64,000 nucleotides of DNA. It comes from Kineothrix sp. IPX-CK (GTDB lineage: Bacteria; Bacillota; Clostridia; Lachnospirales; Lachnospiraceae). Positions 1 through 64,000 of the stretch are shown here, one piece after another; the first letter of the stretch is position 1; the number at the start of each line of letters is the position of its first letter. The notes beneath the pieces were generated by a model. That model was not told where the DNA came from, made no database searches, and was given only the letters and a program-made list of their open reading frames with translations. A program made the position numbers and the translations under genes. The stretch spans positions 4,526,001 to 4,590,000 of the forward strand of contig NZ_CP146256.1 of NCBI RefSeq assembly GCF_039134705.1, written 5' to 3'.

Positions 1-531
1 CTGCTTTAAGTCGTCTACCATGTTCCAATCCTGAACACATTTCTGGTAATTGGGCATATACTGTACCCAATCGCTGATAGCTACTACCTGACCGCCGTTA
101 ACATATGCATTTTCTTCATAAGTCTTTGGAATAATATACGGTGAATCGCCTGAATTAACTAATACGGATTTTTTATCCTCATAATCACTTCTCGCAATTA
201 ATGTGAGGTCAAAGCTTACGTTAGTGAGTTCCTGGATTCTCGTCATGATTCTCCAATCATCCTTATAAGGATAATTCTCATGGTCCGAAAACATCATGGA
301 ATAGGTTACCGGTTCTTCAGAATGGAAGGTAACTCCGGCACCATATTCATAGCCTTCCGCTTCATCCTCCACTACATCCGTGGTAACCATATCCTCTACG
401 GTTGAAGGTTCTGTCGTTGTTTCCTCGGAAGTAGTTTCTTCCGTCGTCTGCGTTCCTGCGCTCCCGCAGGCAGCAAGCGAAAGTGCCATAGCTGATGCGA
501 GCACAATGGCAAGCACTTTCTTCATTTTCAT
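1..531 (-). CDS. Extracellular solute-binding lipoprotein of a sugar ABC transporter (3' end outside window)
   Basis: N-terminal 177 residues of a CUT1-type (LplA-like) binding protein that would capture oligosaccharide outside the cell for the two permeases just upstream. The start is followed by a basic n-region, a hydrophobic core and a lipobox LAAC with the lipidated cysteine at residue 22, then a Ser/Thr/Glu-rich linker of about 30 residues. AAAGGAGG lies 7 nt before the ATG. It is the last visible gene of the GH3-GH67-permease operon. By analogy with aldouronate clusters of Paenibacillus, the ligand is probably a glucuronic-acid-decorated xylo-oligosaccharide (inference). The C-terminus is cut by the window edge, not by a mutation. 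Confidence 0.85.
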   Translation of the reverse strand, partial: MKMKKVLAIVLASAMALSLAACGSAGTQTTEETTSEETTTEPSTVEDMVTTDVVEDEAEGYEYGAGVTFHSEEPVTYSMMFSDHENYPYKDDWRIMTRIQELTNVSFDLTLIARSDYEDKKSVLVNSGDSPYIIPKTYEENAYVNGGQVVAISDWVQYMPNYQKCVQDWNMVDDLKQ

Positions 532-617
532 AACTCATTTCCTCCTTTTAAATGTTAATTGGTTGCTTATTCAATCCAGAATATATCCTCTCTGGTTTAA
601 ATACGTTGTTATGTCTC

Positions 618-1496
618 CTAACCCTTGACAGATCCCATCATCATACCCTGCACAAAGTATTTCTGGATGAAAGGGTACACACAAATAATCGGTGCCGCTG
701 TCAATACCATACAGGCTGACTTAACCGTAGCTGCTATCTGGCTGGACTCATCCAGACCGGCTCCTACTTCCTGTGTTCCCATGGCTCCCATAATGAGCTG
801 CCTCAGGTAAAGAGCAATCGGCCATTTATCCTTGCTGTCCAGATAAAGGAAGGGGCTCCACCAGTTGTTCCAGATGCCTACAATGTAGAACAGGAACATT
901 GTTGCTATAATTGGCTTGGATAAAGGAACAATGATTTTTATAAAAATTCCATACGCATTCATTCCGTCTACGGCTGCCGCTTCCTCTAATTCATCCGGCA
1001 GCCCTGCAAAAAAAGATTTCATCAATAAAACGTTATAAGCGCTGATCGCTCCCGGAATGACGATTGCCCACATGGTGTCCCGCATATGAAGCGCTTGTGC
1101 GACTAATACATAGTTAGGAATCATGCCGCCGGCAAAAAACATGGTAAATACTACAAAGGGCGTGAAAAATCTATTTAACACCAGCCTCTTCTTGGATAAG
1201 GGATATGCCAAAACAGCGGTTCCCACTAACGAAATCACAGTTCCCACTACAGAATAGAAAACCGTATTTCCGTAGTATACGAAGAAGTCCTGTTTTCCTA
1301 AAATAATACTGTAAGTTCTTGTGGTAAAATCTACGGGGAAAAATGATACTTTTCCTGCATAGATTGCCGCTTCCGAGCTAAAAGACTGCGCCAGCAGATA
1401 AAGGAAAGGGTATAAAGTAACAAATACGACAAACAGCATAATAAGAAGATTGAACACCTGAAATACGCGATATCCTTTCGATTCTTTTACTTTCAT
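618..1496 (-). CDS. Carbohydrate ABC transporter permease, LplC/YtcP type
   Basis: Inner-membrane permease of 292 residues, usual for CUT1 subunits. About six membrane spans are visible, starting at residues 14-34. The cytoplasmic coupling loop with the EAA motif is present (DELEEAAAVDGMNAYGIFIKI), which docks the shared MsmX-type ATPase; no ATPase gene is in the cluster. The C-terminus ends PFIQKYFVQGMMMGSVKG, typical of the YtcP family. It sits 15 bp downstream of the partner permease and 86 bp upstream of the binding-protein gene, so the three are one operon. Confidence 0.9.
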   Translation of the reverse strand: MKVKESKGYRVFQVFNLLIMLFVVFVTLYPFLYLLAQSFSSEAAIYAGKVSFFPVDFTTRTYSIILGKQDFFVYYGNTVFYSVVGTVISLVGTAVLAYPLSKKRLVLNRFFTPFVVFTMFFAGGMIPNYVLVAQALHMRDTMWAIVIPGAISAYNVLLMKSFFAGLPDELEEAAAVDGMNAYGIFIKIIVPLSKPIIATMFLFYIVGIWNNWWSPFLYLDSKDKWPIALYLRQLIMGAMGTQEVGAGLDESSQIAATVKSACMVLTAAPIICVYPFIQKYFVQGMMMGSVKG

Positions 1497-1511
1497 TTTC
1501 TTTCCTCCTTT

Positions 1512-2450
1512 CTACCACAAACTTGATTCTGTTAGTTTTTTCGATATTAGGTTGGCGCTGATTACCAGAACCAATCCTATGATTCCCTCGAATAAACCGA
1601 CCGCCGTCGCATAGCTGAACTTTCCGCCCGTAATACCCATCCGGTATACGTAGGTTGCAATAACATCCGCCTTTTCGTAGGTGGAAGGCAAATACAGCAA
1701 GATAATCTTTTCGAAGTTGGAACCCATAATACCTCCAATATCCAGAATTAACAAGGTAGTGATCGTCGGAAGTATTCCGGGAATGGTAACATGAAGCGCC
1801 TGCTTAAAGCGTCCCGCTCCGTCGATTTTGGCTGCCTCATACAGCTCCGTATTGATGGCGGTCATTGCTGCCAGATAGAGGATAGTTCCCCAGCCGAGTC
1901 CCTGCCATACGCCGGAAATAATATAGATAGCCGGAAACCAGTCCGCTTCTTGAATGAAGGAAATCTTATCCAGTCCGAAGTTCGCCATTAAGGTATTGAT
2001 CGGCCCGGTCAAGGACACGATTTCCTTGATCATGCCGGCAATAATGACCATAGAGATAAAGTGCGGAAGGTAAGATATCGTCTGTACGAATTTCTTCCAT
2101 CTGATATTTCTTATTTCATTAAGAAGTAAAGCGAATATCAATGTAAGCGGGAATCGCACCACCAGATAGGAAACACTTAGCGTTAACGTATTCCTAAAGG
2201 CTCTCCAGAAGGAGGCGTCTCCCATAAACTGCAGGAAATATCTGAGGCCTACCCACTCCGTACCGAAGATATTAGTACCGCCCTTGTATTTACGAAAAGC
2301 GATAATATTGCCGAACATGGGCACATATTTGAAGATGATAAAATACAGAATCGGAATGAGCAGGAAGGTATATAACCTCCATTCCTTCTTCAAATGCTTT
2401 CTTAAGGAAATCTTTCCCAAATGTTGATTGTTTTCTTTTACTCTTGCCAT
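1512..2450 (-). CDS. lplB: Carbohydrate ABC transporter permease, LplB type
   Basis: A 312-residue permease with six predicted spans and the EAA coupling loop (ELYEAAKIDGAGRFKQALHV). It pairs with the YtcP-type permease below it. The N-terminal cytoplasmic stretch is basic, followed by a first span near residues 28-48 with the KYVPMFGNIIAFRKYK signature common in LplB proteins. A GAGGT site lies 7-8 nt before the ATG. In Paenibacillus, lplA-lplB-ytcP together with aguA form an aldouronate uptake and use cluster; the same gene set here supports that substrate, although the exact ligand is inferred. Confidence 0.9.
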   Translation of the reverse strand: MARVKENNQHLGKISLRKHLKKEWRLYTFLLIPILYFIIFKYVPMFGNIIAFRKYKGGTNIFGTEWVGLRYFLQFMGDASFWRAFRNTLTLSVSYLVVRFPLTLIFALLLNEIRNIRWKKFVQTISYLPHFISMVIIAGMIKEIVSLTGPINTLMANFGLDKISFIQEADWFPAIYIISGVWQGLGWGTILYLAAMTAINTELYEAAKIDGAGRFKQALHVTIPGILPTITTLLILDIGGIMGSNFEKIILLYLPSTYEKADVIATYVYRMGITGGKFSYATAVGLFEGIIGLVLVISANLISKKLTESSLW

Positions 2451-2498
2451 TTCACTACCTCTTTCTTTGGGTGTTCTTCACCCATTCCAACCGATCGA

Positions 2499-4529
2499 TC
2501 AGTAAATCTCTCTTCCCAGTTCATCCATAATACCTGATTTTCTGTAAAAATACGTATTAATCTGATCCCGCCACTCTTTGGAATGTTCCTCCTGATGCAG
2601 CAGCCTTTCATCGATTCTTTTGTATATCTTTTCCGGCAATCTGTCTTTTAAAGTTTCAAACTGTTTCCGCATTTGCGCTGCTTCGGCGGCTCCTTCGAAA
2701 TGTGTGTCATAAATATGCTGAATCAAAGTCTTTCCGTTCTTTAAGCGATATGTATAAGGAACATGGTGGAAAAACAAGAGCAGCTCCTCCGGGCAAGTTT
2801 CCATATGGTTATATGCAGAAGCATTAGGCTCGTTGTAAAGCATTGCATATCCCGTTCCTTTATCGCTTCTGTCCACTCCCATACCTAAGTGATCCGCCCT
2901 ATGGTAGGTTCCCCATCTGTCATATTCGTAGCCGTCTACACTGGGTCCGTAATGATGAGCCGGATTCACCATCCATCCGATTCCCAGAGGTGATGTATAT
3001 TTCTCGTAAATACCGCGGGAATTTATTAGAATGAAAAGAAGGATTTGTTTTATCTCTTCGTCTTTCCCAAAGGTAAGATCGATCCATTCGGAGGCAATTT
3101 CCTCCGCCGTGAGCTCCGGCTCATAGGCGAGCCTTCCGAAACCATATAGGTTTGCTGCCGCTAAATCGTGCCCTGTCCAGTTTGCATCATTTCCCGTGTT
3201 AGCCACCGCTGCCATCCCGCAATTGGTATGGCCGAAAGTCCTGCCGGTTACAATATCGCAGACAGTATCCTTCTCCTTCGCCACATAAGTATGGAAATCC
3301 ATTATTTCCTTAAACATGGGAATCAGATAGCAGACATGTCTCTGCTGTCCCGTATATTCCTGCGCGATCTGTACCTCCAGCATCTGGTTTGTTGCCTTTA
3401 AGCCGCCGAACAAGGGAAGCACAGGTTCTCTGACCTGAAAGTCCATGGGTCCGTTCTTTATCTGTAAGATGACATTATCCTTAAATTCTCCGTCGAGGGG
3501 CATAAAGTTGTCGTAACCCGATCTGGCTCTGTCCGTTTTCTTGTCCCGCCAGTCCTGCCTGCAGTTATATACAAAGCAGCGCCATATAATCAGTCCGCCG
3601 TAAGGCTCCGCCGCTTCCGCCAGCATATTGGCACCGTCCGCGTGGTTTCTCCCGTAGGTAAAGGGTCCGGGCCTTCCTTCCGAATCCGCCTTGATCAAAA
3701 ACCCGCCCAGATTAGGAATTTTTGTAAATACCTCCGCCATCTTTTCCCTCCACCACTGCTTAATATCCTCCTGCAAGGGATCAGCACTGTCCAAACCGTC
3801 AAGCTCCATGGGGGCAGCATAATTCAGACTTAAGAAAAGCCTGATGCCATATCCGGCGAAACTTTCCGACAGTTCCTTTAATTTGTCGAAATATCTGTCG
3901 GTTATGAGACATGTGGCGTTGTCCTTCACGTTTACGTTATTGATTACCACAGCATTGATGGAGATGGATGCTAACAGCCTCGCATAGGTCTTGGTTCGTT
4001 CATTAACGATGATTTCGTTGTTTTCAAAGAAAAAGGAATTCCCCGAATAACCCCTTTCGATGCTTCCGTCCATATTATCCCAGTGATTCAGCATTCTTAA
4101 CGGAGCCGCGGGCTCTTTGAAAACATTCAGCCCCTTTAAGGATTTCTCTCTCTGCATCTGCCTGATAAGGGCGAAGGCCCCGTATAAAATGCCCTTTCCA
4201 TCGGAGGCTTCTATCATAATCCAGTTTTCGTTTTCATAAATATGATAACTCTCCGCCTTCATGCCGGGAACAATACACAGCTTAATTCTGTCTATTATTT
4301 CCGCTGACTCCGCATTTTTCTCTTCGGCATCATCGCCCATGGGAGTCTTATGTAGAACCGGTTTCGAACCGGTCATGACCTCCAGGGCCAGGAGCAGTTC
4401 TTCCGCTCCATGGGTGGCGGTTGGATTATCACAGTCTGCATATATATGGCGGATTCCGCAAATTTCCTTATTGTTTTCTTTTTTTACATATGTCAGCCAT
4501 AATTGTTCAAAATTCATATTAATATCCAT
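2499..4529 (-). CDS. aguA: Alpha-glucuronidase, GH67
   Basis: Cytoplasmic enzyme that removes (4-O-methyl)glucuronic acid from the non-reducing end of aldouronic acids released from glucuronoxylan. It has 676 residues, full family length, and no signal peptide. Residues matching the Geobacillus AguA catalytic set E285/D364/E392 are E284 (in ADSEGRPGP), D363 (in GPMDFQVREP) and E391 (in VQIAQEYTGQ). The GH67 N-terminal domain occupies roughly residues 5-130, the barrel about 140-460 and the C-terminal helical domain the rest. The second in-frame ATG at 4517 has better spacing from AAAGGG and may be the true start. It lies 9 bp downstream of the GH3 gene. Confidence 0.95.
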   Translation of the reverse strand: MDINMNFEQLWLTYVKKENNKEICGIRHIYADCDNPTATHGAEELLLALEVMTGSKPVLHKTPMGDDAEEKNAESAEIIDRIKLCIVPGMKAESYHIYENENWIMIEASDGKGILYGAFALIRQMQREKSLKGLNVFKEPAAPLRMLNHWDNMDGSIERGYSGNSFFFENNEIIVNERTKTYARLLASISINAVVINNVNVKDNATCLITDRYFDKLKELSESFAGYGIRLFLSLNYAAPMELDGLDSADPLQEDIKQWWREKMAEVFTKIPNLGGFLIKADSEGRPGPFTYGRNHADGANMLAEAAEPYGGLIIWRCFVYNCRQDWRDKKTDRARSGYDNFMPLDGEFKDNVILQIKNGPMDFQVREPVLPLFGGLKATNQMLEVQIAQEYTGQQRHVCYLIPMFKEIMDFHTYVAKEKDTVCDIVTGRTFGHTNCGMAAVANTGNDANWTGHDLAAANLYGFGRLAYEPELTAEEIASEWIDLTFGKDEEIKQILLFILINSRGIYEKYTSPLGIGWMVNPAHHYGPSVDGYEYDRWGTYHRADHLGMGVDRSDKGTGYAMLYNEPNASAYNHMETCPEELLLFFHHVPYTYRLKNGKTLIQHIYDTHFEGAAEAAQMRKQFETLKDRLPEKIYKRIDERLLHQEEHSKEWRDQINTYFYRKSGIMDELGREIY

Positions 4530-4538
4530 CCCTTTTTC

Positions 4539-6677
4539 TTATTCCGCTTTTACCTTCAATACTGCTATCTTCTTGCCGGTAAGAGCTTCACTTCGTTTCT
4601 CCGGCTGGGTTCCTCCAATAGATACGAGATATTCGCCCTTCTCCACTCCGGACACGCCGTTTTCATCATAGAGGGCAAACGCTCCTATCGGAAGACTTAC
4701 GGTGATTTCCTTGCTTTCCCCTGGCTGCAGCGTTATCTTCCTGACTCCTTTTAGTTGAGCGCACGGCGTCCCTTCTCTCAGGGCCTTCACATAGACTTCT
4801 ACCGTTTCCGTTCCTTCCCTGCTCCCGGTATTGGTAACCGTAGCCTTCACGCTGACTCCGTGCCTGTCAAGCACGCTTTTAGATACCCTTTCATTGCTGT
4901 ATGTAAATTCCGTATAAGATAACCCGAATCCGAAGGGATACAGCGCTTCATTTACCATATAACGGTAGGTTCTTCCCTTCATTGCATAATCCAGGAAATC
5001 AGGAAGTTCCTCTGTCGTTCTGTAGAAGGTTATGGGAAGTTTTCCCTCCGGGTTTCTATCGCCGAACAATATCTGAGCAATGGCCTTCCCTCCCTGAGCT
5101 CCGGGGTACCAGCCCTGGAGAATGGCAGGAATGTGTTCATCCGCCCATCCTACCGCCAGCGCACTCCCCGATAAGAGTACAAGGACTACCGGCTTTCCGC
5201 TGGCATAAGCGGTTTGTAGAACCTCCTGCTGCATTCCGGGAAGATCCAGATTCGGTTTATCACCGCTGGCATATTGATTTCCCTCATCGCCTTCTTCTCC
5301 CTCTAAGCCTGCATCCAAACCAAGACAAACAATTACGATATCGCTGGCGTCACAGACGCCCTTTACTTCTGAAATGCGGTCATTGTTTATTCCCAGTCCA
5401 CTTATTTTGTCTTTATATAAATGGCAGCCTTCAGAGTACATTACCCTTACTTCTTCGCCTACATAGTCCTGAATTCCTTCCAGGACAGTATAATACCTGG
5501 AGGCCGTTCCTTCGTAATTTCCTACCAGTGCTCTTCTGTTATTGGCATTAGGTCCTATCACTCCGATAGTATTTATTTTGGACTTATCTAAGGGGAGCAG
5601 ATTTTTCTCATTCTTCAGAAGCACTACACATTTTGCAGCAGTCTCCAGATTCAATTGCTGCATTTCCTTGGAATCCACCACGCTGTAAGGAATCTCATCG
5701 AAAGGATTCTTTCCCCTATCATCAAATACACCCAGTTTCATTCTTGCAGTAAAAAGGTTAACTACCGCTTCGTCGATTCTTTCCTCCTGCACCATCCCTT
5801 TGTTCACAGCATCCACTAGATAAATAAAAAGATTGCCGCAATTTAAATCACAGCCATTGTTCATCGCCATCGCTGCCGACTCTACCGGTCCTGAGGTCAC
5901 TCCGTGCCCCTGATGGAAATCCTTGATTGCCCAGCAATCCGAAACCACGTGTCCTTGGAAGTTCCATTCACTTCTCAAAATATCCGTCAAAAGCTCTTTG
6001 CTTCCGCAGCAGGGTGCTCCGTTTGTTCTATTGTAGGCCCCCATGACCGCTTCCACCTTTCCTTCTTGTACACATGCTTTGAATGCGGGCAGGTAAGTTT
6101 CATACAGATCCTGCTTAGATACTACGGCGTTGAAGCTGTGCCTGATATCCTCCGGTCCGCTGTGAACTGCAAAATGCTTAGCGCAGGCTGCCGATTTCAT
6201 ATAGTTCTCATCATGTCCCTGAAGCCCTTGCGTGAACCGCACACCTAACCTGGATGTCAGATACGGGTCTTCTCCAAAAGTTTCATGACCTCTCCCCCAT
6301 CTGGGATCTCTGAATATATTAACATTGGGGGACCAGAATGTAAGCCCTTTATAAATATCTGTATCTCCGTATTTTTGCTGCATATTGAATTTGGCACGTC
6401 CCTCTGTGGAAATGGCATCCGCCACTTTTTCCAAATGGTCTTCATCAAAGGTTGCTGCCATGGAAATCGCCTGAGGAAACACTGTCGCCACACCGGCTCT
6501 CGCCACGCCGTGCAAGGCTTCGTTCCACCAGTTATATGCCGGTATTTCCAAACGTTCGATTGCAGGAGCACCGTTCAAAGTCTGAAACACCTTTTCCTCT
6601 AATGTCATCTCTGCCACCAGCTTACGGGCACGTTTTCTGAACTCATCTATTTTCGCTTCGTCTCTTATCAGCTCCAC
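4539..6677 (-). CDS. Beta-xylosidase, GH3
   Basis: A 712-residue GH3 hydrolase without a signal peptide, predicted to release xylose from imported xylo-oligosaccharides. The N-terminal block YNWWNEALHGVARAG is typical of GH3 xylosidases rather than glucosidases. The nucleophile is D247 in VVSDCWAIKDF. The second alpha/beta domain holds the acidic stretch LEGEEGDEG, which should carry the acid/base glutamate, and a fibronectin-III-like domain closes the C-terminus (about residues 600-700). The start is GTG with AGGAGG 8 nt upstream. It is the first gene of the operon and is followed 9 bp later by aguA, so GlcA removal and xylose release are coupled. GH3 substrate specificity is variable, so beta-glucosidase side activity is possible. 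Confidence 0.9.
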   Translation of the reverse strand: MELIRDEAKIDEFRKRARKLVAEMTLEEKVFQTLNGAPAIERLEIPAYNWWNEALHGVARAGVATVFPQAISMAATFDEDHLEKVADAISTEGRAKFNMQQKYGDTDIYKGLTFWSPNVNIFRDPRWGRGHETFGEDPYLTSRLGVRFTQGLQGHDENYMKSAACAKHFAVHSGPEDIRHSFNAVVSKQDLYETYLPAFKACVQEGKVEAVMGAYNRTNGAPCCGSKELLTDILRSEWNFQGHVVSDCWAIKDFHQGHGVTSGPVESAAMAMNNGCDLNCGNLFIYLVDAVNKGMVQEERIDEAVVNLFTARMKLGVFDDRGKNPFDEIPYSVVDSKEMQQLNLETAAKCVVLLKNEKNLLPLDKSKINTIGVIGPNANNRRALVGNYEGTASRYYTVLEGIQDYVGEEVRVMYSEGCHLYKDKISGLGINNDRISEVKGVCDASDIVIVCLGLDAGLEGEEGDEGNQYASGDKPNLDLPGMQQEVLQTAYASGKPVVLVLLSGSALAVGWADEHIPAILQGWYPGAQGGKAIAQILFGDRNPEGKLPITFYRTTEELPDFLDYAMKGRTYRYMVNEALYPFGFGLSYTEFTYSNERVSKSVLDRHGVSVKATVTNTGSREGTETVEVYVKALREGTPCAQLKGVRKITLQPGESKEITVSLPIGAFALYDENGVSGVEKGEYLVSIGGTQPEKRSEALTGKKIAVLKVKAE

Positions 6678-7113
6678 GCTATGTTCCTCCTGATATAATG
6701 TATCATTTATTTTTTCACTTACAACAGTTGTATAATTTGTATACTTACTGTTTGTTTACAAAGGAAGTATATGTCAATCTGACAATCATTTCTCTTTATA
6801 TTTTGCACTATTATAATCAAATATTGCTATATTTTATTTTTTGATTATTTTAACTTATCGAATTATGCTATATTTTTTGATTATTTATTTATATTTGTAT
6901 TTAAATATTATAAAAATTCTAGGTTTATTAATATTTTTTTGCATTTTTGAAATTATTACTAAAAATATTATTTAATTTTTTGTGCATATTGTACACTAAT
7001 AATTTTAGCAATATTTGAATTGACACTTCTCAAATTATGTGATTAAAATAAAATATACGATAAACAAAGATAATACGGCAGTATACACTGCCGTAGGCGG
7101 GGGAGAATGGCTT
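6678..7113 (+). promoter_or_regulatory. Divergent control region between the GH3 operon and the AraC gene
   Basis: A 436-bp, very AT-rich gap with no convincing ORF. It must hold the promoters of both divergent transcription units and probably the AraC binding sites. A short repeated element, TTGTATAATTTGTATAC, lies about 50 bp upstream of the GH3 start. No unambiguous pair of promoter hexamers could be chosen by eye. A GTG at 7039 opens the regulator's frame but has no ribosome site, so I treat 7039-7113 as leader. Confidence 0.45.
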
Positions 7114-7995
7114 ATGATAGAAATATTAAATGGAATTCATGAAACCGTAGCATATGATGCCGTGAATGGATTAAAGCTATACCATAACGTACAGGTAGAG
7201 GATTACCCCCTGCACTGGCATACAGCTTTGGAAATCATAATGCCTGTCAAAAATAAATATACTGTATTGGTGGACGGAAAGACTCATGAAATCGCAGAAG
7301 GCGATATATGGATCACTCCTCCCGGAACGCTTCACGCGCTGTTGGCTCCCCCGGACGGAGAGCGCATGATTATGCTTTTCGACTACAGTCTGATCTGCAA
7401 TTTGAAGGGAATGGATTCTCTTCTTCACATGCTCCATCCCTATACGTTAATTACAGAAGACGAACAACCTGACCTGCGCAGAAGACTCCAGTTTTATCTG
7501 GGGGAAATCAGCCGGGAGTACGATACGAAATCTCCTTTTGCGGAGGCTTGTGTTTATTCCTTTATGATACGCTTTTTTGTCACGCTGGGACGTGTCAGTC
7601 TGAACGCTAATACCCGGTTCCCAGGCATTACTAACAGCAAACAGCATGAATATGTGGAGAAGTTCATGATGGTCTGCAACTATATTACCGATCATTGCAC
7701 GGAAAATATAAGCGTGGACGACCTCGCCGATCTGGCAGGGTTTTCCAAGTTTCATTTCGCCAGATTATTTAAGCAGTTTTCCAATATGTCGTGCTATGAT
7801 TATTTAACGCAAAAGAGAATCGCACATGCAGAAAGACTTCTTATTAAGCCTGATATCTCCATTACCGAGGTTGCAATGCAGTCGGGTTTTAACAGTCTTT
7901 CCACCTTCAATCGAATATTTAAAGCGGCAAAGAATTGTACTCCATCAGAGTATAAGAATTTGAATTATAAGGCAAAAAAACAAAAGCGGGGTTAA
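7114..7995 (+). CDS. AraC-family transcriptional regulator of the xylan cluster
   Basis: Predicted sugar-responsive activator of 293 residues. The N-terminal cupin-like sensor domain (about residues 10-140) has the motif DYPLHWHTALEIIMP, typical of AraC_binding domains. The C-terminal AraC HTH pair covers about residues 185-285 (ISVDDLADLAGFSKFHFARLFKQ and ISITEVAMQSGFNSLSTFNRIF). I chose ATG 7114 because GGGGGAGA lies 8 nt upstream; an upstream GTG at 7039 has none. It is divergent from the GH3-GH67-transporter operon, the usual position for its regulator. Confidence 0.88.
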   Translation: MIEILNGIHETVAYDAVNGLKLYHNVQVEDYPLHWHTALEIIMPVKNKYTVLVDGKTHEIAEGDIWITPPGTLHALLAPPDGERMIMLFDYSLICNLKGMDSLLHMLHPYTLITEDEQPDLRRRLQFYLGEISREYDTKSPFAEACVYSFMIRFFVTLGRVSLNANTRFPGITNSKQHEYVEKFMMVCNYITDHCTENISVDDLADLAGFSKFHFARLFKQFSNMSCYDYLTQKRIAHAERLLIKPDISITEVAMQSGFNSLSTFNRIFKAAKNCTPSEYKNLNYKAKKQKRG

Positions 7996-8000
7996 CTATA

Positions 8001-9485
8001 TTAATCACTTGCAGGTATATGACCGAAGAATAATCTGAGTTTTTTGCAGCCTTCAGAATTAAGGGGATAGTTCCCTATTACCTTTCCGTTTTCAAAATGC
8101 AATACATGGTTACAGCACTCCATGACAAGCTCCAAATCATGCGTAATTACAAAAACGGTTTTTCCTTGCATTTTCAGGCGTTCTATATTTAATGCGACCT
8201 CTTTCATATGATATATGTCAAGGCCGCTTGTAGGCTCATCAAAAATAATAATCTCCCGTTCGCTTCCAACGGCCCCGGCGATCGCTACTCTTTGCTTCTG
8301 CCCTCCGGAAAGCGACATAGGGTGTAATTCCTTCAAAGGAAGCAGATCCAGGCTGTCAAGAATATGCCCGGCCGATGCTTCCTGCTCATTTTTCATACTG
8401 AGCAGCACCTCATCCAGCACGCTCTCAGTAAAAAGTTGATGATTTACATCCTGCATTACCATATAAGATTTTTTCAGCAACTGTTTTGACCGCAGCGCTT
8501 GATTTTCTTCTTCCACCGTTCCGCCGAAATTTTTCTCCAACCCACACAGGCACCGGGCAAAGGTGGATTTCCCTGCTCCGTTTTTTCCTACTATAGCAAT
8601 AATAGCATTTCGAGGGATCGAAAAATTCTTCATGTTAAGTGCCGCCCTTGTGGATGCGGCATGCTTGTAAGAATAGGAAAAACCTAAAAGAGTCATAGTC
8701 TCATTCGATTCAGGCATTGTAGCATACTTTCTTACTATACCTGAAAGGGAAAGCGGGCGCAGTCCCATCTCCGTGAGTTTCTCCGGAGGGAGAGCCCTGA
8801 ATGCGCGGGCGGTATATTCTCCTGCAATTACTCCATCTTTCATATATATCACACGGTCAATCAATTCCCTCAGATAATACAGCCGGTGTTCGGCAATGAT
8901 AATCGTTTTTCCTTTTCTTTTCCATATTTCAATGATCCTGCGCAGTTCCTCCACCGCATCCATGTCCATATTGGAAGATGGCTCGTCCAGCACAAATATG
9001 GGAGGATCGCATGCAGCAACGGACGCACAGGCGATTTTCTGTTTCTCCCCACCGGAGAGCTTAAAGATACTCCGATTCATTAAACTTTCAATTTTAAACT
9101 CTCGCACTGTTTGATCGATCCGCCGGAAAATCTCAGGAACGGGAAGAGCCATGTTTTCACAGCCAAAGGCAATTTCGCTGGTAGTGCTGACACTAAAAAA
9201 TTGAGAACGAGGATTTTGAAAGACCGAACCCACCAGCCGGGATGTCTCATGCAATGGCAGTTCATGGATTTTTTGTTCGCCGATCAGAACCTCTCCGCTC
9301 ATCTGTCCTTCATAGTAATGGGGTATCAGTCCATTTATCAGCCGGGTCACCGTTGTTTTTCCACAGCCGGACTCACCACACAACAATACCACTTCGCCTT
9401 TTCCGACCGACAGATTGATGTTTCTTATTCCGCGCTCCCATTCACTTCCTGCATAGGAAAAGGATACATTTCTCAAATTGATCAC
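8001..9485 (-). CDS. ECF transporter ATPase with two fused ABC domains (EcfA-like)
   Basis: Energy-coupling ATPase of a dedicated (group I) ECF importer. Two complete ABC domains lie in one chain of 494 residues. Domain 1 has Walker A GESGCGKT and signature LSGGE; domain 2 has Walker A GKNGAGKST and signature LSGGQ with FDEPTSGLD. Other ECF systems often use two separate proteins. ATG 9491 lies right against the AAGGAGGG site, so the GTG at 9485 (6-nt spacing) is the likelier start. It is the last gene of the five-gene TetR-linked operon, 14 bp after the EcfT gene. Confidence 0.88.
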   Translation of the reverse strand: MINLRNVSFSYAGSEWERGIRNINLSVGKGEVVLLCGESGCGKTTVTRLINGLIPHYYEGQMSGEVLIGEQKIHELPLHETSRLVGSVFQNPRSQFFSVSTTSEIAFGCENMALPVPEIFRRIDQTVREFKIESLMNRSIFKLSGGEKQKIACASVAACDPPIFVLDEPSSNMDMDAVEELRRIIEIWKRKGKTIIIAEHRLYYLRELIDRVIYMKDGVIAGEYTARAFRALPPEKLTEMGLRPLSLSGIVRKYATMPESNETMTLLGFSYSYKHAASTRAALNMKNFSIPRNAIIAIVGKNGAGKSTFARCLCGLEKNFGGTVEEENQALRSKQLLKKSYMVMQDVNHQLFTESVLDEVLLSMKNEQEASAGHILDSLDLLPLKELHPMSLSGGQKQRVAIAGAVGSEREIIIFDEPTSGLDIYHMKEVALNIERLKMQGKTVFVITHDLELVMECCNHVLHFENGKVIGNYPLNSEGCKKLRLFFGHIPASD

Positions 9486-9499
9486 GTACATCCCTCCTT

Positions 9500-10216
9500 C
9501 TACAAAATAAAAAACAGGATTGCAGCCGTCGTCGCCCAGAGGCCAAACACAGCATCCAGTATGCCAAATCCGATTTTATATATGTTGGTGCGCTCTCCTG
9601 TGATGCGCAGTCCTCTTGTGACTGCCGCCGCCGACAGTTCGTTGCCGATCCCGACAATCGACATCATCAGGGGAACAAGCCTGTATTCCAGCACCGCCAA
9701 AGGACTCCCGCGAAAACCGATACCGCGCATGCGCATGGCGTCATTGATCGCACGGGATTCTTCAGCAATAGTTGGAAAGAAGCGAAATAAAACTGCAAAC
9801 GGGATAATAATTTTTCTGGAAACATGCATCCGTTCCATTGCCGCAATAAATGCGCTGACTTCCATTGTCCTGACCAAATAGTAGGCCATGATGACAATTG
9901 GAACGAACCTGCTTAGCATCTGTGTAGTAAAGCGCATCAGAAGGCCCCACGCTCCGGCAGCATATGCGGTAAGATAGATTTCGGCCAGTTGACCTGCCAC
10001 ATATAAGACAGCGTAGATAAAGCCCTGCCTCCACATCCCGGTGCTGCACAGCAGAGCAAGGGGTACTGCCGCCAGTGCCCCTTTTGCGATCAGTTGGCAG
10101 CCGCTGGGATTGGTAGAGAATATGACGATATTTATGAGTAGTAAAAGATATATCTTAGTCCGCGGGTCAAGCTGTATATCTTTTGCCGCTTTCATTAACT
10201 CAGGCTGCGGCATCAT
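9500..10216 (-). CDS. ECF transporter transmembrane coupling protein (EcfT/CbiQ-like)
   Basis: A 238-residue membrane protein with about five spans. It carries the two arginine-containing coupling helices by which EcfT contacts the ATPases: AMRMRGIGFRG near residue 163 and AAAVTRGLRI near residue 198. It should join the S-component to the double ATPase. The start overlaps the S-component stop by 4 bp (ATGA), so translation is coupled. Family membership is clear; the substrate comes from the S-component and is not known. Confidence 0.87.
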   Translation of the reverse strand: MMPQPELMKAAKDIQLDPRTKIYLLLLINIVIFSTNPSGCQLIAKGALAAVPLALLCSTGMWRQGFIYAVLYVAGQLAEIYLTAYAAGAWGLLMRFTTQMLSRFVPIVIMAYYLVRTMEVSAFIAAMERMHVSRKIIIPFAVLFRFFPTIAEESRAINDAMRMRGIGFRGSPLAVLEYRLVPLMMSIVGIGNELSAAAVTRGLRITGERTNIYKIGFGILDAVFGLWATTAAILFFIL

Positions 10217-10797
10217 ACGATTCCTGCCCTTATAAAATGTTTTTTTAGTACAGTTTTACCTAAATATGCTCCAATGACGGCTGCGACTGCCGTCAGAACG
10301 ATAAGCAGCACCAGCATCCAGCCGGTGATCAGAGACTCCAGCGATCCGGCAAAAGCGACGCCCTGCATATCACGCACCATTTCAAAATAACTGTCTTTCA
10401 TAATCCACATAGGAAGCATCGAGCCGATTATCCATTCGCTGAACACACAAAAGCACACAACCATATGCTTCCAGCTCTTATACTCTCCGGCCTTGCATAT
10501 CAGGTCTGCAAGCAGGCCGCAGAGAAGGCCTGTGGCAATTGAATACCAACCCTGCCCAAAAGCAAAATTCAAAATTCCCAAAAGCACGCCCATAATGGTA
10601 ATCATGCCAAAGGTCTTGGTCCTTGTCAAAAAGAGAACAAAGGGAATCCCGCAAAGAAGAGCAACCATAAGCGGAAACAGTACTGAAAAGATGGGAATAT
10701 ACCCCAAAAAGCCAGCAACAATCAATAAGATATAATAAATTGCGGTGAAGATTCCTACGTTGATCAAATCCTTTACATCCAGTTTTTTCTTTGTCAT
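10213..10797 (-). CDS. ECF substrate-binding S-component, MptD/Trep_Strep type
   Basis: A 194-residue, six-span membrane protein resembling the MptD/Trep_Strep family of putative S-components (DVKDLINVGIFTAIYYILL at the N-terminus; C-terminal LGKTVLKKHF). The size and the ECF neighbours fit a substrate-binding subunit. GGAGG lies 8 nt before ATG 10797; the in-frame ATG at 10812 lies inside that site and is rejected. The substrate is unknown. The adjacent YbtPQ-like ABC pair raises the possibility of a metal chelate or siderophore, which is inference only. Confidence 0.75.
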   Translation of the reverse strand: MTKKKLDVKDLINVGIFTAIYYILLIVAGFLGYIPIFSVLFPLMVALLCGIPFVLFLTRTKTFGMITIMGVLLGILNFAFGQGWYSIATGLLCGLLADLICKAGEYKSWKHMVVCFCVFSEWIIGSMLPMWIMKDSYFEMVRDMQGVAFAGSLESLITGWMLVLLIVLTAVAAVIGAYLGKTVLKKHFIRAGIV

Positions 10798-10829
10798 TCC
10801 GATATCCTCCATAAAATGATAAATTAGCG

Positions 10830-12569
10830 TTACTTGCCGGCAATTTTCCAGCCCACGGCTTTTTCACGAACATGAATAAAGTCCGCATAGAGTCCTTTTT
10901 GTGAGAACAGCTCATCATGTGTGCCTGTCTGCACGATTTTCCCCGCATCCAGCACGATGATCTGATCGGCGTTTCGTACCGTTTTGAGACGGTGCGCAAT
11001 CATAATAACCGTCTTGTCTCTTGTCAGTGACCTGATTGCCTTTTGCAGATCATTTTCGTTTTCCGGATCTACGTTTGCAGTCGCCTCATCCAATATAATG
11101 ATGGGTGCATCCTTCAAAAGCGCACGGGCGATGGAGATGCGCTGCTTTTCTCCGCCGGAGAGCGTCGCGCCGCCCTCGCCGATGACCGTGTCATAGCCGT
11201 CCGGCAACCGGCTTATAAAATCATGACAGCAGGCCTTTTGGGCAGCTTCTCTGATTTCTTCCTTGGTCGCTTCCGGCTTTCCGAGCCGGATATTATTGGC
11301 AATGGTATCATTGAACAGGTATACCTGCTGAAAAACCATGCTGATATTTTGTAAGAGACTGTCCAGCTTGTATTCCCGAATATCTATACCGCCCAAAATA
11401 ATGCTGCCTTCACCCACATCCCAAAAACGGGCGATTAAGTTGCACAGTGTAGTCTTTCCGCTGCCCGAAGGCCCGACGATCGCTGTGGTCGTTTTCGCAG
11501 GTATCGCAAAGCTGACATGGTCGATAATAGTTTTTTCACCATAAGAAAAAGATACCTCCTTGAAGACAATATCCATATTACCTGGTTTTTGTTGTATCCC
11601 CTCGAGATCCATAACAGGGATTTTCTGTATTTCATTCACCCGGTCAATGGAAGCGTCAATCAGACGCAGGAAGGCTGACATGCTGCCGCCGCTCTCCAGC
11701 TCGCTAAATACAATAAAACCGGAAAGAAGCATGAGCAGACAGATGGTAAGATCCATAGCCCCGTAAAGGTACAGTACTACCGACAGAGTAATCATAATTG
11801 TGCTGATAACGCGCAGGACAAGCTGCTGCATGGCCATAAAAGGTATGGTCCTTTTTTCAAGGCCAATGTTTCTTCGCTCGCTATCGGCAATTGCCCGGTG
11901 GATTTTTTGTCCGGCTGCCGCCTCCATTCCGAAGGATTTTACAACACTCATTCCCTGTATGTATTCCAGCACCGCATCCACCAGCTCGGCTTGGGCCTCC
12001 TGCCTGATCTGTGATGCTTTGCGTGCGCGCTTGTGAAGCAAAATATTAATAAGCAGAAACAATACCAACCCTGCCATAGCGATCAGCCCAATCTTCCACT
12101 CGAAGATAATCAGCGCAAGGGTTATGACAAAACCGTGGATAAGGCCGTTAAGATAGCTGACGATGATACGCGGCGCGGTATTTTCAATGTCCTCCATGGT
12201 AGAAGTCGCAGCAGCAGTGATGTTGCCCAGACTATGGCTGTTAAAATGCCCCATAGGCATCAGCTTCAGCCGGTCACCAATCTGTATACGCTTATCTCCG
12301 CTCATAATATAACATCCGAAGGACTGGCTGTTTTGAGCCATATGCCGCATAACAATGGTGCCTATGATACTTACCAGCATGATTCCCAGTGCGGACAGTG
12401 CCGTTGTATGGGTCACGGAGTCCGTGGCAATCCCGCGCAGCACGATAGCGATGGCAAGAAGCTGAGTGGATGCAAAAACGGACTTGAACAAGGTAAAGAT
12501 AATACTTTTCACCCATTTTGGCTTCTGGCTGTCCGCAAACCGGAAGAACTTTTTGAATATATCAAGCAA
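10830..12569 (-). CDS. ABC half-transporter, exporter fold (second of pair)
   Basis: A 579-residue fused transmembrane-ATPase protein: six spans (about residues 20-310) followed by an ABC domain with Walker A GPSGSGKTT, signature LSGGEKQR, Walker B IIILDEATANVD and the switch histidine AHRLKTV. The start is a TTG that overlaps the end of the upstream ABC gene by 8 bp, with GGGAGGG 6 nt before it. The longer reading frame that begins at 12752 only repeats sequence antiparallel to the neighbour's logic and has no ribosome site. It probably forms a heterodimer with the upstream gene product, like YbtP/YbtQ or IrtA/IrtB, which use this fold for import. Confidence 0.85.
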   Translation of the reverse strand: MLDIFKKFFRFADSQKPKWVKSIIFTLFKSVFASTQLLAIAIVLRGIATDSVTHTTALSALGIMLVSIIGTIVMRHMAQNSQSFGCYIMSGDKRIQIGDRLKLMPMGHFNSHSLGNITAAATSTMEDIENTAPRIIVSYLNGLIHGFVITLALIIFEWKIGLIAMAGLVLFLLINILLHKRARKASQIRQEAQAELVDAVLEYIQGMSVVKSFGMEAAAGQKIHRAIADSERRNIGLEKRTIPFMAMQQLVLRVISTIMITLSVVLYLYGAMDLTICLLMLLSGFIVFSELESGGSMSAFLRLIDASIDRVNEIQKIPVMDLEGIQQKPGNMDIVFKEVSFSYGEKTIIDHVSFAIPAKTTTAIVGPSGSGKTTLCNLIARFWDVGEGSIILGGIDIREYKLDSLLQNISMVFQQVYLFNDTIANNIRLGKPEATKEEIREAAQKACCHDFISRLPDGYDTVIGEGGATLSGGEKQRISIARALLKDAPIIILDEATANVDPENENDLQKAIRSLTRDKTVIMIAHRLKTVRNADQIIVLDAGKIVQTGTHDELFSQKGLYADFIHVREKAVGWKIAGK

Positions 12570-14340
12570 GGATATCCCTCCCCTCAATATCTGCTGCGTA
12601 AGCATCCCGCACTTCCATGTGTGCGGCAAACATACGGCGGTACAGTTTACAATCCTCCAAAAGCACCTCATGCATTCCTTCTGCCAGAACCCTGCCATTT
12701 TCAATGACCACGATTTTATCCGAATCGGTAATGGTGGACAAGCGGTGCGCAATAACGATCAGCGTTTTACCGTGGATGAGCTTGGATACCGCCGCTTGAA
12801 TCACCGCCTCGTTTTCCGGATCGGTATAGGCTGTTGCTTCGTCGAAGATAATAATGTCTGCATCCTTAAGCATGGCCCGGGCAATAGCAATACGCTGCCT
12901 TTCTCCACCGGAAAGGTGCCCTCCGGCTCCACCGGCGGCGGTCTCGTAACCGTGTTCCAGCTTCATAATAAAGTCATGACAGCCGGAAGCCTTCGCAGCC
13001 GCTTCGACCTCTTCGTCCGTGGCGCTTGGTTTTCCCATTCGGATATTGTTGCGGATGGTGTCGTTAAACAGATAGTTGTCCTGCGATACATAGGCAATCT
13101 CGTCCATAATCTGTTTAAGCGGTATATCACGGACATCTGCACCGCCCAGCATAATGCGCCCTGCGCTAACATCCCAGAAGGAGGCTATGAGCTTTGCAAT
13201 GGTGGACTTTCCTCCTCCGGAGGGTCCGACGAAGGCTGTAATCGAACCCTCCTTGATTTCCAAATTTACATCGGAGAGTACCTCCTCCTGCCCATAAGAA
13301 AAGCAAACATGTTCAAGCACAATATCCCGGTTTACCAGCTTTTTGTTTTCCTTAGGACGGTTTATTTCCGGCAAATCCAGCACTTGTCCCACTTCTCTCA
13401 CAACAGCACCGATTTTCGCGATATCATCCGTATACATCATGGCGGATAAAATTGGAGCAGAAATGCCAAGGGACAGGATGGCAATCGTAATAAACTCTCC
13501 GCCCCCCAGCGAACCATCCATGTAAAAAAGACATCCGACGGGCAATACGCCCACCAGCACAGCCGGCCAGACCCCCTGCGAAATGTCTGAATACACCTGT
13601 GTAGAGCGAATCCAGTCCAAAACTACGTTTACATTTGCCTTTACCGAATCGGTGAACTTCGCATAAGACTTTGCGGATTGATTGAAGGCTTTGATAACCT
13701 CAATACCGTTTATGTATTCCACCATGGTTGCGCTCATATGCTTACCTGCCTTCATAACACCGGCGTATTTTTCAGGATAATCCCGCATCATCATCATGTA
13801 GAAAATAAACCCCAGCGGAAGTGTGATAAGCGAAACTAACGCCATGCGCCAGTCCAGAATAAACATATACACGATAATGCAAAGCGGGATCAAAAGATTA
13901 GATGTCATTTCAGGCAGTACATGAGCCAGCGGAGTCTCCAGACTGTCCGCCTTTTCCACAATGACGTTCTTAAATCCCCCGGATGGTGTCTCGAGTACAT
14001 ATCCCATAGGAACATGGGCCAGCTTCCGGGCCAGCTCAGTGCGCACCTCGGCGATAACTGAAAATGTGGCCTCATGGGACAGCGCTGTGGACCAGTTCAT
14101 GCAAATAGTTTTGAGGATAAGCCCGCCCCCCGAAATACCGCACCACATCAAATAAAACCTCACATCGCTCTTTGTACCGGCCAGCAGGCAAATAATAATC
14201 CGGGATACGCCCACATAGGGAATCATTCCACCAATAACACCGACAACTGCAAGAAGCACCGAGGCAGCATATTTCCCCCTATGGTACGATGCAAAACCCA
14301 TCAGCCTTCTGAACGGACTTTGCTCTTTTTCTCTTTCCAA
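12562..14340 (-). CDS. ABC half-transporter, exporter fold (first of pair)
   Basis: A 592-residue half-transporter. The membrane domain (about residues 20-310) is followed by an ATPase with Walker A GPSGGGKST, signature LSGGERQR, Walker B IIIFDEATAYTDPENE and switch HRLST. In the D-loop and Walker B the two partners differ slightly (TAYTDPE here, TANVDPE in the partner), as expected for a heterodimer. I chose TTG 14340 because GGGAGGTGG lies 6 nt upstream; the TTG at 14373 has no site. It opens the transporter operon after a putative TetR operator. Confidence 0.86.
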   Translation of the reverse strand: MEREKEQSPFRRLMGFASYHRGKYAASVLLAVVGVIGGMIPYVGVSRIIICLLAGTKSDVRFYLMWCGISGGGLILKTICMNWSTALSHEATFSVIAEVRTELARKLAHVPMGYVLETPSGGFKNVIVEKADSLETPLAHVLPEMTSNLLIPLCIIVYMFILDWRMALVSLITLPLGFIFYMMMMRDYPEKYAGVMKAGKHMSATMVEYINGIEVIKAFNQSAKSYAKFTDSVKANVNVVLDWIRSTQVYSDISQGVWPAVLVGVLPVGCLFYMDGSLGGGEFITIAILSLGISAPILSAMMYTDDIAKIGAVVREVGQVLDLPEINRPKENKKLVNRDIVLEHVCFSYGQEEVLSDVNLEIKEGSITAFVGPSGGGKSTIAKLIASFWDVSAGRIMLGGADVRDIPLKQIMDEIAYVSQDNYLFNDTIRNNIRMGKPSATDEEVEAAAKASGCHDFIMKLEHGYETAAGGAGGHLSGGERQRIAIARAMLKDADIIIFDEATAYTDPENEAVIQAAVSKLIHGKTLIVIAHRLSTITDSDKIVVIENGRVLAEGMHEVLLEDCKLYRRMFAAHMEVRDAYAADIEGRDILA

Positions 14341-14377
14341 ATACGTCCACCTCCCTGATTTTTTTGCGAACAATTTT

Positions 14378-14395
14378 GGTTAGTGTTAACTAACC
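14378..14395. promoter_or_regulatory. Inverted-repeat operator before the ABC/ECF operon
   Basis: GGTTAGT and ACTAACC face each other across four bases, 38 bp upstream of the first transporter gene. The 10-bp core GTTAACTAAC differs by one base from GTTAGCTAAC in the tetR promoter, so both are likely bound by the same TetR protein. Confidence 0.6.
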
Positions 14396-14397
14396 CA

Positions 14398-14440
14398 TAA
14401 AATGAAAAATTCGGGGACGAATCCCCGGCATTTCATTTTA
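14398..14440 (-). terminator. Terminator after tetR
   Basis: A two-part hairpin: outer 10-bp arms TAAAATGAAA/TTTCATTTTA and inner arms CGGGGA/TCCCCG with loop CGAA. It lies just downstream of the tetR stop and before the operator at 14378, which suggests that tetR and the transporter genes are separate transcription units. Confidence 0.7.
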
Positions 14441-14452
14441 TTAGTTCCATTA

Positions 14453-15082
14453 TTAAACCATGCCCTCCATACCGAAGGCCTTTATCCAACCAGGATACAA
14501 AAATTCCATCAGCGTTTTGGCCTGTTTAATGGCCTTTTCCCGCGGATAATCATGAATGACCACTTCAAATACAGAAGCAACATAGCCGCTTACGAGCATG
14601 TGAAGCTCATCCTGCGAAATATCCTTTACCGTAAAACCTCTGCTTCGCAGCTCGTCCATCAGTCTGGTCATTTCCTTGACTTCCATTTCGGAGATATCAT
14701 GCATAAAGTTCTGGTACTTTGTACCATCCGAACAAGTTAGCAGGAGTTTGAATTCCTCAAAATGGTCATAAATAAAGTCTATATATTGCAAGCCCTCCTC
14801 TTCGGAGACTTCCCAGAACTTTTTGATTTCTTTCGTATCCAGAAGCTCATAGCTGCGCTGCATGGATTCTTCATAGTTGCGAAGATATGTATTAACGAGA
14901 GGAGCCACCAGTGCATCGAACATAGCTTCCTTGCTTTCAAAATGACGGTATAATCCTGCCGCGGACATATTCGCATCAGCGGCAATCTTGCGCAGAGAAG
15001 CCCGTTCGAAACCCTTATCTAAAAATTCCCTTTTCGCGCACGGAATTATTTTTTCCAGTGTTCCGCTCTTATCCTTTGGCAT
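14453..15082 (-). CDS. TetR/AcrR-family regulator
   Basis: A 209-residue repressor candidate. The N-terminal TetR helix-turn-helix spans about residues 10-55 (SLRKIAADANMSAAGLYRHF, then ESKEAMFDALV); the C-terminal ligand domain is helical and unassigned. GGAGTGATGAA precedes the ATG. A consensus-like promoter overlaps a candidate operator directly upstream, and a matching operator lies before the ABC/ECF operon downstream, so it probably represses itself and the transporter. The ligand is unknown. Confidence 0.86.
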   Translation of the reverse strand: MPKDKSGTLEKIIPCAKREFLDKGFERASLRKIAADANMSAAGLYRHFESKEAMFDALVAPLVNTYLRNYEESMQRSYELLDTKEIKKFWEVSEEEGLQYIDFIYDHFEEFKLLLTCSDGTKYQNFMHDISEMEVKEMTRLMDELRSRGFTVKDISQDELHMLVSGYVASVFEVVIHDYPREKAIKQAKTLMEFLYPGWIKAFGMEGMV

Positions 15083-15108
15083 TTCATCACTCCCACTTAG
15101 CGAACATA

Positions 15109-15154
15109 GTTAGCTAACGCCATCTATGATAGCATATGGATCTATGTTTGTCAA
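15109..15154 (-). promoter_or_regulatory. tetR promoter with operator
   Basis: On the minus strand, TTGACA (15149-15154) and TATCAT (15126-15131) are separated by 17 bp. The palindrome GTTAGCTAAC (15109-15118) lies just downstream of the -10 box, where a repressor would block RNA polymerase. The insertion element begins about 30 bp upstream of the -35 box. Confidence 0.7.
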
Positions 15155-15157
15155 TAG

Positions 15158-15185
15158 AACTGAGAATATCCCTGCTGAGAATATT
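15158..15185. repeat. 28-bp direct repeat, left copy, flanking the IS
   Basis: Begins AACTGAGAATATCCC and ends GAGAATATT; identical to 16254-16281 on the other side of the insertion element. Inside the 28 bp the string CTGAGAATAT occurs twice, 15 bp apart. Confidence 0.92.
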
Positions 15186-15205
15186 GTAGGTTTGTCAAAC
15201 ATATG

Positions 15206-16141
15206 TTACAGTGACCGTAAATAATTCTTTAATATCTCTGCGGGAGATTTCCATCCAAGGGGCCTCATGGGAAAGCGGTTATAATCCCTTGTGTTATAGA
15301 TCTTTAACTGTCTGCCAAAGTCCTCCAATGAGTAGAATCGATGGGTGGCATAAAAGCGTTCATTGTCTTTTCTGTGGCTGCGCTCTACCTTCCCATTATG
15401 TCTTGGAGTGAAGGGACGGATCAACTTATGACGGATGCCATGCTGCTGTAGCCTTACCTGAAAAAGAGTCGGTTTATCGCAACCACCATAAGAAGCAAAC
15501 CGCTTGGTGAATTCCTGCCCATTATCGGTCTGCACACACTCGATGGGTAAGGGAAATGCTTTGATCAGGTGCTCCAAAAACTGTGAGGAAGAATAAGAAC
15601 TGTGTTCTTCAAAGGCTTCCACGAAACGCCATCGGGAGAATTCATCGATGGCTGTGTATTGATAAAAACGCTTCCCTTTGGCATCACCTGTCAGGCAGAC
15701 AGAAGGGACAAATTTGACGTCGATCTGGATGCGCTGTCCGGGATAGCTCATGGCTTCGTAAGGCTTAGGGATGTACTTGGGATTTGGAGGTCTTCGTGCC
15801 AGAATGCCCTGTTTTCTCAGGAAGCGATAGAGTCCGGGGATGGAGCGGGAGTATCCCCGCTGCATGAGCTTGACCCAAAGGACGACCAGTCCGGCATCTG
15901 GATTGCGTCTGCGCATATCCGAAATGAGCTTCCTTTCGGCATCGGTATGCTGGTTGGGGTGATGGTGAGGTTTTCTGGAACGGTCCCTAAGGGATTCGAT
16001 AGAACCATCAAAACGACGTTTCCAACGATAAATATACTGTCTGTTGGTCTTATATCTGACAGCGGCCTTGGAGACACCATACTTATCCGCGTAATGAATG
16101 AGAGATAGACGATACCTCATATCCTGTGTTATACTAGCCAT
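15206..16141 (-). CDS. IS transposase, IS481/IS3-like DDE type
   Basis: A 311-residue transposase. An N-terminal helix-turn-helix (about residues 10-55, DKYGVSKAAVRYKTNRQYIYR) is followed by an rve integrase core: the first Asp in QRIQIDVKFVP, the second in ECVQTDNGQEF and the Glu in HNGKVERSHRKDNE. ATG 16141 is preferred: AAAGGAG lies about 11 nt upstream, while the GTG at 16195 has none. The ribosome site lies in a predicted hairpin formed only on longer transcripts. The gene has no frameshift. Confidence 0.9.
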   Translation of the reverse strand: MASITQDMRYRLSLIHYADKYGVSKAAVRYKTNRQYIYRWKRRFDGSIESLRDRSRKPHHHPNQHTDAERKLISDMRRRNPDAGLVVLWVKLMQRGYSRSIPGLYRFLRKQGILARRPPNPKYIPKPYEAMSYPGQRIQIDVKFVPSVCLTGDAKGKRFYQYTAIDEFSRWRFVEAFEEHSSYSSSQFLEHLIKAFPLPIECVQTDNGQEFTKRFASYGGCDKPTLFQVRLQQHGIRHKLIRPFTPRHNGKVERSHRKDNERFYATHRFYSLEDFGRQLKIYNTRDYNRFPMRPLGWKSPAEILKNYLRSL

Positions 16142-16209
16142 GCGAGAATACGCTCCTTTGTGTAGGTTTTTGTTGTGGTGACTTAAATATAACACAAAAA
16201 GGTATTCTC
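16142..16209 (-). promoter_or_regulatory. Hairpin that can hide the transposase ribosome site
   Basis: On the minus-strand RNA, GCGAGAATAC (16209-16200) pairs perfectly with GTATTCTCGC directly before the ATG, and TTTGTGT pairs with ACACAAA further in. The GGAG of the ribosome site sits in the internal loop between the two stems. A transcript that starts outside the element would fold this way; one starting within it would not. Confidence 0.6.
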
Positions 16210-16253
16210 GCTTTTTATTATTTAGTTTTGTAACATATGTATTGTAATCCTAC

Positions 16254-16281
16254 AACTGAGAATATCCCTGCTGAGAATATT
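16254..16281. repeat. 28-bp direct repeat, right copy, flanking the IS
   Basis: Identical over 28 bp to 15158-15185. It lies between the right end of the insertion element and the stop codon of the GH2 gene at 16286. Confidence 0.92.
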
Positions 16282-16285
16282 TATC

Positions 16286-19200
16286 TTATTCAAACTGAAA
16301 CCATTGAAAATCAAAATTACTTCCGGGCATGAATACAAAGGTTACCTTTTGTCTTCCCGTTATCCTTTCCAGCGCAAAGGTCTGCACCTGGTATTCTCCG
16401 GTTTGTGTGAATTCTACAATCTGTTTACTTTCCTCCGCCCCATTGAAAAATCTTATATGAATGGTGTTGTTTCCGGCAGGCGCCCGCCCGCAGATCGTCA
16501 GGGCTGAAGTTCCTTCTCCTTTAAAGTCCATTTCTTTGAATTCCAGAGAAACATTGTTACCTATTTTTTCTACTGTGTCCGCCGTTTTTACAAAGCTGTC
16601 GCCATAAATAGCGTCCGCTTCCAAAGCTTTTATCTGCGCTCTCGCCTTGTCCGTTCCAGTGAAAGAAAAGCCTTTGATATGAATCTTCTGCCGGACGAGG
16701 AAGCTCAGGGTACTGACTCCTTTTATTCTCCTTTTCAGCTTCCAGATTTCGGGCTGATATACATTCCATATGGAAGGCTTTTGATAGACCTCTTCCGCCA
16801 AAAGCTCACTCCCCTCCTCTCCCGGAACGCCCTCCCAGATTTGGATAGGATATTCCTCCGAACTCAGGGCAAAAATAGGAACCGTAATTTCATCGGAACC
16901 AAAATCTCCGAAGTCAATATCTTCATAGGAAATAACGGTTTCTCCATCCCTTGCTGTGGCTATTCCTCTTTCATTACCATTTCCCGCTTCTCCCTTAACA
17001 GAGGTATAAAGGCTGCCGGATATAAACTCGTAAGGATTCAGGAAGGCTTCTCCCATCCCCTTAATATTAAACTCCAATTGGGAAATAAGTCTCACCTTTT
17101 CCGTTCCGCTCTTCGACATACACCGCAGGCGGAAGGAACCGTCACCTCTCGCCGCTATATGCACCCGGTTCCCTTCCTGCTTAAGCACTGCAAGATTAGT
17201 AGTCACTCCTGAATCGTTTACCGCACGGAAGAAAAGTTCTTTATCTGTGGCATCAGCAGGACAGATGGCAGCCTCCACCCACATTTCTTTTTTATCAGGG
17301 GAAAATACATTCCCCTCAGGAGCAGTCAGAACTATTTTTCTAACCGGTATCTCTTCTTCGCTTCCAAGAACAATAGGATGCTCTTCATTCTCTTCTAAAA
17401 AAACGTGAGCTGACGAATACGAAGTCACCCGAGCTGACGAAGCTGATGTTGTTATTTCCTCTGTTGCTTCACAGATTAGTTCCGCCGGGAGCAAACCTTT
17501 ACCGGAGACCTGCACCTTAATAGCGCCTGACTCCATTTTCGCTCCGACTACCGCCAGAAGCTTACCCTGGAACAGCCGCCTGGATATTCCCTTATAGCTG
17601 TCATAATCGGTACTGTCTCCGTTATCCAGCCCGATCAGCCGTCCGGCGCCTTCTACGCTTACCTTTACTCTGTCCGCCGCATTTTCTACGGGATTGCCCT
17701 TCTTATCCAGCGTACCGATTTCTATGAATAACAAATCTGTGCTGTTTGCCCGAATCCTTGTATTTTCAGCCTTCAATGTCAGACTATGGGAATTGCCGAA
17801 GGATTTTCTGACCTTTACCGCAATAGATTGCCCGTTTTCATCGTAGGCTACCGCCCGAAGTTCTCCTTCTTCATAGAGCACCTGATAATCCGCAATGATA
17901 TGGTTCCCGCTTCCCGGATCATGAGTAAGCTTTTGCCTTCCGAGACTTTTTTCATTCAGGAACAACTCAACCTCAGGCCCGTTGGAGCAGACTCTTACGT
18001 CTATCTGCTGACCGACGTTAAAATCCCAATAAGGAAATATGTGTACCATAGGCGCTTTTTTATGGTCCGTCCACGCAGACTGCCATACGTAATAAGCATC
18101 CTTGGGGAAACCCGCCGTATCCACCTGACCGAAGTAGGAGTTCTTCGTATGATAAGGGGTGGGTTCTCCAATATAATCGAATCCCGTCCATAGAAACTGT
18201 CCCATGGAAAAATCCATATCTCTGTCCAGACATACGCAGTCTTCCATAGATTTGGCACCCCAGCTTGTAGCGCTGTTTCCAAGCGCCGAGCACTGCTCGT
18301 CATCCTCCGCAAGAATGCCTGCCTTTAAGGGAAAATGATACACTCCTCTGCTTTGCACGATAGAAGAGGTCTCACTGCCATAAATCACCCAGTCAGGATG
18401 TTCTTCATGATGCTTCCGATAATATTTTTCAGAATAATTGTATCCGGCCAGCTTTACAATATCCGCACACTTTCTGGCATTTTCCCACGGCATGTAGTTG
18501 GAACCGATGGTGATACCGGCGTTGTGACCAGGGTCGTGGGTATTTACCATTTTCTGTAATTTTCTCGTTATTTCCTGTCCGCGTTTATCAGCATGTGTAT
18601 CATAAATTTCATTTCCGATGCTCCACATAATGACACTTGGATGGTTTCTGTCCCGCTTTACCCAGCTTTGTACGTCTTTCTCGGCCCATTCCGTGAAAAA
18701 TCTGGCGTAATCATAAGTGGTCTTGGAACGTTCCCACATATCGAAGGCTTCGGAAATCACCAGTATACCCATTTCATCCGCAAGGTCCATGAAGCCGGGT
18801 GCCATCATATTATGAGTGCCCCGCACCGCATTGACTCCCATTTCCTTTAATATTCTGAACTTTCTTTCCATGGCACTCTTATTAAAAGCGGCTCCCAGAC
18901 AGCCTAAGTCATGATGCTCACAGACTCCATTCAGCTTGACTTTTCTACCGTTTAAGAAAAATCCTTTGTCAGGATGGAATTCCGGATAACGGAAACCGAA
19001 GCGGATATCCGCCTCCTCCGCGATGATTCCGTCTACCGACAGACTGGTATGAAGCACATAGAGGCAGGGAGACTCTATAGCCCACAGCCTGGGACGTTTT
19101 ACCAAAAACTCCTGCAAGGCATCACCGCCTTCTATGGTATGGAGTGAATTGATAGGAATTTCTGTGCCTTCGAAAAAAAGCTTATGCACAATGTCTACTT

Positions 19201-19753
19201 TCCTGTCTTGTATTATGCCGCCCACGGCGGTATCCACGGACAGCTTAAAGTCCTCTTCCTCCCTATGGGGGCCGGTCCCCACTCTTTTGACATTGATGTA
19301 AATCCCATCCTCCTCCAGATAAGTTTCTCCCGTCACCTTGAACCACACATCCCGATAGATGCCCGCTCCCGAATACCATCTGCTGTTAGGGCTTAGAAAT
19401 CTTGCCTGCACAGCAATCTGATTTTCTCCGGATCGAATATGATCCGTGATATCCAGTGTAAAAGCGGAATAGCCGTACTTCCACTCCCCTGCTTTTTCTC
19501 CGTTTACATAGACAGTACTGTCCATATAAACGCCGTCAAAGATAAGGAATGCTCTTTTTCCCTCCTTTTCCCACACGAGAGTCTTTACATACCATCCTGA
19601 ACTGTCCTCATATAAGCGGCCTGAATCATAAATCAGCCAGTCATGGGGAAGGGAAACGGGCCGAAACTCCTTAAGCTTTCCCATAGCTTTTCTATAATCT
19701 GCATCTGCTTCCAGCTTTAAAAACTGCCATCCGTCATTAAATAACTTCCTCAT
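16286..19753 (-). CDS. GH2 glycoside hydrolase (beta-galactosidase-like) with C-terminal CBM
   Basis: A large cytoplasmic glycosidase of 1155 residues without a signal peptide. The sugar-binding jelly roll (about 1-145), immunoglobulin-like domain (150-255) and TIM barrel (255-560) follow GH2 order. The acid/base is E382 in WSIGNEIYD and the nucleophile E461 in YGSETSS. A DUF4982-like and further beta domains follow, and the last roughly 140 residues resemble a CBM6-type module (ending NFDFQWFQFE). GGAGG lies 9 nt before the ATG. It is downstream of the esterase gene by 42 bp. Beta-galactosidase is the default family call; the substrate is unproven and may be a plant oligosaccharide. Confidence 0.88.
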   Translation of the reverse strand: MRKLFNDGWQFLKLEADADYRKAMGKLKEFRPVSLPHDWLIYDSGRLYEDSSGWYVKTLVWEKEGKRAFLIFDGVYMDSTVYVNGEKAGEWKYGYSAFTLDITDHIRSGENQIAVQARFLSPNSRWYSGAGIYRDVWFKVTGETYLEEDGIYINVKRVGTGPHREEEDFKLSVDTAVGGIIQDRKVDIVHKLFFEGTEIPINSLHTIEGGDALQEFLVKRPRLWAIESPCLYVLHTSLSVDGIIAEEADIRFGFRYPEFHPDKGFFLNGRKVKLNGVCEHHDLGCLGAAFNKSAMERKFRILKEMGVNAVRGTHNMMAPGFMDLADEMGILVISEAFDMWERSKTTYDYARFFTEWAEKDVQSWVKRDRNHPSVIMWSIGNEIYDTHADKRGQEITRKLQKMVNTHDPGHNAGITIGSNYMPWENARKCADIVKLAGYNYSEKYYRKHHEEHPDWVIYGSETSSIVQSRGVYHFPLKAGILAEDDEQCSALGNSATSWGAKSMEDCVCLDRDMDFSMGQFLWTGFDYIGEPTPYHTKNSYFGQVDTAGFPKDAYYVWQSAWTDHKKAPMVHIFPYWDFNVGQQIDVRVCSNGPEVELFLNEKSLGRQKLTHDPGSGNHIIADYQVLYEEGELRAVAYDENGQSIAVKVRKSFGNSHSLTLKAENTRIRANSTDLLFIEIGTLDKKGNPVENAADRVKVSVEGAGRLIGLDNGDSTDYDSYKGISRRLFQGKLLAVVGAKMESGAIKVQVSGKGLLPAELICEATEEITTSASSARVTSYSSAHVFLEENEEHPIVLGSEEEIPVRKIVLTAPEGNVFSPDKKEMWVEAAICPADATDKELFFRAVNDSGVTTNLAVLKQEGNRVHIAARGDGSFRLRCMSKSGTEKVRLISQLEFNIKGMGEAFLNPYEFISGSLYTSVKGEAGNGNERGIATARDGETVISYEDIDFGDFGSDEITVPIFALSSEEYPIQIWEGVPGEEGSELLAEEVYQKPSIWNVYQPEIWKLKRRIKGVSTLSFLVRQKIHIKGFSFTGTDKARAQIKALEADAIYGDSFVKTADTVEKIGNNVSLEFKEMDFKGEGTSALTICGRAPAGNNTIHIRFFNGAEESKQIVEFTQTGEYQVQTFALERITGRQKVTFVFMPGSNFDFQWFQFE

Positions 19754-19795
19754 ATCCCGAAACCTCCGCCGCCTTCCATATCGTCTATATATCGC

Positions 19796-21697
19796 TTATA
19801 TTTTCACTGTAAAGGGGCTCATCGGCAATGCTGATGAATTATAAATTAATGCACCCTTGTTAGTGTTGGCAAAACAGTATCTCACTGCTGCCGGTTTCTC
19901 CACTTCTTCCGGATAAGTCAATATGATGCAGTTTTCGTTTATTTGTGCCCTGGCGCGGACAAATATACCATCGCCTCCTGCTACCTCAAAGTCTTCAATC
20001 GAATCCCCTTTATCATAGGAAGCAGCGTGCATTCCATCCGCATGAGAACACACTAAATGTATTGTATTGCCCTTTACCGTTATTTTGTCTACGCTGGGGC
20101 CGCCGCATTCCTCTTTGCTCCCGTACAGCTTCGCTCCTGCAAGGAGGGCAAGGCGTCTTCCCACCTCCTTCTTATTCAGAGGATGCAGGTCATTGTCTTC
20201 CCCTAAGTCGATGGACGTTACCATTCCGGTACCGGGCAAGCTTTGTGCCAGTCGCTGTTGCTCACGAAGTTCAGGCCATCCGCTGTCTTTCTCCGTCAAG
20301 TCGATGGAAAAGTTAGGAAGCTGTACATAGAAAAAAGGAAGGTTTTGATTTTCCCACTTTTTCCGGCAGCCCTCAATCAGCCGATTCATCAGGTCGCGAT
20401 AGTTATCCGGTTCATGGGTATTGGATTCCCCCTGATACCAGATGAAGCCGCCGATGGTATAGGAATGGCAAGGAGCCATCATGCCGTGATATAGCCCGGT
20501 AGGCTTCCAATTTACGAAGTCGGTTTCCTCTATTTTCCCGCAGGATGCTCCGATTCTGTATTTCCAGCTTCCCGTAAGGTCGATTTCATTTCCGTCGTCT
20601 CCCCATATAGCATATTTCTTGCCGGGAGTGAAACGGCCTTCTCCATTTTCGCATTTCAGCCGGATTGTAATTGTATTCTCTCCCTCTTTTAAAAGCCCTT
20701 CGGGGATCTGATATTTTCTGGGGGGATACTGGTAATCGGTATGGCCCGCCCATATTCCGTTAATATAAACGGTATCGCTGTCCACCATAGTTCCCAACCA
20801 AAGTACGGCTGCTTTTCCCGCCGGTTTCGATGGTACCATAAAAGTACGTTTAAACCAAACGCTGCCGATAAAACCTTTTAACGCCGTATTCTTGAAAAAG
20901 AAAGGAATTTCAATAGGCTTCCATGATTTTTCTATATCTTCTTTGCCTTTTAATTCAGCAAAATCTTTTTCCCAATGCTCTTTTAAGCCCTCATCTGCGG
21001 CATCTAAAGCACTATGCCACCGTTCCATTTGCTCCTGATTTTGGGTCAGCTGATGCTGTATGAAGGCATCCTCACCGTAGCGGTCTGCCGTGTCCAGATA
21101 TTCTTTATAGCCGGACAGCATATCTCTTCCCATCCACGATTCTATTCTTGATCCGCCCAGACTTGCATTGATAAGACCTATCGGTATCCCGGTGAGACGA
21201 TACATTTCCTCGGCAAAGAAATATGCGGTCGCTGAGAATTGCAGGATGTTGTCCGGGCCTGCTTGTTTCCATTCTCCTGAACGCAACTCTCTTTGCGGAC
21301 CATGGAAATCCGCGTGCTCGGTTATTTTGAAAGTTCTTATTTTTGAGTTTTCACAATTCTTAATTTCTTCAGGGTACTTATCTTTTACACGCTCCATAGG
21401 GAGCTCCATGTTGGATTGTCCTGAGCACATCCATACGTCTCCAACAAGAATGTCTGAGATTACGGCCATATTTCCGCTGTTGTCGTTTATGTACATGACG
21501 AACGGGCCTCCGGGTTCCAAGTTATAAAGTCTGGTTTCCCATATCCCGTTATCATCTGCCGTAACTGTGTTTTCGATTCCCAAAAAGGAAATCATGACCT
21601 TCCTTCCCGGCAGGTCATAACCCCATAGATGTACCTCTGTTTTTTGCTGGAGTATCATACCGTCACTGAAAAGTTTCGGGAGTTTAAAATCATTCAT
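19796..21697 (-). CDS. SGNH acetylesterase (sialate O-acetylesterase family)
   Basis: A 633-residue esterase. The SGNH block I serine is in CSGQSNMELPM near residue 94, a central block reads GGFIWYQGESNTHEP, and the Asp/His pair is in DNDLHPLNKKEVG near residue 520. A GH2-like beta-sandwich is inserted at about 250-370, as in many family members that deacetylate xylan or other glycans rather than sialic acid. No signal peptide is present, so it acts on imported, acetylated oligosaccharides (inference). It lies directly upstream of the GH2 gene in the same orientation, probably an operon. Confidence 0.85.
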   Translation of the reverse strand: MNDFKLPKLFSDGMILQQKTEVHLWGYDLPGRKVMISFLGIENTVTADDNGIWETRLYNLEPGGPFVMYINDNSGNMAVISDILVGDVWMCSGQSNMELPMERVKDKYPEEIKNCENSKIRTFKITEHADFHGPQRELRSGEWKQAGPDNILQFSATAYFFAEEMYRLTGIPIGLINASLGGSRIESWMGRDMLSGYKEYLDTADRYGEDAFIQHQLTQNQEQMERWHSALDAADEGLKEHWEKDFAELKGKEDIEKSWKPIEIPFFFKNTALKGFIGSVWFKRTFMVPSKPAGKAAVLWLGTMVDSDTVYINGIWAGHTDYQYPPRKYQIPEGLLKEGENTITIRLKCENGEGRFTPGKKYAIWGDDGNEIDLTGSWKYRIGASCGKIEETDFVNWKPTGLYHGMMAPCHSYTIGGFIWYQGESNTHEPDNYRDLMNRLIEGCRKKWENQNLPFFYVQLPNFSIDLTEKDSGWPELREQQRLAQSLPGTGMVTSIDLGEDNDLHPLNKKEVGRRLALLAGAKLYGSKEECGGPSVDKITVKGNTIHLVCSHADGMHAASYDKGDSIEDFEVAGGDGIFVRARAQINENCIILTYPEEVEKPAAVRYCFANTNKGALIYNSSALPMSPFTVKI

Positions 21698-21818
21698 TTT
21701 ATATCGTGCCCTTTCCGTGCTGTATCACTTGATCAACCTGTTATCTTATCTACAGTATAAGGGCTTTTTATTTTTTTCTCTTTTCATTTCGAGTTAAACG
21801 ATATGCAATTATTGCTCT

Positions 21819-22637
21819 TTATTTGTTTATTTTTTCACCTATACATTCACACAGGAGACGAACATATCCCGGATTAAATTGGGATTGTTCTTCCAATAAT
21901 GTTTGGATGCCGTTTCTTAGATCTTTTGTTTCTTGATTTGAGCTATAAGATGTAATATTATCAACAGCATCCGCTATCATAACTATTTTGGCAAATTCAG
22001 AAATTTCTTTTTCTTTTATTTGATTAGGATATCCGCTCCCATCCATACGTTCGTGATGCTGTAATACGATATCCGCACACTCCTTTGATAAGTTTATTTT
22101 AGTTATCATATCATAACCCAACTCACAATGCTGCTTTACAATGGATTTTTCCTGGTCGCTTAATTTGTCGAAATCCTGTAGTAATCGCTTTGGAATTAGT
22201 AATTTTCCTATATTATGTAATAATGCACCAAGGCAAATTTGATTTTGTTCTCTCTCATTATTTGTTAACTTAATTAACATCATTGTTGAAATTAACGCAA
22301 CATCAATAGAATGGGTATACAACCATTCATCATAATTGCTTAATGTACATATAAGAAACCACCAGGGCTCAGATTTTGAATAAAAAATTTTACTATTTAG
22401 TATGACAGTCGCCTTTTCTATCAGTGCGCTGTCAATATAGGGATATGTTTTTGTGATTTTTTCCGAACATTCTGTTATTGAGATACGTTTATTCAAGTCA
22501 GAGATCTCTTCGTTTTCTGAACCTAAACTTAAACTTTGTAATTTCTGTTCTATATTTCTTGTTATTTTCTGGCCTTTGGCAACCAATAGTACCCCTTTTG
22601 AGTTGTAAATATTCTCTTTTGCAATAATATCTTTCAT
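21819..22637 (-). CDS. HD-GYP domain protein with an altered metal residue
   Basis: A 272-residue protein of the HD-GYP class, whose members normally hydrolyse cyclic di-GMP. The domain spans about residues 100-265: H109, the pair H141-N142 where the family has His-Asp, K145, H170, H194/H195 and DGSGYP at 199-204. The Asp-to-Asn change removes a key metal ligand, so activity may be lost or altered. The N-terminal 90 residues are unassigned. AAAGGAG precedes the ATG. About 300 bp upstream lies the left repeat of a possible invertible segment that carries a strong promoter; inversion would aim that promoter at this gene. Confidence 0.88.
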   Translation of the reverse strand: MKDIIAKENIYNSKGVLLVAKGQKITRNIEQKLQSLSLGSENEEISDLNKRISITECSEKITKTYPYIDSALIEKATVILNSKIFYSKSEPWWFLICTLSNYDEWLYTHSIDVALISTMMLIKLTNNEREQNQICLGALLHNIGKLLIPKRLLQDFDKLSDQEKSIVKQHCELGYDMITKINLSKECADIVLQHHERMDGSGYPNQIKEKEISEFAKIVMIADAVDNITSYSSNQETKDLRNGIQTLLEEQSQFNPGYVRLLCECIGEKINK

Positions 22638-22936
22638 ATTGAATCACTCCTTTCCAAATTATCCAACCACAAGCTCCCAATAAAAATCCAATATAGGTAA
22701 ATGAGTAATTATTACACTGAAGCTTCAAGTATATTTCAAATATAAAAAGCAGCGCCCGCCAAAGGACTAGAAAATTCCAAAAGTCTGCAACACTTGTTCT
22801 GCCGATCAGCCGCCAATACCGCTTGCTTTCTTAAGGAATTTAATATAATTATCATAATTGTTAGCACACTATTTAGACTTCTGAATAAAACAGTCTTTTG
22901 TTAGAAATAATATAATCGTCTATTTTTTTATTCGCG
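22638..22936 (-). promoter_or_regulatory. Long leader between the inverted repeat and the HD-GYP gene
   Basis: About 300 bp without a supported gene and with no clear consensus promoter of its own on the minus strand. I looked for cyclic di-GMP riboswitch landmarks and saw none. A transcript entering from the neighbouring segment would carry all of this as 5' leader. I see no strong terminator that would stop it. Confidence 0.45.
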
Positions 22937-22961
22937 TTTCACAGTATAATCAATACTGCGA
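22937..22961. repeat. 25-bp inverted repeat, left copy (recombination-site candidate)
   Basis: Perfect reverse complement of 24377-24401. The core has short opposing arms CACAGTA and TACTGCG around the asymmetric 7-bp centre TAATCAA, the layout of a tyrosine-recombinase crossover site. The asymmetric centre would give the site a direction. Confidence 0.9.
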
Positions 22962-22993
22962 GATAAATGTATATATCGCTATATTTACACTAT

Positions 22994-24154
22994 CTATTGT
23001 TTATCTTTGACGGCATCATTGACAGCATAAGAAATATTATGCTCACTCAAAACATGTATACTATTTAGTTTATTTATAGCGACTTTTTTATGCTCCATAA
23101 GAGAGTGGGTATAAATGTTCAGAGTAATTGAAACGCTGGAGTGCCCCAATAGTTCGCTGAGAGTTTTAATGTCTACTCCCAGCTCCAATGCCCGAGTTGC
23201 AAACGTATGACGGATCGCATGAAATTTACGTTCCGGCAAGCCTGCATCAGCCAGCTGCTTCTTGTATAAACTTTGAAAAGAACGCGGCTCCATAGGCTCA
23301 TATTGTCCAGAAATAATATAACAACCTTTATCCATGTGGTTCACATCGAATTCATCTGTCATTTTCAATAAAAAATCCGGCATAGGAAGGACACGCATTG
23401 ATTTTTTGCTCTTTGGTGTACGAACCGTCAGCGCTGTTTTTGGTTTTTCAGGATCAAAACACCTTATTCTTGAAACAGTCCGCAAAATTGATATAGTTCC
23501 GGCTTCGATGTCAATATCGCTCCATTTCAGTGCACAAAGCTCACCAAGTCGTATTCCTGTGTAGAAGCACAGTAAAATACCGAGAGCACGCTTGTCCTGC
23601 GAATGAAGGATTGTTGTCTCCAGCTCTTGCTGCTCCTTAATAGAAAAGATTTTGATTTCTTTATCTTCTATTTTTGGAATCTTAATATAAGCTAACAAAG
23701 ATAACTGCTCCGGCTTCATTGCCAGCACTTCTTTTAACGCTCTTTTAAATATGATAAGATTTTTTTTCTTGGAAGAATCCGAAATATCTGCACTCCATAT
23801 ATATTTTATAAAATTGCAAACAGATTCTTCCGTGATATATCTGTTTTCAGTTTTCTGAAAAAATGGAATAACATAATTTTGAACACAAAAAAAATAACTC
23901 TCATAAGTGGAGGGTTTTACCTGAAAACAAATTTCACCTTTTATCCATTGCTCAAACAATTCCGAAGCATTCTCCGGCCGGCTGACAGATTGCACCTTGC
24001 ATGGAATTTTCAAGACTAGAAAATCCTTCATTTTCATTCGAACCGCCTTGTAAGTTTTTGCATAAAAATACTTAAATGTTCCATCTGAACGACGTATCCT
24101 CCCTTCCCATCGCCCATCTTTTCTTTTGTAGATATTCTCGCCTTTTCGCGCCAT
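22994..24154 (-). CDS. Tyrosine recombinase inside the inverted-repeat segment
   Basis: A 386-residue site-specific recombinase. The N-terminal residues 1-50 resemble the AP2-like arm-binding domain (KRKDGRWEGRIRRSDGTF). The core-binding SAM-like domain covers about 60-150 and the catalytic domain 165-365. The catalytic set is complete: R202, K250, H312, R315, H338 and nucleophile Y348 (LNIYTHS). AAAGGAG precedes the ATG. No phage, conjugation or excisionase gene accompanies it. Its position between perfect inverted repeats suggests a DNA invertase more than an integrase. No terminator lies after its stop, so read-through toward the HD-GYP gene is possible in the present orientation. Confidence 0.9.
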   Translation of the reverse strand: MARKGENIYKRKDGRWEGRIRRSDGTFKYFYAKTYKAVRMKMKDFLVLKIPCKVQSVSRPENASELFEQWIKGEICFQVKPSTYESYFFCVQNYVIPFFQKTENRYITEESVCNFIKYIWSADISDSSKKKNLIIFKRALKEVLAMKPEQLSLLAYIKIPKIEDKEIKIFSIKEQQELETTILHSQDKRALGILLCFYTGIRLGELCALKWSDIDIEAGTISILRTVSRIRCFDPEKPKTALTVRTPKSKKSMRVLPMPDFLLKMTDEFDVNHMDKGCYIISGQYEPMEPRSFQSLYKKQLADAGLPERKFHAIRHTFATRALELGVDIKTLSELLGHSSVSITLNIYTHSLMEHKKVAINKLNSIHVLSEHNISYAVNDAVKDKQ

Positions 24155-24318
24155 TATACTACTCCTTTCTGTAATGTCAAATTCGTGTGCTATGACGATT
24201 TTTCTGACGGTTTATTTATAGAAATCGTTTGAAAAGCGCCAGACATATTATATAACATGAGCCATTTAAAAACTAATCCCCTTATTTTTTTGCGAAATCC
24301 TCTGATATAAACAGATAA

Positions 24319-24348
24319 TTGACAAAAAATACCCTATTCATGTATAAT
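24319..24348 (+). promoter_or_regulatory. Consensus promoter pointing out of the segment
   Basis: TTGACA (24319-24324) and TATAAT (24343-24348) are perfect hexamers separated by 18 bp. It reads rightward through the right inverted repeat into the terminator at 24402-24437 and has no gene to drive in this orientation. This makes sense as a switchable promoter parked in the OFF position. Confidence 0.8.
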
Positions 24349-24376
24349 AATATGTAGTAAAAATAGAATTCTGGTA

Positions 24377-24401
24377 TCGCAGTATTGATTATACTGTGAA
24401 A
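24377..24401. repeat. 25-bp inverted repeat, right copy (recombination-site candidate)
   Basis: Perfect reverse complement of 22937-22961, starting TCGCAGTATTG. Its outer three bases merge with the T-run of the adjoining terminator. Confidence 0.9.
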
Positions 24402-24437
24402 AAAATGCCTCTTTACTTTCTTGTAAAGAGGCATTTT
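24402..24437. terminator. Bidirectional terminator abutting the right inverted repeat
   Basis: A perfect 15-bp stem, arms AAAATGCCTCTTTAC and GTAAAGAGGCATTTT with a 6-base loop, with T-rich DNA on both sides. It ends LysR transcripts on the minus strand and would stop the outward promoter of the recombinase segment on the plus strand. Confidence 0.9.
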
Positions 24438-24518
24438 TATGAGTTTATATTAAGAATAAATATACATTTTCATAGTCATTATAAAAATACAAGAGCAACA
24501 ACCTGATATATCTTTAAA

Positions 24519-25427
24519 CTACATCAAGCCGCCGGTATACTTTTTTAATGATTCCATATATGCTTTTCCATATCTGCTCAGTGCCATATTTTTCTGCGTA
24601 ATCGTTCCGATTGTCATATACTCGTCCACCTGAAGGGATTTGGCAATAATCTGCTCTCCATTCAGCTCTTTGCTGATCACTCCGGAACTGACAGTATATC
24701 CGTTCAAACCTATTACCAGATTAAATAAGGTAGCTCTGTCCCTGACCTTAATATTCCTGCTTCTGTCTAAAGTGCTTAGAATTTCCTCGGAGAAGTAAAA
24801 GGAATTATAATCTCCCTGCTCAAAGGAAAGGTACGGGTATTGCTCTAAATCTTCCAAGGTCAAAATTTCTTTTACCGAAAGCGGATGCCTTGAGGAAATA
24901 AAGACATGAGGGGCCGCCGTAAATAGTTCTTCGAACTTCAAACCGTACTGTTTTATAAGCTTGTCAATGATTTCTTCATTCTTAGAAGATTTGTATAATA
25001 TTCCGATTTCGCTTTTCAGCCGGCTTATATCTTCAATAATTTCATATGTTTGTGTTTCCCGCAAGGTAAAGTCATATTTTTCTCCGCCGAATTCACGGAT
25101 AACATCCACAAAAGCGTTAACCGCAAAAGAATAATGCTGGCATGATACGGAAAACCGGGGGCTTTGCTCCTTCACATGCAGAAACTTTTCCTCCAAAAGG
25201 TTCGCCTGCTCCAGAACTTGTCTGGCATAAGCCAGAAACACATCCCCTTCATTTGAGACAGCAACTCCCTTATTGGTTCTATTAAATATGGTTACCTGCA
25301 TTTCTTTCTCTAATTCATGAATTGCATTGGTCAGACTGGGTTGGGAAACGAAAAGCTGTTTTGCAGCCTCCGTAATATTTCCCGTTTCTGCTACCGTTAC
25401 TATATACTTCAACTGTTGTAGGGTCAT
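24519..25427 (-). CDS. LysR-family transcriptional regulator
   Basis: A 302-residue regulator. The winged helix at residues 1-60 (MTLQQLKYIVTVAETGNITEAAKQLFVSQPSLTNAIHELE) is typical, followed by a two-lobed effector domain at about 90-290. GGAGGAATTGGT precedes the ATG. It lies 33 bp downstream of the S-component gene in the same orientation and ends in the strong terminator at 24402-24437. It may control the DUF4430/S-component genes, but LysR targets are often divergent and none is here. Confidence 0.88.
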   Translation of the reverse strand: MTLQQLKYIVTVAETGNITEAAKQLFVSQPSLTNAIHELEKEMQVTIFNRTNKGVAVSNEGDVFLAYARQVLEQANLLEEKFLHVKEQSPRFSVSCQHYSFAVNAFVDVIREFGGEKYDFTLRETQTYEIIEDISRLKSEIGILYKSSKNEEIIDKLIKQYGLKFEELFTAAPHVFISSRHPLSVKEILTLEDLEQYPYLSFEQGDYNSFYFSEEILSTLDRSRNIKVRDRATLFNLVIGLNGYTVSSGVISKELNGEQIIAKSLQVDEYMTIGTITQKNMALSRYGKAYMESLKKYTGGLM

Positions 25428-25460
25428 ACCAATTCCTCCATTGAATAATTGTAAATAAAA

Positions 25461-25961
25461 CTAAAGAAAACTATCCTTCTTTTTCGCCAATATTACCACA
25501 GAATGCACCGGCTTGCCGATAAGAAGCATAATAATAAAATTGCAGATTCCATGCCATACGTCCCAAGTCAATCCGCTGAGCCAATAAGCCAGCGCATAAG
25601 AAGGGTCCAAAGGAAGATAGGCTATGGCGAACAAAGAACCAAATATCAGTCCAAACAGCCCCGAAACAATAGCCCACAGCACGAATTCTTCCCGCAAGAG
25701 TTTTTTTAATAGAAGCGTCGCCAGACAAAGCAGAGGCCATACATAGAGATAAGACACCCACCACACGCCAAATCCCCACTGGATCAGTTCGAACATATTG
25801 AAAACAGTAACAATGAGGAAGGCCTCTGCTCCAAACACCAGCGTATAAATAATGGTCAGAAACGATACCAGTTCCACATTCGGTAAAAATTCTAACGCCA
25901 CCTTCGCAACATAAAGAACCGCACTTAAAAGAGCAATTCTCGTTATTTTTCTAATCGGCAT
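25461..25961 (-). CDS. Putative ECF transporter S-component
   Basis: A 166-residue, highly hydrophobic protein with five or six spans. Its short size, basic N-terminus (MPIRKITRIALLSAVLYVAKVALEFLP) and tryptophan-rich segment FELIQWGFGVWWVSYLYVWPLL fit small S-components. No EcfA or EcfT gene lies beside it, so it would borrow a shared energy module. The neighbouring DUF4430 protein, a domain related to the transcobalamin C-terminus, suggests a corrinoid or similar ligand (inference). Confidence 0.65.
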   Translation of the reverse strand: MPIRKITRIALLSAVLYVAKVALEFLPNVELVSFLTIIYTLVFGAEAFLIVTVFNMFELIQWGFGVWWVSYLYVWPLLCLATLLLKKLLREEFVLWAIVSGLFGLIFGSLFAIAYLPLDPSYALAYWLSGLTWDVWHGICNFIIMLLIGKPVHSVVILAKKKDSFL

Positions 25962-25988
25962 CTGTTCCCGCCTTTCCGCATTCAGGCT

Positions 25989-26408
25989 TTACCAGCCTTG
26001 CGTCAAAACAAAGCTATAAATTTCGCCGTCCTGCAAAGGTATCTCGTCAGCCCCGAACGTTGCCGATTCACCATTTACCATCACACACCACCAGTATTGA
26101 TTGTCTATATCCTCTTGCATTCCGTTAAATCCGGTAATATAAATGCCATATTCAGCTTCTTGCCATTCACAGCCTTCGAAGGTACGCATGAAATTCCCCA
26201 GATATTCCTCCTCCGACTTACAGTCTGTTGTCTCAGAATATCCGTCACGCTCGGAAGTCACTTCTACCTGAAAGTGCTTTACACCTTCCTGCGTAACGCG
26301 GTAGTTCACTATCCCTGCTGCGATACCCACTACTGCCACTATGATGGCAAAAACCGCCACCAGCATAACTTTTTGTTTCTTAGTCCATTGTTTCATTCTT
26401 ACGTCCAT
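25989..26408 (-). CDS. Membrane-anchored DUF4430 domain protein
   Basis: A 139-residue protein with an uncleaved-looking N-terminal anchor (residues 14-33) and an extracellular DUF4430 domain (about 65-139), which is related to the C-terminal domain of transcobalamin and intrinsic factor. Landmarks are YGIYITGFNGMQ, QYWWCVMVNGESATFGADEIPLQDGE and the terminal SFVLTQGW. AAAGGA lies only about 2 nt before ATG 26408, so ATG 26396 may be the true start. It opens the three-gene operon with the S-component and LysR genes and could hand a ligand to the S-component. Confidence 0.78.
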   Translation of the reverse strand: MDVRMKQWTKKQKVMLVAVFAIIVAVVGIAAGIVNYRVTQEGVKHFQVEVTSERDGYSETTDCKSEEEYLGNFMRTFEGCEWQEAEYGIYITGFNGMQEDIDNQYWWCVMVNGESATFGADEIPLQDGEIYSFVLTQGW

Positions 26409-26478
26409 GTTCCTTTCATACTTTCTTCGTCCTTTACCAAAGACGAATGGCCTTCCAATTTTTCTTATACTTTTAAGA

Positions 26479-26501
26479 GCTTCTATCTAAACGATAGAAG
26501 C
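26479..26501 (-). terminator. Terminator after pgi
   Basis: Perfect 9-bp stem GCTTCTATC/GATAGAAGC with a 5-base loop, 16 bp past the pgi stop codon. The T-run after it is short, so termination may be partial. Confidence 0.6.
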
Positions 26502-26517
26502 CCTTTCCATTATATTA

Positions 26518-27867
26518 TTATAATCTTTTCAGTAATTCTTCTCTCTGCGCTTCGTAGCCGGGTTTGCCCAGAAGTGCGAACATATTCTTCTTATAGCTTT
26601 CCACACCTGGCTGGTTAAAAGGATTAACACCTAACAGATATCCGCTGACTCCGCAAGCAAACTCGAAGAAATAGAACAATTCACCGAGATAGAATTCATT
26701 CACCTCAGGTACACGTACGACCAGATTCGGCACATTGCCATCGGTATGGGCAAGAATAGTTCCGTTCATCGCGCTCTTATTTACAAAATCTACGTTCTTG
26801 CCTGCGAGATAGTTAAGACCATCCAAGTCCACCGGCTCCGTACCGAGTATAATTTCTTCTCTGCTCGTTTCGATATCGATCACCGTCTCGAAAAGAGTTC
26901 TCGATCCATCCTGTATGAACTGTCCCATGGAGTGCAAATCTGCAGTAAGGTCTACGCTTGCAGGAAAGATACCCTTCTGGTCTTTCCCTTCACTCTCTCC
27001 ATACAGCTGTTTCCACCATTCGGAAACATAATGTACACCGGGTTCATAATTAGCGAGAATCTCTATTGTCTTGCCTTTCCGCAGTAGAATATTGCGAAGT
27101 GCTGCGTATTTCAATGCGTCATTGTCTTCAAAGGAAGCTTCCATCGCACGTTTTCTTCCGCTGGCAGCACCTTCCATCAAACGCTCGATGTCCGCGCCGC
27201 TGACCGCTATCGGAAGCAAGCCTACGGCGGTGAGTACAGAGAAGCGTCCGCCTACATCATCGGGAACAACAAAAGATTCATAGCCTTCCTCCGTAGCCAG
27301 ATTTTTAAGGGAACCCTTTGCTTTATCCGTCGTAGCATAGATTCTTTCTGCCGCTTCGGCTTTGCCGTATTTCTTCTCCATCATTTCCTTGAACACCCGG
27401 AATGCGATAGCAGGCTCCGTAGTAGTGCCCGATTTGCTTATCATATTGATGGAGAAATCCCTATCCCCGATTACCTCTATAAGATGCTTAATATATGTGG
27501 AGCTGAGGGAATTGCCTACGAAGTAAATTTCAGGCGTTTTTCTCACAGACTTATCCACCGAATTGTAGAAGCTGTGCCTTAAAAATTCGATCGCTGCTCT
27601 GGCACCGAGGTAAGATCCTCCGATACCGATAACGAGAAGCACCTCTGAATCGGACTGAATCTTAGCTGCCGCCTTTTTAATTCTGGCAAACTCTTCCTTA
27701 TCGTAGTCTACCGGTAAATCAATCCATCCCAGAAAATCATTACCTGCGCCGGTCTTGGAAACCAGAACTTCTTTTGCATCCAAGGTCAGCTTCTTCATAA
27801 GCTCCACTTCATGACCGCTTATGAACTGTGAAGCCTTGGAATAATCAAATGTAACTTTATTACTCAT
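26518..27867 (-). CDS. pgi: Glucose-6-phosphate isomerase
   Basis: Cytoplasmic glycolytic enzyme that interconverts glucose 6-phosphate and fructose 6-phosphate. It has 449 residues, the length of the short Firmicute PGI class. Conserved blocks are [18 protein letters not shown] near residue 78, [15 protein letters not shown] near residue 143, and the catalytic region with [19 protein letters not shown] near residue 275 and [10 protein letters not shown] near the C-terminus. It has its own promoter upstream and a hairpin after the stop, and is unrelated to the neighbouring transporter genes. Confidence 0.97.
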
Positions 27868-27926
27868 TTGTCTCGCTCCTTTTATCTGCCCGGACTGATA
27901 TTTCCCGGGTTTATATTCATTTTATA

Positions 27927-27990
27927 AATGAGTATAAAACACTCATTAAGTAATCATGTTAAGTTTAGCAAAGTTGTATTTCTTTTTCAA
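27927..27990 (-). promoter_or_regulatory. pgi promoter with downstream palindrome
   Basis: On the minus strand, TTGAAA (27985-27990) and TAAACT (27962-27967) are 17 bp apart. A 7-bp inverted repeat, AATGAGT/ACTCATT with a 7-base gap (27927-27947), lies in the first 40 bases of the transcript and could be an operator or RNA hairpin. Confidence 0.6.
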
Positions 27991-28109
27991 GAGAAACATT
28001 TCTTGAGTTTTCGTTGGATTGAAAGAATTGACTATTTGTGATACAGTTAACATATTGTTTATAATTCGGGCATAAAAGATAAAAATACTGTTAAGAAAGG
28101 GAAGTACAA

Positions 28110-28342
28110 ATGAAGTCTATAAAGCAAAAATATAGTGAAGAAGTAAGTATTCTTTTATTATTGACGGCGACGGTGTAGTAATCGCACATCCTGATATAGA
28201 ACAAGTATCGGAGCTTTATAATTACATAACTTCCAAAAAAACAGTTTTAAAGCTGGATGAAAATGGTTCTGTCGTTGTTGAAGATGGTAACCAGGTAACA
28301 GAAGAACAAGATATTGAAGTTCCAGATACTTTAAGTGAATAA
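28110..28342 (+). pseudogene. Decayed fragment of a methyl-accepting chemotaxis protein
   Basis: An AAAGGGAAG site and ATG start MKSIKQKYSEE, which resembles a chemoreceptor N-terminus, but the frame stops at 28176. The next frame, from about 28145 to 28342, reads FIIDGDGVVIAHPDIEQVSELY, close to the Cache sensor-domain motif of chemoreceptors, then an acidic tail and a stop. An internal deletion with frame change is the simplest explanation. A candidate promoter (TTGTGA, 18 bp, TATAAT ending 28065) is still present. The rest of 27991-28378 shows nothing else. Confidence 0.55.
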
Positions 28343-28378
28343 GTAAAAAGAAATTTTCTGACTAATAATTAAAAAGGT

Positions 28379-28416
28379 CTGTAAACATCAGAGGATATAT
28401 TCTCTGATGTTTACAG
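28379..28416 (-). terminator. Terminator of the membrane-protein gene at 28422
   Basis: Perfect 15-bp stem, arms CTGTAAACATCAGAG and CTCTGATGTTTACAG with an 8-base loop, followed on the minus strand by ACC and five T. It lies 6 bp past the stop codon. Confidence 0.85.
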
Positions 28417-28421
28417 CACTC

Positions 28422-29252
28422 CTATACGAAAAATTCTCTGAGCAGCTCCTCCAGCTCTTGTTTTTCCTGATGGGAAAATATTGTTTTCTTCTCTTCCTTA
28501 CGAAATGGCTGAGGCTTGCCCTCCTCCATTTTGCTTTTCCATTCGGGTTCCTGTTCTTTGCGCCTGGGAGCAAGACCTATTTCCTCCCGCATGGCCTCGA
28601 TATCCCTCTTTGTTTCCAGACTGCTTTTCGTTTCCGCGCTGCTTTTTTCCAGCTTGTCCGCCTTCTCCGCTTCTTTAACGGCTCCGGCATTATCCGCCTT
28701 TTCTCCCCCGATAATTTCCGCCCAATCGATAGCGGACTGACGCAGTTTGTTAGCCATATGATTTTCCAGATAATCCACAAGGTTAATCTTCAATCTTTCC
28801 CGTTTTCCCTGTATATCAACCAAACCGGAAATAGAAAAAAATACATATAATCCTAAAAAACTGATAATATAATAAGGAAGCACCTTTCCTACTGTTTCTC
28901 CGCGTACGATTTCCCTGCAGGCCCCTGCTCCCGCAGCCACGATAGACAAGAGCATCAGCTGTCCGGATAAATGTTTAAATCCTGTTAGGGATATCCCCAT
29001 AAAGGATACCTTGGAAATAAACTTATCCACAAATATGGGGATATTAGACACTCCTTCGTTCAACTTATAGCAATTGGCGAACTTCAATTTGCATTGCTTC
29101 AAAAATTTATTGTTGGTAGAGGACATATTATCCGTCTCTTTTATCATTTTTTGGTATATTGCTCCTATCATAATCTGGCATATTATGCTCAATAATAAGA
29201 GTATCAAAAAAGCTCCGCAAAGAAGCTTGTGTTCCAAAAAGACCTCAAGCAT
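28422..29252 (-). CDS. Conserved membrane protein of unknown function
   Basis: A 276-residue protein I cannot assign to a named family. It has an N-terminal span (residues 8-32), two more hydrophobic segments (about 95-115 and 122-145), and a long, highly charged cytoplasmic tail from residue 150 rich in Lys and Glu (KAEKADKLEKSS-type sequence, later LEELLREFFV). The N-terminal span may be a signal anchor. AAAAGGAGG precedes the ATG. It is a single-gene unit with its own terminator. Confidence 0.75.
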   Translation of the reverse strand: MLEVFLEHKLLCGAFLILLLLSIICQIMIGAIYQKMIKETDNMSSTNNKFLKQCKLKFANCYKLNEGVSNIPIFVDKFISKVSFMGISLTGFKHLSGQLMLLSIVAAGAGACREIVRGETVGKVLPYYIISFLGLYVFFSISGLVDIQGKRERLKINLVDYLENHMANKLRQSAIDWAEIIGGEKADNAGAVKEAEKADKLEKSSAETKSSLETKRDIEAMREEIGLAPRRKEQEPEWKSKMEEGKPQPFRKEEKKTIFSHQEKQELEELLREFFV

Positions 29253-29361
29253 GGCAAACCTCCTTTTCCCGATTTAGATATTATAAACAAAAGTATACCG
29301 CATCTCAATAGACAGCAGGCTGTAATCCATTGCATTTTTCGACAAGCCGAAGGAATACCAC

Positions 29362-29440
29362 TGGAAAAATATAATCTTTTCTGTTATAATTATTGCAATC
29401 AATGTATATATGTCTAAGAGAAGAACGCGGATGCGTTCTT
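29362..29440 (+). promoter_or_regulatory. Promoter and leader hairpin of the TSCPD-murG operon
   Basis: TGGAAA (29362-29367) and TATAAT (29385-29390) are 17 bp apart. About 25 bases into the transcript lies a perfect 8-bp stem, AAGAACGC/GCGTTCTT with loop GGAT (29421-29440). The run of T after it is short, so it could be an attenuator or a stabilising 5' hairpin. Confidence 0.5.
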
Positions 29441-29492
29441 TTGGTTTGCATATTTTTTGACAATTTGTTTTTAGAAAGGCGTGGTTATTCAT

Positions 29493-29735
29493 ATGAAATA
29501 TCAGACAAAAGGCGTATGTGCAACATCTATTGATGTTGAATTAAATGACGGGATTATCGAGTCTGTTTCTTTTACGGGAGGATGCAACGGCAATTTACAA
29601 GGTATATCTAAGCTGGTAAAAGGAATGAATGCGAAAGAAGCAATCGATAAATTGAAGGGAACTACGTGCGGCTTCAAGTCCACCTCTTGTCCCGATCAGC
29701 TTGCAAATGCGCTTGCAGCTATGATAGGTGAATAA
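29493..29735 (+). CDS. TSCPD domain protein (TIGR03905 family)
   Basis: An 80-residue protein with the TIGR03905 pattern: TSIDVELNDG, FTGGCNGNLQGISKLVKGM, then CGFKSTSCPDQLANAL. The TSCPD domain also occurs at the end of B12-dependent ribonucleotide reductases, and its four cysteines could bind metal. No function is established for the free form. ATG 29493 is used because the GTG at 29481 touches the AGAAAGG site. The murG gene follows 30 bp downstream. Confidence 0.85.
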   Translation: MKYQTKGVCATSIDVELNDGIIESVSFTGGCNGNLQGISKLVKGMNAKEAIDKLKGTTCGFKSTSCPDQLANALAAMIGE

Positions 29736-29765
29736 CGAGTGATTAAGTCTGGAGGCATTTAATAT

Positions 29766-30839
29766 ATGGCAAAAAGAATCGTACTTACCGGCGGCGGAAC
29801 AGCCGGTCATGTAACTCCAAATATTGCGTTAATTCCAAGACTTCGGGAATTGAACTACGAAATATACTATATAGGTTCTTATGAAGGCATTGAGAAAAAA
29901 TTAATCGAGGATTTCGACATACCATACTACGGTATAGCCACCGGCAAGTTCCGCCGGTATTTCGATCCGAAGAATTTTACAGATCCTTTCCGCGTCATGA
30001 TAGGCTACTCGGAAGCAAGAAAATATCTTAAGGATCTTAAGCCCGACATCGTCTTTTCAAAGGGTGGATTCGTCAGCGTTCCTGTGGTTCGTGCCGCCGC
30101 ATCCTTAGATATCCCCTGCATTATCCATGAATCGGATATGACCCCGGGATTAGCCAACAAGCTTTGTATTCCCGTAGCTTCCAAGATATGCTGTAATTTC
30201 CCGGAGACCATTCAGATGCTTCCCGGGGGAAAGGCCATACTTACCGGCTCTCCGATTCGCGAGGAATTGGCCAGAGGCAACAAGATAGCAGCCTACGACA
30301 TATGCAGATTCACCTCCAACAAGCCGGTAGTCATGATTATAGGAGGAAGTCTGGGAGCGGAATCCATCAACAAGACTGTGCGCGACGCTCTGCCTAAGCT
30401 TTTACAGGATTTCCAGGTAGTTCATATTTGTGGGAAAGATAAAGTGGATAACCTTATGTTAAATATTACGGGCTATAAGCAATTTGAATATGTGAAGACA
30501 GAGCTGAAGGACATATTCGCCATGGCCGACGTAGTGGTTTCCAGAGCCGGAGCTAACTCTATCTGCGAACTTTTAGCACTTAAAAAGCCCAATCTTCTCA
30601 TTCCGCTTTCTACCCACAGCAGCCGCGGCGACCAGCTCTTAAATGCTAAATCCTTTGAATCACAGGGCTTCAGCCTCTTGATCGATGAAGACTATCTTAC
30701 AGAAAATTTACTGGTGGAAAAGATTCATGAGCTTTATTTCACCAGGCAAACATATATAGACGCGATGAGCAAGAGCAATCAGCTAAGTTCTATCCGTACA
30801 ATCACAGATCTCATCGAAGATACCACAAACGGCCGCTGA
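29766..30839 (+). CDS. murG: UDP-GlcNAc:lipid I GlcNAc transferase (lipid II synthesis)
   Basis: Peripheral membrane GT28 glycosyltransferase that adds N-acetylglucosamine to lipid I in peptidoglycan synthesis. It has 357 residues. The glycine-rich loop GGGTAGHVTPN is at residues 9-19, the second-domain loop is VVMIIGGSLGAESIN near residue 182, and the nucleotide-binding motif SRAGANSICELLALKKP is near 258. GGAGG lies 11 nt before the ATG. It is isolated from any dcw cluster, common in Lachnospiraceae, where a second MurG-like paralogue often exists. Confidence 0.93.
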   Translation: MAKRIVLTGGGTAGHVTPNIALIPRLRELNYEIYYIGSYEGIEKKLIEDFDIPYYGIATGKFRRYFDPKNFTDPFRVMIGYSEARKYLKDLKPDIVFSKGGFVSVPVVRAAASLDIPCIIHESDMTPGLANKLCIPVASKICCNFPETIQMLPGGKAILTGSPIREELARGNKIAAYDICRFTSNKPVVMIIGGSLGAESINKTVRDALPKLLQDFQVVHICGKDKVDNLMLNITGYKQFEYVKTELKDIFAMADVVVSRAGANSICELLALKKPNLLIPLSTHSSRGDQLLNAKSFESQGFSLLIDEDYLTENLLVEKIHELYFTRQTYIDAMSKSNQLSSIRTITDLIEDTTNGR

Positions 30840-30888
30840 TTCTGCGGGAATCAAGGTCATACAAAAGATAAGAAAGCAGTGATTAATT

Positions 30889-32097
30889 ATGTTTATTGCC
30901 CGACAGCCTATATTTAATAAGGCGATGAAGATTTATGGGTACGAGCTCCTGTTCCGCTCTGATTCCAGCGCAGTGAGCTTTGGGAATGCTTCCTCCGTCT
31001 CCGCTACGGCGGCAGTCATCGGAAGCTTGTTTGAGCAGGGCATCGATCAGGTCGTCGGCAAGTCGAAGGCTTTCGTCAATTTCGATTACGATTTTATCAT
31101 GTCCGATAATATCGAGTTGATCAAACCTGAAACCCTCATTATCGAAGTTTTAGAGACAGTAAAGGTAGATGCTGCCCTGATAAACAGGATCAAGAGCTTG
31201 AAGGACAAGGGCTATCAGATAGCGCTGGATGATTTTGAAGAAAGCTATGGCTCTTATCCCATCGTGCCCCTGGCCGATATTATTAAATACGATATTATGG
31301 TTACACCCTTAGATACCATTACTGCCGATATAAAACGGGCACTATCCCAGAAAAAGCTTCTTCTTGCAGAGAAAATCGAGACGGAAGAAGAATTCCAAAA
31401 GGCATTGAGAATGGGCTTCCACCTATTTCAGGGATACTTTTTCTGCAAACCTAAAATTGTGGACGGCTCTAGTCCGAGAAGGTTCTCGAAGGTACAGTAT
31501 TCCATGATTCTCAGCGAGCTTAGCAAAGATGAGCCTTCTTACGACGCTATCACAGAAATTATCGAATCGGATGTCAATCTGGCATACCGGATGATGCGCG
31601 TAATCAGCCATAAAAAAGGAGAATCCGCCTTTAATTCCATAAAGTATGCTCTGGTCCGTATGGGCCTCATCGATTTGGAGCGGTGGATCAGCATTCTGAT
31701 GCTTCAGGATATTTCCCAAAACAAGCCGTTAGAGCTTATGCGACTGTCTTTAGTTCGTTCCCGGTTCAGTGAATATGTAGCGGATAACAGCATATACCAA
31801 AATCGCAAAGAAGAAATTTCCATGATGTGTCTGTTCAGTACGCTGGATGTGCTCCTGGACCAGCCAATGGAGAAAGCATTGGAAGGAATGCTGATTTCAA
31901 AGGATGTATTTAATGCTCTCGTCCACAGAAAAGGAGATTTGGAGCCCTTTTGCAGACTTATACTTTCCTACGAGCAAGGCGACTGGCCGGCAGTACATAA
32001 ATACGCCGAGGTCATCAGGATAGATACGAAGATATTATATAAAGGTTATCTGGAGTCCATTGAGTGGTCCTCTAAGATACTAACCTCCTTCCAATAA
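30889..32097 (+). CDS. EAL-HDOD cyclic di-GMP signalling protein (YuxH-like)
   Basis: A 402-residue two-domain protein. The EAL domain (about residues 1-195) keeps many catalytic landmarks: E in YELLFR, N in FVNFDYD, E in LIIEVLET, DD in ALDDFEESYGS, K in IKYD, E in AEKIE and Q in FQGYFF, although the EAL triplet itself reads ELL. The HDOD domain covers about 200-390 with the pattern SDVNLAYRMMRVISH and FNSIKYALVRMGLIDLERW. It may bind or hydrolyse cyclic di-GMP. It follows murG by 49 bp, possibly by read-through. With the HD-GYP gene it is the second cyclic di-GMP gene in the window. Confidence 0.88.
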   Translation: MFIARQPIFNKAMKIYGYELLFRSDSSAVSFGNASSVSATAAVIGSLFEQGIDQVVGKSKAFVNFDYDFIMSDNIELIKPETLIIEVLETVKVDAALINRIKSLKDKGYQIALDDFEESYGSYPIVPLADIIKYDIMVTPLDTITADIKRALSQKKLLLAEKIETEEEFQKALRMGFHLFQGYFFCKPKIVDGSSPRRFSKVQYSMILSELSKDEPSYDAITEIIESDVNLAYRMMRVISHKKGESAFNSIKYALVRMGLIDLERWISILMLQDISQNKPLELMRLSLVRSRFSEYVADNSIYQNRKEEISMMCLFSTLDVLLDQPMEKALEGMLISKDVFNALVHRKGDLEPFCRLILSYEQGDWPAVHKYAEVIRIDTKILYKGYLESIEWSSKILTSFQ

Positions 32098-32211
32098 TTC
32101 CATCATCGATTAGTTGCTGTGGCATTTTCATGTCACATTTTTTAATAAACAAAAATCAGTAATAATAACTGTTTTTGTTACAGCTATTAAAGTTCAGAAC
32201 CTCTATGTCGC

Positions 32212-33318
32212 TTATATTTCTATTAACTCATATTCAGAGCTGCCGATTCCTATTTTTACCGCATGTTCTATGGAGGATTTCCAATTGGTAGCGGGCGCAG
32301 AGTCTATAAAATGGTCGTGGTGCACGTGAGGCATGTGGTCCAACTGGCTGCCGGCAATGACCGGCTGCTTATTCACGGCATCCGCACAAGCAATATCCAG
32401 AGCTACCGGGTCGAAAGAGGCGAACATTCCCACATCGGGTACAATAGGAATATCGTTCTCGGCATGGCAGTCACAGTTAGGAGATATGTCGATAACAAGG
32501 CTGATATGAAAATGAGGTCTTCCCGAAATGACTGCCTTGCTGTACTCCGCAATCTTTCTATTGAGGATATCATTGGACTCGTCTCCTGCCGCCTCGATGG
32601 CATCCGTTGGGCAGACTCCGATACAACGTCCGCAGCCTACGCATTTATCCTGGTCGATGCTCGCCTTCCTATTGGTAACAGACGGTGCATCGTGGGCGCA
32701 TATCTTGATACAGCGCCCGCAGCCTATGCAGACTTCCTGATTCACAGAGGGCTTGCCCGCACTGTGCATCTCCATTTTACCTGCCCTTGAACCGCATCCC
32801 ATGCCGATATTCTTCAAAGCACCGCCAAATCCTGTGGCTTCATGTCCCTTGAAATGGTTTAAGGAAATGAATACGTCCGCATCCATGATCGCCCGGCCGA
32901 TTTTCGCCTCCTTCACATATTCGCCGCCCTCTACAGGTACCAGTTCTTCATCAGTTCCCTTCAGTCCATCAGCAATAATCACATGACAGCCGGTAGAAAA
33001 CGGTGAAAACCCATTCTGATACGCCGCGTCCATATGGTCCAGCGCATTTTTGCGCCCGCCTACGTACAGCGTGTTGCAGTCGGTAAGGAATGCCTTTCCG
33101 CCCAATTCCTTGACGACCTTCACCACAACGGCCGCATAATTCGGTCTGAGAAAAGCCAGATTTCCCGGCTCCCCGAAATGAATCTTAATCGCCGCGTATT
33201 TTCTGTCGAAATCAATTCCTCCGATTCCTGCCGTCTTTAGTAACCGCTCAAGCTTCTGCGGAAGATTTTCATTGAACGACGTCTTCATACTCGTGTAATA
33301 CACCTTTGATTTTGACAT
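32212..33318 (-). CDS. DUF362 protein with two 4Fe-4S clusters
   Basis: A 368-residue protein: an N-terminal DUF362 domain (about 1-180, with IKIHFGEPGN and FISLNHFKGHEATGFGGALKNIGMG), then a bacterial ferredoxin domain with two cysteine motifs, CIGCGRCIKICAHD and CVGCGRCIGVCPTD, and a C-terminal continuation of DUF362. It probably acts in electron transfer, but no reaction is assigned. ATG 33318 is chosen because GGAGG lies 5 nt upstream; the earlier in-frame start overlaps that site. It is a widespread clostridial protein. Confidence 0.9.
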   Translation of the reverse strand: MSKSKVYYTSMKTSFNENLPQKLERLLKTAGIGGIDFDRKYAAIKIHFGEPGNLAFLRPNYAAVVVKVVKELGGKAFLTDCNTLYVGGRKNALDHMDAAYQNGFSPFSTGCHVIIADGLKGTDEELVPVEGGEYVKEAKIGRAIMDADVFISLNHFKGHEATGFGGALKNIGMGCGSRAGKMEMHSAGKPSVNQEVCIGCGRCIKICAHDAPSVTNRKASIDQDKCVGCGRCIGVCPTDAIEAAGDESNDILNRKIAEYSKAVISGRPHFHISLVIDISPNCDCHAENDIPIVPDVGMFASFDPVALDIACADAVNKQPVIAGSQLDHMPHVHHDHFIDSAPATNWKSSIEHAVKIGIGSSEYELIEI

Positions 33319-33362
33319 ACTTTCCTCCATCCTGTCCAATCGGGCATGTATATTTTTATTAT

Positions 33363-34187
33363 CTATTGCAGATATTTATTCTTAAGGGTCATGATCCCGT
33401 CCCCGTTAAGCCCCATTTCTTCTTTCAGATAGTTCCGCGCACTCCCATATCCTTCTTCCATTATCTTGAATAATGTATTGATATAGCTTTCCTGAACGGT
33501 AAATAGAGTGCGAATATGTTCTCCCAGCCGCGTATCGCCCGTTCTCTCCAAAACCATAGCCATCATCTTATCGATGCTCTCAGCAGCAAACTCATTGACC
33601 TTCATATAATCTGCCACAATCTGCTTTCTGGGAATTTCAAGGGCACACAGGAGCAATGCCGCTCCCGTACCGGCCCGATCCTTGCCCGCAGTACAATGCC
33701 AGAGCACCGCCCCTTTTTCCTGATTTAACAATATGTTGAAGAAGGAAGCGTACTGCTTTTTACAGTAAGAATCGGTAAGCAGATTACTGTATATATTCTT
33801 CATGTATTCCACTCCGGCATCTTCATTGCCGCCAAGCTGCCTAAGCACTCTGCCTACAACGTCCTCGTCCGTCTCCTTTTCCCGGGTAATGCCCAGAACC
33901 TTCTCATGCAAAATAGGATTAACGATATAAGTCACTCCGTCGAGTTCCGGATCGGGTCTCTCATATCTCTCCGCCTCTGTACGGAAATCTACTACCGCAG
34001 CAAGTCCGTAGTCTCTTGTCAGCACTTCCTTATCTTCCTTCGTAAGATCGAATAACTCCCCGCTTCGAATCAGACGGCAAGGTTTGATCCTGCTGCCATC
34101 CATCGCCGTATATCCACCCAGATCTCTGGTATTATGTATTCCCTTTAAAGGGATGCGTTTCACTTCCTGCATCATATTCCCTGCCAT
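33363..34187 (-). CDS. Tyrosine-protein phosphatase (PF13350 type)
   Basis: A 274-residue cysteine phosphatase. The P-loop reads HCTAGKDRAGTG, which fits CX5R with the nucleophile near residue 157. The N-terminal NTRDLGGY motif and the general-acid region are typical of the Tyr_phosphatase_3 family. It starts 3 bp after the HAD gene stop, so the two phosphatases are co-transcribed from the 34998 promoter. Its substrate may be a phosphoprotein or phosphoinositide-like compound. Confidence 0.88.
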   Translation of the reverse strand: MAGNMMQEVKRIPLKGIHNTRDLGGYTAMDGSRIKPCRLIRSGELFDLTKEDKEVLTRDYGLAAVVDFRTEAERYERPDPELDGVTYIVNPILHEKVLGITREKETDEDVVGRVLRQLGGNEDAGVEYMKNIYSNLLTDSYCKKQYASFFNILLNQEKGAVLWHCTAGKDRAGTGAALLLCALEIPRKQIVADYMKVNEFAAESIDKMMAMVLERTGDTRLGEHIRTLFTVQESYINTLFKIMEEGYGSARNYLKEEMGLNGDGIMTLKNKYLQ

Positions 34188-34190
34188 TTT

Positions 34191-34841
34191 CTAACAACTT
34201 TTTAAATAATCCATCACATCCAAAAGAGAATAAAATTTCCCATAGAGCATGGATTCGATTTCCGGTGACGGTTCAATCAAATCCGGCACCATAATCGGCT
34301 TCATACCTGCACGATACGCCGACCGGATTCCGTTAGGTGAATCTTCGATGGCAATAGCATTCATCGGGGTCACACCCAGTTCCTCGCATGCCTTCAAATA
34401 AATATCCGGCATGGGCTTGCTGTGCTCCACCATATCCCCCGTAATGATCTTACGGAAATAATGAGTGATGCCCGCCTCCTCCAGATGTCCCATAACGCCC
34501 TTTAAGCTTGTTGAGGAAGCCAGTCCTACGATATAGCCCTCCTGTGTCAGATAATCCAGTATCTCCATGACTCCCTCCTTCAAAGGAAGTCCTTCCTCCA
34601 GAATCCTGCGTTTCATGAGAGCATGCACCGTACCGCGGAATTCTTCAAAGGGAAATTCCTCTCCGTAAATACTCTTCATAAGAATTTCTGAATCATTTCT
34701 ATTTAAACCAACACAACCCTTTACCCCCTTGCTCAGATCGCCAAGCCCCATTTCCTGTCCAACTTCATCCCAGCACTCACAGCTAATTCTCTCCGTATCA
34801 AACAGTATTCCGTCCATGTCGAATATAATCGTATTGGTCAC
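34191..34841 (-). CDS. HAD-superfamily phosphatase (beta-phosphoglucomutase-like)
   Basis: A 216-residue HAD subfamily IA hydrolase. Motif I is FDMDGILFDT (nucleophile Asp at residue 8), motif II is LASSTS, the motif III lysine is in HSKPMPDIYLKA, and motif IV is AIEDSPNGIRSAYRAG. The cap domain is helical. Substrates are probably sugar phosphates. The start is GTG, with a purine-rich GGCAGGG 8 nt upstream. It opens a two-gene unit with the tyrosine phosphatase. Confidence 0.9.
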   Translation of the reverse strand: MTNTIIFDMDGILFDTERISCECWDEVGQEMGLGDLSKGVKGCVGLNRNDSEILMKSIYGEEFPFEEFRGTVHALMKRRILEEGLPLKEGVMEILDYLTQEGYIVGLASSTSLKGVMGHLEEAGITHYFRKIITGDMVEHSKPMPDIYLKACEELGVTPMNAIAIEDSPNGIRSAYRAGMKPIMVPDLIEPSPEIESMLYGKFYSLLDVMDYLKSC

Positions 34842-34934
34842 ACTAATAACCCTGCCTTTCCTCCATTTGTGTTACGATTCAGCCTTCGCCTAAACTGCAG
34901 CAAATCATGCACAGCAAAATATGCGCATGAAAAT

Positions 34935-35003
34935 TTGCGAAACGATTAAGTTTCGCAACCACTTTAATGTGTTTATTATACCCCATAAAACAAAGGCTAT
35001 CAA
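34935..35003 (-). promoter_or_regulatory. Promoter of the phosphatase operon with a 5' hairpin
   Basis: On the minus strand, TTGATA (34998-35003) and TATAAT (34975-34980) are 17 bp apart. A perfect 9-bp stem, TTGCGAAAC/GTTTCGCAA with a 6-base loop (34935-34958), forms about ten bases after the start point. It may protect the transcript or act as a weak terminator for the gene upstream at 35020. Confidence 0.7.
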
Positions 35004-35019
35004 TAGCAGGGCGTTAACA

Positions 35020-35667
35020 TCACTCATCAAACAATGTTTTTTCTATGATATCCACCGCTCTCTCATTCTCTTGCTGGCAAACAGAAATTACTTCCTCATC
35101 TCCTATTTCAGCAGCTGCCTCGGTATCCGCACCAAGCTGTACAAAGCTGACATAACTGTCCACCGTCTCTATTCTGGATGCTTCCACTTTCCCCAACTCC
35201 TGCGGACGGTCCTTATATTTTGTCATCAGACTCTCTCTATACTCGTTCAGTATAGATTCCACTTCTCCTACATATTCCTCTTTCGCCTTAATAATAATTA
35301 TCGTATCAATATCCGTTTCAACACTTTGTTTCTCCGCAAAATAATCATCATACATATCCTCTGAAATACCTGTTTCCGTCTCCAGCTCTTCCTTTGTAAG
35401 TTTCTTATCCGGCCAATAATTATCTCCAAGAATATTCACTACCGCTTCCCTTATTTCATTCATAGACGCATAAGCCTCATTATCCCCAGAATCCTCCGCA
35501 GCCTCCACTGTATTCATTTCCACTGCGTCGTCTCTCTTAACATTTTCTACACTATTTGTATTAGAATCCGACACCTGCCCATCACCGCATCCACTCATAA
35601 TAGGCGCCGCCAGCAGCCATATTGTCAATACCATTGCCAAGGTTGTAACTAACGAACGCATCTTCAT
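35020..35667 (-). CDS. DUF4358 lipoprotein
   Basis: A 215-residue surface lipoprotein. The signal peptide ends in the lipobox MSGC near residue 26, followed by a low-complexity linker and the DUF4358 domain (about 70-200), with the repeated pattern of charged helices seen in that Lachnospiraceae family (for example DIDTIIIIKAKEEYVGEVES). GGAGG lies 5 nt before ATG 35667; the in-frame ATG at 35679 lies inside that site. No function is known. Confidence 0.82.
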   Translation of the reverse strand: MKMRSLVTTLAMVLTIWLLAAPIMSGCGDGQVSDSNTNSVENVKRDDAVEMNTVEAAEDSGDNEAYASMNEIREAVVNILGDNYWPDKKLTKEELETETGISEDMYDDYFAEKQSVETDIDTIIIIKAKEEYVGEVESILNEYRESLMTKYKDRPQELGKVEASRIETVDSYVSFVQLGADTEAAAEIGDEEVISVCQQENERAVDIIEKTLFDE

Positions 35668-35860
35668 AATCTCCTCCATCTTAATCTATTGAATATTTTA
35701 AAATAATTCCACTGATTATATAGTTATCATTATTTCCCAGTAAGCCGAATTTATCCCTTTTTCCAAAAGAATTTAATATCCAGGAAAATATTCTGGCTAA
35801 TCTAAATCAAGGAAATATTTAATATTTTTATGGCAAGAATTATGTTATAATGTCCGAATA

Positions 35861-35972
35861 GGGCAGAGTCAAATAGAAAAATAAACAAATACCGTGCTCG
35901 CACGAGTATTTGCTTATTTTTCTATTTGACGAGCGAAGCGAACGAAAAAACCACGTTTTTTCGTCTCTGCCC
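35861..35972 (+). promoter_or_regulatory. Large structured leader upstream of the MBOAT gene
   Basis: GGGCAGAG (35861-35868) and CTCTGCCC (35965-35972) enclose a long hairpin at 35868-35930, whose arms begin GTCAAATAGAAAAATAA and pair with only a few mismatches around the loop CTCG. A smaller A6/T6 hairpin follows at 35943-35963. A TATAAT-type -10 box lies just upstream at about 35846. Together this gives a three-way-like fold of 112 nt. The remaining gap 35668-35860 holds no other feature. Confidence 0.55.
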
Positions 35973-36090
35973 GTGGTTATTGGTCTCTGCGTGGTTATTG
36001 GCCTCCGCCCGTGGTCATCGACCTCCGCCCGTGGTCATCGACCTCCGCCCGTGGTCATCGACCTCTGCCCGTGGTTACCGGCCTCTGCCC
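35964..36090. repeat. 20-bp tandem repeat (about six copies)
   Basis: Unit CCTCCGCCCGTGGTCATCGA. Three copies are identical, two neighbouring copies vary at a few bases, one has lost two bases and the last is partial. The unit is not a multiple of three, so no reading frame is kept through it. It is much more GC-rich than its surroundings and lies in the leader of the MBOAT gene. Confidence 0.9.
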
Positions 36091-36152
36091 GTGCCCTGCC
36101 GGTCTCCTCCCATATACAAGCCACACTCCCCAGAAAGGTATTCACACTCACA

Positions 36153-37649
36153 ATGCTTTTTAATTCCTATATATTCATTTTCATATTCCTCCCCCTGGTC
36201 CTTCTGGGCTGGTACGGATTGAACAAGCTAAAAAAATACGAGCTGGCGAAGGTATTCCTCGTCGGTATGTCTTTATGGTTTTACGGTTACTTCAACAATT
36301 ATTACCTCCTTATCATCACCATAAGCATACTCGTCAACTATACATTAAGCTGGCTCATGACCTTTTCAAAGACCAGATTTACAAGCAGAATTGGTCTTTT
36401 AACAGGCATTGGCATCAATCTCGCCATTTTATTTTATTTTAAATACTATGATTTTTTCATCGACAATATAAACTACATTTTCCACAGTGATTACGCACTG
36501 AAACATATACTCCTGCCTCTGGGTATCAGCTTTTTTACCTTCCAGCAGATTTCCTTCACTGTAGACCGCAATGAGGGTGAATTAGATCATCCTTCCTTTA
36601 TCAATTATGCTGCCTTCGTGACCTTTTTTCCCCAGTTGATTGCAGGTCCTATCGTTTTTTACAAGGAAATGATACCTCAATTCGAGGACTTAAACAAAAG
36701 GCGCTTCGACTCCGGTAATTTTGCAAAAGGCATTTCCTTGTTTGTGCTGGGCCTTGGGAAAAAAGTCCTATTGGCTGATATGCTGGCATTAGCCACGAAT
36801 TTCGGCTTCGAGCAGACCTATTTTCTCGATACGCCTTCCACACTGTTGGTCATTCTCGCATATACCTTCCAGATTTATTTCGATTTCAGCGGATACAACG
36901 ACATGGCAATCGGACTCGGCTATATGTTCAATATTGCATTACCCATTAACTTCAATTCACCCTACAAGGCTTGTTCCGTTAAAGAGTTATGGCAGCGCTG
37001 GCATATGACCCTATCCCGTTTTTTTGTAAACTACGTGTACATTCCTCTGGGAGGAAGCAAAAAGGGAAGGCCTCGAACAATTCTCAATACCATAATAATC
37101 TTCTGCTTAAGCGGGCTGTGGCACGGTGCCAACTGGACATACGTCGCATGGGGGACCATGCAGGGTCTCTTAGTCGTGTGGGATAACTTGGGGATCGTTG
37201 GAATAAAGGGCAATAAAGAAAAGGTTCCTTCCAAAATCCATATCCCCAGATGGCTGGGATGGTTTTTCACTTTTTCCTTCTTCAACCTGTCCCTGATTTT
37301 CTTTCGAAGCGAAAACATGACCTATGCGTTCCAGATGTTCAAAAATATATTCGCCTTTAAAAATACCGGCTATCTATACAAGCTGGCCGCTAATATGGAC
37401 ATTCCTGAATTTTATGTTATCAAGCAGGCCATCAACCTTCTGGCCCCGGATATGCTCAGCACAGTTTACATTGTATTCTTCTTCATCGCGCTGGCTATCA
37501 GTGCCTTTGTCCTGACGAGAAAAAATTCTCTCCAGATAGTAGCGGAGACGAATTACGGTTCCAAGTTCTGCTGGTACATTACTATCGTATTCCTATGGTC
37601 GCTGATTTCATTTTCACAGGTCAGCACATTTATCTATTTCAATTTCTAG
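36153..37649 (+). CDS. MBOAT-family membrane O-acyltransferase (AlgI/DltB-like)
   Basis: A 498-residue polytopic membrane protein predicted to carry acyl groups across the membrane for O-acetylation of a surface polysaccharide. The conserved MBOAT histidine lies in SGLWHGANWTYVAWG near residue 322, preceded by the block FNSPYKACSVKELWQRWHMTLSRFFVNYVYIPLGG. The start at 36153 follows AGAAAGG by 14 nt; the longer frame upstream runs through a non-triplet minisatellite and is rejected. The next gene is an SGNH-type partner. Confidence 0.9.
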   Translation: MLFNSYIFIFIFLPLVLLGWYGLNKLKKYELAKVFLVGMSLWFYGYFNNYYLLIITISILVNYTLSWLMTFSKTRFTSRIGLLTGIGINLAILFYFKYYDFFIDNINYIFHSDYALKHILLPLGISFFTFQQISFTVDRNEGELDHPSFINYAAFVTFFPQLIAGPIVFYKEMIPQFEDLNKRRFDSGNFAKGISLFVLGLGKKVLLADMLALATNFGFEQTYFLDTPSTLLVILAYTFQIYFDFSGYNDMAIGLGYMFNIALPINFNSPYKACSVKELWQRWHMTLSRFFVNYVYIPLGGSKKGRPRTILNTIIIFCLSGLWHGANWTYVAWGTMQGLLVVWDNLGIVGIKGNKEKVPSKIHIPRWLGWFFTFSFFNLSLIFFRSENMTYAFQMFKNIFAFKNTGYLYKLAANMDIPEFYVIKQAINLLAPDMLSTVYIVFFFIALAISAFVLTRKNSLQIVAETNYGSKFCWYITIVFLWSLISFSQVSTFIYFNF

Positions 37650-37740
37650 TGTACTGTTTGGCTAATTATGAATGAGACAGCACACTGGCGGCAGATTCAT
37701 ACGCTATACCGCGGCAAATAGACAGAAAGGTATAAAGCAA

Positions 37741-38817
37741 TTGGAGAAAAATTTTATTATATCTTTTTTTAAAAGAATATTGGTAATTATGGCAGTTATC
37801 GCCGGATTCGTCATCATATTGGACCCCTTTTTCCATTACCATAAGCCATGGTTCGGGTTAAAGGCAGTTCTGACCGATAAGGAATATCAATGTATCGGCA
37901 CCCTTCGCACCTTCGATTACGACAGCCTGATCTTAGGCTCCTCCGTGGCTGAAAACTATAATAACGGCTGGTTCGACCAGGGCTTCGGCTGCACTGCCAT
38001 CAAGGCTGTCCGTTCCTATGGTGCTACCGCGGACTTATGCTACCTTCTGGATACTGCGTATGAAAGTCATGACCTGAAATATGTTTTCTACAGTATGGAC
38101 ACCTCTTCTCTTGCCGCTGATCCTATACCCACCTACGAACTGACCGGCTGTCCCATGTATTTATACAACAAGAATTACTTCGATGACGTACAATATATAT
38201 ATAACAAAGGCGTTTTGTTGGAAAAGACACCTTACCTCATTGCTAACTCTCTTATCGGAGATTACGATGAGAACGACTCCTACAACTGGGCACAGTGGAA
38301 ACAGTTCAATCAGGACATGGCATTAAACAACTACATGCGGGCACCCCAGATTTCTCCCATGAAAGAAAAGGATTATTATCAAGATGTACTGAATGCCAAT
38401 ATCGGACTGGTAGAGGATCAGATTACCGCTCATCCCGAAACACAGTTCAAAATTTTCTTTCCTGCCTACTCTATGCTTTGGTGGGACAACATCTACCGCA
38501 CAGGCGATTTGGAGGCTTACCTTTACAACATGGAACAAACCGTAGGACGGCTGCTCACCTATGACAACGTCCAAATGTTTTATTTTCAGGATGAGACCGA
38601 GATTATAACCAATCTCAACAACTACATGGACACTCTCCATTTTTCCCCTGAAATTAACCAATATATGACTGATCAGATCATCGCAGGAGACAGACAGCTC
38701 ACTCTGGAAAACTATGAGCAGACTTTCTCCGACATGCGCCACTTCGCATATAGGATTGTAAACGAATGGATCCTCCCTTACGAGGACTCCATAAAGATCG
38801 ACTACACTCAAAGTTGA
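37741..38817 (+). CDS. SGNH-like partner of the MBOAT acyltransferase
   Basis: A 358-residue protein with an N-terminal membrane anchor (about 8-30) and an extracellular domain resembling AlgJ/AlgX/DltD-type partners. The candidate nucleophile serine is in SLILGSSVAENYN, and a DxxH pair is in NYMDTLHFSPEI near residue 300. It would transfer the acetyl group delivered by the MBOAT protein onto a glycan outside the cell. The start is TTG with AGAAAGG 10 nt upstream; the in-frame ATG at 37672 has no ribosome site. Exact substrate unknown. Confidence 0.75.
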   Translation: MEKNFIISFFKRILVIMAVIAGFVIILDPFFHYHKPWFGLKAVLTDKEYQCIGTLRTFDYDSLILGSSVAENYNNGWFDQGFGCTAIKAVRSYGATADLCYLLDTAYESHDLKYVFYSMDTSSLAADPIPTYELTGCPMYLYNKNYFDDVQYIYNKGVLLEKTPYLIANSLIGDYDENDSYNWAQWKQFNQDMALNNYMRAPQISPMKEKDYYQDVLNANIGLVEDQITAHPETQFKIFFPAYSMLWWDNIYRTGDLEAYLYNMEQTVGRLLTYDNVQMFYFQDETEIITNLNNYMDTLHFSPEINQYMTDQIIAGDRQLTLENYEQTFSDMRHFAYRIVNEWILPYEDSIKIDYTQS

Positions 38818-38893
38818 TGCGAAGCTGGGTATACTGTCTAGAACTGTTCGCAAAAAGGACCTTTTAACACCCTGATCTTATTACATGATAAAA

Positions 38894-38930
38894 AGGCTGT
38901 TTACCGTCCATTCAGGATAGTAAACAGCCT
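38894..38930. terminator. Bidirectional terminator between convergent genes
   Basis: Stem AGGCTGTTTAC/GTAAACAGCCT around a 15-base loop. The minus strand continues with five T, so it mainly serves the acidic lipoprotein gene, and it can also end the MBOAT operon on the plus strand. Confidence 0.85.
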
Positions 38931-38969
38931 CTTCGTTTAATTATTTACTGCACAATTGCCAGCTTATAA

Positions 38970-39338
38970 TTAGTTAGCGTCTGTTGCTTCTGTATCTGCT
39001 GCTTCATCAGTGGTTGCTGCTTCATCTGTTGCTGCTGCGTCTGTTGCTTCTGCATCCTCAGCTACTTCTTCAGTTGCTGCTGCATCTTCTGCTACTTCTT
39101 CAGTTGCTGCTGCGTCTTCTGCTACTTCTTCGGTTGCTGCTGCGTCTTCTGCTACTTCTTCAGTTGCTTCTACGTCTTCTGCTACTTCTTCAGTTGCTGC
39201 TGCATCTGTTGCTTCTTCCGTAACTGCTTCAGTTTCTACTGCTGCATCTTCCGTTGCTACGTCTGTGTTTCCACAAGCCATCATCAATGTTGCGCATGTT
39301 GCTACTGCTGTTAATAATAAAACTACTTTCTTTTTCAT
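38970..39338 (-). CDS. Small lipoprotein with acidic tandem repeats
   Basis: A 122-residue lipoprotein: signal peptide with lipobox MMAC at about residue 22, then almost only Ala, Glu, Asp, Thr and Val. Four to five copies of a 10-residue repeat of type VAEDAAATEE are visible, encoded by a 30-bp DNA repeat. It is extremely acidic, probably unfolded, and no family is recognised. AGGAGG precedes ATG 39338. The leader contains an imperfect hairpin, GTTGATA/TATCAAC, at 39374-39410. Possible roles are spacer or ion-binding surface polymer (inference). Confidence 0.8.
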   Translation of the reverse strand: MKKKVVLLLTAVATCATLMMACGNTDVATEDAAVETEAVTEEATDAAATEEVAEDVEATEEVAEDAAATEEVAEDAAATEEVAEDAAATEEVAEDAEATDAAATDEAATTDEAADTEATDAN

Positions 39339-39613
39339 AATTTTTTTCCTCCTAGAAATATGAAATGTTTTTTGTTGATACAAACCTATGTATGTGGTTC
39401 CTATATCAACTTTTAACATAATATGTCATAAATGTGTCCAAAGTGTGAACAGATTCTTGATTTTTTATTAATCTCCCGAATACTTTCTCCACGATCTCTC
39501 TTCAACCCCAGTTAAATAGCCGCTTCACGAATATATTTACAAATTCATTTTTTTTCATTAAACTATACTCATAACCTGATACCATAACCTTTTTATGAAA
39601 GGAATCAAACATT

Positions 39614-40363
39614 ATGAAATTAATCTCATGGAACGTAAATGGCCTCCGTGCCTGCATCGGCAAAGGCTTCCTGGACTTCCTGGTCTCCGAATCCCCTGAT
39701 ATTCTCTGTTTACAGGAGACCAAGCTCCAAGCCGGCCAAATCGATCTGGACCTCCCCGGTTACTTCCAATACTGGAACTACGCCGAGAAAAAAGGCTATT
39801 CCGGTACCGCTATTTTCACCAAAGAGGAACCTCTCTCCGTCTCCTACGGAATAGGGATCGAAGAACACGACCACGAAGGCCGCGTCATCACGCTGGAATT
39901 CCCGGAATTCTATATGATAACCGTATACACCCCCAATTCTCAGGACGAGCTGGCGAGACTATCCTACCGTATGAAATGGGAAGATGATTTTCTTTCTTAT
40001 CTGAAGACGCTGGAAAAGGAGAAGCCCGTCATTTTTTGCGGTGATTTAAACGTAGCTCATAAGGAAATTGACCTTAAGAACCCCAAAACCAACCGCAAAA
40101 ACGCGGGCTTTACAGATGAAGAGAGAGAAAAATTCACTATTTTAACCGAATCCGGTTTTATTGACACCTTCCGTTACTTCTATCCTGATAAGGAGGGCAT
40201 CTACTCATGGTGGTCCTACCGTTTCAGTGCCAGAGCCAAAAACGCCGGTTGGCGTATTGACTATTTCCTCGTGTCGGACAGCTTAAAGGATCGCTTGCAG
40301 GACGCTGTCATTTACACTGACGTGCTCGGCTCCGATCATTGTCCTGTGGGTTTACTCATCTGA
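39614..40363 (+). CDS. xth: Exodeoxyribonuclease III (AP endonuclease)
   Basis: A 249-residue DNA-repair nuclease that cleaves abasic sites and removes 3' blocking groups. Active-site blocks are WNVNGLRA (N7), LQETKLQ (E35), [14 protein letters not shown] and the C-terminal [15 protein letters not shown] lies 8 nt before the ATG. It overlaps the convergent DUF3810 gene by 12 bp at its 3' end. Confidence 0.96.
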
Positions 40364-41575
40364 TTGTACCAAATATCCCGGGTCAGCTAACGTTTGCTGT
40401 ACTTCCATCGAACCGTCGTAATAATGGAGCAGCAGGCCTACTACCCTCGTATAACTTAAGATTCCGTCTCCCACACCGTTAAGAACCATGGAAGTCTCCG
40501 ATAATTTGTCGGAGACTTTATCTACGACTTCCGTATTGATGAGCGCCTTTGCCTCAACCTTTTCCCAGGCAGCTTCTCTTAAGAATACGTTCTCCTTCTT
40601 TACCTGATCAGATATCTTTACACGGGAATCGTAGATTTCATTATTTCTGCCTATCGCATCATAATATTCGTTGTTTATATAATTCAAAACGCTTAAATAA
40701 CCACTGTATTGGAACGTCACATCCGAAGAATTGGCACAAGCCAGAAAACCGATCAGATTCGCCTCATCTTCGAACATAAATCCTTTCAGATGGGCATATT
40801 CGTGACAGATAGTTGCAGGGCGGTTGATTTCCAGCATCAGGCTGTTATAATTGGCCTCCATGGAAAAAGGGAAAAAATATCCTTTCATCTTTTGCTGACT
40901 GAAAAACCCTGAGAAGTAAAATTGCTTCGGCATGGGATAATAACCACCTAACTGCTCACAATATTTGCTTAAATTTCTCATGGACTCTATAGCAATTTCC
41001 TCCATATTATCGGGATAAATAATATTGCCCTTTTCGTCCCTGTTCACTTGCTTCGCCAGCTCATTGGCCCTTATGACCACGTAATCTCTAAGGTTTTCCA
41101 ATTCCTCCAGCGTATATTCCTTCTGCAATAAATCCGGAAGTAGCGGATCCTGTGGCGACATCCGGTCAAGCATCCCATACCTCTGCGTCAAAGCAGAGCT
41201 GTGATACGGAATAAAACAGTTCAAGGTCATCACCCCGCAAAACCCCGCGAATATCCACGCATAAGCGGTAAAATATCTGCCGCAAAAACCCATGACCTTG
41301 GAATAGATCGAAGAGCGTTTAAAAGCTAATAAAAAAATAGCCGCAACGAATCCCAGCACAACAGCTATCATTGTTACTACCAAGCCTGCTGCCATCATTA
41401 TTTCTCCAATAGAAAAAGGGAACAACCCTGTAAACCGTCCATATGTATTCACCCATAGGGGAAAAATATTCCGCACATAAAAGTTACAGAATGCCTCACT
41501 TTCCCATGCAATGGCATTCAGAACTGCAATCAACGCGAAAATCCCCAACAATGTCAAGAACCCTCTCCGTCTCAT
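40352..41575 (-). CDS. DUF3810 membrane protein with an HExxH-like motif
   Basis: A 407-residue protein. Three membrane spans are visible in the first 130 residues, then a soluble domain with [25 protein letters not shown] near residue 260. The HExxH pattern plus a downstream Glu fits a zinc metallopeptidase, as annotated for the DUF3810 family, but activity is unproven. GGGAGG precedes the ATG. It is convergent with the exonuclease gene. Confidence 0.82.
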
Positions 41576-41865
41576 CCCACACCTCCCATGAATCTACAAC
41601 ACCCCTGCTGCTTACAATTAAAGGATAGCAGATAGATATGAAGTAGGAATGATAATTTGTAAATAATTTATGAATAATTTATAAAATATTTTCATTTATT
41701 CATTTTTATTTGGTAATATTATACAATTTTTTATTTTTTTGCACCTGTTATCCTTTTAAAAATGCAGAGAAATAGCATAAAAATACTTTCTTCATAAGAT
41801 TAAGCAGGGCTCGCATATAGTATTATAGTACTGTTTTTAAAAAATTAAGTAATTCTTCAATATTT

Positions 41866-41893
41866 TTGCACACCCTTTAGTATATTATATTAT
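41866..41893 (+). promoter_or_regulatory. Promoter of the metallophosphoesterase operon
   Basis: TTGCAC (41866-41871) and TATTAT (41888-41893) are 16 bp apart, upstream of the gene at 41920. The remaining gap 41576-41865 is AT-rich, and I see no gene or structure in it. Confidence 0.5.
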
Positions 41894-41919
41894 CAGATTT
41901 GACATTAGAAAGGCATCTT

Positions 41920-42855
41920 ATGAAACGGACAAACCTTCGGGTATTTCAGGCTATTTTGCTCACTATTACATTTACGTTCCTTTTTTCCGCATGCGGGGAC
42001 TCTGCCTCCATCAAGAAAGAAGATATAACCACCTACAAGATCCGCATACCGGGCACGGAAGAAAGCTATGAGTTTTTATATCTGACAGATACTCATATGA
42101 TCGTTCCGGGAGATAAAGAAAATCAGGAAATATCCGATTACGAGAAGCAGCGCCTTCCTGTTTTCACCATGGAGGACGTTCCTTCTCCCTTCCTACAATT
42201 TCCCCAGTGGATTCAATATGCCAATGAACAGGATTTCGACGGACTGCTGCTTGGGGGAGATATCATCGATTATCCTTCCGCCTCCAATCTGGAATATCTG
42301 AAGACTTGTTTGGACGATTTAAAGATACCTTATATATATAATATAGGCAATCACGACTGGACCTATCCTTGGGAATATATGACCGAAAAGGGGAAGAGCG
42401 AATACCTCCCCCTCTTTAACTCATATATGGAAAATAACACCTCTATCCATACAAAGGAATACGAAGACTTTACCATCGTAGCCGTAAATAACAGCAGTAA
42501 TCAGATCACCCCTGATGCGCTTACCCGGTACAAGGAAATCCTCGCTGAAAAGAAACCTGTCATTCTCATGCTGCACGTACCCCTTTACACCGAGGCCGTT
42601 CTTCATAAAGCTGCTGCTGTCTGGAAAGGAGGCGTAGTTCTGGGAGGAGGAATCCACGGAGGCATTTATCCTGACACCGTATCTACGGAGTTTATCACCC
42701 TTACTACGGCGAAGGACAGTCCGGTAGAGCTGGTGCTGGCCGGTCACGTTCATTTCGCGTTAAAAAGTGACATTCAAGGAGAAAAAAACATACCCCAAAT
42801 TATCGGGGACGCCGGATACAAAGGAAAAGCGACTATTATTCAAATTTCCGGCTGA
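41920..42855 (+). CDS. Calcineurin-like metallophosphoesterase lipoprotein
   Basis: A 311-residue surface phosphoesterase. The signal peptide ends in the lipobox FSAC near residue 25. The dimetal motifs follow in order: LTDTHM, GGDIID, GNHDW, a histidine in LMLHVPLY and GHVH. AGAAAGG lies 6 nt before ATG 41920. The DUF4474 gene follows 58 bp downstream and another metallophosphoesterase after it, suggesting a functional group on the cell envelope. Substrate unknown. Confidence 0.88.
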   Translation: MKRTNLRVFQAILLTITFTFLFSACGDSASIKKEDITTYKIRIPGTEESYEFLYLTDTHMIVPGDKENQEISDYEKQRLPVFTMEDVPSPFLQFPQWIQYANEQDFDGLLLGGDIIDYPSASNLEYLKTCLDDLKIPYIYNIGNHDWTYPWEYMTEKGKSEYLPLFNSYMENNTSIHTKEYEDFTIVAVNNSSNQITPDALTRYKEILAEKKPVILMLHVPLYTEAVLHKAAAVWKGGVVLGGGIHGGIYPDTVSTEFITLTTAKDSPVELVLAGHVHFALKSDIQGEKNIPQIIGDAGYKGKATIIQISG

Positions 42856-42913
42856 ACTTTTTCTAAGGTATCCCTTTCGACATATTTTCATATTATATAA
42901 CAAGTCAACGATT

Positions 42914-43801
42914 ATGGACTCTGTTATGTACGTACTTTTTGGAACCTTCCTCTTTGTCCTCCTTTTTTCCTGTTTCATTAGCCACAGGCGCCGGGAAAAA
43001 ATATTGAAAAAAGTGTGCGCCCTGAATAACGATGAAAAATATAATATTATGAACGAGCTTCTGGAGCCCTTCGGATTTTCTTATTTGGCATCCCAGGATA
43101 TTCTTGTTTCCCGCACCGATTCAGATAAGAGCAGGTCCGGCTGCCGTTTTTATCTTGTCCTTTACCGCCTCCCCATTTATTTTGACTACAAAGATAAGAC
43201 GTGGCTGGTGGAGTTACGCAGGGGACAATACGGAATCAATACCGGCGGAGAAATAGATATCTATTATGCCGACCGGATACTGAATCAACGGGAAATTAAA
43301 AGCACGCCTTTTTACAGCGTATCCGACAATGAAATGCCTCAGCTTTCCTTCTGCCTATTCAGAAAAGGAGTCCGCATCGCAGATGTCCTCTCCAGACAAT
43401 GGTGGCTGTCTGCCTTTTCCATGGGCCGCTTTTCTGAACCCGCCGATTTGTTTATGCAGGCAAGCATCTCTTTTCCCAGTCAGGAAATGGTCTGGGCCTT
43501 CGTAAAGAGTCTTAAGGCTGCGGGTTATACCAAGGAAGACTTCAATGTAACTCTTAACACCGTAACATTTTACTTTGCCGGCTCCTCCATACGTCCCCGC
43601 AGGCTGCATCGCATAAGAGACGCTATCGCCCAGCTTATCAATCAATTTTGGTACAGCATGTACCTCTTCGTTACGCGGCCCTTTTGCTTGTCTCTCGACC
43701 GGCTTTTATATTTATATTACTATCTTCCTCATATATTCTTCAAAATGCTGCATATCAATAAATATAATAAGTTGAATCAGCAAAGAAGGAACCGTTCATG
43801 A
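42914..43801 (+). CDS. DUF4474 membrane-anchored protein
   Basis: A 295-residue protein with an N-terminal anchor (residues 4-22) and a DUF4474 domain (about 35-240), with the landmark EIDIYYADRILNQREI and a conserved tryptophan pair near SRQWWLSAF. The C-terminal 50 residues are rich in aromatic and basic residues. The start is uncertain: no strong ribosome site lies before ATG 42914 and ATG 42929 is an alternative. It overlaps the following phosphoesterase gene by 4 bp (ATGA). Function unknown. Confidence 0.75.
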   Translation: MDSVMYVLFGTFLFVLLFSCFISHRRREKILKKVCALNNDEKYNIMNELLEPFGFSYLASQDILVSRTDSDKSRSGCRFYLVLYRLPIYFDYKDKTWLVELRRGQYGINTGGEIDIYYADRILNQREIKSTPFYSVSDNEMPQLSFCLFRKGVRIADVLSRQWWLSAFSMGRFSEPADLFMQASISFPSQEMVWAFVKSLKAAGYTKEDFNVTLNTVTFYFAGSSIRPRRLHRIRDAIAQLINQFWYSMYLFVTRPFCLSLDRLLYLYYYLPHIFFKMLHINKYNKLNQQRRNRS

Positions 43802-44742
43802 GCTACTATTCACGTCTTAACAAATCTTTCGAGGGAGCACTGAAGCTCCCTCTGACAGACCGTTCCAAATACGTTCTGATCAGTGACTGCCACCGTGGCA
43901 CGGGCACCTCATACGATAATTTCCTAAAAAACCAAAATCTATATTTTGCGGCGCTTCAGCACTATTATCAATACGGTTATACTTATATCGAGCTGGGCGA
44001 CGGGGATGAACTGTGGGAAAACCGCAGTATGGAACAGATTATCCAGACCCATAGCAACGTGTTCTGGCTACTCTCCCTTTTCCGTCAGGAAGGCAGGCTG
44101 TATATGCTTTATGGAAATCACGATATGATAAAAAAGAACAACCGCTATACACAAAAAACCTGCAGTACCTACCACTGCAGCAGTGAAAATATTTCTTTTT
44201 GGGAAAAGCAGCCCCTCTTCCCCAATATGACTTTTCACTCCGGCATCATTCTGGAAAATGTTCCATCACCTTCTATAAATAATGAAGCCCACTACTACCC
44301 TCCCGGAGACGATACATGCGGCCCTCACGACGTATATCTGACCCATGGCCACCAAAGCGATCTGTTCAACTCTACTTTCTGGATGTTCACCCGTTTTCTC
44401 GTACGGTATATCTGGAGACCTCTGGAGAGATTCGGCGTTCTTGACCCTACCAGCGCCGCCAAGAATTACACGAGGAAACGCAGGACGGAACAGCGCCTGC
44501 AGCATTGGGCGGCAAAGGAAAAGCATATATTGATTACCGGCCATACCCACCGTCCTTCCTTAACGGAAGAGGATAAATTTTATTACAACAGCGGGAGCTG
44601 TGTGCACCCCCGCTGTATTACATGCCTTGAAATCGAATATAAGCGTATCCGCCTCGTAAAATGGACTCTCGCAACAAGACCCGATATGACCCTCTACGTA
44701 TCGAGGGATGTGCTGGCCGGCCCGGTTTATCTGGACCGTTAA
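43798..44742 (+). CDS. Calcineurin-like metallophosphoesterase
   Basis: A 314-residue cytoplasmic phosphoesterase. Motifs in order: ISDCHRG, ELGDGDELWE, YGNHDM, YLTHGHQSD and ITGHTHRP. The first metal motif has Cys in place of a second Asp (DCH), as seen in LpxH/YbbF-like groups. It is translationally coupled to the DUF4474 gene. A weak hairpin (ACCATCG/CGATGGT, 44743-44771) follows the stop. Confidence 0.88.
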   Translation: MSYYSRLNKSFEGALKLPLTDRSKYVLISDCHRGTGTSYDNFLKNQNLYFAALQHYYQYGYTYIELGDGDELWENRSMEQIIQTHSNVFWLLSLFRQEGRLYMLYGNHDMIKKNNRYTQKTCSTYHCSSENISFWEKQPLFPNMTFHSGIILENVPSPSINNEAHYYPPGDDTCGPHDVYLTHGHQSDLFNSTFWMFTRFLVRYIWRPLERFGVLDPTSAAKNYTRKRRTEQRLQHWAAKEKHILITGHTHRPSLTEEDKFYYNSGSCVHPRCITCLEIEYKRIRLVKWTLATRPDMTLYVSRDVLAGPVYLDR

Positions 44743-44781
44743 TACCATCGTGTGACCTTGTCAAACGATGGTAGAAGCGCC

Positions 44782-45681
44782 TTAGCCTTTTACCGCTCCA
44801 ATCATGACACCTTTCTCAAAATACTTCTGCACGAAGGGATATACGCACAGAATCGGGAGTGTGGACACGATAATTACCGCGTATTTCACTTGATCTGCTG
44901 AAGACTGGGCATAACCGCCCTGAACGCCTCCGCTTCCGCTGGAAAATGCTTCGTTCAGGAGCAGAATCCTTCTCAGGACGATCTGAAGCGGCTCATTGTT
45001 CTTGTTACTGTTGAAAACGAGGGGGTTAAAATAATCGTTCCAGTGGAATACCGCATAGTACAAAATAAGTACGGCGATTACCGCCTTCGATAAGGGGATC
45101 ACCACCTTCCAGAAATAGGTGAAGTGAGAGCAACCGTCCAAAACCGCCGCCTCATACAGATCATGCGGTATGGAATTCTCTATAAAGGTCCTTGCGATAA
45201 TCAGGTTATATGTATTAATTGCTACCATAATAATCAGAATCGTTTTGGTGCTGATCAGACTCAGCGAGCTCACCGTCATATAAAGAGGCACCAGACCGCC
45301 GCTGAAAAACATCGTAAATACAAAATAAAACATAACTTTCCCCCGGGCCTTGAAGTCCGGTCTGGAAAGAGCATAGGCTGCCGGCATTGTTATTGCTAAA
45401 TTAAGTACAGTTCCCGCTGTAACATACAGAATGGTGTTGGCATAGCCCTTCCATATTCTCACATCCTCCATAATCTGTTCATAGCCATAGAGCCTGATAT
45501 CCTTTGGCAGGAAGGTGACCTTTCCGAGATTTACCAGATTAGAATTACTGATAGAGGCAATAACGACAAACCACAGTGGGTACAGAATAATCATAAATAT
45601 AATGATACTTAAGGCGATTACCGCCGCTCCGAATATTTTGTCCGCCGGACTTTTATATTTTACTCTTACTGCTCTTGCCAT
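44782..45681 (-). CDS. Carbohydrate ABC transporter permease, LplC/YtcP type
   Basis: A 299-residue permease, last gene of the arabinofuranosidase cluster. Six spans are present, with the EAA loop HDLYEAAVLDGCSHFTYFWKV and C-terminus KYFEKGVMIGAVKG, parallel to the permease at 618-1496. It partners the LplB protein 14 bp upstream and needs an MsmX-type ATPase encoded elsewhere. Confidence 0.9.
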   Translation of the reverse strand: MARAVRVKYKSPADKIFGAAVIALSIIIFMIILYPLWFVVIASISNSNLVNLGKVTFLPKDIRLYGYEQIMEDVRIWKGYANTILYVTAGTVLNLAITMPAAYALSRPDFKARGKVMFYFVFTMFFSGGLVPLYMTVSSLSLISTKTILIIMVAINTYNLIIARTFIENSIPHDLYEAAVLDGCSHFTYFWKVVIPLSKAVIAVLILYYAVFHWNDYFNPLVFNSNKNNEPLQIVLRRILLLNEAFSSGSGGVQGGYAQSSADQVKYAVIIVSTLPILCVYPFVQKYFEKGVMIGAVKG

Positions 45682-45695
45682 TTCGAAACGCCTCC

Positions 45696-46637
45696 TTACA
45701 TCAAGCCAGTGCCGGAGACACGCTTGGAAATTTTATTGGTTACGACCAGAAAAAAGAAATTGATAAGCGTATTGAACAGTCCCACCGCCGCGCCAAAGCT
45801 AAACTGCGCTTTTTTGATCGCTACGGAATAAATATAAGTGGATATAACCTGGGATGCCCCCAGATTCAGACTGTTCTGCATCAGATATACCTTATCGAAG
45901 CCTACGTTCAGAATATTTCCCATGTTCAAAATGAGCATGATAATAATCGTGGGCATGATTGCCGGAAGATCGATGTGGATCATCGTCTGCCATCTGTTCG
46001 CTCCGTCTATCTTACAGGCGTCGTAAAGCTGCGTATCCACAGCGGAAAGCGCCGCAAGGAAGATAATGCTGTTCCAGCCCATGGTCTGCCATATTCCCGA
46101 CAGAACGTAAACCGGGACAAATGCCGATTCCGTACCTAGCAGGTTAACGTTCTGACTCACAAGATGAAGCCCCTTCAAGAAATTGCTGATAACACCACTG
46201 TTATTGGCAAGCATGATGTTCAACATGGACACCAGAACCACCACCGATATGAAATAAGGAATATAAACAGTAGTCTGGACCACTCTTTTCCACTTCTTAT
46301 TCCGAATCTGGTTGATGATCATAGCCAGAATGACCGGCGCCGGAAAACCCAGGATAATGCTGGTAGCCGCGATAATAAAGGTGTTTTTCAGGGTAGGCCA
46401 GAACATCGGGCTTTCAAAATATTGTTTAAAGTACTTCATCCCCACGAACTCACCGCCGGTTATACCGGCGGTAAAGCTGTATTCACGGAACGCCAACTGT
46501 ATGCCGTACATCGGAACATAACAGAAAACGAAGATATAGACTATACCCGGCAGCAGCATGAGCCAGAGCTGCCAGGTATGTGTAAAATAATTTTTGATTT
46601 TATTACCTTTTGCCGTAAGTGCGTTCATAAGAATCAC
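45696..46637 (-). CDS. lplB: Carbohydrate ABC transporter permease, LplB type
   Basis: A 313-residue permease with six spans. The N-terminal FCYVPMYGIQLAFREYS block and the EAA-like loop TQLYDACKIDGANRWQTMIHI are typical of LplB. It lies between the binding protein and the LplC-type permease, with gaps of 7 and 14 bp, so all are one transcript. The substrate is probably an arabinose-containing oligosaccharide, judged from the GH127-like gene at the head of the operon. Confidence 0.9.
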   Translation of the reverse strand: MILMNALTAKGNKIKNYFTHTWQLWLMLLPGIVYIFVFCYVPMYGIQLAFREYSFTAGITGGEFVGMKYFKQYFESPMFWPTLKNTFIIAATSIILGFPAPVILAMIINQIRNKKWKRVVQTTVYIPYFISVVVLVSMLNIMLANNSGVISNFLKGLHLVSQNVNLLGTESAFVPVYVLSGIWQTMGWNSIIFLAALSAVDTQLYDACKIDGANRWQTMIHIDLPAIMPTIIIMLILNMGNILNVGFDKVYLMQNSLNLGASQVISTYIYSVAIKKAQFSFGAAVGLFNTLINFFFLVVTNKISKRVSGTGLM

Positions 46638-46644
46638 CTTTTAT

Positions 46645-48324
46645 TTATTTTCCAAGATAAACATCAAATGCCTTTTGACGGATTTCCAATACCTGCTGCA
46701 GACCCGCATTGTTCACGCTCTGTACATAAGTATCCCAGTCCGCATCAATATCGGATTCTCCGGTCATCCATAAGGACCAATAGTTATCAATAATACCGTT
46801 GATACTGGCTTGTGCCATTGCCATCGTGTTCTGCTCGTCTTCCGTATACTTCATCATAAACTGCGGATAGCTATCCATTTCATCAGCCTTTGCAATTATA
46901 TCGTTATAATACTCCCTCTCCTTTAAAGCATATGTCATATCCTGCGCCATTTCGATAGTACAATCCTGTCTGATATACATTGGGCCGTTATCTGCAAATG
47001 CGTTGGTCCATTTCCATGTACCTGCATCCGTATCCTTGTCGAGGGGATCTAAGACCTTGTAGGTATTGTCTCCCGTCTTTTCCACACAGCCATCGGTAAT
47101 GCCGCCAAATAATACCTGGACAGAAGTATCCGCATCGTAGAAGCCATCAATAAATCTCATTGCCGCATCCTTATCGGAGCAGTCGGCGCTCATTGCGACT
47201 CTGTTAACCGATAAGTTCAATCCGGTGTAATCGTCTCTCCAACGGGTATCATAGGTGCCTGCCGCAACGCCGATATCATAATCGAGAGGCGCTAATGGTT
47301 CATACTGCTCATAGAGAGTAGGTCCGAATTTATCCGTCTCCTCCCATCCGAATACTACACCTACCAGCGCATCACCATTTTCATTGCCGCGGGATAAAGA
47401 CTGAAATGCGGAATAATCATTGGTCAGTGCGTTTTCATTGATCAATCCCTGGGAATACAGATCCTGTAAATACTTCATGAACAATTTATATCTCTCGTCT
47501 ACCGCATAATTTTTCACCTGACCATCCTCGGCAAAATATGCATCTATGCCCCAGTTGGTCAATTGAATTCCCATTCCCCCCAGAAGGTTCGTGAGAGAAT
47601 ATGCGGAGTTGAACCAGGCGTTATTGCCGCCGTATGCATTGTAATCCAGAGGAATTTCATCGTTCATATCTCCGTTGCCGTTAGCATCCTGTTCCTTGAA
47701 GGCCTTCAAAACTGCTTCCAGCTCGCTGAAGGTAGTGGGTTTTTCCAATCCGAGGTTATCCAGCCACTGCTTATTAATAAACATTACCGTATTGGTGGAT
47801 GGCCATTTCCCTTGGAATTTCGGGATACCGTAAATCTTTCCATCCAAGGTAGCCAACACCTTCGTATCGGGCTGTTCGGTAAACATTGCTTGAATATTGG
47901 GTGCATCCTTTTCAATCAATTCGGTCATATCTTCAAATAATCCGTTATATGTAGTGTAGTCGGAATCGATAGTCGCATTAAATACCAGATCCGGTATATC
48001 TCCGGATGCAAATCTGGTAGCCTTTACCGTTTCCCAGTCCGTGTAAATAGTTTCCCATTCGATGTCCACTCCTGCTTTTTCTTCAATTTCCTGAAGCCAC
48101 TGCATTTCATTTAAATCCTTGGTCAACGGGTGTGCGATGAACAGGGCACTTAGTTTTACCTTTTCACCGGATGCCGCCTTGTCGGTGCTTTCTGCTTCGG
48201 TAGAAGCAGATGTACTGGATGTACCGCTTGTGGATGCACTGTCTGACGTTTCACCTCCACAGCCTGCAAGTGCAGATGCAGTCATCATAGCTGCCAGTGT
48301 CAGTGCTGCAATTCTCTTTTTCAT
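46645..48324 (-). CDS. lplA: Extracellular solute-binding lipoprotein, LplA type
   Basis: A 559-residue binding protein, full length for the LplA family. The lipobox LAGC is at about residue 21, followed by a Ser/Thr-rich linker and a two-lobed type 1 binding fold. GGAGG lies about 7 nt before ATG 48324; the ATG at 48342 is less well placed. It captures the oligosaccharide for the two permeases that follow and sits just after the glycosidase gene. Confidence 0.9.
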   Translation of the reverse strand: MKKRIAALTLAAMMTASALAGCGGETSDSASTSGTSSTSASTEAESTDKAASGEKVKLSALFIAHPLTKDLNEMQWLQEIEEKAGVDIEWETIYTDWETVKATRFASGDIPDLVFNATIDSDYTTYNGLFEDMTELIEKDAPNIQAMFTEQPDTKVLATLDGKIYGIPKFQGKWPSTNTVMFINKQWLDNLGLEKPTTFSELEAVLKAFKEQDANGNGDMNDEIPLDYNAYGGNNAWFNSAYSLTNLLGGMGIQLTNWGIDAYFAEDGQVKNYAVDERYKLFMKYLQDLYSQGLINENALTNDYSAFQSLSRGNENGDALVGVVFGWEETDKFGPTLYEQYEPLAPLDYDIGVAAGTYDTRWRDDYTGLNLSVNRVAMSADCSDKDAAMRFIDGFYDADTSVQVLFGGITDGCVEKTGDNTYKVLDPLDKDTDAGTWKWTNAFADNGPMYIRQDCTIEMAQDMTYALKEREYYNDIIAKADEMDSYPQFMMKYTEDEQNTMAMAQASINGIIDNYWSLWMTGESDIDADWDTYVQSVNNAGLQQVLEIRQKAFDVYLGK

Positions 48325-48351
48325 ACTTTTTCCTCCAATCATTCTTTCTTG

Positions 48352-50652
48352 TTACTTTTTGATATATAGTTCGTCAAAAATTCTGCATTCGCCATTAAGG
48401 CCTATATTTTGAAACTTCACGATAACCGTGTTATTTCCCAGTAAAATTTCCTCCGGCAGGAGATATTCCTTCGTATAGAACGCTTCATCTTCTCCTAAAA
48501 GAGTTTCAGTTATAAACAACTCGTCGTTCAAATAAATATTGAAGGAGCTTCCTTCATCCGCATCGGCGTAAGTAACGCAAAGTTTCTTCGCCTTCGCTGT
48601 CAGACTCAGCTCATAGGAGAACCAGCCATTTCCTTTCACATAACGGCACCGATGTCCATCCACCCTCGACGTGTCCGTTTTCTCACCCTTGATATGATGT
48701 GCAAGCTCGTATTGCTCATTCCCGATAGGGATGGTATCAATCTGGCTCTTTGAAAGCGCCTGCCTCATCTTCTCCCTTTCTCTATATCTTGCTAACGTCT
48801 GGGAGCCCTTCTGGCAAAGCTTAAAATAAATACCGTAACGCTCCTGATATCTTACATAATGCGGAGTAAATACCAGCTCTCTGTCGGTTTCTGTATTTTT
48901 CAATGTAAATTCCAATTTCCCGGGAGTGCGAACCAGATTCTTATCCAAATCCGCTTTCCACTCTGAAATTGTTCCATTTTCCACTACGATATAATCCTTG
49001 ATTAACAATTCCTTCTTGGGAACAAGAACATCAACTCCGGTAATCGTCGTATCCATCATCTGTTTTCCCAGCCCTGCGCTGAGCACAAAAGGACCATAGG
49101 TAAATGCAACGGCATTCTTGTTATCGGGAAGGGTGTGCAGCACAAGACTCATGGGAAAGGTGATTTCTATCTCATCTCCCTCCTGCCAGCGCGAACACAA
49201 GATGAAGTACCCCTCTTCCTCTTTGCTTGTCGTCTCCTTCATGGCTTTTCTTATCTGAGGACTCTTTTTACACCACTCGGGTATACGCAGCGCAATTTCC
49301 GTCTGTTCATTTTTTTCTCCGCTTTTTACCACTTTTATCCTGACATTATCGCTTGTACGGAAATCTACGATTACTTCCAGCTCAAGTCCATCTTCCTCTG
49401 TAAATACCTTGGAACTTACAAAACGGTTGATATAGACCCTTCCAGGAAGTGTGAAATAAATCCCTTCTGTCAGCTTGGTGAAATTCTCCATTCCGGTTCC
49501 TGTACAGCACCAGAAACGGTCGAAGGGCGTTCCAAATACCTTGAAATATCCCGTAGCCATAGGCTGGAAATAAGTAGTCATTCCCGTCCGCGGATGTTGG
49601 GAAGAAAGAATCGTGTTAATGAACGATCTCTCATAATAATCTGCATATTTTTTCTCTCCCGTAATCTGGAACAGCAGCTTTGAAAGCTTCAGCATATTGT
49701 ATGTATTGCATGTCTCGCAATTACAAGCCGTTCTCTCGTCGTCCAGTATATCCGGTTCTCCGAAATGCTCCCATTCACTGTTTCCGCCGGTGATATAAGT
49801 ATGATGCTCAGTCACTGTCCGGTAAAAGTTCTCGGCAGCGCGCAAATAAAAGCTTTCCTTATCCTCCTGCGCTCCGTTTCCAAAGGCGATATAGCGCTTT
49901 AATCCACCTATTAGCTTTGGAATAGTAGCGTTGGCATGCAGTCCGTTTAAAACATCCCTGTTCTCGTACATTGCTTGAAAAAGCGGCATTTCATCAAACT
50001 GGTGCGCTGCCTGAGCAAACCTCTCGTCTCCCGTCTCCATATATAAATCGTAAAGACAGTCGTTCATTCCTCCGTATTCCACATCCAAAACTACTGTTCT
50101 TGTCTCTTCGCTCCAAGCGCAGCACCTGCGATATATCCAGAGTCCGAGTGATGTCATTATCTCATATGCCATGTTGCTTCCCGTAAAACGGTAGGCAGAT
50201 ATAAGCCCTTCCATCACCTTATGCATGGTATACCATGGTACCCAAACGGGTCTTTTACTTTCTACTCTATCGAACAGCTCACTGGGAGAAGCGAACAGAT
50301 AACCGTCCTCGTGCTGGCTCTTCTTCAGCTCCGAGAGGATATATTCTATTTTCCGAAGGAATATCTCATCCTTCGTCTCTCCGTATGCCTGCGAAATAGC
50401 CGTCAAATAATGTCCCAGCGTGTGCCCCTGGATCTCCGTACTCTCCCATCCGGGATAGCGTCCGGTCTTGGCCGCAATACCTCCGGTCTCCAGAAATCCG
50501 GAAAGCAGCTTATCTACATCCAATTCATTCAAATACTTTAGCTCCAACCGGAAAGCATTTTCCAAAAAAGGATCTGTGATTCTGACGCTGCCATACTCAA
50601 GCTCCTTATACCGAATCACTCTACTTCGTTTTCCCATTTTGTCAGTTTTCAT
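48352..50652 (-). CDS. Beta-L-arabinofuranosidase, GH127-like
   Basis: A 766-residue enzyme of the DUF1680/GH127 type that removes beta-L-arabinofuranose from arabino-oligosaccharides. Zinc and catalytic residues match those of Bifidobacterium HypBA1: E313 and C315 in CNCETCNTY, then the cysteine pair C382/C383 in FWCCTGTGMEN, where one cysteine is the nucleophile. An (alpha/alpha)6 barrel (about 20-430) is followed by beta-sandwich domains. No signal peptide, so it acts on imported sugar. It heads the transporter operon and is divergent from an AraC regulator. Related families GH146 and GH142 are alternatives. Confidence 0.88.
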   Translation of the reverse strand: MKTDKMGKRSRVIRYKELEYGSVRITDPFLENAFRLELKYLNELDVDKLLSGFLETGGIAAKTGRYPGWESTEIQGHTLGHYLTAISQAYGETKDEIFLRKIEYILSELKKSQHEDGYLFASPSELFDRVESKRPVWVPWYTMHKVMEGLISAYRFTGSNMAYEIMTSLGLWIYRRCCAWSEETRTVVLDVEYGGMNDCLYDLYMETGDERFAQAAHQFDEMPLFQAMYENRDVLNGLHANATIPKLIGGLKRYIAFGNGAQEDKESFYLRAAENFYRTVTEHHTYITGGNSEWEHFGEPDILDDERTACNCETCNTYNMLKLSKLLFQITGEKKYADYYERSFINTILSSQHPRTGMTTYFQPMATGYFKVFGTPFDRFWCCTGTGMENFTKLTEGIYFTLPGRVYINRFVSSKVFTEEDGLELEVIVDFRTSDNVRIKVVKSGEKNEQTEIALRIPEWCKKSPQIRKAMKETTSKEEEGYFILCSRWQEGDEIEITFPMSLVLHTLPDNKNAVAFTYGPFVLSAGLGKQMMDTTITGVDVLVPKKELLIKDYIVVENGTISEWKADLDKNLVRTPGKLEFTLKNTETDRELVFTPHYVRYQERYGIYFKLCQKGSQTLARYREREKMRQALSKSQIDTIPIGNEQYELAHHIKGEKTDTSRVDGHRCRYVKGNGWFSYELSLTAKAKKLCVTYADADEGSSFNIYLNDELFITETLLGEDEAFYTKEYLLPEEILLGNNTVIVKFQNIGLNGECRIFDELYIKK

Positions 50653-50988
50653 ATTCTTATGAATTCTCCTGTCCCTTTTGTTATGTTCTACGGGCCAAAT
50701 ATAGCATCATATAAGAGAAAGTAAAATATCATACTGCTTTATAAAGTGTAAAATTGTAATATATTTCTTTTTGACACTACTATATTCTGTGATTTTTACA
50801 CTTTTTCTAACTTTTATGTACATTATGACTATATATCTTTACTTTTATCAAAAATTATTATATAATATTTTTAATTAAATGCATCTTAAAGACACATATT
50901 TACACTTGAAAATATGTTATAAAGTTCATTTAGGTGTCATTTCGTTTGGTAATAAGTATCTCAAGGTGAGAAAGGGTGTGATTTTTCT
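50653..50988. promoter_or_regulatory. Divergent control region, arabinofuranosidase operon and AraC gene
   Basis: A 336-bp AT-rich gap with no ORF. On the minus strand, TTTACA and TATTTT about 18 bp apart near 50730 are a weak candidate promoter for the glycosidase operon. AraC sites are expected here but cannot be placed by eye. Confidence 0.4.
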
Positions 50989-51873
50989 ATGTATGTATAC
51001 GAATTTTATATTGAACATCCGATGAATTATGTCATGACTGGAAAGTTTGAAGCGCCTTCCCCTAACTGGGTGCATGAGGATTTTCCTCTGACGGACTATG
51101 AGTTATTTGTGGTTACAAAGGATACCTTGTACATTTCCTATAACGGGGAGCCATTTACTATAAATGAAGGAGAGTTTCTTCTGCTTCCTCCCCTTCCTCC
51201 TCCGAACAACCGCAGAAAGGGCATTCGACCTTCCCATTGCAGCTTCTATTGGCTTCATTTTTCCATAGACCATGAGGTGGCCCTGAGTGCCATTCCCAAC
51301 TCCAGGCATACGGCTTATCCTTATACCGTTCCTCAATACACCATCGCTATTCCGCGCCAGGGAAAGATTCCTCATGCGGAAAAGATCGTGGTGCTCATGA
51401 AGCAGCTTCAGGACGCTATTCGCAGCAACTATGACAGTACTACCGCTAACTATCTTTCTACTACTATTCTTTGCGAACTTTACAGCCAGTTCTATCGGGA
51501 AAATAATGTCAGTCAGCGCTCGAAGCGAACCCAGAAGCAGATGTACTATGATATTATCGATTATGTGAAGTCAAATACAGACAAGAATCTGAAGGTGGCA
51601 GATGTGGCCGCTCATTTTTGCTATAACGAAAAATACCTCTCCCATCTGTTCAGCAATATAGCAGGTATACCGCTCAAGCAGTTTATCCTGAACGTAAAAA
51701 TGGATGCCGCCAACTTCATGCTGACGGATACAAATGCTTCCATCAGTGAAATTGCGGCATCCTTGGGGTTTACGGACAGCCATAACTTTGCCAAAGCCTA
51801 TAAGAAAATTGCAGGACTCACTCCTACAGAGTATCGCAACGCATTTTTCAAACGGTTGTTATATCATGTTTAA
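50989..51873 (+). CDS. AraC-family transcriptional regulator of the arabinofuranosidase cluster
   Basis: A 294-residue regulator with an N-terminal cupin-type sensor (about 20-120, with NEGEFLLLPPLPPP) and a C-terminal AraC HTH pair (about 190-285, KVADVAAHFCYNEKYLSHLFSNIAG and ISEIAASLGFTDSHNFAKAYKKIAGLTP). AAAGGGTGTGA precedes the ATG. It differs clearly from the AraC protein at 7114, so the two sugar clusters have separate sensors. Its last 4 bp overlap the convergent ABC-F gene. Confidence 0.88.
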   Translation: MYVYEFYIEHPMNYVMTGKFEAPSPNWVHEDFPLTDYELFVVTKDTLYISYNGEPFTINEGEFLLLPPLPPPNNRRKGIRPSHCSFYWLHFSIDHEVALSAIPNSRHTAYPYTVPQYTIAIPRQGKIPHAEKIVVLMKQLQDAIRSNYDSTTANYLSTTILCELYSQFYRENNVSQRSKRTQKQMYYDIIDYVKSNTDKNLKVADVAAHFCYNEKYLSHLFSNIAGIPLKQFILNVKMDAANFMLTDTNASISEIAASLGFTDSHNFAKAYKKIAGLTPTEYRNAFFKRLLYHV

Positions 51874-53429
51874 AGCTGTACTATTCTCGCTTTTATTTTG
51901 TCGACGAACGTTTTATCGTGCTCTACCATAAGAAGGGTAGGGTTATATTTCATGATCAGATCCTCAATCTGCATCCTGGAAAATACATCGATAAAGTTAA
52001 GAGGCTCATCCCAAATATAAAGGTGAGCCTGTTCACAAAGGCTTCTCGCGATGAGAACCTTCTTCTTCTGGCCACCGCTGTACTCCTCCATGTTCTTTTC
52101 GAACTGGATTCTGGAGAAATCCAGCTTCCTGAGTAATGTCTTAAAAAGAGTCTCATCAATATCATACTTCTTAGCATAATCGGAGATGCTTCCCAAAAGG
52201 TGAGAAGTGTCCTGAGGTACATAAGAAATGACCAGGCCCCCCGCAGGTTCGATCTGTCCGCTCACCTTTCCGGCATACTCCCTTTCCATATCATAGCTGC
52301 AGCGCGCAGATTCCGGGGCGCTAGATAATACAGCCTTTATGATACTGGACTTACCGCAGCCATTTCTTCCCTGAAGCACGATCTTTTCACCGTTTCGAAC
52401 TTCCAGATTGAAACCGCCGATTATTTGTTTTTCATTCCTGTCTTCATATGCGCCACTTAACGAGTAGGAGATTTCCACACTCTCCAGGCGCACTAACACA
52501 TCTTTATGATGCCTTAACGGGAACAGCTTAAGGTCATCCGTGGTCTCGATATTTTTAAGCAAAGACGACTTTTCTTCTATCGCCCTCTCCTGCCGCCTTT
52601 CTGTGTTTTTGCGGCGCATCTGCATACGGCGGGACTTTTCCCCTACATAGGCTCTGGTATCAATATTCTTTTCATATTTCTCAGATTTTTTTCCTATTTT
52701 GGTGGCTTCCACGTTGTCAGCCCATTCCCTGGACTGTCTGGCTGATTCCTTTAGACGGTAGATATCCTTCTTCAGCCGTTCATTCTCCGCCAGCTCATAT
52801 TCATCCTGCCTCATCTTATTTTCCCACCAACTGGAAAAATTGCCCTGCTGTACTTCGATATTTGTCTTGTTGATAGTCAGCACGTGATCGATGCACTCAT
52901 CCAAAAACATCCTGTCATGGGATACGAGGATAAAGCCTTTCTTCTTATTTAAATAGTTACTGACCAGTTCTCTCGTCTGCATATCAAGATGGTTGGTAGG
53001 TTCATCGATCAAAAGGAAGCTGTTTTCTTTGGAAAAAAGAACCGCCAGCATTACTTTCGTCTGCTCTCCGTTGCTTAAGGTGTCAAAGGGCCTGTAAAAA
53101 ACCTCCGTATCTACCTGAAGCAGCGTTAGTTCCCTGCATACCTTCCAAAATTCGTAATCCGGGTAAATCTCCTCCACCACAGCCAGCGTATCCCTGGAAC
53201 GATCGGCTATTGCAAAGGGAAAATAATCGAATTCCACACTGGATGTTATCGTTCCCTTGTATTCATATTTCCCCTGAAGAAGATTTAAAAAAGTAGTTTT
53301 TCCTCTGCCGTTTCTTGCAATGAATCCTAGTTTCCAATCCGTATCTATCTGGAAAGATACGTCCTCAAATATATTGTCATAGCTTCCGTCATAATAAAAA
53401 GTTAAATGGTTTACACTTATTTGTGACAT
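51870..53429 (-). CDS. ABC-F ribosomal protection protein, Lsa type
   Basis: A 519-residue soluble protein with two ABC domains and no membrane span. Domain 1 has Walker A ARNGRGKT (first Gly is Ala) and signature LSNGEQTK; domain 2 has Walker A GRNGCGKSS and signature YSGGQKKK. Between them lies a long, charged interdomain linker (about 190-300), the arm that reaches the peptidyl transferase centre. Lsa/Vga-type proteins dislodge lincosamides, streptogramin A and pleuromutilins from ribosomes. The leader carries a promoter, a six-codon ORF and a terminator, so expression is probably drug-inducible. The precise drug range is not predictable from sequence. Confidence 0.88.
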   Translation of the reverse strand: MSQISVNHLTFYYDGSYDNIFEDVSFQIDTDWKLGFIARNGRGKTTFLNLLQGKYEYKGTITSSVEFDYFPFAIADRSRDTLAVVEEIYPDYEFWKVCRELTLLQVDTEVFYRPFDTLSNGEQTKVMLAVLFSKENSFLLIDEPTNHLDMQTRELVSNYLNKKKGFILVSHDRMFLDECIDHVLTINKTNIEVQQGNFSSWWENKMRQDEYELAENERLKKDIYRLKESARQSREWADNVEATKIGKKSEKYEKNIDTRAYVGEKSRRMQMRRKNTERRQERAIEEKSSLLKNIETTDDLKLFPLRHHKDVLVRLESVEISYSLSGAYEDRNEKQIIGGFNLEVRNGEKIVLQGRNGCGKSSIIKAVLSSAPESARCSYDMEREYAGKVSGQIEPAGGLVISYVPQDTSHLLGSISDYAKKYDIDETLFKTLLRKLDFSRIQFEKNMEEYSGGQKKKVLIARSLCEQAHLYIWDEPLNFIDVFSRMQIEDLIMKYNPTLLMVEHDKTFVDKIKARIVQL

Positions 53430-53501
53430 TTATATACCTCCGCTTTATAGGATTCGCCCACTTTCGTGACCGAATCCCTTTCTTTCTTATTACAGAAAAA
53501 A

Positions 53502-53527
53502 AGGTGCAGAAATAATTATCTGCACCT
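53502..53527 (-). terminator. Attenuator terminator in the ABC-F leader
   Basis: Perfect 9-bp stem AGGTGCAGA/TCTGCACCT with an 8-base loop, followed on the minus strand by seven or more T. It lies 70 bp before the ABC-F start and after its promoter. A further hairpin, GGATTCG/CGAATCC, lies between it and the ribosome site. Confidence 0.88.
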
Positions 53528-53704
53528 GACAAATCACACACTTACTATTTGGCCTACCAGCTTCATAATAACGAATGATACCTTATTAATAATATCAAAA
53601 GATGTCCGATCAAAATTATTCCTGCACGCATGATAACCAAACCCCGGCCGCTGTATCACATCACTCTAACGACCGAATCACCATGCACATCATTCAGTTA
53701 CTGA

Positions 53705-53725
53705 TTAGCAAGAATAAATAATCAT
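53705..53725 (-). CDS. Leader peptide upstream ORF of the ABC-F gene
   Basis: A six-codon ORF, MIIYSC then TAA, with AGGAG 8 nt before the ATG, about 30 nt into the transcript. Such short leaders precede several ABC-F resistance genes, where a drug-stalled ribosome lets the terminator be bypassed. The peptide sequence is not one I recognise. Confidence 0.65.
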   Translation of the reverse strand: MIIYSC

Positions 53726-53759
53726 CCACACATCTCCTATTCTTTAAATTTTCTCCATC

Positions 53760-53788
53760 AATATATCATTTGTTTAAATAAATGTCAA
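53760..53788 (-). promoter_or_regulatory. Promoter of the ABC-F gene
   Basis: TTGACA (53783-53788) and TATATT (53760-53765) on the minus strand, 17 bp apart. The transcript would start near 53753 and carry a leader of about 325 nt. Confidence 0.75.
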
Positions 53789-53817
53789 CTGTGTCTCTTC
53801 TGATTTACTAGTTATCA

Positions 53818-54642
53818 TTATTTCATAGCAGCTTTCATACTATGATAAGAATATACCGCTGTTGAAACCGCCCATATAATTAAAACAGTAAGAACGGAAA
53901 GGAAACCTATTCCGGTAGTCAGCCCTAGAAGCATAAAACATACCCACAATATCATACACAGCATATTAACTGCTCGATAGGACTTATATGCCGCTTTGTA
54001 AATAGTAAAAAGTTCGGCCTCATCACTGCTTTCTTCCCACCTTTTATGGAAATTCATATCATATACGCTTCCCTTTTTCTCGGGATTCAAGAGCCTTATA
54101 CAATCTATCAGCTTTTGCTGCAGCATTGTCATCGCTATGATACCTACTACCAATATCAAAACTGCAAACAATAAAAATCCTATACTTTTACCCGTTACCA
54201 TGAAGTTCATAAAAAGGAATACTATAACGGAAAAACAAAGAAAATGTAAAATGACCATCGCATTTGTTATCCATAAATGAAAAGAAAGTCTTTTTTCAAT
54301 TGATTCTAATTTTATTTCTTCATCATTTTCTATGAGCCTTGTCGCTGCCTTTTTGCTATATCCAATACTTCGAATACACCCGATTACCTCTGCTGCCGTT
54401 AGGATGAGTACGGCGACTGCAAAAATAATGCTTATCATTCCGGCATTGTTTATCATGAAATCTCTAAACGACTCCGATATTCTTGGAATCGCAGCACCCG
54501 CCATTATTGAAAAGAATCCGAAAATCGCACCAACTATAGCACTAACAAGAATAACGATCAGAAAACTTTTTCTTGCTTTTCTGTTATCTTTTCTAATGAT
54601 TTCTTCCTGATTTTCATTTATCAGCACATTATTATTCTTCAT
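53818..54642 (-). CDS. DUF3169 membrane protein
   Basis: A 274-residue membrane protein with about six spans (starting 26-50, 66-90, 127-147, 156-180, 225-245 and 247-265), matching the DUF3169 family. Its function is unknown; such proteins usually sit beside small Xre regulators. The ATG directly follows the regulator's stop codon (TAAATG), so translation is coupled. Confidence 0.85.
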   Translation of the reverse strand: MKNNNVLINENQEEIIRKDNRKARKSFLIVILVSAIVGAIFGFFSIMAGAAIPRISESFRDFMINNAGMISIIFAVAVLILTAAEVIGCIRSIGYSKKAATRLIENDEEIKLESIEKRLSFHLWITNAMVILHFLCFSVIVFLFMNFMVTGKSIGFLLFAVLILVVGIIAMTMLQQKLIDCIRLLNPEKKGSVYDMNFHKRWEESSDEAELFTIYKAAYKSYRAVNMLCMILWVCFMLLGLTTGIGFLSVLTVLIIWAVSTAVYSYHSMKAAMK

Positions 54643-54849
54643 TTATTTCTCCTCCTCATAATTAAATATGTCTTCCACTGCTGTGTCGAATACCTTGGCA
54701 ATCTTTATCGCCAAGGTCACGGACGGAGAATAATCTCCTCTTTCTATCATACTGATAGTCTGTCTGGAGGTTCCCACCAAACCGCCTAACTGCTGCTGAT
54801 TTAAACTCTTTTTCGCACGGTATTCTTTCAGCTTGTTATACAAGGGCAT
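54643..54849 (-). CDS. Xre-family transcriptional regulator
   Basis: A 68-residue protein that is nearly all helix-turn-helix: LKEYRAKKSLNQQQLGGLVGTSRQTISMIERGDYSPSVTLAIKIAKVF. The ATG at 54849 follows GGGGAGAGAGG closely; longer in-frame starts run back through the operators. Two perfect inverted repeats overlap its promoter, so it is probably autorepressing, with DUF3169 co-regulated. Confidence 0.9.
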   Translation of the reverse strand: MPLYNKLKEYRAKKSLNQQQLGGLVGTSRQTISMIERGDYSPSVTLAIKIAKVFDTAVEDIFNYEEEK

Positions 54850-54887
54850 TTCCTCTCTCCCCTTTCGTCTTATTATATTATATGAGA

Positions 54888-54946
54888 TCATTATGACAAC
54901 TTTCCTTGTCATAATGATTCTAACATTGACAAGAAAAGTTGTCAAT
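54888..54946 (-). promoter_or_regulatory. Xre promoter with two operators
   Basis: TTGACA (54940-54945) and TAGAAT (54917-54922) on the minus strand, 17 bp apart. Operator 1 at 54888-54917 has perfect 12-bp arms TCATTATGACAA and TTGTCATAATGA with a 6-bp gap. Operator 2 at 54925-54946 has 8-bp arms ATTGACAA/TTGTCAAT, also with a 6-bp gap. They share the half-site TTGTCA and lie 33 bp centre to centre, about three helical turns. Confidence 0.85.
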
Positions 54947-54990
54947 TACTTTTTATGTAATAAGCTCATTTTCCTATCACGATCAGGATA

Positions 54991-55091
54991 TCAAAAGTCG
55001 TTTCTGTTAACTTTATGAGGCAATAGGACCAAAGCAGGAGTCTTTCTGCTTTGGTCCTATTGCCTCATAGATTATAAAACATGACTTTTGA
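54991..55091. repeat. Long palindrome with a perfect 24-bp stem
   Basis: At 55014-55069 two 24-bp arms starting TATGAGGCAATAGG are perfectly complementary around an 8-base loop. Outside them TCAAAAGTC and GACTTTTGA extend the symmetry to about 100 bp, with a mismatched middle zone. It lies between the Xre control region and the YibE/F gene end and could terminate both ways, or be a small mobile repeat. The remaining gap to 55186 shows no gene. Confidence 0.8.
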
Positions 55092-55186
55092 CACTCGGAT
55101 CCTCTTACATAAAAAATAAAAGCCGGCACTTAGTCATAAAATGACCGTTTATGCTGACTTTTATCTAATAAATCACTACTGCATCT

Positions 55187-56338
55187 CTACTGTTGCTTTA
55201 GGTGTGAAAATTTAACTTCCTTTTTTGTAAGCAGGATACTGCTGACTAAAGCGGTAAACGGTGCCACCGTTACCAGCCCGAAGCTTCCTACAACGGTATC
55301 CAGTACTTCTGATGCTACATATTTATAGTTAAGGATATGCATAATCGGAGTTCCCTGAGCCATAAATACCATTAACAGAGCAATATATCCTCCGGAATAA
55401 GCCAGCAGGAGTGTAGTAGTCATAGTCCCCATCGCTGCCCGGCCCACGTTCATTCCCGAAACAAATGCCTCTTTCCATCCAATATCAGGTTTCTTCTCTA
55501 CCACCTCGTTAACAGCCGAGGTAATATCCACTGCCAGATCCATCATAGCGCCGCAAGAACCGATAACGATACTGCTCATAAAGATAGCCGTCAGATTCAG
55601 ATGCTGATACCCTGCATACAGCAGCGATTCCGAATTGGCCATGACCGCTCCGTGTATTTTTAGCACACCGGTAAATGTAATCCCCATAATGCAGGTGATC
55701 AACGTTCCCAAAAGAGAACCAAGAATAGCCGATAGAGACTTGATATCTATTCCCCACACAAAGAAAATAATCATGACTGTCAAAAAAGCCGTTACCAAGA
55801 GCCCTACCGCGATAGGGTTATATCCGTTCAGATACAGAGGCACCAGCACCTTCCAAATTAACAGTACGCTGATGATAAAGGAAAAAATGGCGCGCATTCC
55901 ATTGAAACCGGCTATCATAATTAAAAAGAATGTAAAAAGTCCTGCCAGAATAAGTTCTTTATCCAGCCTGTAATAATCCGACATGGTGACATTCGTAGGA
56001 TTCCCCTGCCCATCCACACTGATTACTACCAGCGCCTTATCACCCGCCTTAAAAATTTTATCACTTTCCAGAGAGCCGCTGAGCATATTTACTCCCTTCA
56101 GTTCTCTGCCTTTAAATCTGCCATCCAGTATCTCGACCTTACAGATTTGTTCTCCGGACTGAATCAGCCCGGAGGAAATCACACTGCTTTCATCGGTGGA
56201 CAGAACCTTTACCTTGCACCGCACGGCCTCCCTATAGATTACCGCATCTTCATATCCGGTGGGAAGGATAATCAGAAAAGCAATCATCAGCATCCCAACT
56301 ACGATAAATAGAAACTCTCTTTTCCTATTACTCTTCAT
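55187..56338 (-). CDS. YibE/F-family membrane protein
   Basis: A 383-residue protein with a first span at about 9-26, an extracellular domain to about residue 120 and seven or more spans after that, matching the YibE/F family (GSCGAMMDLAVDITSAVNEVVEKKPD is a conserved block). Its role is unknown; it may be a transporter. It starts 4 bp after the alkaline phosphatase stop, so the two are co-transcribed and may act together on phosphate compounds (inference). Confidence 0.87.
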   Translation of the reverse strand: MKSNRKREFLFIVVGMLMIAFLIILPTGYEDAVIYREAVRCKVKVLSTDESSVISSGLIQSGEQICKVEILDGRFKGRELKGVNMLSGSLESDKIFKAGDKALVVISVDGQGNPTNVTMSDYYRLDKELILAGLFTFFLIMIAGFNGMRAIFSFIISVLLIWKVLVPLYLNGYNPIAVGLLVTAFLTVMIIFFVWGIDIKSLSAILGSLLGTLITCIMGITFTGVLKIHGAVMANSESLLYAGYQHLNLTAIFMSSIVIGSCGAMMDLAVDITSAVNEVVEKKPDIGWKEAFVSGMNVGRAAMGTMTTTLLLAYSGGYIALLMVFMAQGTPIMHILNYKYVASEVLDTVVGSFGLVTVAPFTALVSSILLTKKEVKFSHLKQQ

Positions 56339-56342
56339 CTTA

Positions 56343-57983
56343 TCAGTTTACTCCGGTAAGTGCTGCGAGTTTAGTGTAAATCTGAGTATTGTCATAGTAT
56401 CCTCCGAAATCCTCCTGCCCAGGTCCCATAGCAAATACTTCTACAGGAAGTCCGGTATGGGCATAGGAAGAAAAGCTGATGCCGGATTTGTTATTCAGCA
56501 AATGAGTGATCGTTACAGTAAGAGGCTCGTAAGACCCGTACAGCACATATTCTTCCTGTGAAAATTCTTTCTCCTCGCCGGTACGGCTCATAGTAGTTTC
56601 ATAAGCCTTCTTAAGCTTCTCATATTCGTAATCTGTCAGCACCAGAGCGCCGGTATCCTCAGATTCAGGGTGTTTATCCGCACTATCCTTTTGAGAAGTC
56701 TTATCACCGCCTTCTGTAATAGGTGTCTCCAGCCCGAATAACTCCGTAATGTCCTTCATCACCGTATCAAAGTCTGACTTGTTTTCCTTATAACCCTTCA
56801 CATAGTCACTGTCAAACTTGGCGTAAGAAATATGCTGGTTGGAAATATTTGTAAGGAAGGTATCATAATCCGTTCCCGCATAACCTATGGTGAGGCCGCC
56901 GGTCTCATGGTCTCCGGTTACCAGAATCAATGTTTCCTCCGGATGCTTCTCATAAAACTTCACGGCCACAGCCACAGCTTCGTCCAGAGCTAATGTATCC
57001 GTCAGAGTGGCTGCCGCATCGTTGGCATGGCAGGCCCAGTCAATCTTACCGCCCTCACACATCATAAAGAAACCTTTTTCGGAATCCTCCATCACACTGA
57101 TTCCCTTTTCCACATAATCTGCCAGAGACCAGTCTCCCTCTTCTCTGTCCATATCATAATCCATAGCATCTGCATCCGCCAAATGCTCATCTATTATGAT
57201 AGCCTTATCCACATCAGCGGAAACTGCCTCGGCTTCGGCCTGGGTCTTCACTACCGTATAGCCCGCCTGCTCAGCCAGCATGTACAGATCTTCCTTATCC
57301 TTGTCATTACCCGTAGGTTTCAACAGTGCCCCGCCGGCAAAATAATCAAAGTCACTGGCTATCATTTCCAGACCTATTTCATAGTAAGCATTTCTGGAAG
57401 GCTGATGACAGTAAAATGCGGCCGGAGTGGCATGGTTAATATTTACAGAAGATATGATACCAATCTCATAATCCTTCTGTTTCTTAAGCTTTTCTGCAAT
57501 AGTTTCATATGAAATGGTTCCGGTCTCATCCATATTAATGGTTCCGCTGTAAGTCTTGTAACCGGTAGAAATAGACGTTGCCGTAGATGCAGAATCGGGG
57601 CAGAAAGAAGTGCTGTCATAGGTCTGAGCAGAACCCGCCACCGGAAAGTTCATCATATTCAGATTGTTTTTTGACTCCAGAATATCATTTCCATTCGTAT
57701 CAGCAACGGCACTCAGGTAATAATTTGTCAATTGAATCTGGGGATAACTCATTCCGTCACCAATAAACAGAAATATGTACTTAGGTGATATGGCTTCCGC
57801 AGTCTCGGCTTCTGTTTCGATCTGGTCAGGCGCTGCCACAACCTCCACGCTTTCTTCTGACACCGGCACCTCGCTGCTTTCCACGACTTTCTCCGCTTCG
57901 GTATTTCCGCAACCTGCGAGTACGGATGTGCTGAGCATCAATACTCCAAGCAGAGCAGTTAGTTGGTGTAATCTTCTTTTCAT
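56343..57983 (-). CDS. Alkaline phosphatase lipoprotein
   Basis: A 546-residue phosphomonoesterase. The lipobox LAGC puts the lipid on C25. Catalytic landmarks are D76 in FLFIGDGMS, the nucleophile S131 in CPDSASTATS, and metal-site blocks GKIDWACHANDA, TGDHETGG and, near the C-terminus, SSYAHTGLPVEVFAMGP. The start at 57983 follows GAGGAGG; the ATG at 58040 is upstream of the signal peptide and is rejected. It would release phosphate from organic phosphates at the cell surface. The sequence does not show a Pho box. Confidence 0.92.
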   Translation of the reverse strand: MKRRLHQLTALLGVLMLSTSVLAGCGNTEAEKVVESSEVPVSEESVEVVAAPDQIETEAETAEAISPKYIFLFIGDGMSYPQIQLTNYYLSAVADTNGNDILESKNNLNMMNFPVAGSAQTYDSTSFCPDSASTATSISTGYKTYSGTINMDETGTISYETIAEKLKKQKDYEIGIISSVNINHATPAAFYCHQPSRNAYYEIGLEMIASDFDYFAGGALLKPTGNDKDKEDLYMLAEQAGYTVVKTQAEAEAVSADVDKAIIIDEHLADADAMDYDMDREEGDWSLADYVEKGISVMEDSEKGFFMMCEGGKIDWACHANDAAATLTDTLALDEAVAVAVKFYEKHPEETLILVTGDHETGGLTIGYAGTDYDTFLTNISNQHISYAKFDSDYVKGYKENKSDFDTVMKDITELFGLETPITEGGDKTSQKDSADKHPESEDTGALVLTDYEYEKLKKAYETTMSRTGEEKEFSQEEYVLYGSYEPLTVTITHLLNNKSGISFSSYAHTGLPVEVFAMGPGQEDFGGYYDNTQIYTKLAALTGVN

Positions 57984-58216
57984 AGACTCCTCCTCATCTT
58001 GTTGATAAAAATTTTCTGTTTCCGCGATAAAGCTTATCATATTTTCTATTTTATCTTCTATCTGTCAGAGGTAAGCAGCTCGTAAGATTTATGTAAAAAC
58101 AGAAAAACCGGGTTGTACAAGCGCAAAATACTGCGCAGCAGTATTTCTATGCATAAATTACTGCTATGAAGCCGCCGGCCGAATAGTAAAATCTATGTCA
58201 GGAAATCGACAATCTA

Positions 58217-58245
58217 TTGACAAAGCTTTTTTTATAACCTACGAT
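58217..58245 (+). promoter_or_regulatory. Promoter of the chemoreceptor gene
   Basis: TTGACA (58217-58222) and TACGAT (58240-58245) are 17 bp apart. The -10 region ACGATAA also resembles a flagellar sigma factor box, so either holoenzyme is possible. The rest of 57984-58325 contains short dyads but no riboswitch I could recognise. Confidence 0.5.
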
Positions 58246-58325
58246 AAAGCTGCTTAAATACCTACCCTGTCGCAGGTATGGTAAGGATAACTTTGGGTAA
58301 TTTGACATAATAAGGAGGAGAATCT

Positions 58326-59819
58326 ATGAAAGCTGAGTTTGACACGAGAAGAGTTAACAGATTTAATGTCATTCTGATTTGGGTGTTGTCAACAATATTG
58401 GTAGTTCAGGGGTTGATAGTTGCAGGGTGGGATTATGGAATAAAGGTGATGTTAACAACCTATTCGGCAACTTTGTTTTCTACATTTCTGCTGCTTGTAA
58501 ATAAAAAATTTCCAAAGCTGGATATTGTCTGCGGAGTTTTGATTCCTTTTTCGGTTGCGGTAACAGCCAGTATACTCGGATACATAGTAAAGGGTGAAAG
58601 TACAACCCGTATTTTTATGATATATATTGGAACATTGGCAATGGCTGCCCTTTATTTCAAACAGTCAGTCCTCCTTATTTATACCGGATGCTATAATGCC
58701 ATGCTGTTGATTTTCTTCATACTGAATCCCGAAGGACTTTTAGGGAAAAATGCCACAATGAGTGAATTGATTACCCGGATGGGTAATGGGATACTGATTG
58801 TGGTAATTTTATTTTTTCTTACAAAATGGGGACATTCCTATGTAGTATCAGCACAGAAGAAAGAGGCAGAAGCTATTCAGACGGCGGAAAAGCTGACCAT
58901 TATTTTTTCGACCATCGATGAAAATACTTTTCAGCTTGACGAGTCCATTACGAAGGTGCATCAGTATATGCAGTCCATTGAAATGGCAAGTAGTCAGACT
59001 ACACAGGTTGTGGATAAGATAGCCGAAGGTGTCACAAAACAAGCGGAAAGTACCGGTGAGATAGCGAAGAAAACCTCAGATGCCACCTCTACCATACAGG
59101 AAACTCAGAAAATATCTTCCCAAACCATGGGTTTCTCAGATGAAATGAAAGATATTGTCATGGCAAATGTCAGAAATGTTCAGGTTATGCTTGAGGAAAT
59201 GCACACGATTGACACCGCAGTAGGTTCGGCTATGAACACAGTAGTAGAGCTGAAAGAAAGTATGGAGCAGATTAACCGGTTTATGGATAATATCACTGGA
59301 ATCGCAAGACAGACTAACCTTTTAGCATTAAATGCCGCCATTGAGGCGGCAAGAGCAGGTGAAGCAGGCAAGGGTTTCTCCGTAGTGGCCGATGAAGTCA
59401 GAAATCTGGCGGAAATGAGTTCCACAACAGTACGGGATGTGTTGTCGGTAATCGATAACCTGCAGGATGTGGCATCCAAAACCTATGAAAAAGTACTAGA
59501 AGGAAGAGAAGCTGTAGCAAACGGAACAAAGGTAATCGAAGAGGTCGAAGAGCAATTTGGCAGGCTTGAGGGCAATTCTGAACAGATAGGCCTTCAGATC
59601 AGAAAGCAGGATAAAAAAATATCAGATGTCAACGAAGCCTTTTTTCATATATTGGTAAAACTTGAAAATATCTCCTCCCTGTCTTCCGAACATGCGGCAG
59701 CAACGGAAGAAATTCTGGCCTCCATGGAAGAACAGAATGAAAACATACAAATCATGTCGGGTGAAATATCGGGAATGAGAGATTTAAGCAGAAATTTGCA
59801 AACAAAATTAAATAGATAG
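58326..59819 (+). CDS. Methyl-accepting chemotaxis protein without an extracellular sensor domain
   Basis: A 497-residue receptor. Six membrane spans occupy about residues 17-168, with only short loops, so the signal must be sensed in or through the membrane. The cytoplasmic part is a long coiled coil with the conserved hairpin tip [35 protein letters not shown] at about 320-355. No HAMP domain is obvious. AAGGAGGAG precedes the ATG. It lies upstream of the ammonium-transport genes but is separated by its own stop, a promoter and a terminator. Confidence 0.9.
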
Positions 59820-59908
59820 GATATTAGGATACGAATCAAAACATAATTAACATCACTATTTTATAAATTTTTTCGAAAATTTTTTTTAATAAAAAATAAG
59901 AAAGGAGG

Positions 59909-59984
59909 TTGACAAATATTATTAGTAAGAATATAATGCTACCAATAGCAAAGGTGCTTTAGATTTTTCTAAAGCGCCTTTTTT
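59909..59984 (+). promoter_or_regulatory. Promoter followed by a leader terminator, amt-PII fusion gene
   Basis: TTGACA (59909-59914) and TATAAT (59932-59937) are perfect hexamers 17 bp apart. Only about 10 nt after the start point lies a terminator: GGTGCTTTAGA/TCTAAAGCGCC (59953-59978) plus six T. The gene starts at 60039. A small hexaloop hairpin, AGC-AAAGGT-GCT, overlaps the 5' arm of the terminator and could compete with it. Confidence 0.75.
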
Positions 59985-60038
59985 ATTGTAAAAAAATTTC
60001 TGAGGGGAAATGTCAACTCAGGGCAGAAGGAGGCTTAT

Positions 60039-61772
60039 ATGGAAAATTTTACAGAGTTGTTTTATGAATCGGGTATAATGTTTGGTTCTACAGGAGTCTG
60101 GTTCCTTATTGGTGCCGCACTTGTATTTTTTATGCAATGTGGTTTCGCAATGGTTGAATCAGGTTTTACGAGGGCAAAAAACGCAGGTAATATCATTATG
60201 AAAAACCTCATGGACTTCTGCGTAGGTACTGTGGTATTCGTACTTATCGGATACTCACTTATGTGCGGGGAGTCCAATGGCTTTATCGGAAAGCTTTCAT
60301 CCAATATTTTTTCGGATTTTGGTAATTTCGAGTGGGGAAATTTTGTATTTAATTTAGTTTTTTGTGCTACGGCAGCAACTATCGTTTCCGGTGCTATGGC
60401 AGAAAGAACAAAATTCAGTTCCTACTTAATTTACAGTGCTGTTATCAGTGCCGTAGTATATCCTATTGAAGCAGGCTGGGTATGGAATGCCAACGGCTGG
60501 CTGTATCAATTGAACTTTGTTGATTTCGCAGGTTCAGCGGCTATACATACGGTAGGCGGTCTCTCCGCACTTATCGGTGCAGCCTTTCTTGGTGCAAGAT
60601 TAGGTAAATATTCAAAGGGCAAGGACGGAAAGGTAAAGGTTCATGCGATCCCCGGACATTCTCTGACTCTTGGTGCGCTGGGTGTATTTATCCTTTGGTT
60701 TGGCTGGTATGGATTCAACGGAGCGGCAGCATCCAATAACTTCCAGCTTGCACAGATATTCGGAACAACTACTATTGCTGCAGCAGTAGCAACTTGCGCT
60801 ACCATGGCCTTTACATGGATTAAGAACGGCAAGCCGGATGTTTCAATGACTCTTAACGGTTCCTTAGCCGGTCTTGTTGCCATTACTGCAGGCTGTGCCA
60901 ATGTAGATGCATTCGGAGCGGCAATCATTGGTCTTGTAGCAGGTATTTTAATTGTAGTAGCAGTAGAAATGATTGATCTTAAGTTCCACGTTGATGATCC
61001 GGTAGGTGCGGTTGGCGTGCATATGGTTAATGGTATTTGGGGTACTATAGCTGTTGGTTTATTCAATATTTATGAAAATGAATCCGGCTTATCCAAGGGT
61101 TTATTCTATGGCGGCGGCTTCAAGCAGCTTGGTATTCAGCTTCTTGGTATCGGAGCTATCGTCCTCTGGACGACAGTCTTAATGGTAGTTGTATTTTTTA
61201 TGATAAAGAAAACCCATGGTCTTCGAGTTACACCCGAAGAAGAAATTCAGGGCCTTGACAGCACGGAACACGGTCTTGTATCGGCATATGCAGACTTCAT
61301 GCCGTCAGTATCCGTTGCAGACTTTGACAGTTCGGAAACTCCTGTAAATAAGGCTCCTGTAGATCATTCGGTGCCTGTACAGGTAATGACGGAGGCTACT
61401 CCTATCGCAAGTGATATCAAACTTTCCAAGGTATCTATTATTTGTAAGCAAAACAAGTTTGAGGAGCTTAAAGAAGCACTTAATGGGATAGGTGTTACAG
61501 GTATCACTGTCACTCAGGTGCTTGGCTGTGGCGCTCAGAAGGGAAGAACAAAATACCGTGGTGTTGAGGTTGATATGATATTACTTCCCAAGGTTAAGGT
61601 TGAGGTCATTGTAAGTAAAGTTCCTGTTGCGGATGTTATCAATATTGCAAGAAAAGCTCTTTATACCGGCAATTTCGGTGATGGCAAGATTTTTGTATAT
61701 AATGTTGAAAATGTTATAAAAGTACGAACTGGAGAGCAAGGCTATGAAGCGCTTCAGGATGCAACCGATTAA
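60039..61772 (+). CDS. amt: Ammonium transporter fused to a PII signalling domain
   Basis: A 577-residue fusion. Residues 1-400 are an Amt channel with eleven spans and the twin pore histidines H170 (AAIHTVGG) and H328 (GVHMVNGIWG). A linker at 411-460 joins a full PII domain at 461-577, with the T-loop KGRTKYRGVEVDM (Tyr 506 retained) and the B-loop YTGNFGDGKIF. Free PII proteins normally plug such channels; here the plug is covalent. AAGGAGG precedes the ATG. A terminator follows at 61815-61860, so it is a single-gene unit. Confidence 0.93.
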   Translation: MENFTELFYESGIMFGSTGVWFLIGAALVFFMQCGFAMVESGFTRAKNAGNIIMKNLMDFCVGTVVFVLIGYSLMCGESNGFIGKLSSNIFSDFGNFEWGNFVFNLVFCATAATIVSGAMAERTKFSSYLIYSAVISAVVYPIEAGWVWNANGWLYQLNFVDFAGSAAIHTVGGLSALIGAAFLGARLGKYSKGKDGKVKVHAIPGHSLTLGALGVFILWFGWYGFNGAAASNNFQLAQIFGTTTIAAAVATCATMAFTWIKNGKPDVSMTLNGSLAGLVAITAGCANVDAFGAAIIGLVAGILIVVAVEMIDLKFHVDDPVGAVGVHMVNGIWGTIAVGLFNIYENESGLSKGLFYGGGFKQLGIQLLGIGAIVLWTTVLMVVVFFMIKKTHGLRVTPEEEIQGLDSTEHGLVSAYADFMPSVSVADFDSSETPVNKAPVDHSVPVQVMTEATPIASDIKLSKVSIICKQNKFEELKEALNGIGVTGITVTQVLGCGAQKGRTKYRGVEVDMILLPKVKVEVIVSKVPVADVINIARKALYTGNFGDGKIFVYNVENVIKVRTGEQGYEALQDATD

Positions 61773-61814
61773 TATTTGTTAACATTTTTTGTAATAAAAA
61801 TAATTTGTTTTCCT

Positions 61815-61860
61815 AAAAACCTTCATCTGATACACTCGTAATAATCAGATGGGGGTTTTT
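61815..61860 (+). terminator. Terminator of the amt-PII fusion gene
   Basis: AAAAACC and CATCTGAT pair with ATCAGATG and GGTTTTT around a 12-base loop, ending in a T-run. Confidence 0.85.
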
Positions 61861-61879
61861 AATATTTTTTAAATTTGTC

Positions 61880-61960
61880 TTGCTATGAGAAAACACGTGT
61901 GCTATAATCACGTCTAGACAAAGAAGTCCAGTGGGTTTATAACTCATGGACTTCTTTTTT
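61880..61960 (+). promoter_or_regulatory. Promoter followed by a leader terminator, second amt operon
   Basis: TTGCTA (61880-61885) and TATAAT (61903-61908) are 17 bp apart, with an extended -10 TG. The terminator AAGAAGTCCA/TGGACTTCTT (61921-61956), with a further inner stem and a T-run, begins only about 6 nt after the start point. The small hairpin GAC-AAAGAA-GTC overlaps its 5' arm, like the element before the fusion gene. Confidence 0.75.
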
Positions 61961-62009
61961 ATTTACGCGTAAAAAGTCTGACTAACTAAATAAAGAGGAG
62001 AATTTGAAA

Positions 62010-63248
62010 ATGAATTCTGGCGACACTAGTTTTATGTTGATTTGTACAGCATTTGTATTTCTTATGACACCCGGTCTCGCTTTCTTCTATGGAGGACTCG
62101 TGCGTCGTAAAAATGTAGTTAACACCATGATGGCTTGTGTTTCTGTAATGGGTCTCTCAGTTGTTATGTGGTGTTTATTCGGTTATTCACTAGCTTTTAG
62201 CGGTAATCATCTAGGAATAATCGGCGATTTTCATTATTTTGCCTTAAATGGAGTTGGAATGGAACCCGGCCCTTATGCCGATTCGATTCCGCACTATGTA
62301 TTTACGGCATTCCAGATGATGTTCGCAATGATTACCCCCGCCCTGATCACGGGAGCCGTCGTTGGACGTATGCGCTTTAAGGCTCTGTTTCTTTTCATCG
62401 CGCTCTGGTCCATAGTGGTATATTATCCATTGGCTCATATGGTATGGGGGCAGGACGGTTTCTTAGCTTCTATCGGTTCCGTGGATTTTGCAGGAGGTAA
62501 TGTTGTACATATCAGTTCTGGTATAAGCGCTCTTCTGTTAGCTTACCTTATAGGAGGCAGAAGAGGCTTCATAAATATTTCTTACCGTATCCATAACATT
62601 CCTTTCGTTGCTTTGGGAGCATCCTTGCTTTGGTTCGGATGGTTCGGTTTCAATGCAGGGAGTGCTTTAAAGGCCGATGGTTTGGCGGCACACGCATTTA
62701 TGACGACTGCCATTTCTGCCGCTTCGGCATTGCTTTCCTGGATGCTCATTGATATTATAAAAGAAGGAAAACCTACCTTGGTGGGCGCTTCTACCGGCAT
62801 GGTAATCGGGCTCGTAGCAATTACACCCGGCGCAGGCTTTGTACCAATTTGGTCCTCCTTTATCATCGGCGCTCTCGTAAGCCCTATCTGCTACTTCGGA
62901 ATTATATTTATTAAGGGCAAACTGAAAATTGACGATTCTCTTGACGCTTTCGGCTGTCATGGAATCGGAGGTATTTGGGGAGGTATTGCTACCGGATTGT
63001 TCGCTCAAAGCTCTATCAACGGCGTGGCTCAGTGGGATGGTCTGGTATTCGGTGAAACAAGGCTGTTTTTGGCACAACTGGCCGGCATTGCAGTTTCCAT
63101 CGCCCTTGCAGTTGTGGGTACTCTTATCTGTGCAGGTATTGTCAAATTATTTACACCTCTCCGTGTAGAAGACAAAGACGAAAAACTTGGTCTTGATATT
63201 TGTCAACATGGTGAAAATGCTTATCCATCCTTCAACGGCTGGGATTAA
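62010..63248 (+). CDS. amt: Ammonium transporter
   Basis: A 412-residue Amt channel with eleven spans and the twin histidines in GNVVHISSGISAL and FGCHGIGGIWGG. The start at 62010 follows GAGGAG by 9 nt; the TTG at 62004 lies too close to the ribosome site. It differs from the fusion protein throughout, so it is not a recent duplication. The PII gene follows 18 bp downstream, the classical amtB-glnK order. Confidence 0.93.
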   Translation: MNSGDTSFMLICTAFVFLMTPGLAFFYGGLVRRKNVVNTMMACVSVMGLSVVMWCLFGYSLAFSGNHLGIIGDFHYFALNGVGMEPGPYADSIPHYVFTAFQMMFAMITPALITGAVVGRMRFKALFLFIALWSIVVYYPLAHMVWGQDGFLASIGSVDFAGGNVVHISSGISALLLAYLIGGRRGFINISYRIHNIPFVALGASLLWFGWFGFNAGSALKADGLAAHAFMTTAISAASALLSWMLIDIIKEGKPTLVGASTGMVIGLVAITPGAGFVPIWSSFIIGALVSPICYFGIIFIKGKLKIDDSLDAFGCHGIGGIWGGIATGLFAQSSINGVAQWDGLVFGETRLFLAQLAGIAVSIALAVVGTLICAGIVKLFTPLRVEDKDEKLGLDICQHGENAYPSFNGWD

Positions 63249-63266
63249 AAAGGAGGGACTGTGATT

Positions 63267-63623
63267 ATGATTATAAAAGTAGAAGCTATCGTACGTGAAG
63301 AAAAAATGGAAGACGTAAAAGACGCATTAAATGCTATTGAGGTAAACGGAATTACTGTCTCTCAGGTTATTGGCTGCGGGGTTCAGAGGGGCTATACCGA
63401 AGTCGTCCGCGGTACGGAGATTGACATTCTTATGCAGCCTAAGGTTAAATTCGAAATTGTTGTCTCCTCCGAGGAATGGGAGACGAAGGTAATTGATGCG
63501 ATTCAGAAAGCTGCTTATACCGGAGAAGTGGGCGACGGTAAGATTTTTACTTACGAGATACGTAACGCCCTCAAAATTCGGACAAAGGAAATGGGATATG
63601 ACGCCGTTCAAGGTGTTATTTAA
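63267..63623 (+). CDS. glnK: PII nitrogen regulatory protein
   Basis: A 118-residue trimeric signal protein that binds ATP/ADP and 2-oxoglutarate and closes the neighbouring Amt channel. The T-loop reads RGYTEVVRGTEIDILMQ: the uridylylation tyrosine (Tyr 51 of E. coli) is replaced by Val, so control is by ligand only. The B-loop YTGEVGDGKIF is intact. ATG 63267 lies 9 nt after AGGAGGG; the GTG at 63261 is too close. A weak terminator follows. Confidence 0.93.
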   Translation: MIIKVEAIVREEKMEDVKDALNAIEVNGITVSQVIGCGVQRGYTEVVRGTEIDILMQPKVKFEIVVSSEEWETKVIDAIQKAAYTGEVGDGKIFTYEIRNALKIRTKEMGYDAVQGVI

Positions 63624-63635
63624 TAATATAAGTAA

Positions 63636-63655
63636 GGGAGCATATCATTGCTCTC
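63636..63655 (+). terminator. Probable terminator after glnK
   Basis: Short stem GAGCA/TGCTC with flanking G-C and G-T pairs and a 6-base loop, followed by a T-rich run (63657-63680). Confidence 0.55.
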
Positions 63656-63699
63656 TCTTTATTTTTTATTTATTTAAAAATGAAAGACCTTATTTTTTG

Positions 63700-64000
63700 T
63701 GCTGACCCCCAAAAGTTAGACCTAAAAATCTAACGATTGGAGGTCAGTATTTTATGTCCAAATATACTTTTGAATTTAAGAAAAAGGTTGTGATGGCTTA
63801 TCTAAATGGAGAAGGAGGAAAAGATTATTTAGCAAAGAAATACGGTGTTTCCGCCTCGAGTAATGTAAAAAAGTGGGTCGATAATTACAAATCACAAGGT
63901 GACGAAGGTTTGATGCGTACAAGAAAACAAGAAAAATACTCTTTTGAATATAAGATTTTTGTTGTAGAATTATATCTAACAAGTGAGGTTTCATATCAAG
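63700..64000 (+). mobile_element. Left end of an IS3-type insertion sequence (cut by the window)
   Basis: The left terminal repeat seems to begin at TGCTGACCCCCAAAAGTTAG (63700) with a small hairpin, GTTAGA/TCTAAC, following, in the style of IS150-group ends. An OrfA-type gene begins at 63754. The right end is beyond the window. Confidence 0.75.
63754..64000 (+). CDS. IS3-family transposase OrfA (3' end outside window)
   Basis: N-terminal 82 residues of a helix-turn-helix protein (MSKYTFEFKKKVVMAYLNGE, then LAKKYGVSASSNVKKWVDNYKSQGDEGLMR) typical of IS150-group OrfA; a second HTH-like stretch, KYSFEYKIFVVELYL, follows. GGAGG lies 10 nt before the ATG. OrfB with the DDE core should follow outside the window. 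Confidence 0.82.
   Translation, partial: MSKYTFEFKKKVVMAYLNGEGGKDYLAKKYGVSASSNVKKWVDNYKSQGDEGLMRTRKQEKYSFEYKIFVVELYLTSEVSYQ

Follow-up and report, generated by a model that had tools for sequence, protein, structure and literature searches.

A 1.47-kb segment of the Kineothrix sp. IPX-CK chromosome, at positions 22937-24401 of the 64,000-nt stretch of DNA analysed here (the window), is probably a self-contained invertible-promoter cassette that was sequenced in its OFF orientation, judging from its repeats, promoter pattern, hairpin and gene order, from the architecture of the family to which it belongs, and from the assemblies of two relatives in which both junctions appear. The segment encodes a recombinase that would recombine the two flanking sites and thereby turn the segment over, including the recombinase gene and a sigma-A promoter that points outward. 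As sequenced, this promoter would fire rightward into a bidirectional terminator, and for that reason the neighbouring HD-GYP gene is predicted to be OFF. Once the segment has turned round, transcription from this promoter would instead cross the left site in the leftward direction and, after a leader of about 350 nt, enter the HD-GYP gene, switching it ON. A self-contained inversion switch had already been proposed in the first-pass annotation of this locus and is still the best reading, and assemblies of two relatives (G300 and G918) contain such cassettes joined both ways; but that annotation had noted neither the promoter that points outward nor the terminator, the HD-GYP target or the existence of a family. 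The coordinates of these features are collected in Table 1.

Table 1. Features of the proposed switch and its surroundings, in window coordinates
Feature	Position	Strand	Source
HD-GYP-type gene, proposed target	21819-22637	-	ORF list, Pfam
Stretch between left arm and HD-GYP gene, 299 bp	22638-22936	-	Promoter/terminator scan
Left putative crossover site, inverted repeat arm TTTCACAGTATAATCAATACTGCGA	22937-22961	+	Repeat search, genome site count
Tyrosine recombinase gene (product of 386 aa), enclosed by the two arms	22994-24154	-	ORF list, Pfam
Non-coding stretch upstream of the recombinase, 222 bp, bearing the outward promoter-like site	24155-24376	.	Locus analysis
Outward promoter-like site TTGACA-N18-TATAAT	24319-24348	+	Pattern scan, family statistics
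Right putative crossover site, exact reverse complement of the left	24377-24401	-	Repeat search, genome site count
Hairpin with T-runs on both strands, proposed bidirectional terminator	24401-24438	.	Hairpin scan, sequence

Like an inverton, the segment is bounded by inverted repeats. An inverted-repeat search confirmed that the two ends are exact reverse complements, with arms of 25 nt, 100% complementary and 1415 nt apart. By chance, base composition would give about 2e-8 perfect 25-bp pairs in a stretch of 2465 bp, and 2e-6 across the window as a whole. Even with up to 3 mismatches allowed, the site is found just twice in the single-contig genome of 4,723,253 bases, at the two ends of the segment. 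The short opposed arms around a 7-bp centre that had been read within each repeat are recovered when the arms are taken as 5 bp long; with 6-bp arms, CAGTAT/ATACTG, the centre becomes AATCA. Comparable repeats are absent around the five other integrase genes of the genome (assessed via L002-L005 and L008), where the best scores were 9.5-12.5 vs 25 for the segment. Elsewhere in the window, the sole other perfect inverted repeat (at least 18 bp, spacing within 5 kb) is a 24-bp hairpin with an 8-nt loop at 55014-55069.

The gene enclosed by the repeats matches Phage_integrase in Pfam (E 1.5e-27). Between the end of its ORF and the left arm there are 32 bp, and between its start and the right arm 222 bp, all non-coding, so that by layout the recombinase gene lies within the segment it would invert, as in Hin-type switches, and we infer that the enzyme acts on the two sites beside it. 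The earlier claim that all catalytic residues are present holds insofar as six residues, R202, K248, H312, R315, H338 and Y348, are invariant across 20 aligned family members; these are presumably the catalytic ones.

Among solved structures, the closest to the recombinase include an 'Int protein', 6en0 (E 1.4e-31), presumably the Int of Tn1549, together with phage integrases. Relatives at 33-37% identity are also encoded in five phage records (H21-H25, uncultured 'Bacteriophage sp.' from human faeces). These matches could be taken to mean that the gene is the leftover integrase of an integrative element or phage, and the repeats parts of attachment sites that have no regulatory role, a reading we regard as extremely improbable. 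Integrated elements have directly repeated attachment sites and would be accompanied by transfer or phage genes, whereas the repeats in the window are inverted and no excisionase, relaxase or phage domain was found among the 8 proteins tested; moreover, the same order of promoter, terminator and target recurs at unrelated loci, as described below. The same Pfam scan of the recombinase and its 7 neighbours found no phage structural or conjugation domain, in agreement with the earlier statement that no such genes accompany it. Integrases of the Tn1549/Tn916 type do belong to the same superfamily, and 6en0 is the best sequence match among solved structures, but those enzymes move elements, whereas here there are inverted sites, a segment of 1.47 kb and no transfer gene among the 8 proteins.

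The invertible-promoter reading depends on what lies at either border. Just inside the right repeat is a promoter-like site that matches the consensus at 12 of 12 positions, with its -10 element ending 28 bp short of the arm. As a sequence pattern, this is an internal promoter directed outward to one border of the segment, at present toward the putative terminator. The latter lies between the LysR gene and the segment as a hairpin with a 12-bp stem (24405-24416/24423-24434; positions 2905-2942 of L001 for the whole feature). It would also terminate the LysR gene arriving from the opposite side. The hairpin was not listed by the promoter/terminator scan, whose rule requires a T-run after the stem, and a sub-threshold Rfam match to RefA9 extends over it. 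On the far side of the segment, the stretch leading from the left arm to the HD-GYP gene contains no minus-strand sigma-70-like site of at least 9/12 in the pattern scan and no leader riboswitch family in Rfam. It does contain one weak hairpin, at 22748-22760, and the scanned region has 2 terminator-like sites vs 0.8 expected.

The HD-GYP gene is the first gene to the left of the left arm, with its 5' end facing the arm across a gap of 299 bp, and is presumably the gene that the switch regulates. Its product has HNIGK in place of HDIGK, which replaces a metal-ligand Asp with Asn. Among 120 listed relatives of the protein, HD is found in 104 and HN in one (P0121), the remaining 15 showing no match or another residue; the motif suggests that the metal ligand may have been lost and phosphodiesterase activity may be absent. 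That cassette and HD-GYP gene form a recurrent pair is not supported: no match to the gene was found at E 1e-25 in 15 genus-mates, and three loci with HD-GYP relatives (L102-L104) have no recombinase in flanks of about 1.5 kb.

Some of the history of the locus can be read from a sister genome (G299), in which the LysR gene is 96% identical and a 2.7-kb stretch comprising the recombinase and HD-GYP genes is missing. The gene that follows LysR is metE-like, by eye, in two other genomes (G304 and G308), another gene in G299, and the cassette with HD-GYP here; recombinase matches in genus-mates are at best 40% identical. The switch and its target may have come together. Absence of this stretch from the sister genome is also what one would expect if the repeats were the terminal inverted repeats of a small transposon-like element moved by the tyrosine recombinase. 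We consider such an element very improbable and have rejected a terminal-repeat transposon, since homology with the sister genome resumes at 21819, the end of the HD-GYP gene, and at 24520, the end of the LysR gene, rather than stopping at the arms. Nor is any target duplication visible next to the arms, and the genome has one pair of sites, with relatives bearing other sites at other loci. Farther off in the window, a transposase gene with an rve domain in Pfam (15206-16195, minus strand) lies beside TetR-like and ABC-like genes identified by eye, and bases 16251-16290 match the sister genome near a truncated esterase gene of that genome.

Related recombinases are flanked by repeats at many other loci. 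In a first set of 43 loci, clear flanking repeats (a repeat score of at least 18.5, and better than 30 shuffles) were found at 22 and were missing from 21, some of which are at contig ends (L036, L042 and L043, where repeats could not be judged). This set includes the 5 other integrases of the window's genome and omits L006, L007 and L009 as second gene pieces, and its positives count two copies in one genome (L041 and L047, in G300). A second set gave flanking repeats at 16 of 29 loci, made up of 6/9 and 10/20 in its two batches, with 10 of the 29 lacking clear repeats. The negatives are L093, L097 and L098 in the smaller batch and seven loci in the larger, including L108, which is cut by a contig end; also in the larger batch, L107 was dropped for a long inverted gene duplication and L122 and L130 were left unassessed. 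L099 and L110 are one locus in two near-identical genomes. On plasmids, where searches had listed 18 and 14 places, 9 of the 11 fetched have repeats that score at least 16 and beat the null. Homologous recombinases without repeats at their borders had been named as a sign against the switch, and on this point the outcome is mixed.

At many of these loci the site has, by eye, the form TTTCGYAGA-spacer-TCTRCGAAA, with a spacer that is locus-specific but common to the pair. Mismatches between paired arms increase with distance from the dyad centre, from 1 of 290 cells at up to 3 bp to 25 of 410 at 4-8 bp and 67 of 321 at 9-12 bp, a pattern of low core mismatch that the seed-based repeat search somewhat favours. 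Mismatches outside the core are expected if strand exchange requires an identical core. A different layout also occurs within the same recombinase family: at two loci, small inverted-repeat segments lie beside the recombinase rather than around it (L178:3654-4066, about 0.4 kb, and L086:7-160, about 0.15 kb).

The placement of the promoter is likewise a property of the family. It was assessed in 41 repeat-flanked loci, after exclusion of L041/L047 (N gap), L107, the near-duplicates L110, L154, L155 and L159, and the later additions L165, L166 and L174-L176. In 28 of the 41, the distance between the best outward promoter and the arm on its side was 20-40 bp, as against a mean of 4.1 and a maximum of 10 such loci in 200 shuffles, and in 11 this promoter was a perfect 12/12 match, as against a shuffle maximum of 1. 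An inward control, taken from the recombinase start, gave 3 in range and 0 perfect, and a reversed control 1 and 0. At the other 13 loci the best outward match is elsewhere or missing. Several single promoter scores (e.g. at L019, L023, L029, L038 and L039) are no better than shuffles. Terminator-like hairpins within 160 bp outside the arm are found on the promoter side in 17 of 41 loci and on the other side in 2 (L017 and L025), a comparison between sides with no shuffle control. Both L017 and L025 have a nearby ORF that faces the cassette from the promoter side, which is the ON arrangement, and both look ON; L017 has a further facing ORF behind the terminator, and at L025 the contig ends beyond the other arm. 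With ORFs of at least 70 aa called mechanically, the closest one past the other arm is on the same strand as the recombinase in 38 of 39 cases, and on the promoter side 17 ORFs face the cassette and 23 do not.

These family data also bear on the polarity of the switch. Recombinase and target are encoded on the same strand, and 39 of the 41 loci have no terminator-like hairpin within 160 bp past the arm on that side; the present orientation could be the ON state, with read-through from the recombinase gene into the HD-GYP gene and inversion turning the target OFF. No convincing promoter for the recombinase gene itself was found. The 12/12 pattern that might drive such read-through, TTGACA-16-TATAAT (24180-24153, minus strand), runs across the start codon of the recombinase gene, and it was set aside as the recombinase promoter because its transcript would miss that codon. 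Across the family, it is instead the outward promoter beside the arm that recurs. The opposite polarity is for these reasons quite unlikely, and we retain the assignment of the sequenced orientation as OFF.

The genes next to the family's cassettes are diverse. By Pfam or annotation they include a chemoreceptor (L030), CpsB (L039), PP2C (L018), FHA (L019), a LytTR regulator (L020), PqqD with a radical SAM protein (L025) and TnpB-like genes (L014 and L038). In enterococci the neighbours are accessory Sec and WxL operons, the repeat score at the WxL locus (L157) being only 13. A TnpB-like gene starts about 50 bp past the non-promoter arm at L062 (8076-9428), at L080 (8301-9656) and, by similarity, at L083; those at L062 and L080 match Cas12f1-like_TNB in Pfam, and the TnpB-like protein is possibly phase-variable at all three loci. 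In another genome (G222), an rRNA adenine dimethylase gene (Pfam; L061:8740-9477) lies 450 bp beyond a cassette arm, on the strand of the recombinase.

Direct signs of inversion come from the assemblies of two relatives. One cassette of G300 has its promoter end attached to two flanks that differ: a hairpin is seen by eye in one, and in the other an ORF starts about 40 bp past the arm. Each copy breaks off exactly at the final base of the other arm, next to a gap of 200 N, and the arrangement could be a true inverted duplication around that gap. G918 has a contig of 3113 bp with a 16-bp arm at each end. With up to 1 mismatch allowed, this arm recurs at only two other places, as the terminal 16 bp of contig C9 and the initial 16 bp of contig C21. 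On C9 a minus-strand ORF begins 30-50 bp from the arm; the contig additionally carries TTGACA-17-TATAAT about 10 bp inside the arm. An assembly should not break at a repeat of 16 bp alone, which is far below read length, but would be expected to do so if both orientations were present among the sequenced cells. This signature was seen in 1 of 17 fetched regions, most of them picked for a recombinase near a contig end. The 3.1-kb cassette of G918 also has extra cargo (L165:1798-2910), two adjacent ORFs that by eye may be one interrupted acetyltransferase-like gene. Contig breaks near cassettes were considered as a general sign of inversion and rejected, with 4 of 29 cassettes within 700 bp of a contig end vs 2.2 expected, two of the four (L165 and L166) having been fetched because they were at ends.

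The first-pass annotation had suggested comparing related genomes, and no flip was found in the 18 informative pairs: 0 of 11 among relatives (8 with repeats; 4 of 15 pairs uninformative) and 0 of 7 among Enterococcus raffinosus loci (8 of 15 uninformative). The window's own genome has one orientation in its assembly. In relatives, both orientations are implied by the two assemblies described above; from the 0 flips in 18 pairs, flipping is rare, strongly biased to OFF, or locked or lost in many copies. The last of these possibilities could apply to the cassette in the window, as a former switch whose sites and promoter persist while inversion has become absent or very rare. The uniform orientation in 18 of 18 pairs is consistent with such locking, as are the HN motif of the target and the single in-frame stop in the recombinase at three repeat-flanked loci (L094, L100 and L101), whose cassettes are candidates for locked switches. 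In the window, however, the recombinase is full length with its invariant residues, and the 25-bp arms are perfect where unselected arms should drift. Locking of the window copy is unlikely on this evidence; the cassette presumably still flips, with OFF predominating.

How the proposed switch relates to known systems is clearest for Salmonella Hin. There, the recombinase gene and an outward promoter lie inside an invertible segment between inverted sites, and the orientation of the promoter sets the expression of the neighbouring operon. The Kineothrix segment shares this arrangement of recombinase and outward promoter between inverted sites, but it differs in site architecture and in having a tyrosine recombinase where Hin is a serine recombinase. 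The first-pass description of a Hin layout with another class of enzyme is borne out, the gene lying inside the segment and its domain match being to Phage_integrase. Hin is itself named as the example of a recombinase within its own segment (PMC5903667).

Among the Clostridia, the nearest comparison is inverton group 139, described in PMC11892184 as 33 invertons, 32 of them from Clostridia, that were detected from sequencing reads. Nearly all have a nearby gene of one group of tyrosine-type recombinases/integrases, invertase group 35, and this recombinase family is enriched there among non-regulatable, hence non-intersecting, neighbours (PMC11892184). The recombinase would thus lie beside the inverton in group 139, whereas it lies inside the segment here; two loci of the present family, L178 and L086, have the beside-layout. 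Another related case is the pdcB switch of Clostridioides difficile, where an invertible promoter stands before the gene of a c-di-GMP phosphodiesterase and the abstract places no recombinase inside the switch (PMC9286219); here the recombinase is internal, and the target is of HD-GYP type with an HN motif. The words recombinase, integrase, Firmicutes and Lachnospir do not occur in the text of PMC10939037. The literature covered, mostly as titles and abstract openings, contained no description of a tyrosine recombinase and an outward promoter inside their own inverton in Clostridia. What seems new is a whole family that combines the layout of Hin with a tyrosine recombinase; invertible promoters themselves are already known.

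On balance, we favour the view that the window holds one member of a widespread, portable, self-contained phase-switch cassette of Clostridia and enterococci, which has been put before unrelated operons, can travel with its target, and is mostly OFF, both in cells and in nearly all sequenced genomes. Within about 1.4 kb it would combine a tyrosine recombinase, two private sites and a strong promoter directed outward. The operons concerned would be those for HD-GYP, chemoreceptor, EPS, FHA + PP2C systems, LytTR regulators, PqqD-radical SAM, accessory Sec and TnpB-like genes. Lone 'site-specific integrase' genes in Clostridia are easily taken for relics of mobile elements, and the architecture of arm, outward promoter and terminator lets a set of such genes be read as phase switches, with their targets named. 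Each switch having its own recombinase and site, the family is a possible set of independent inversion tools. The same architecture makes it a testable question why nearly all of the sequenced copies examined aim their promoter away from the target.
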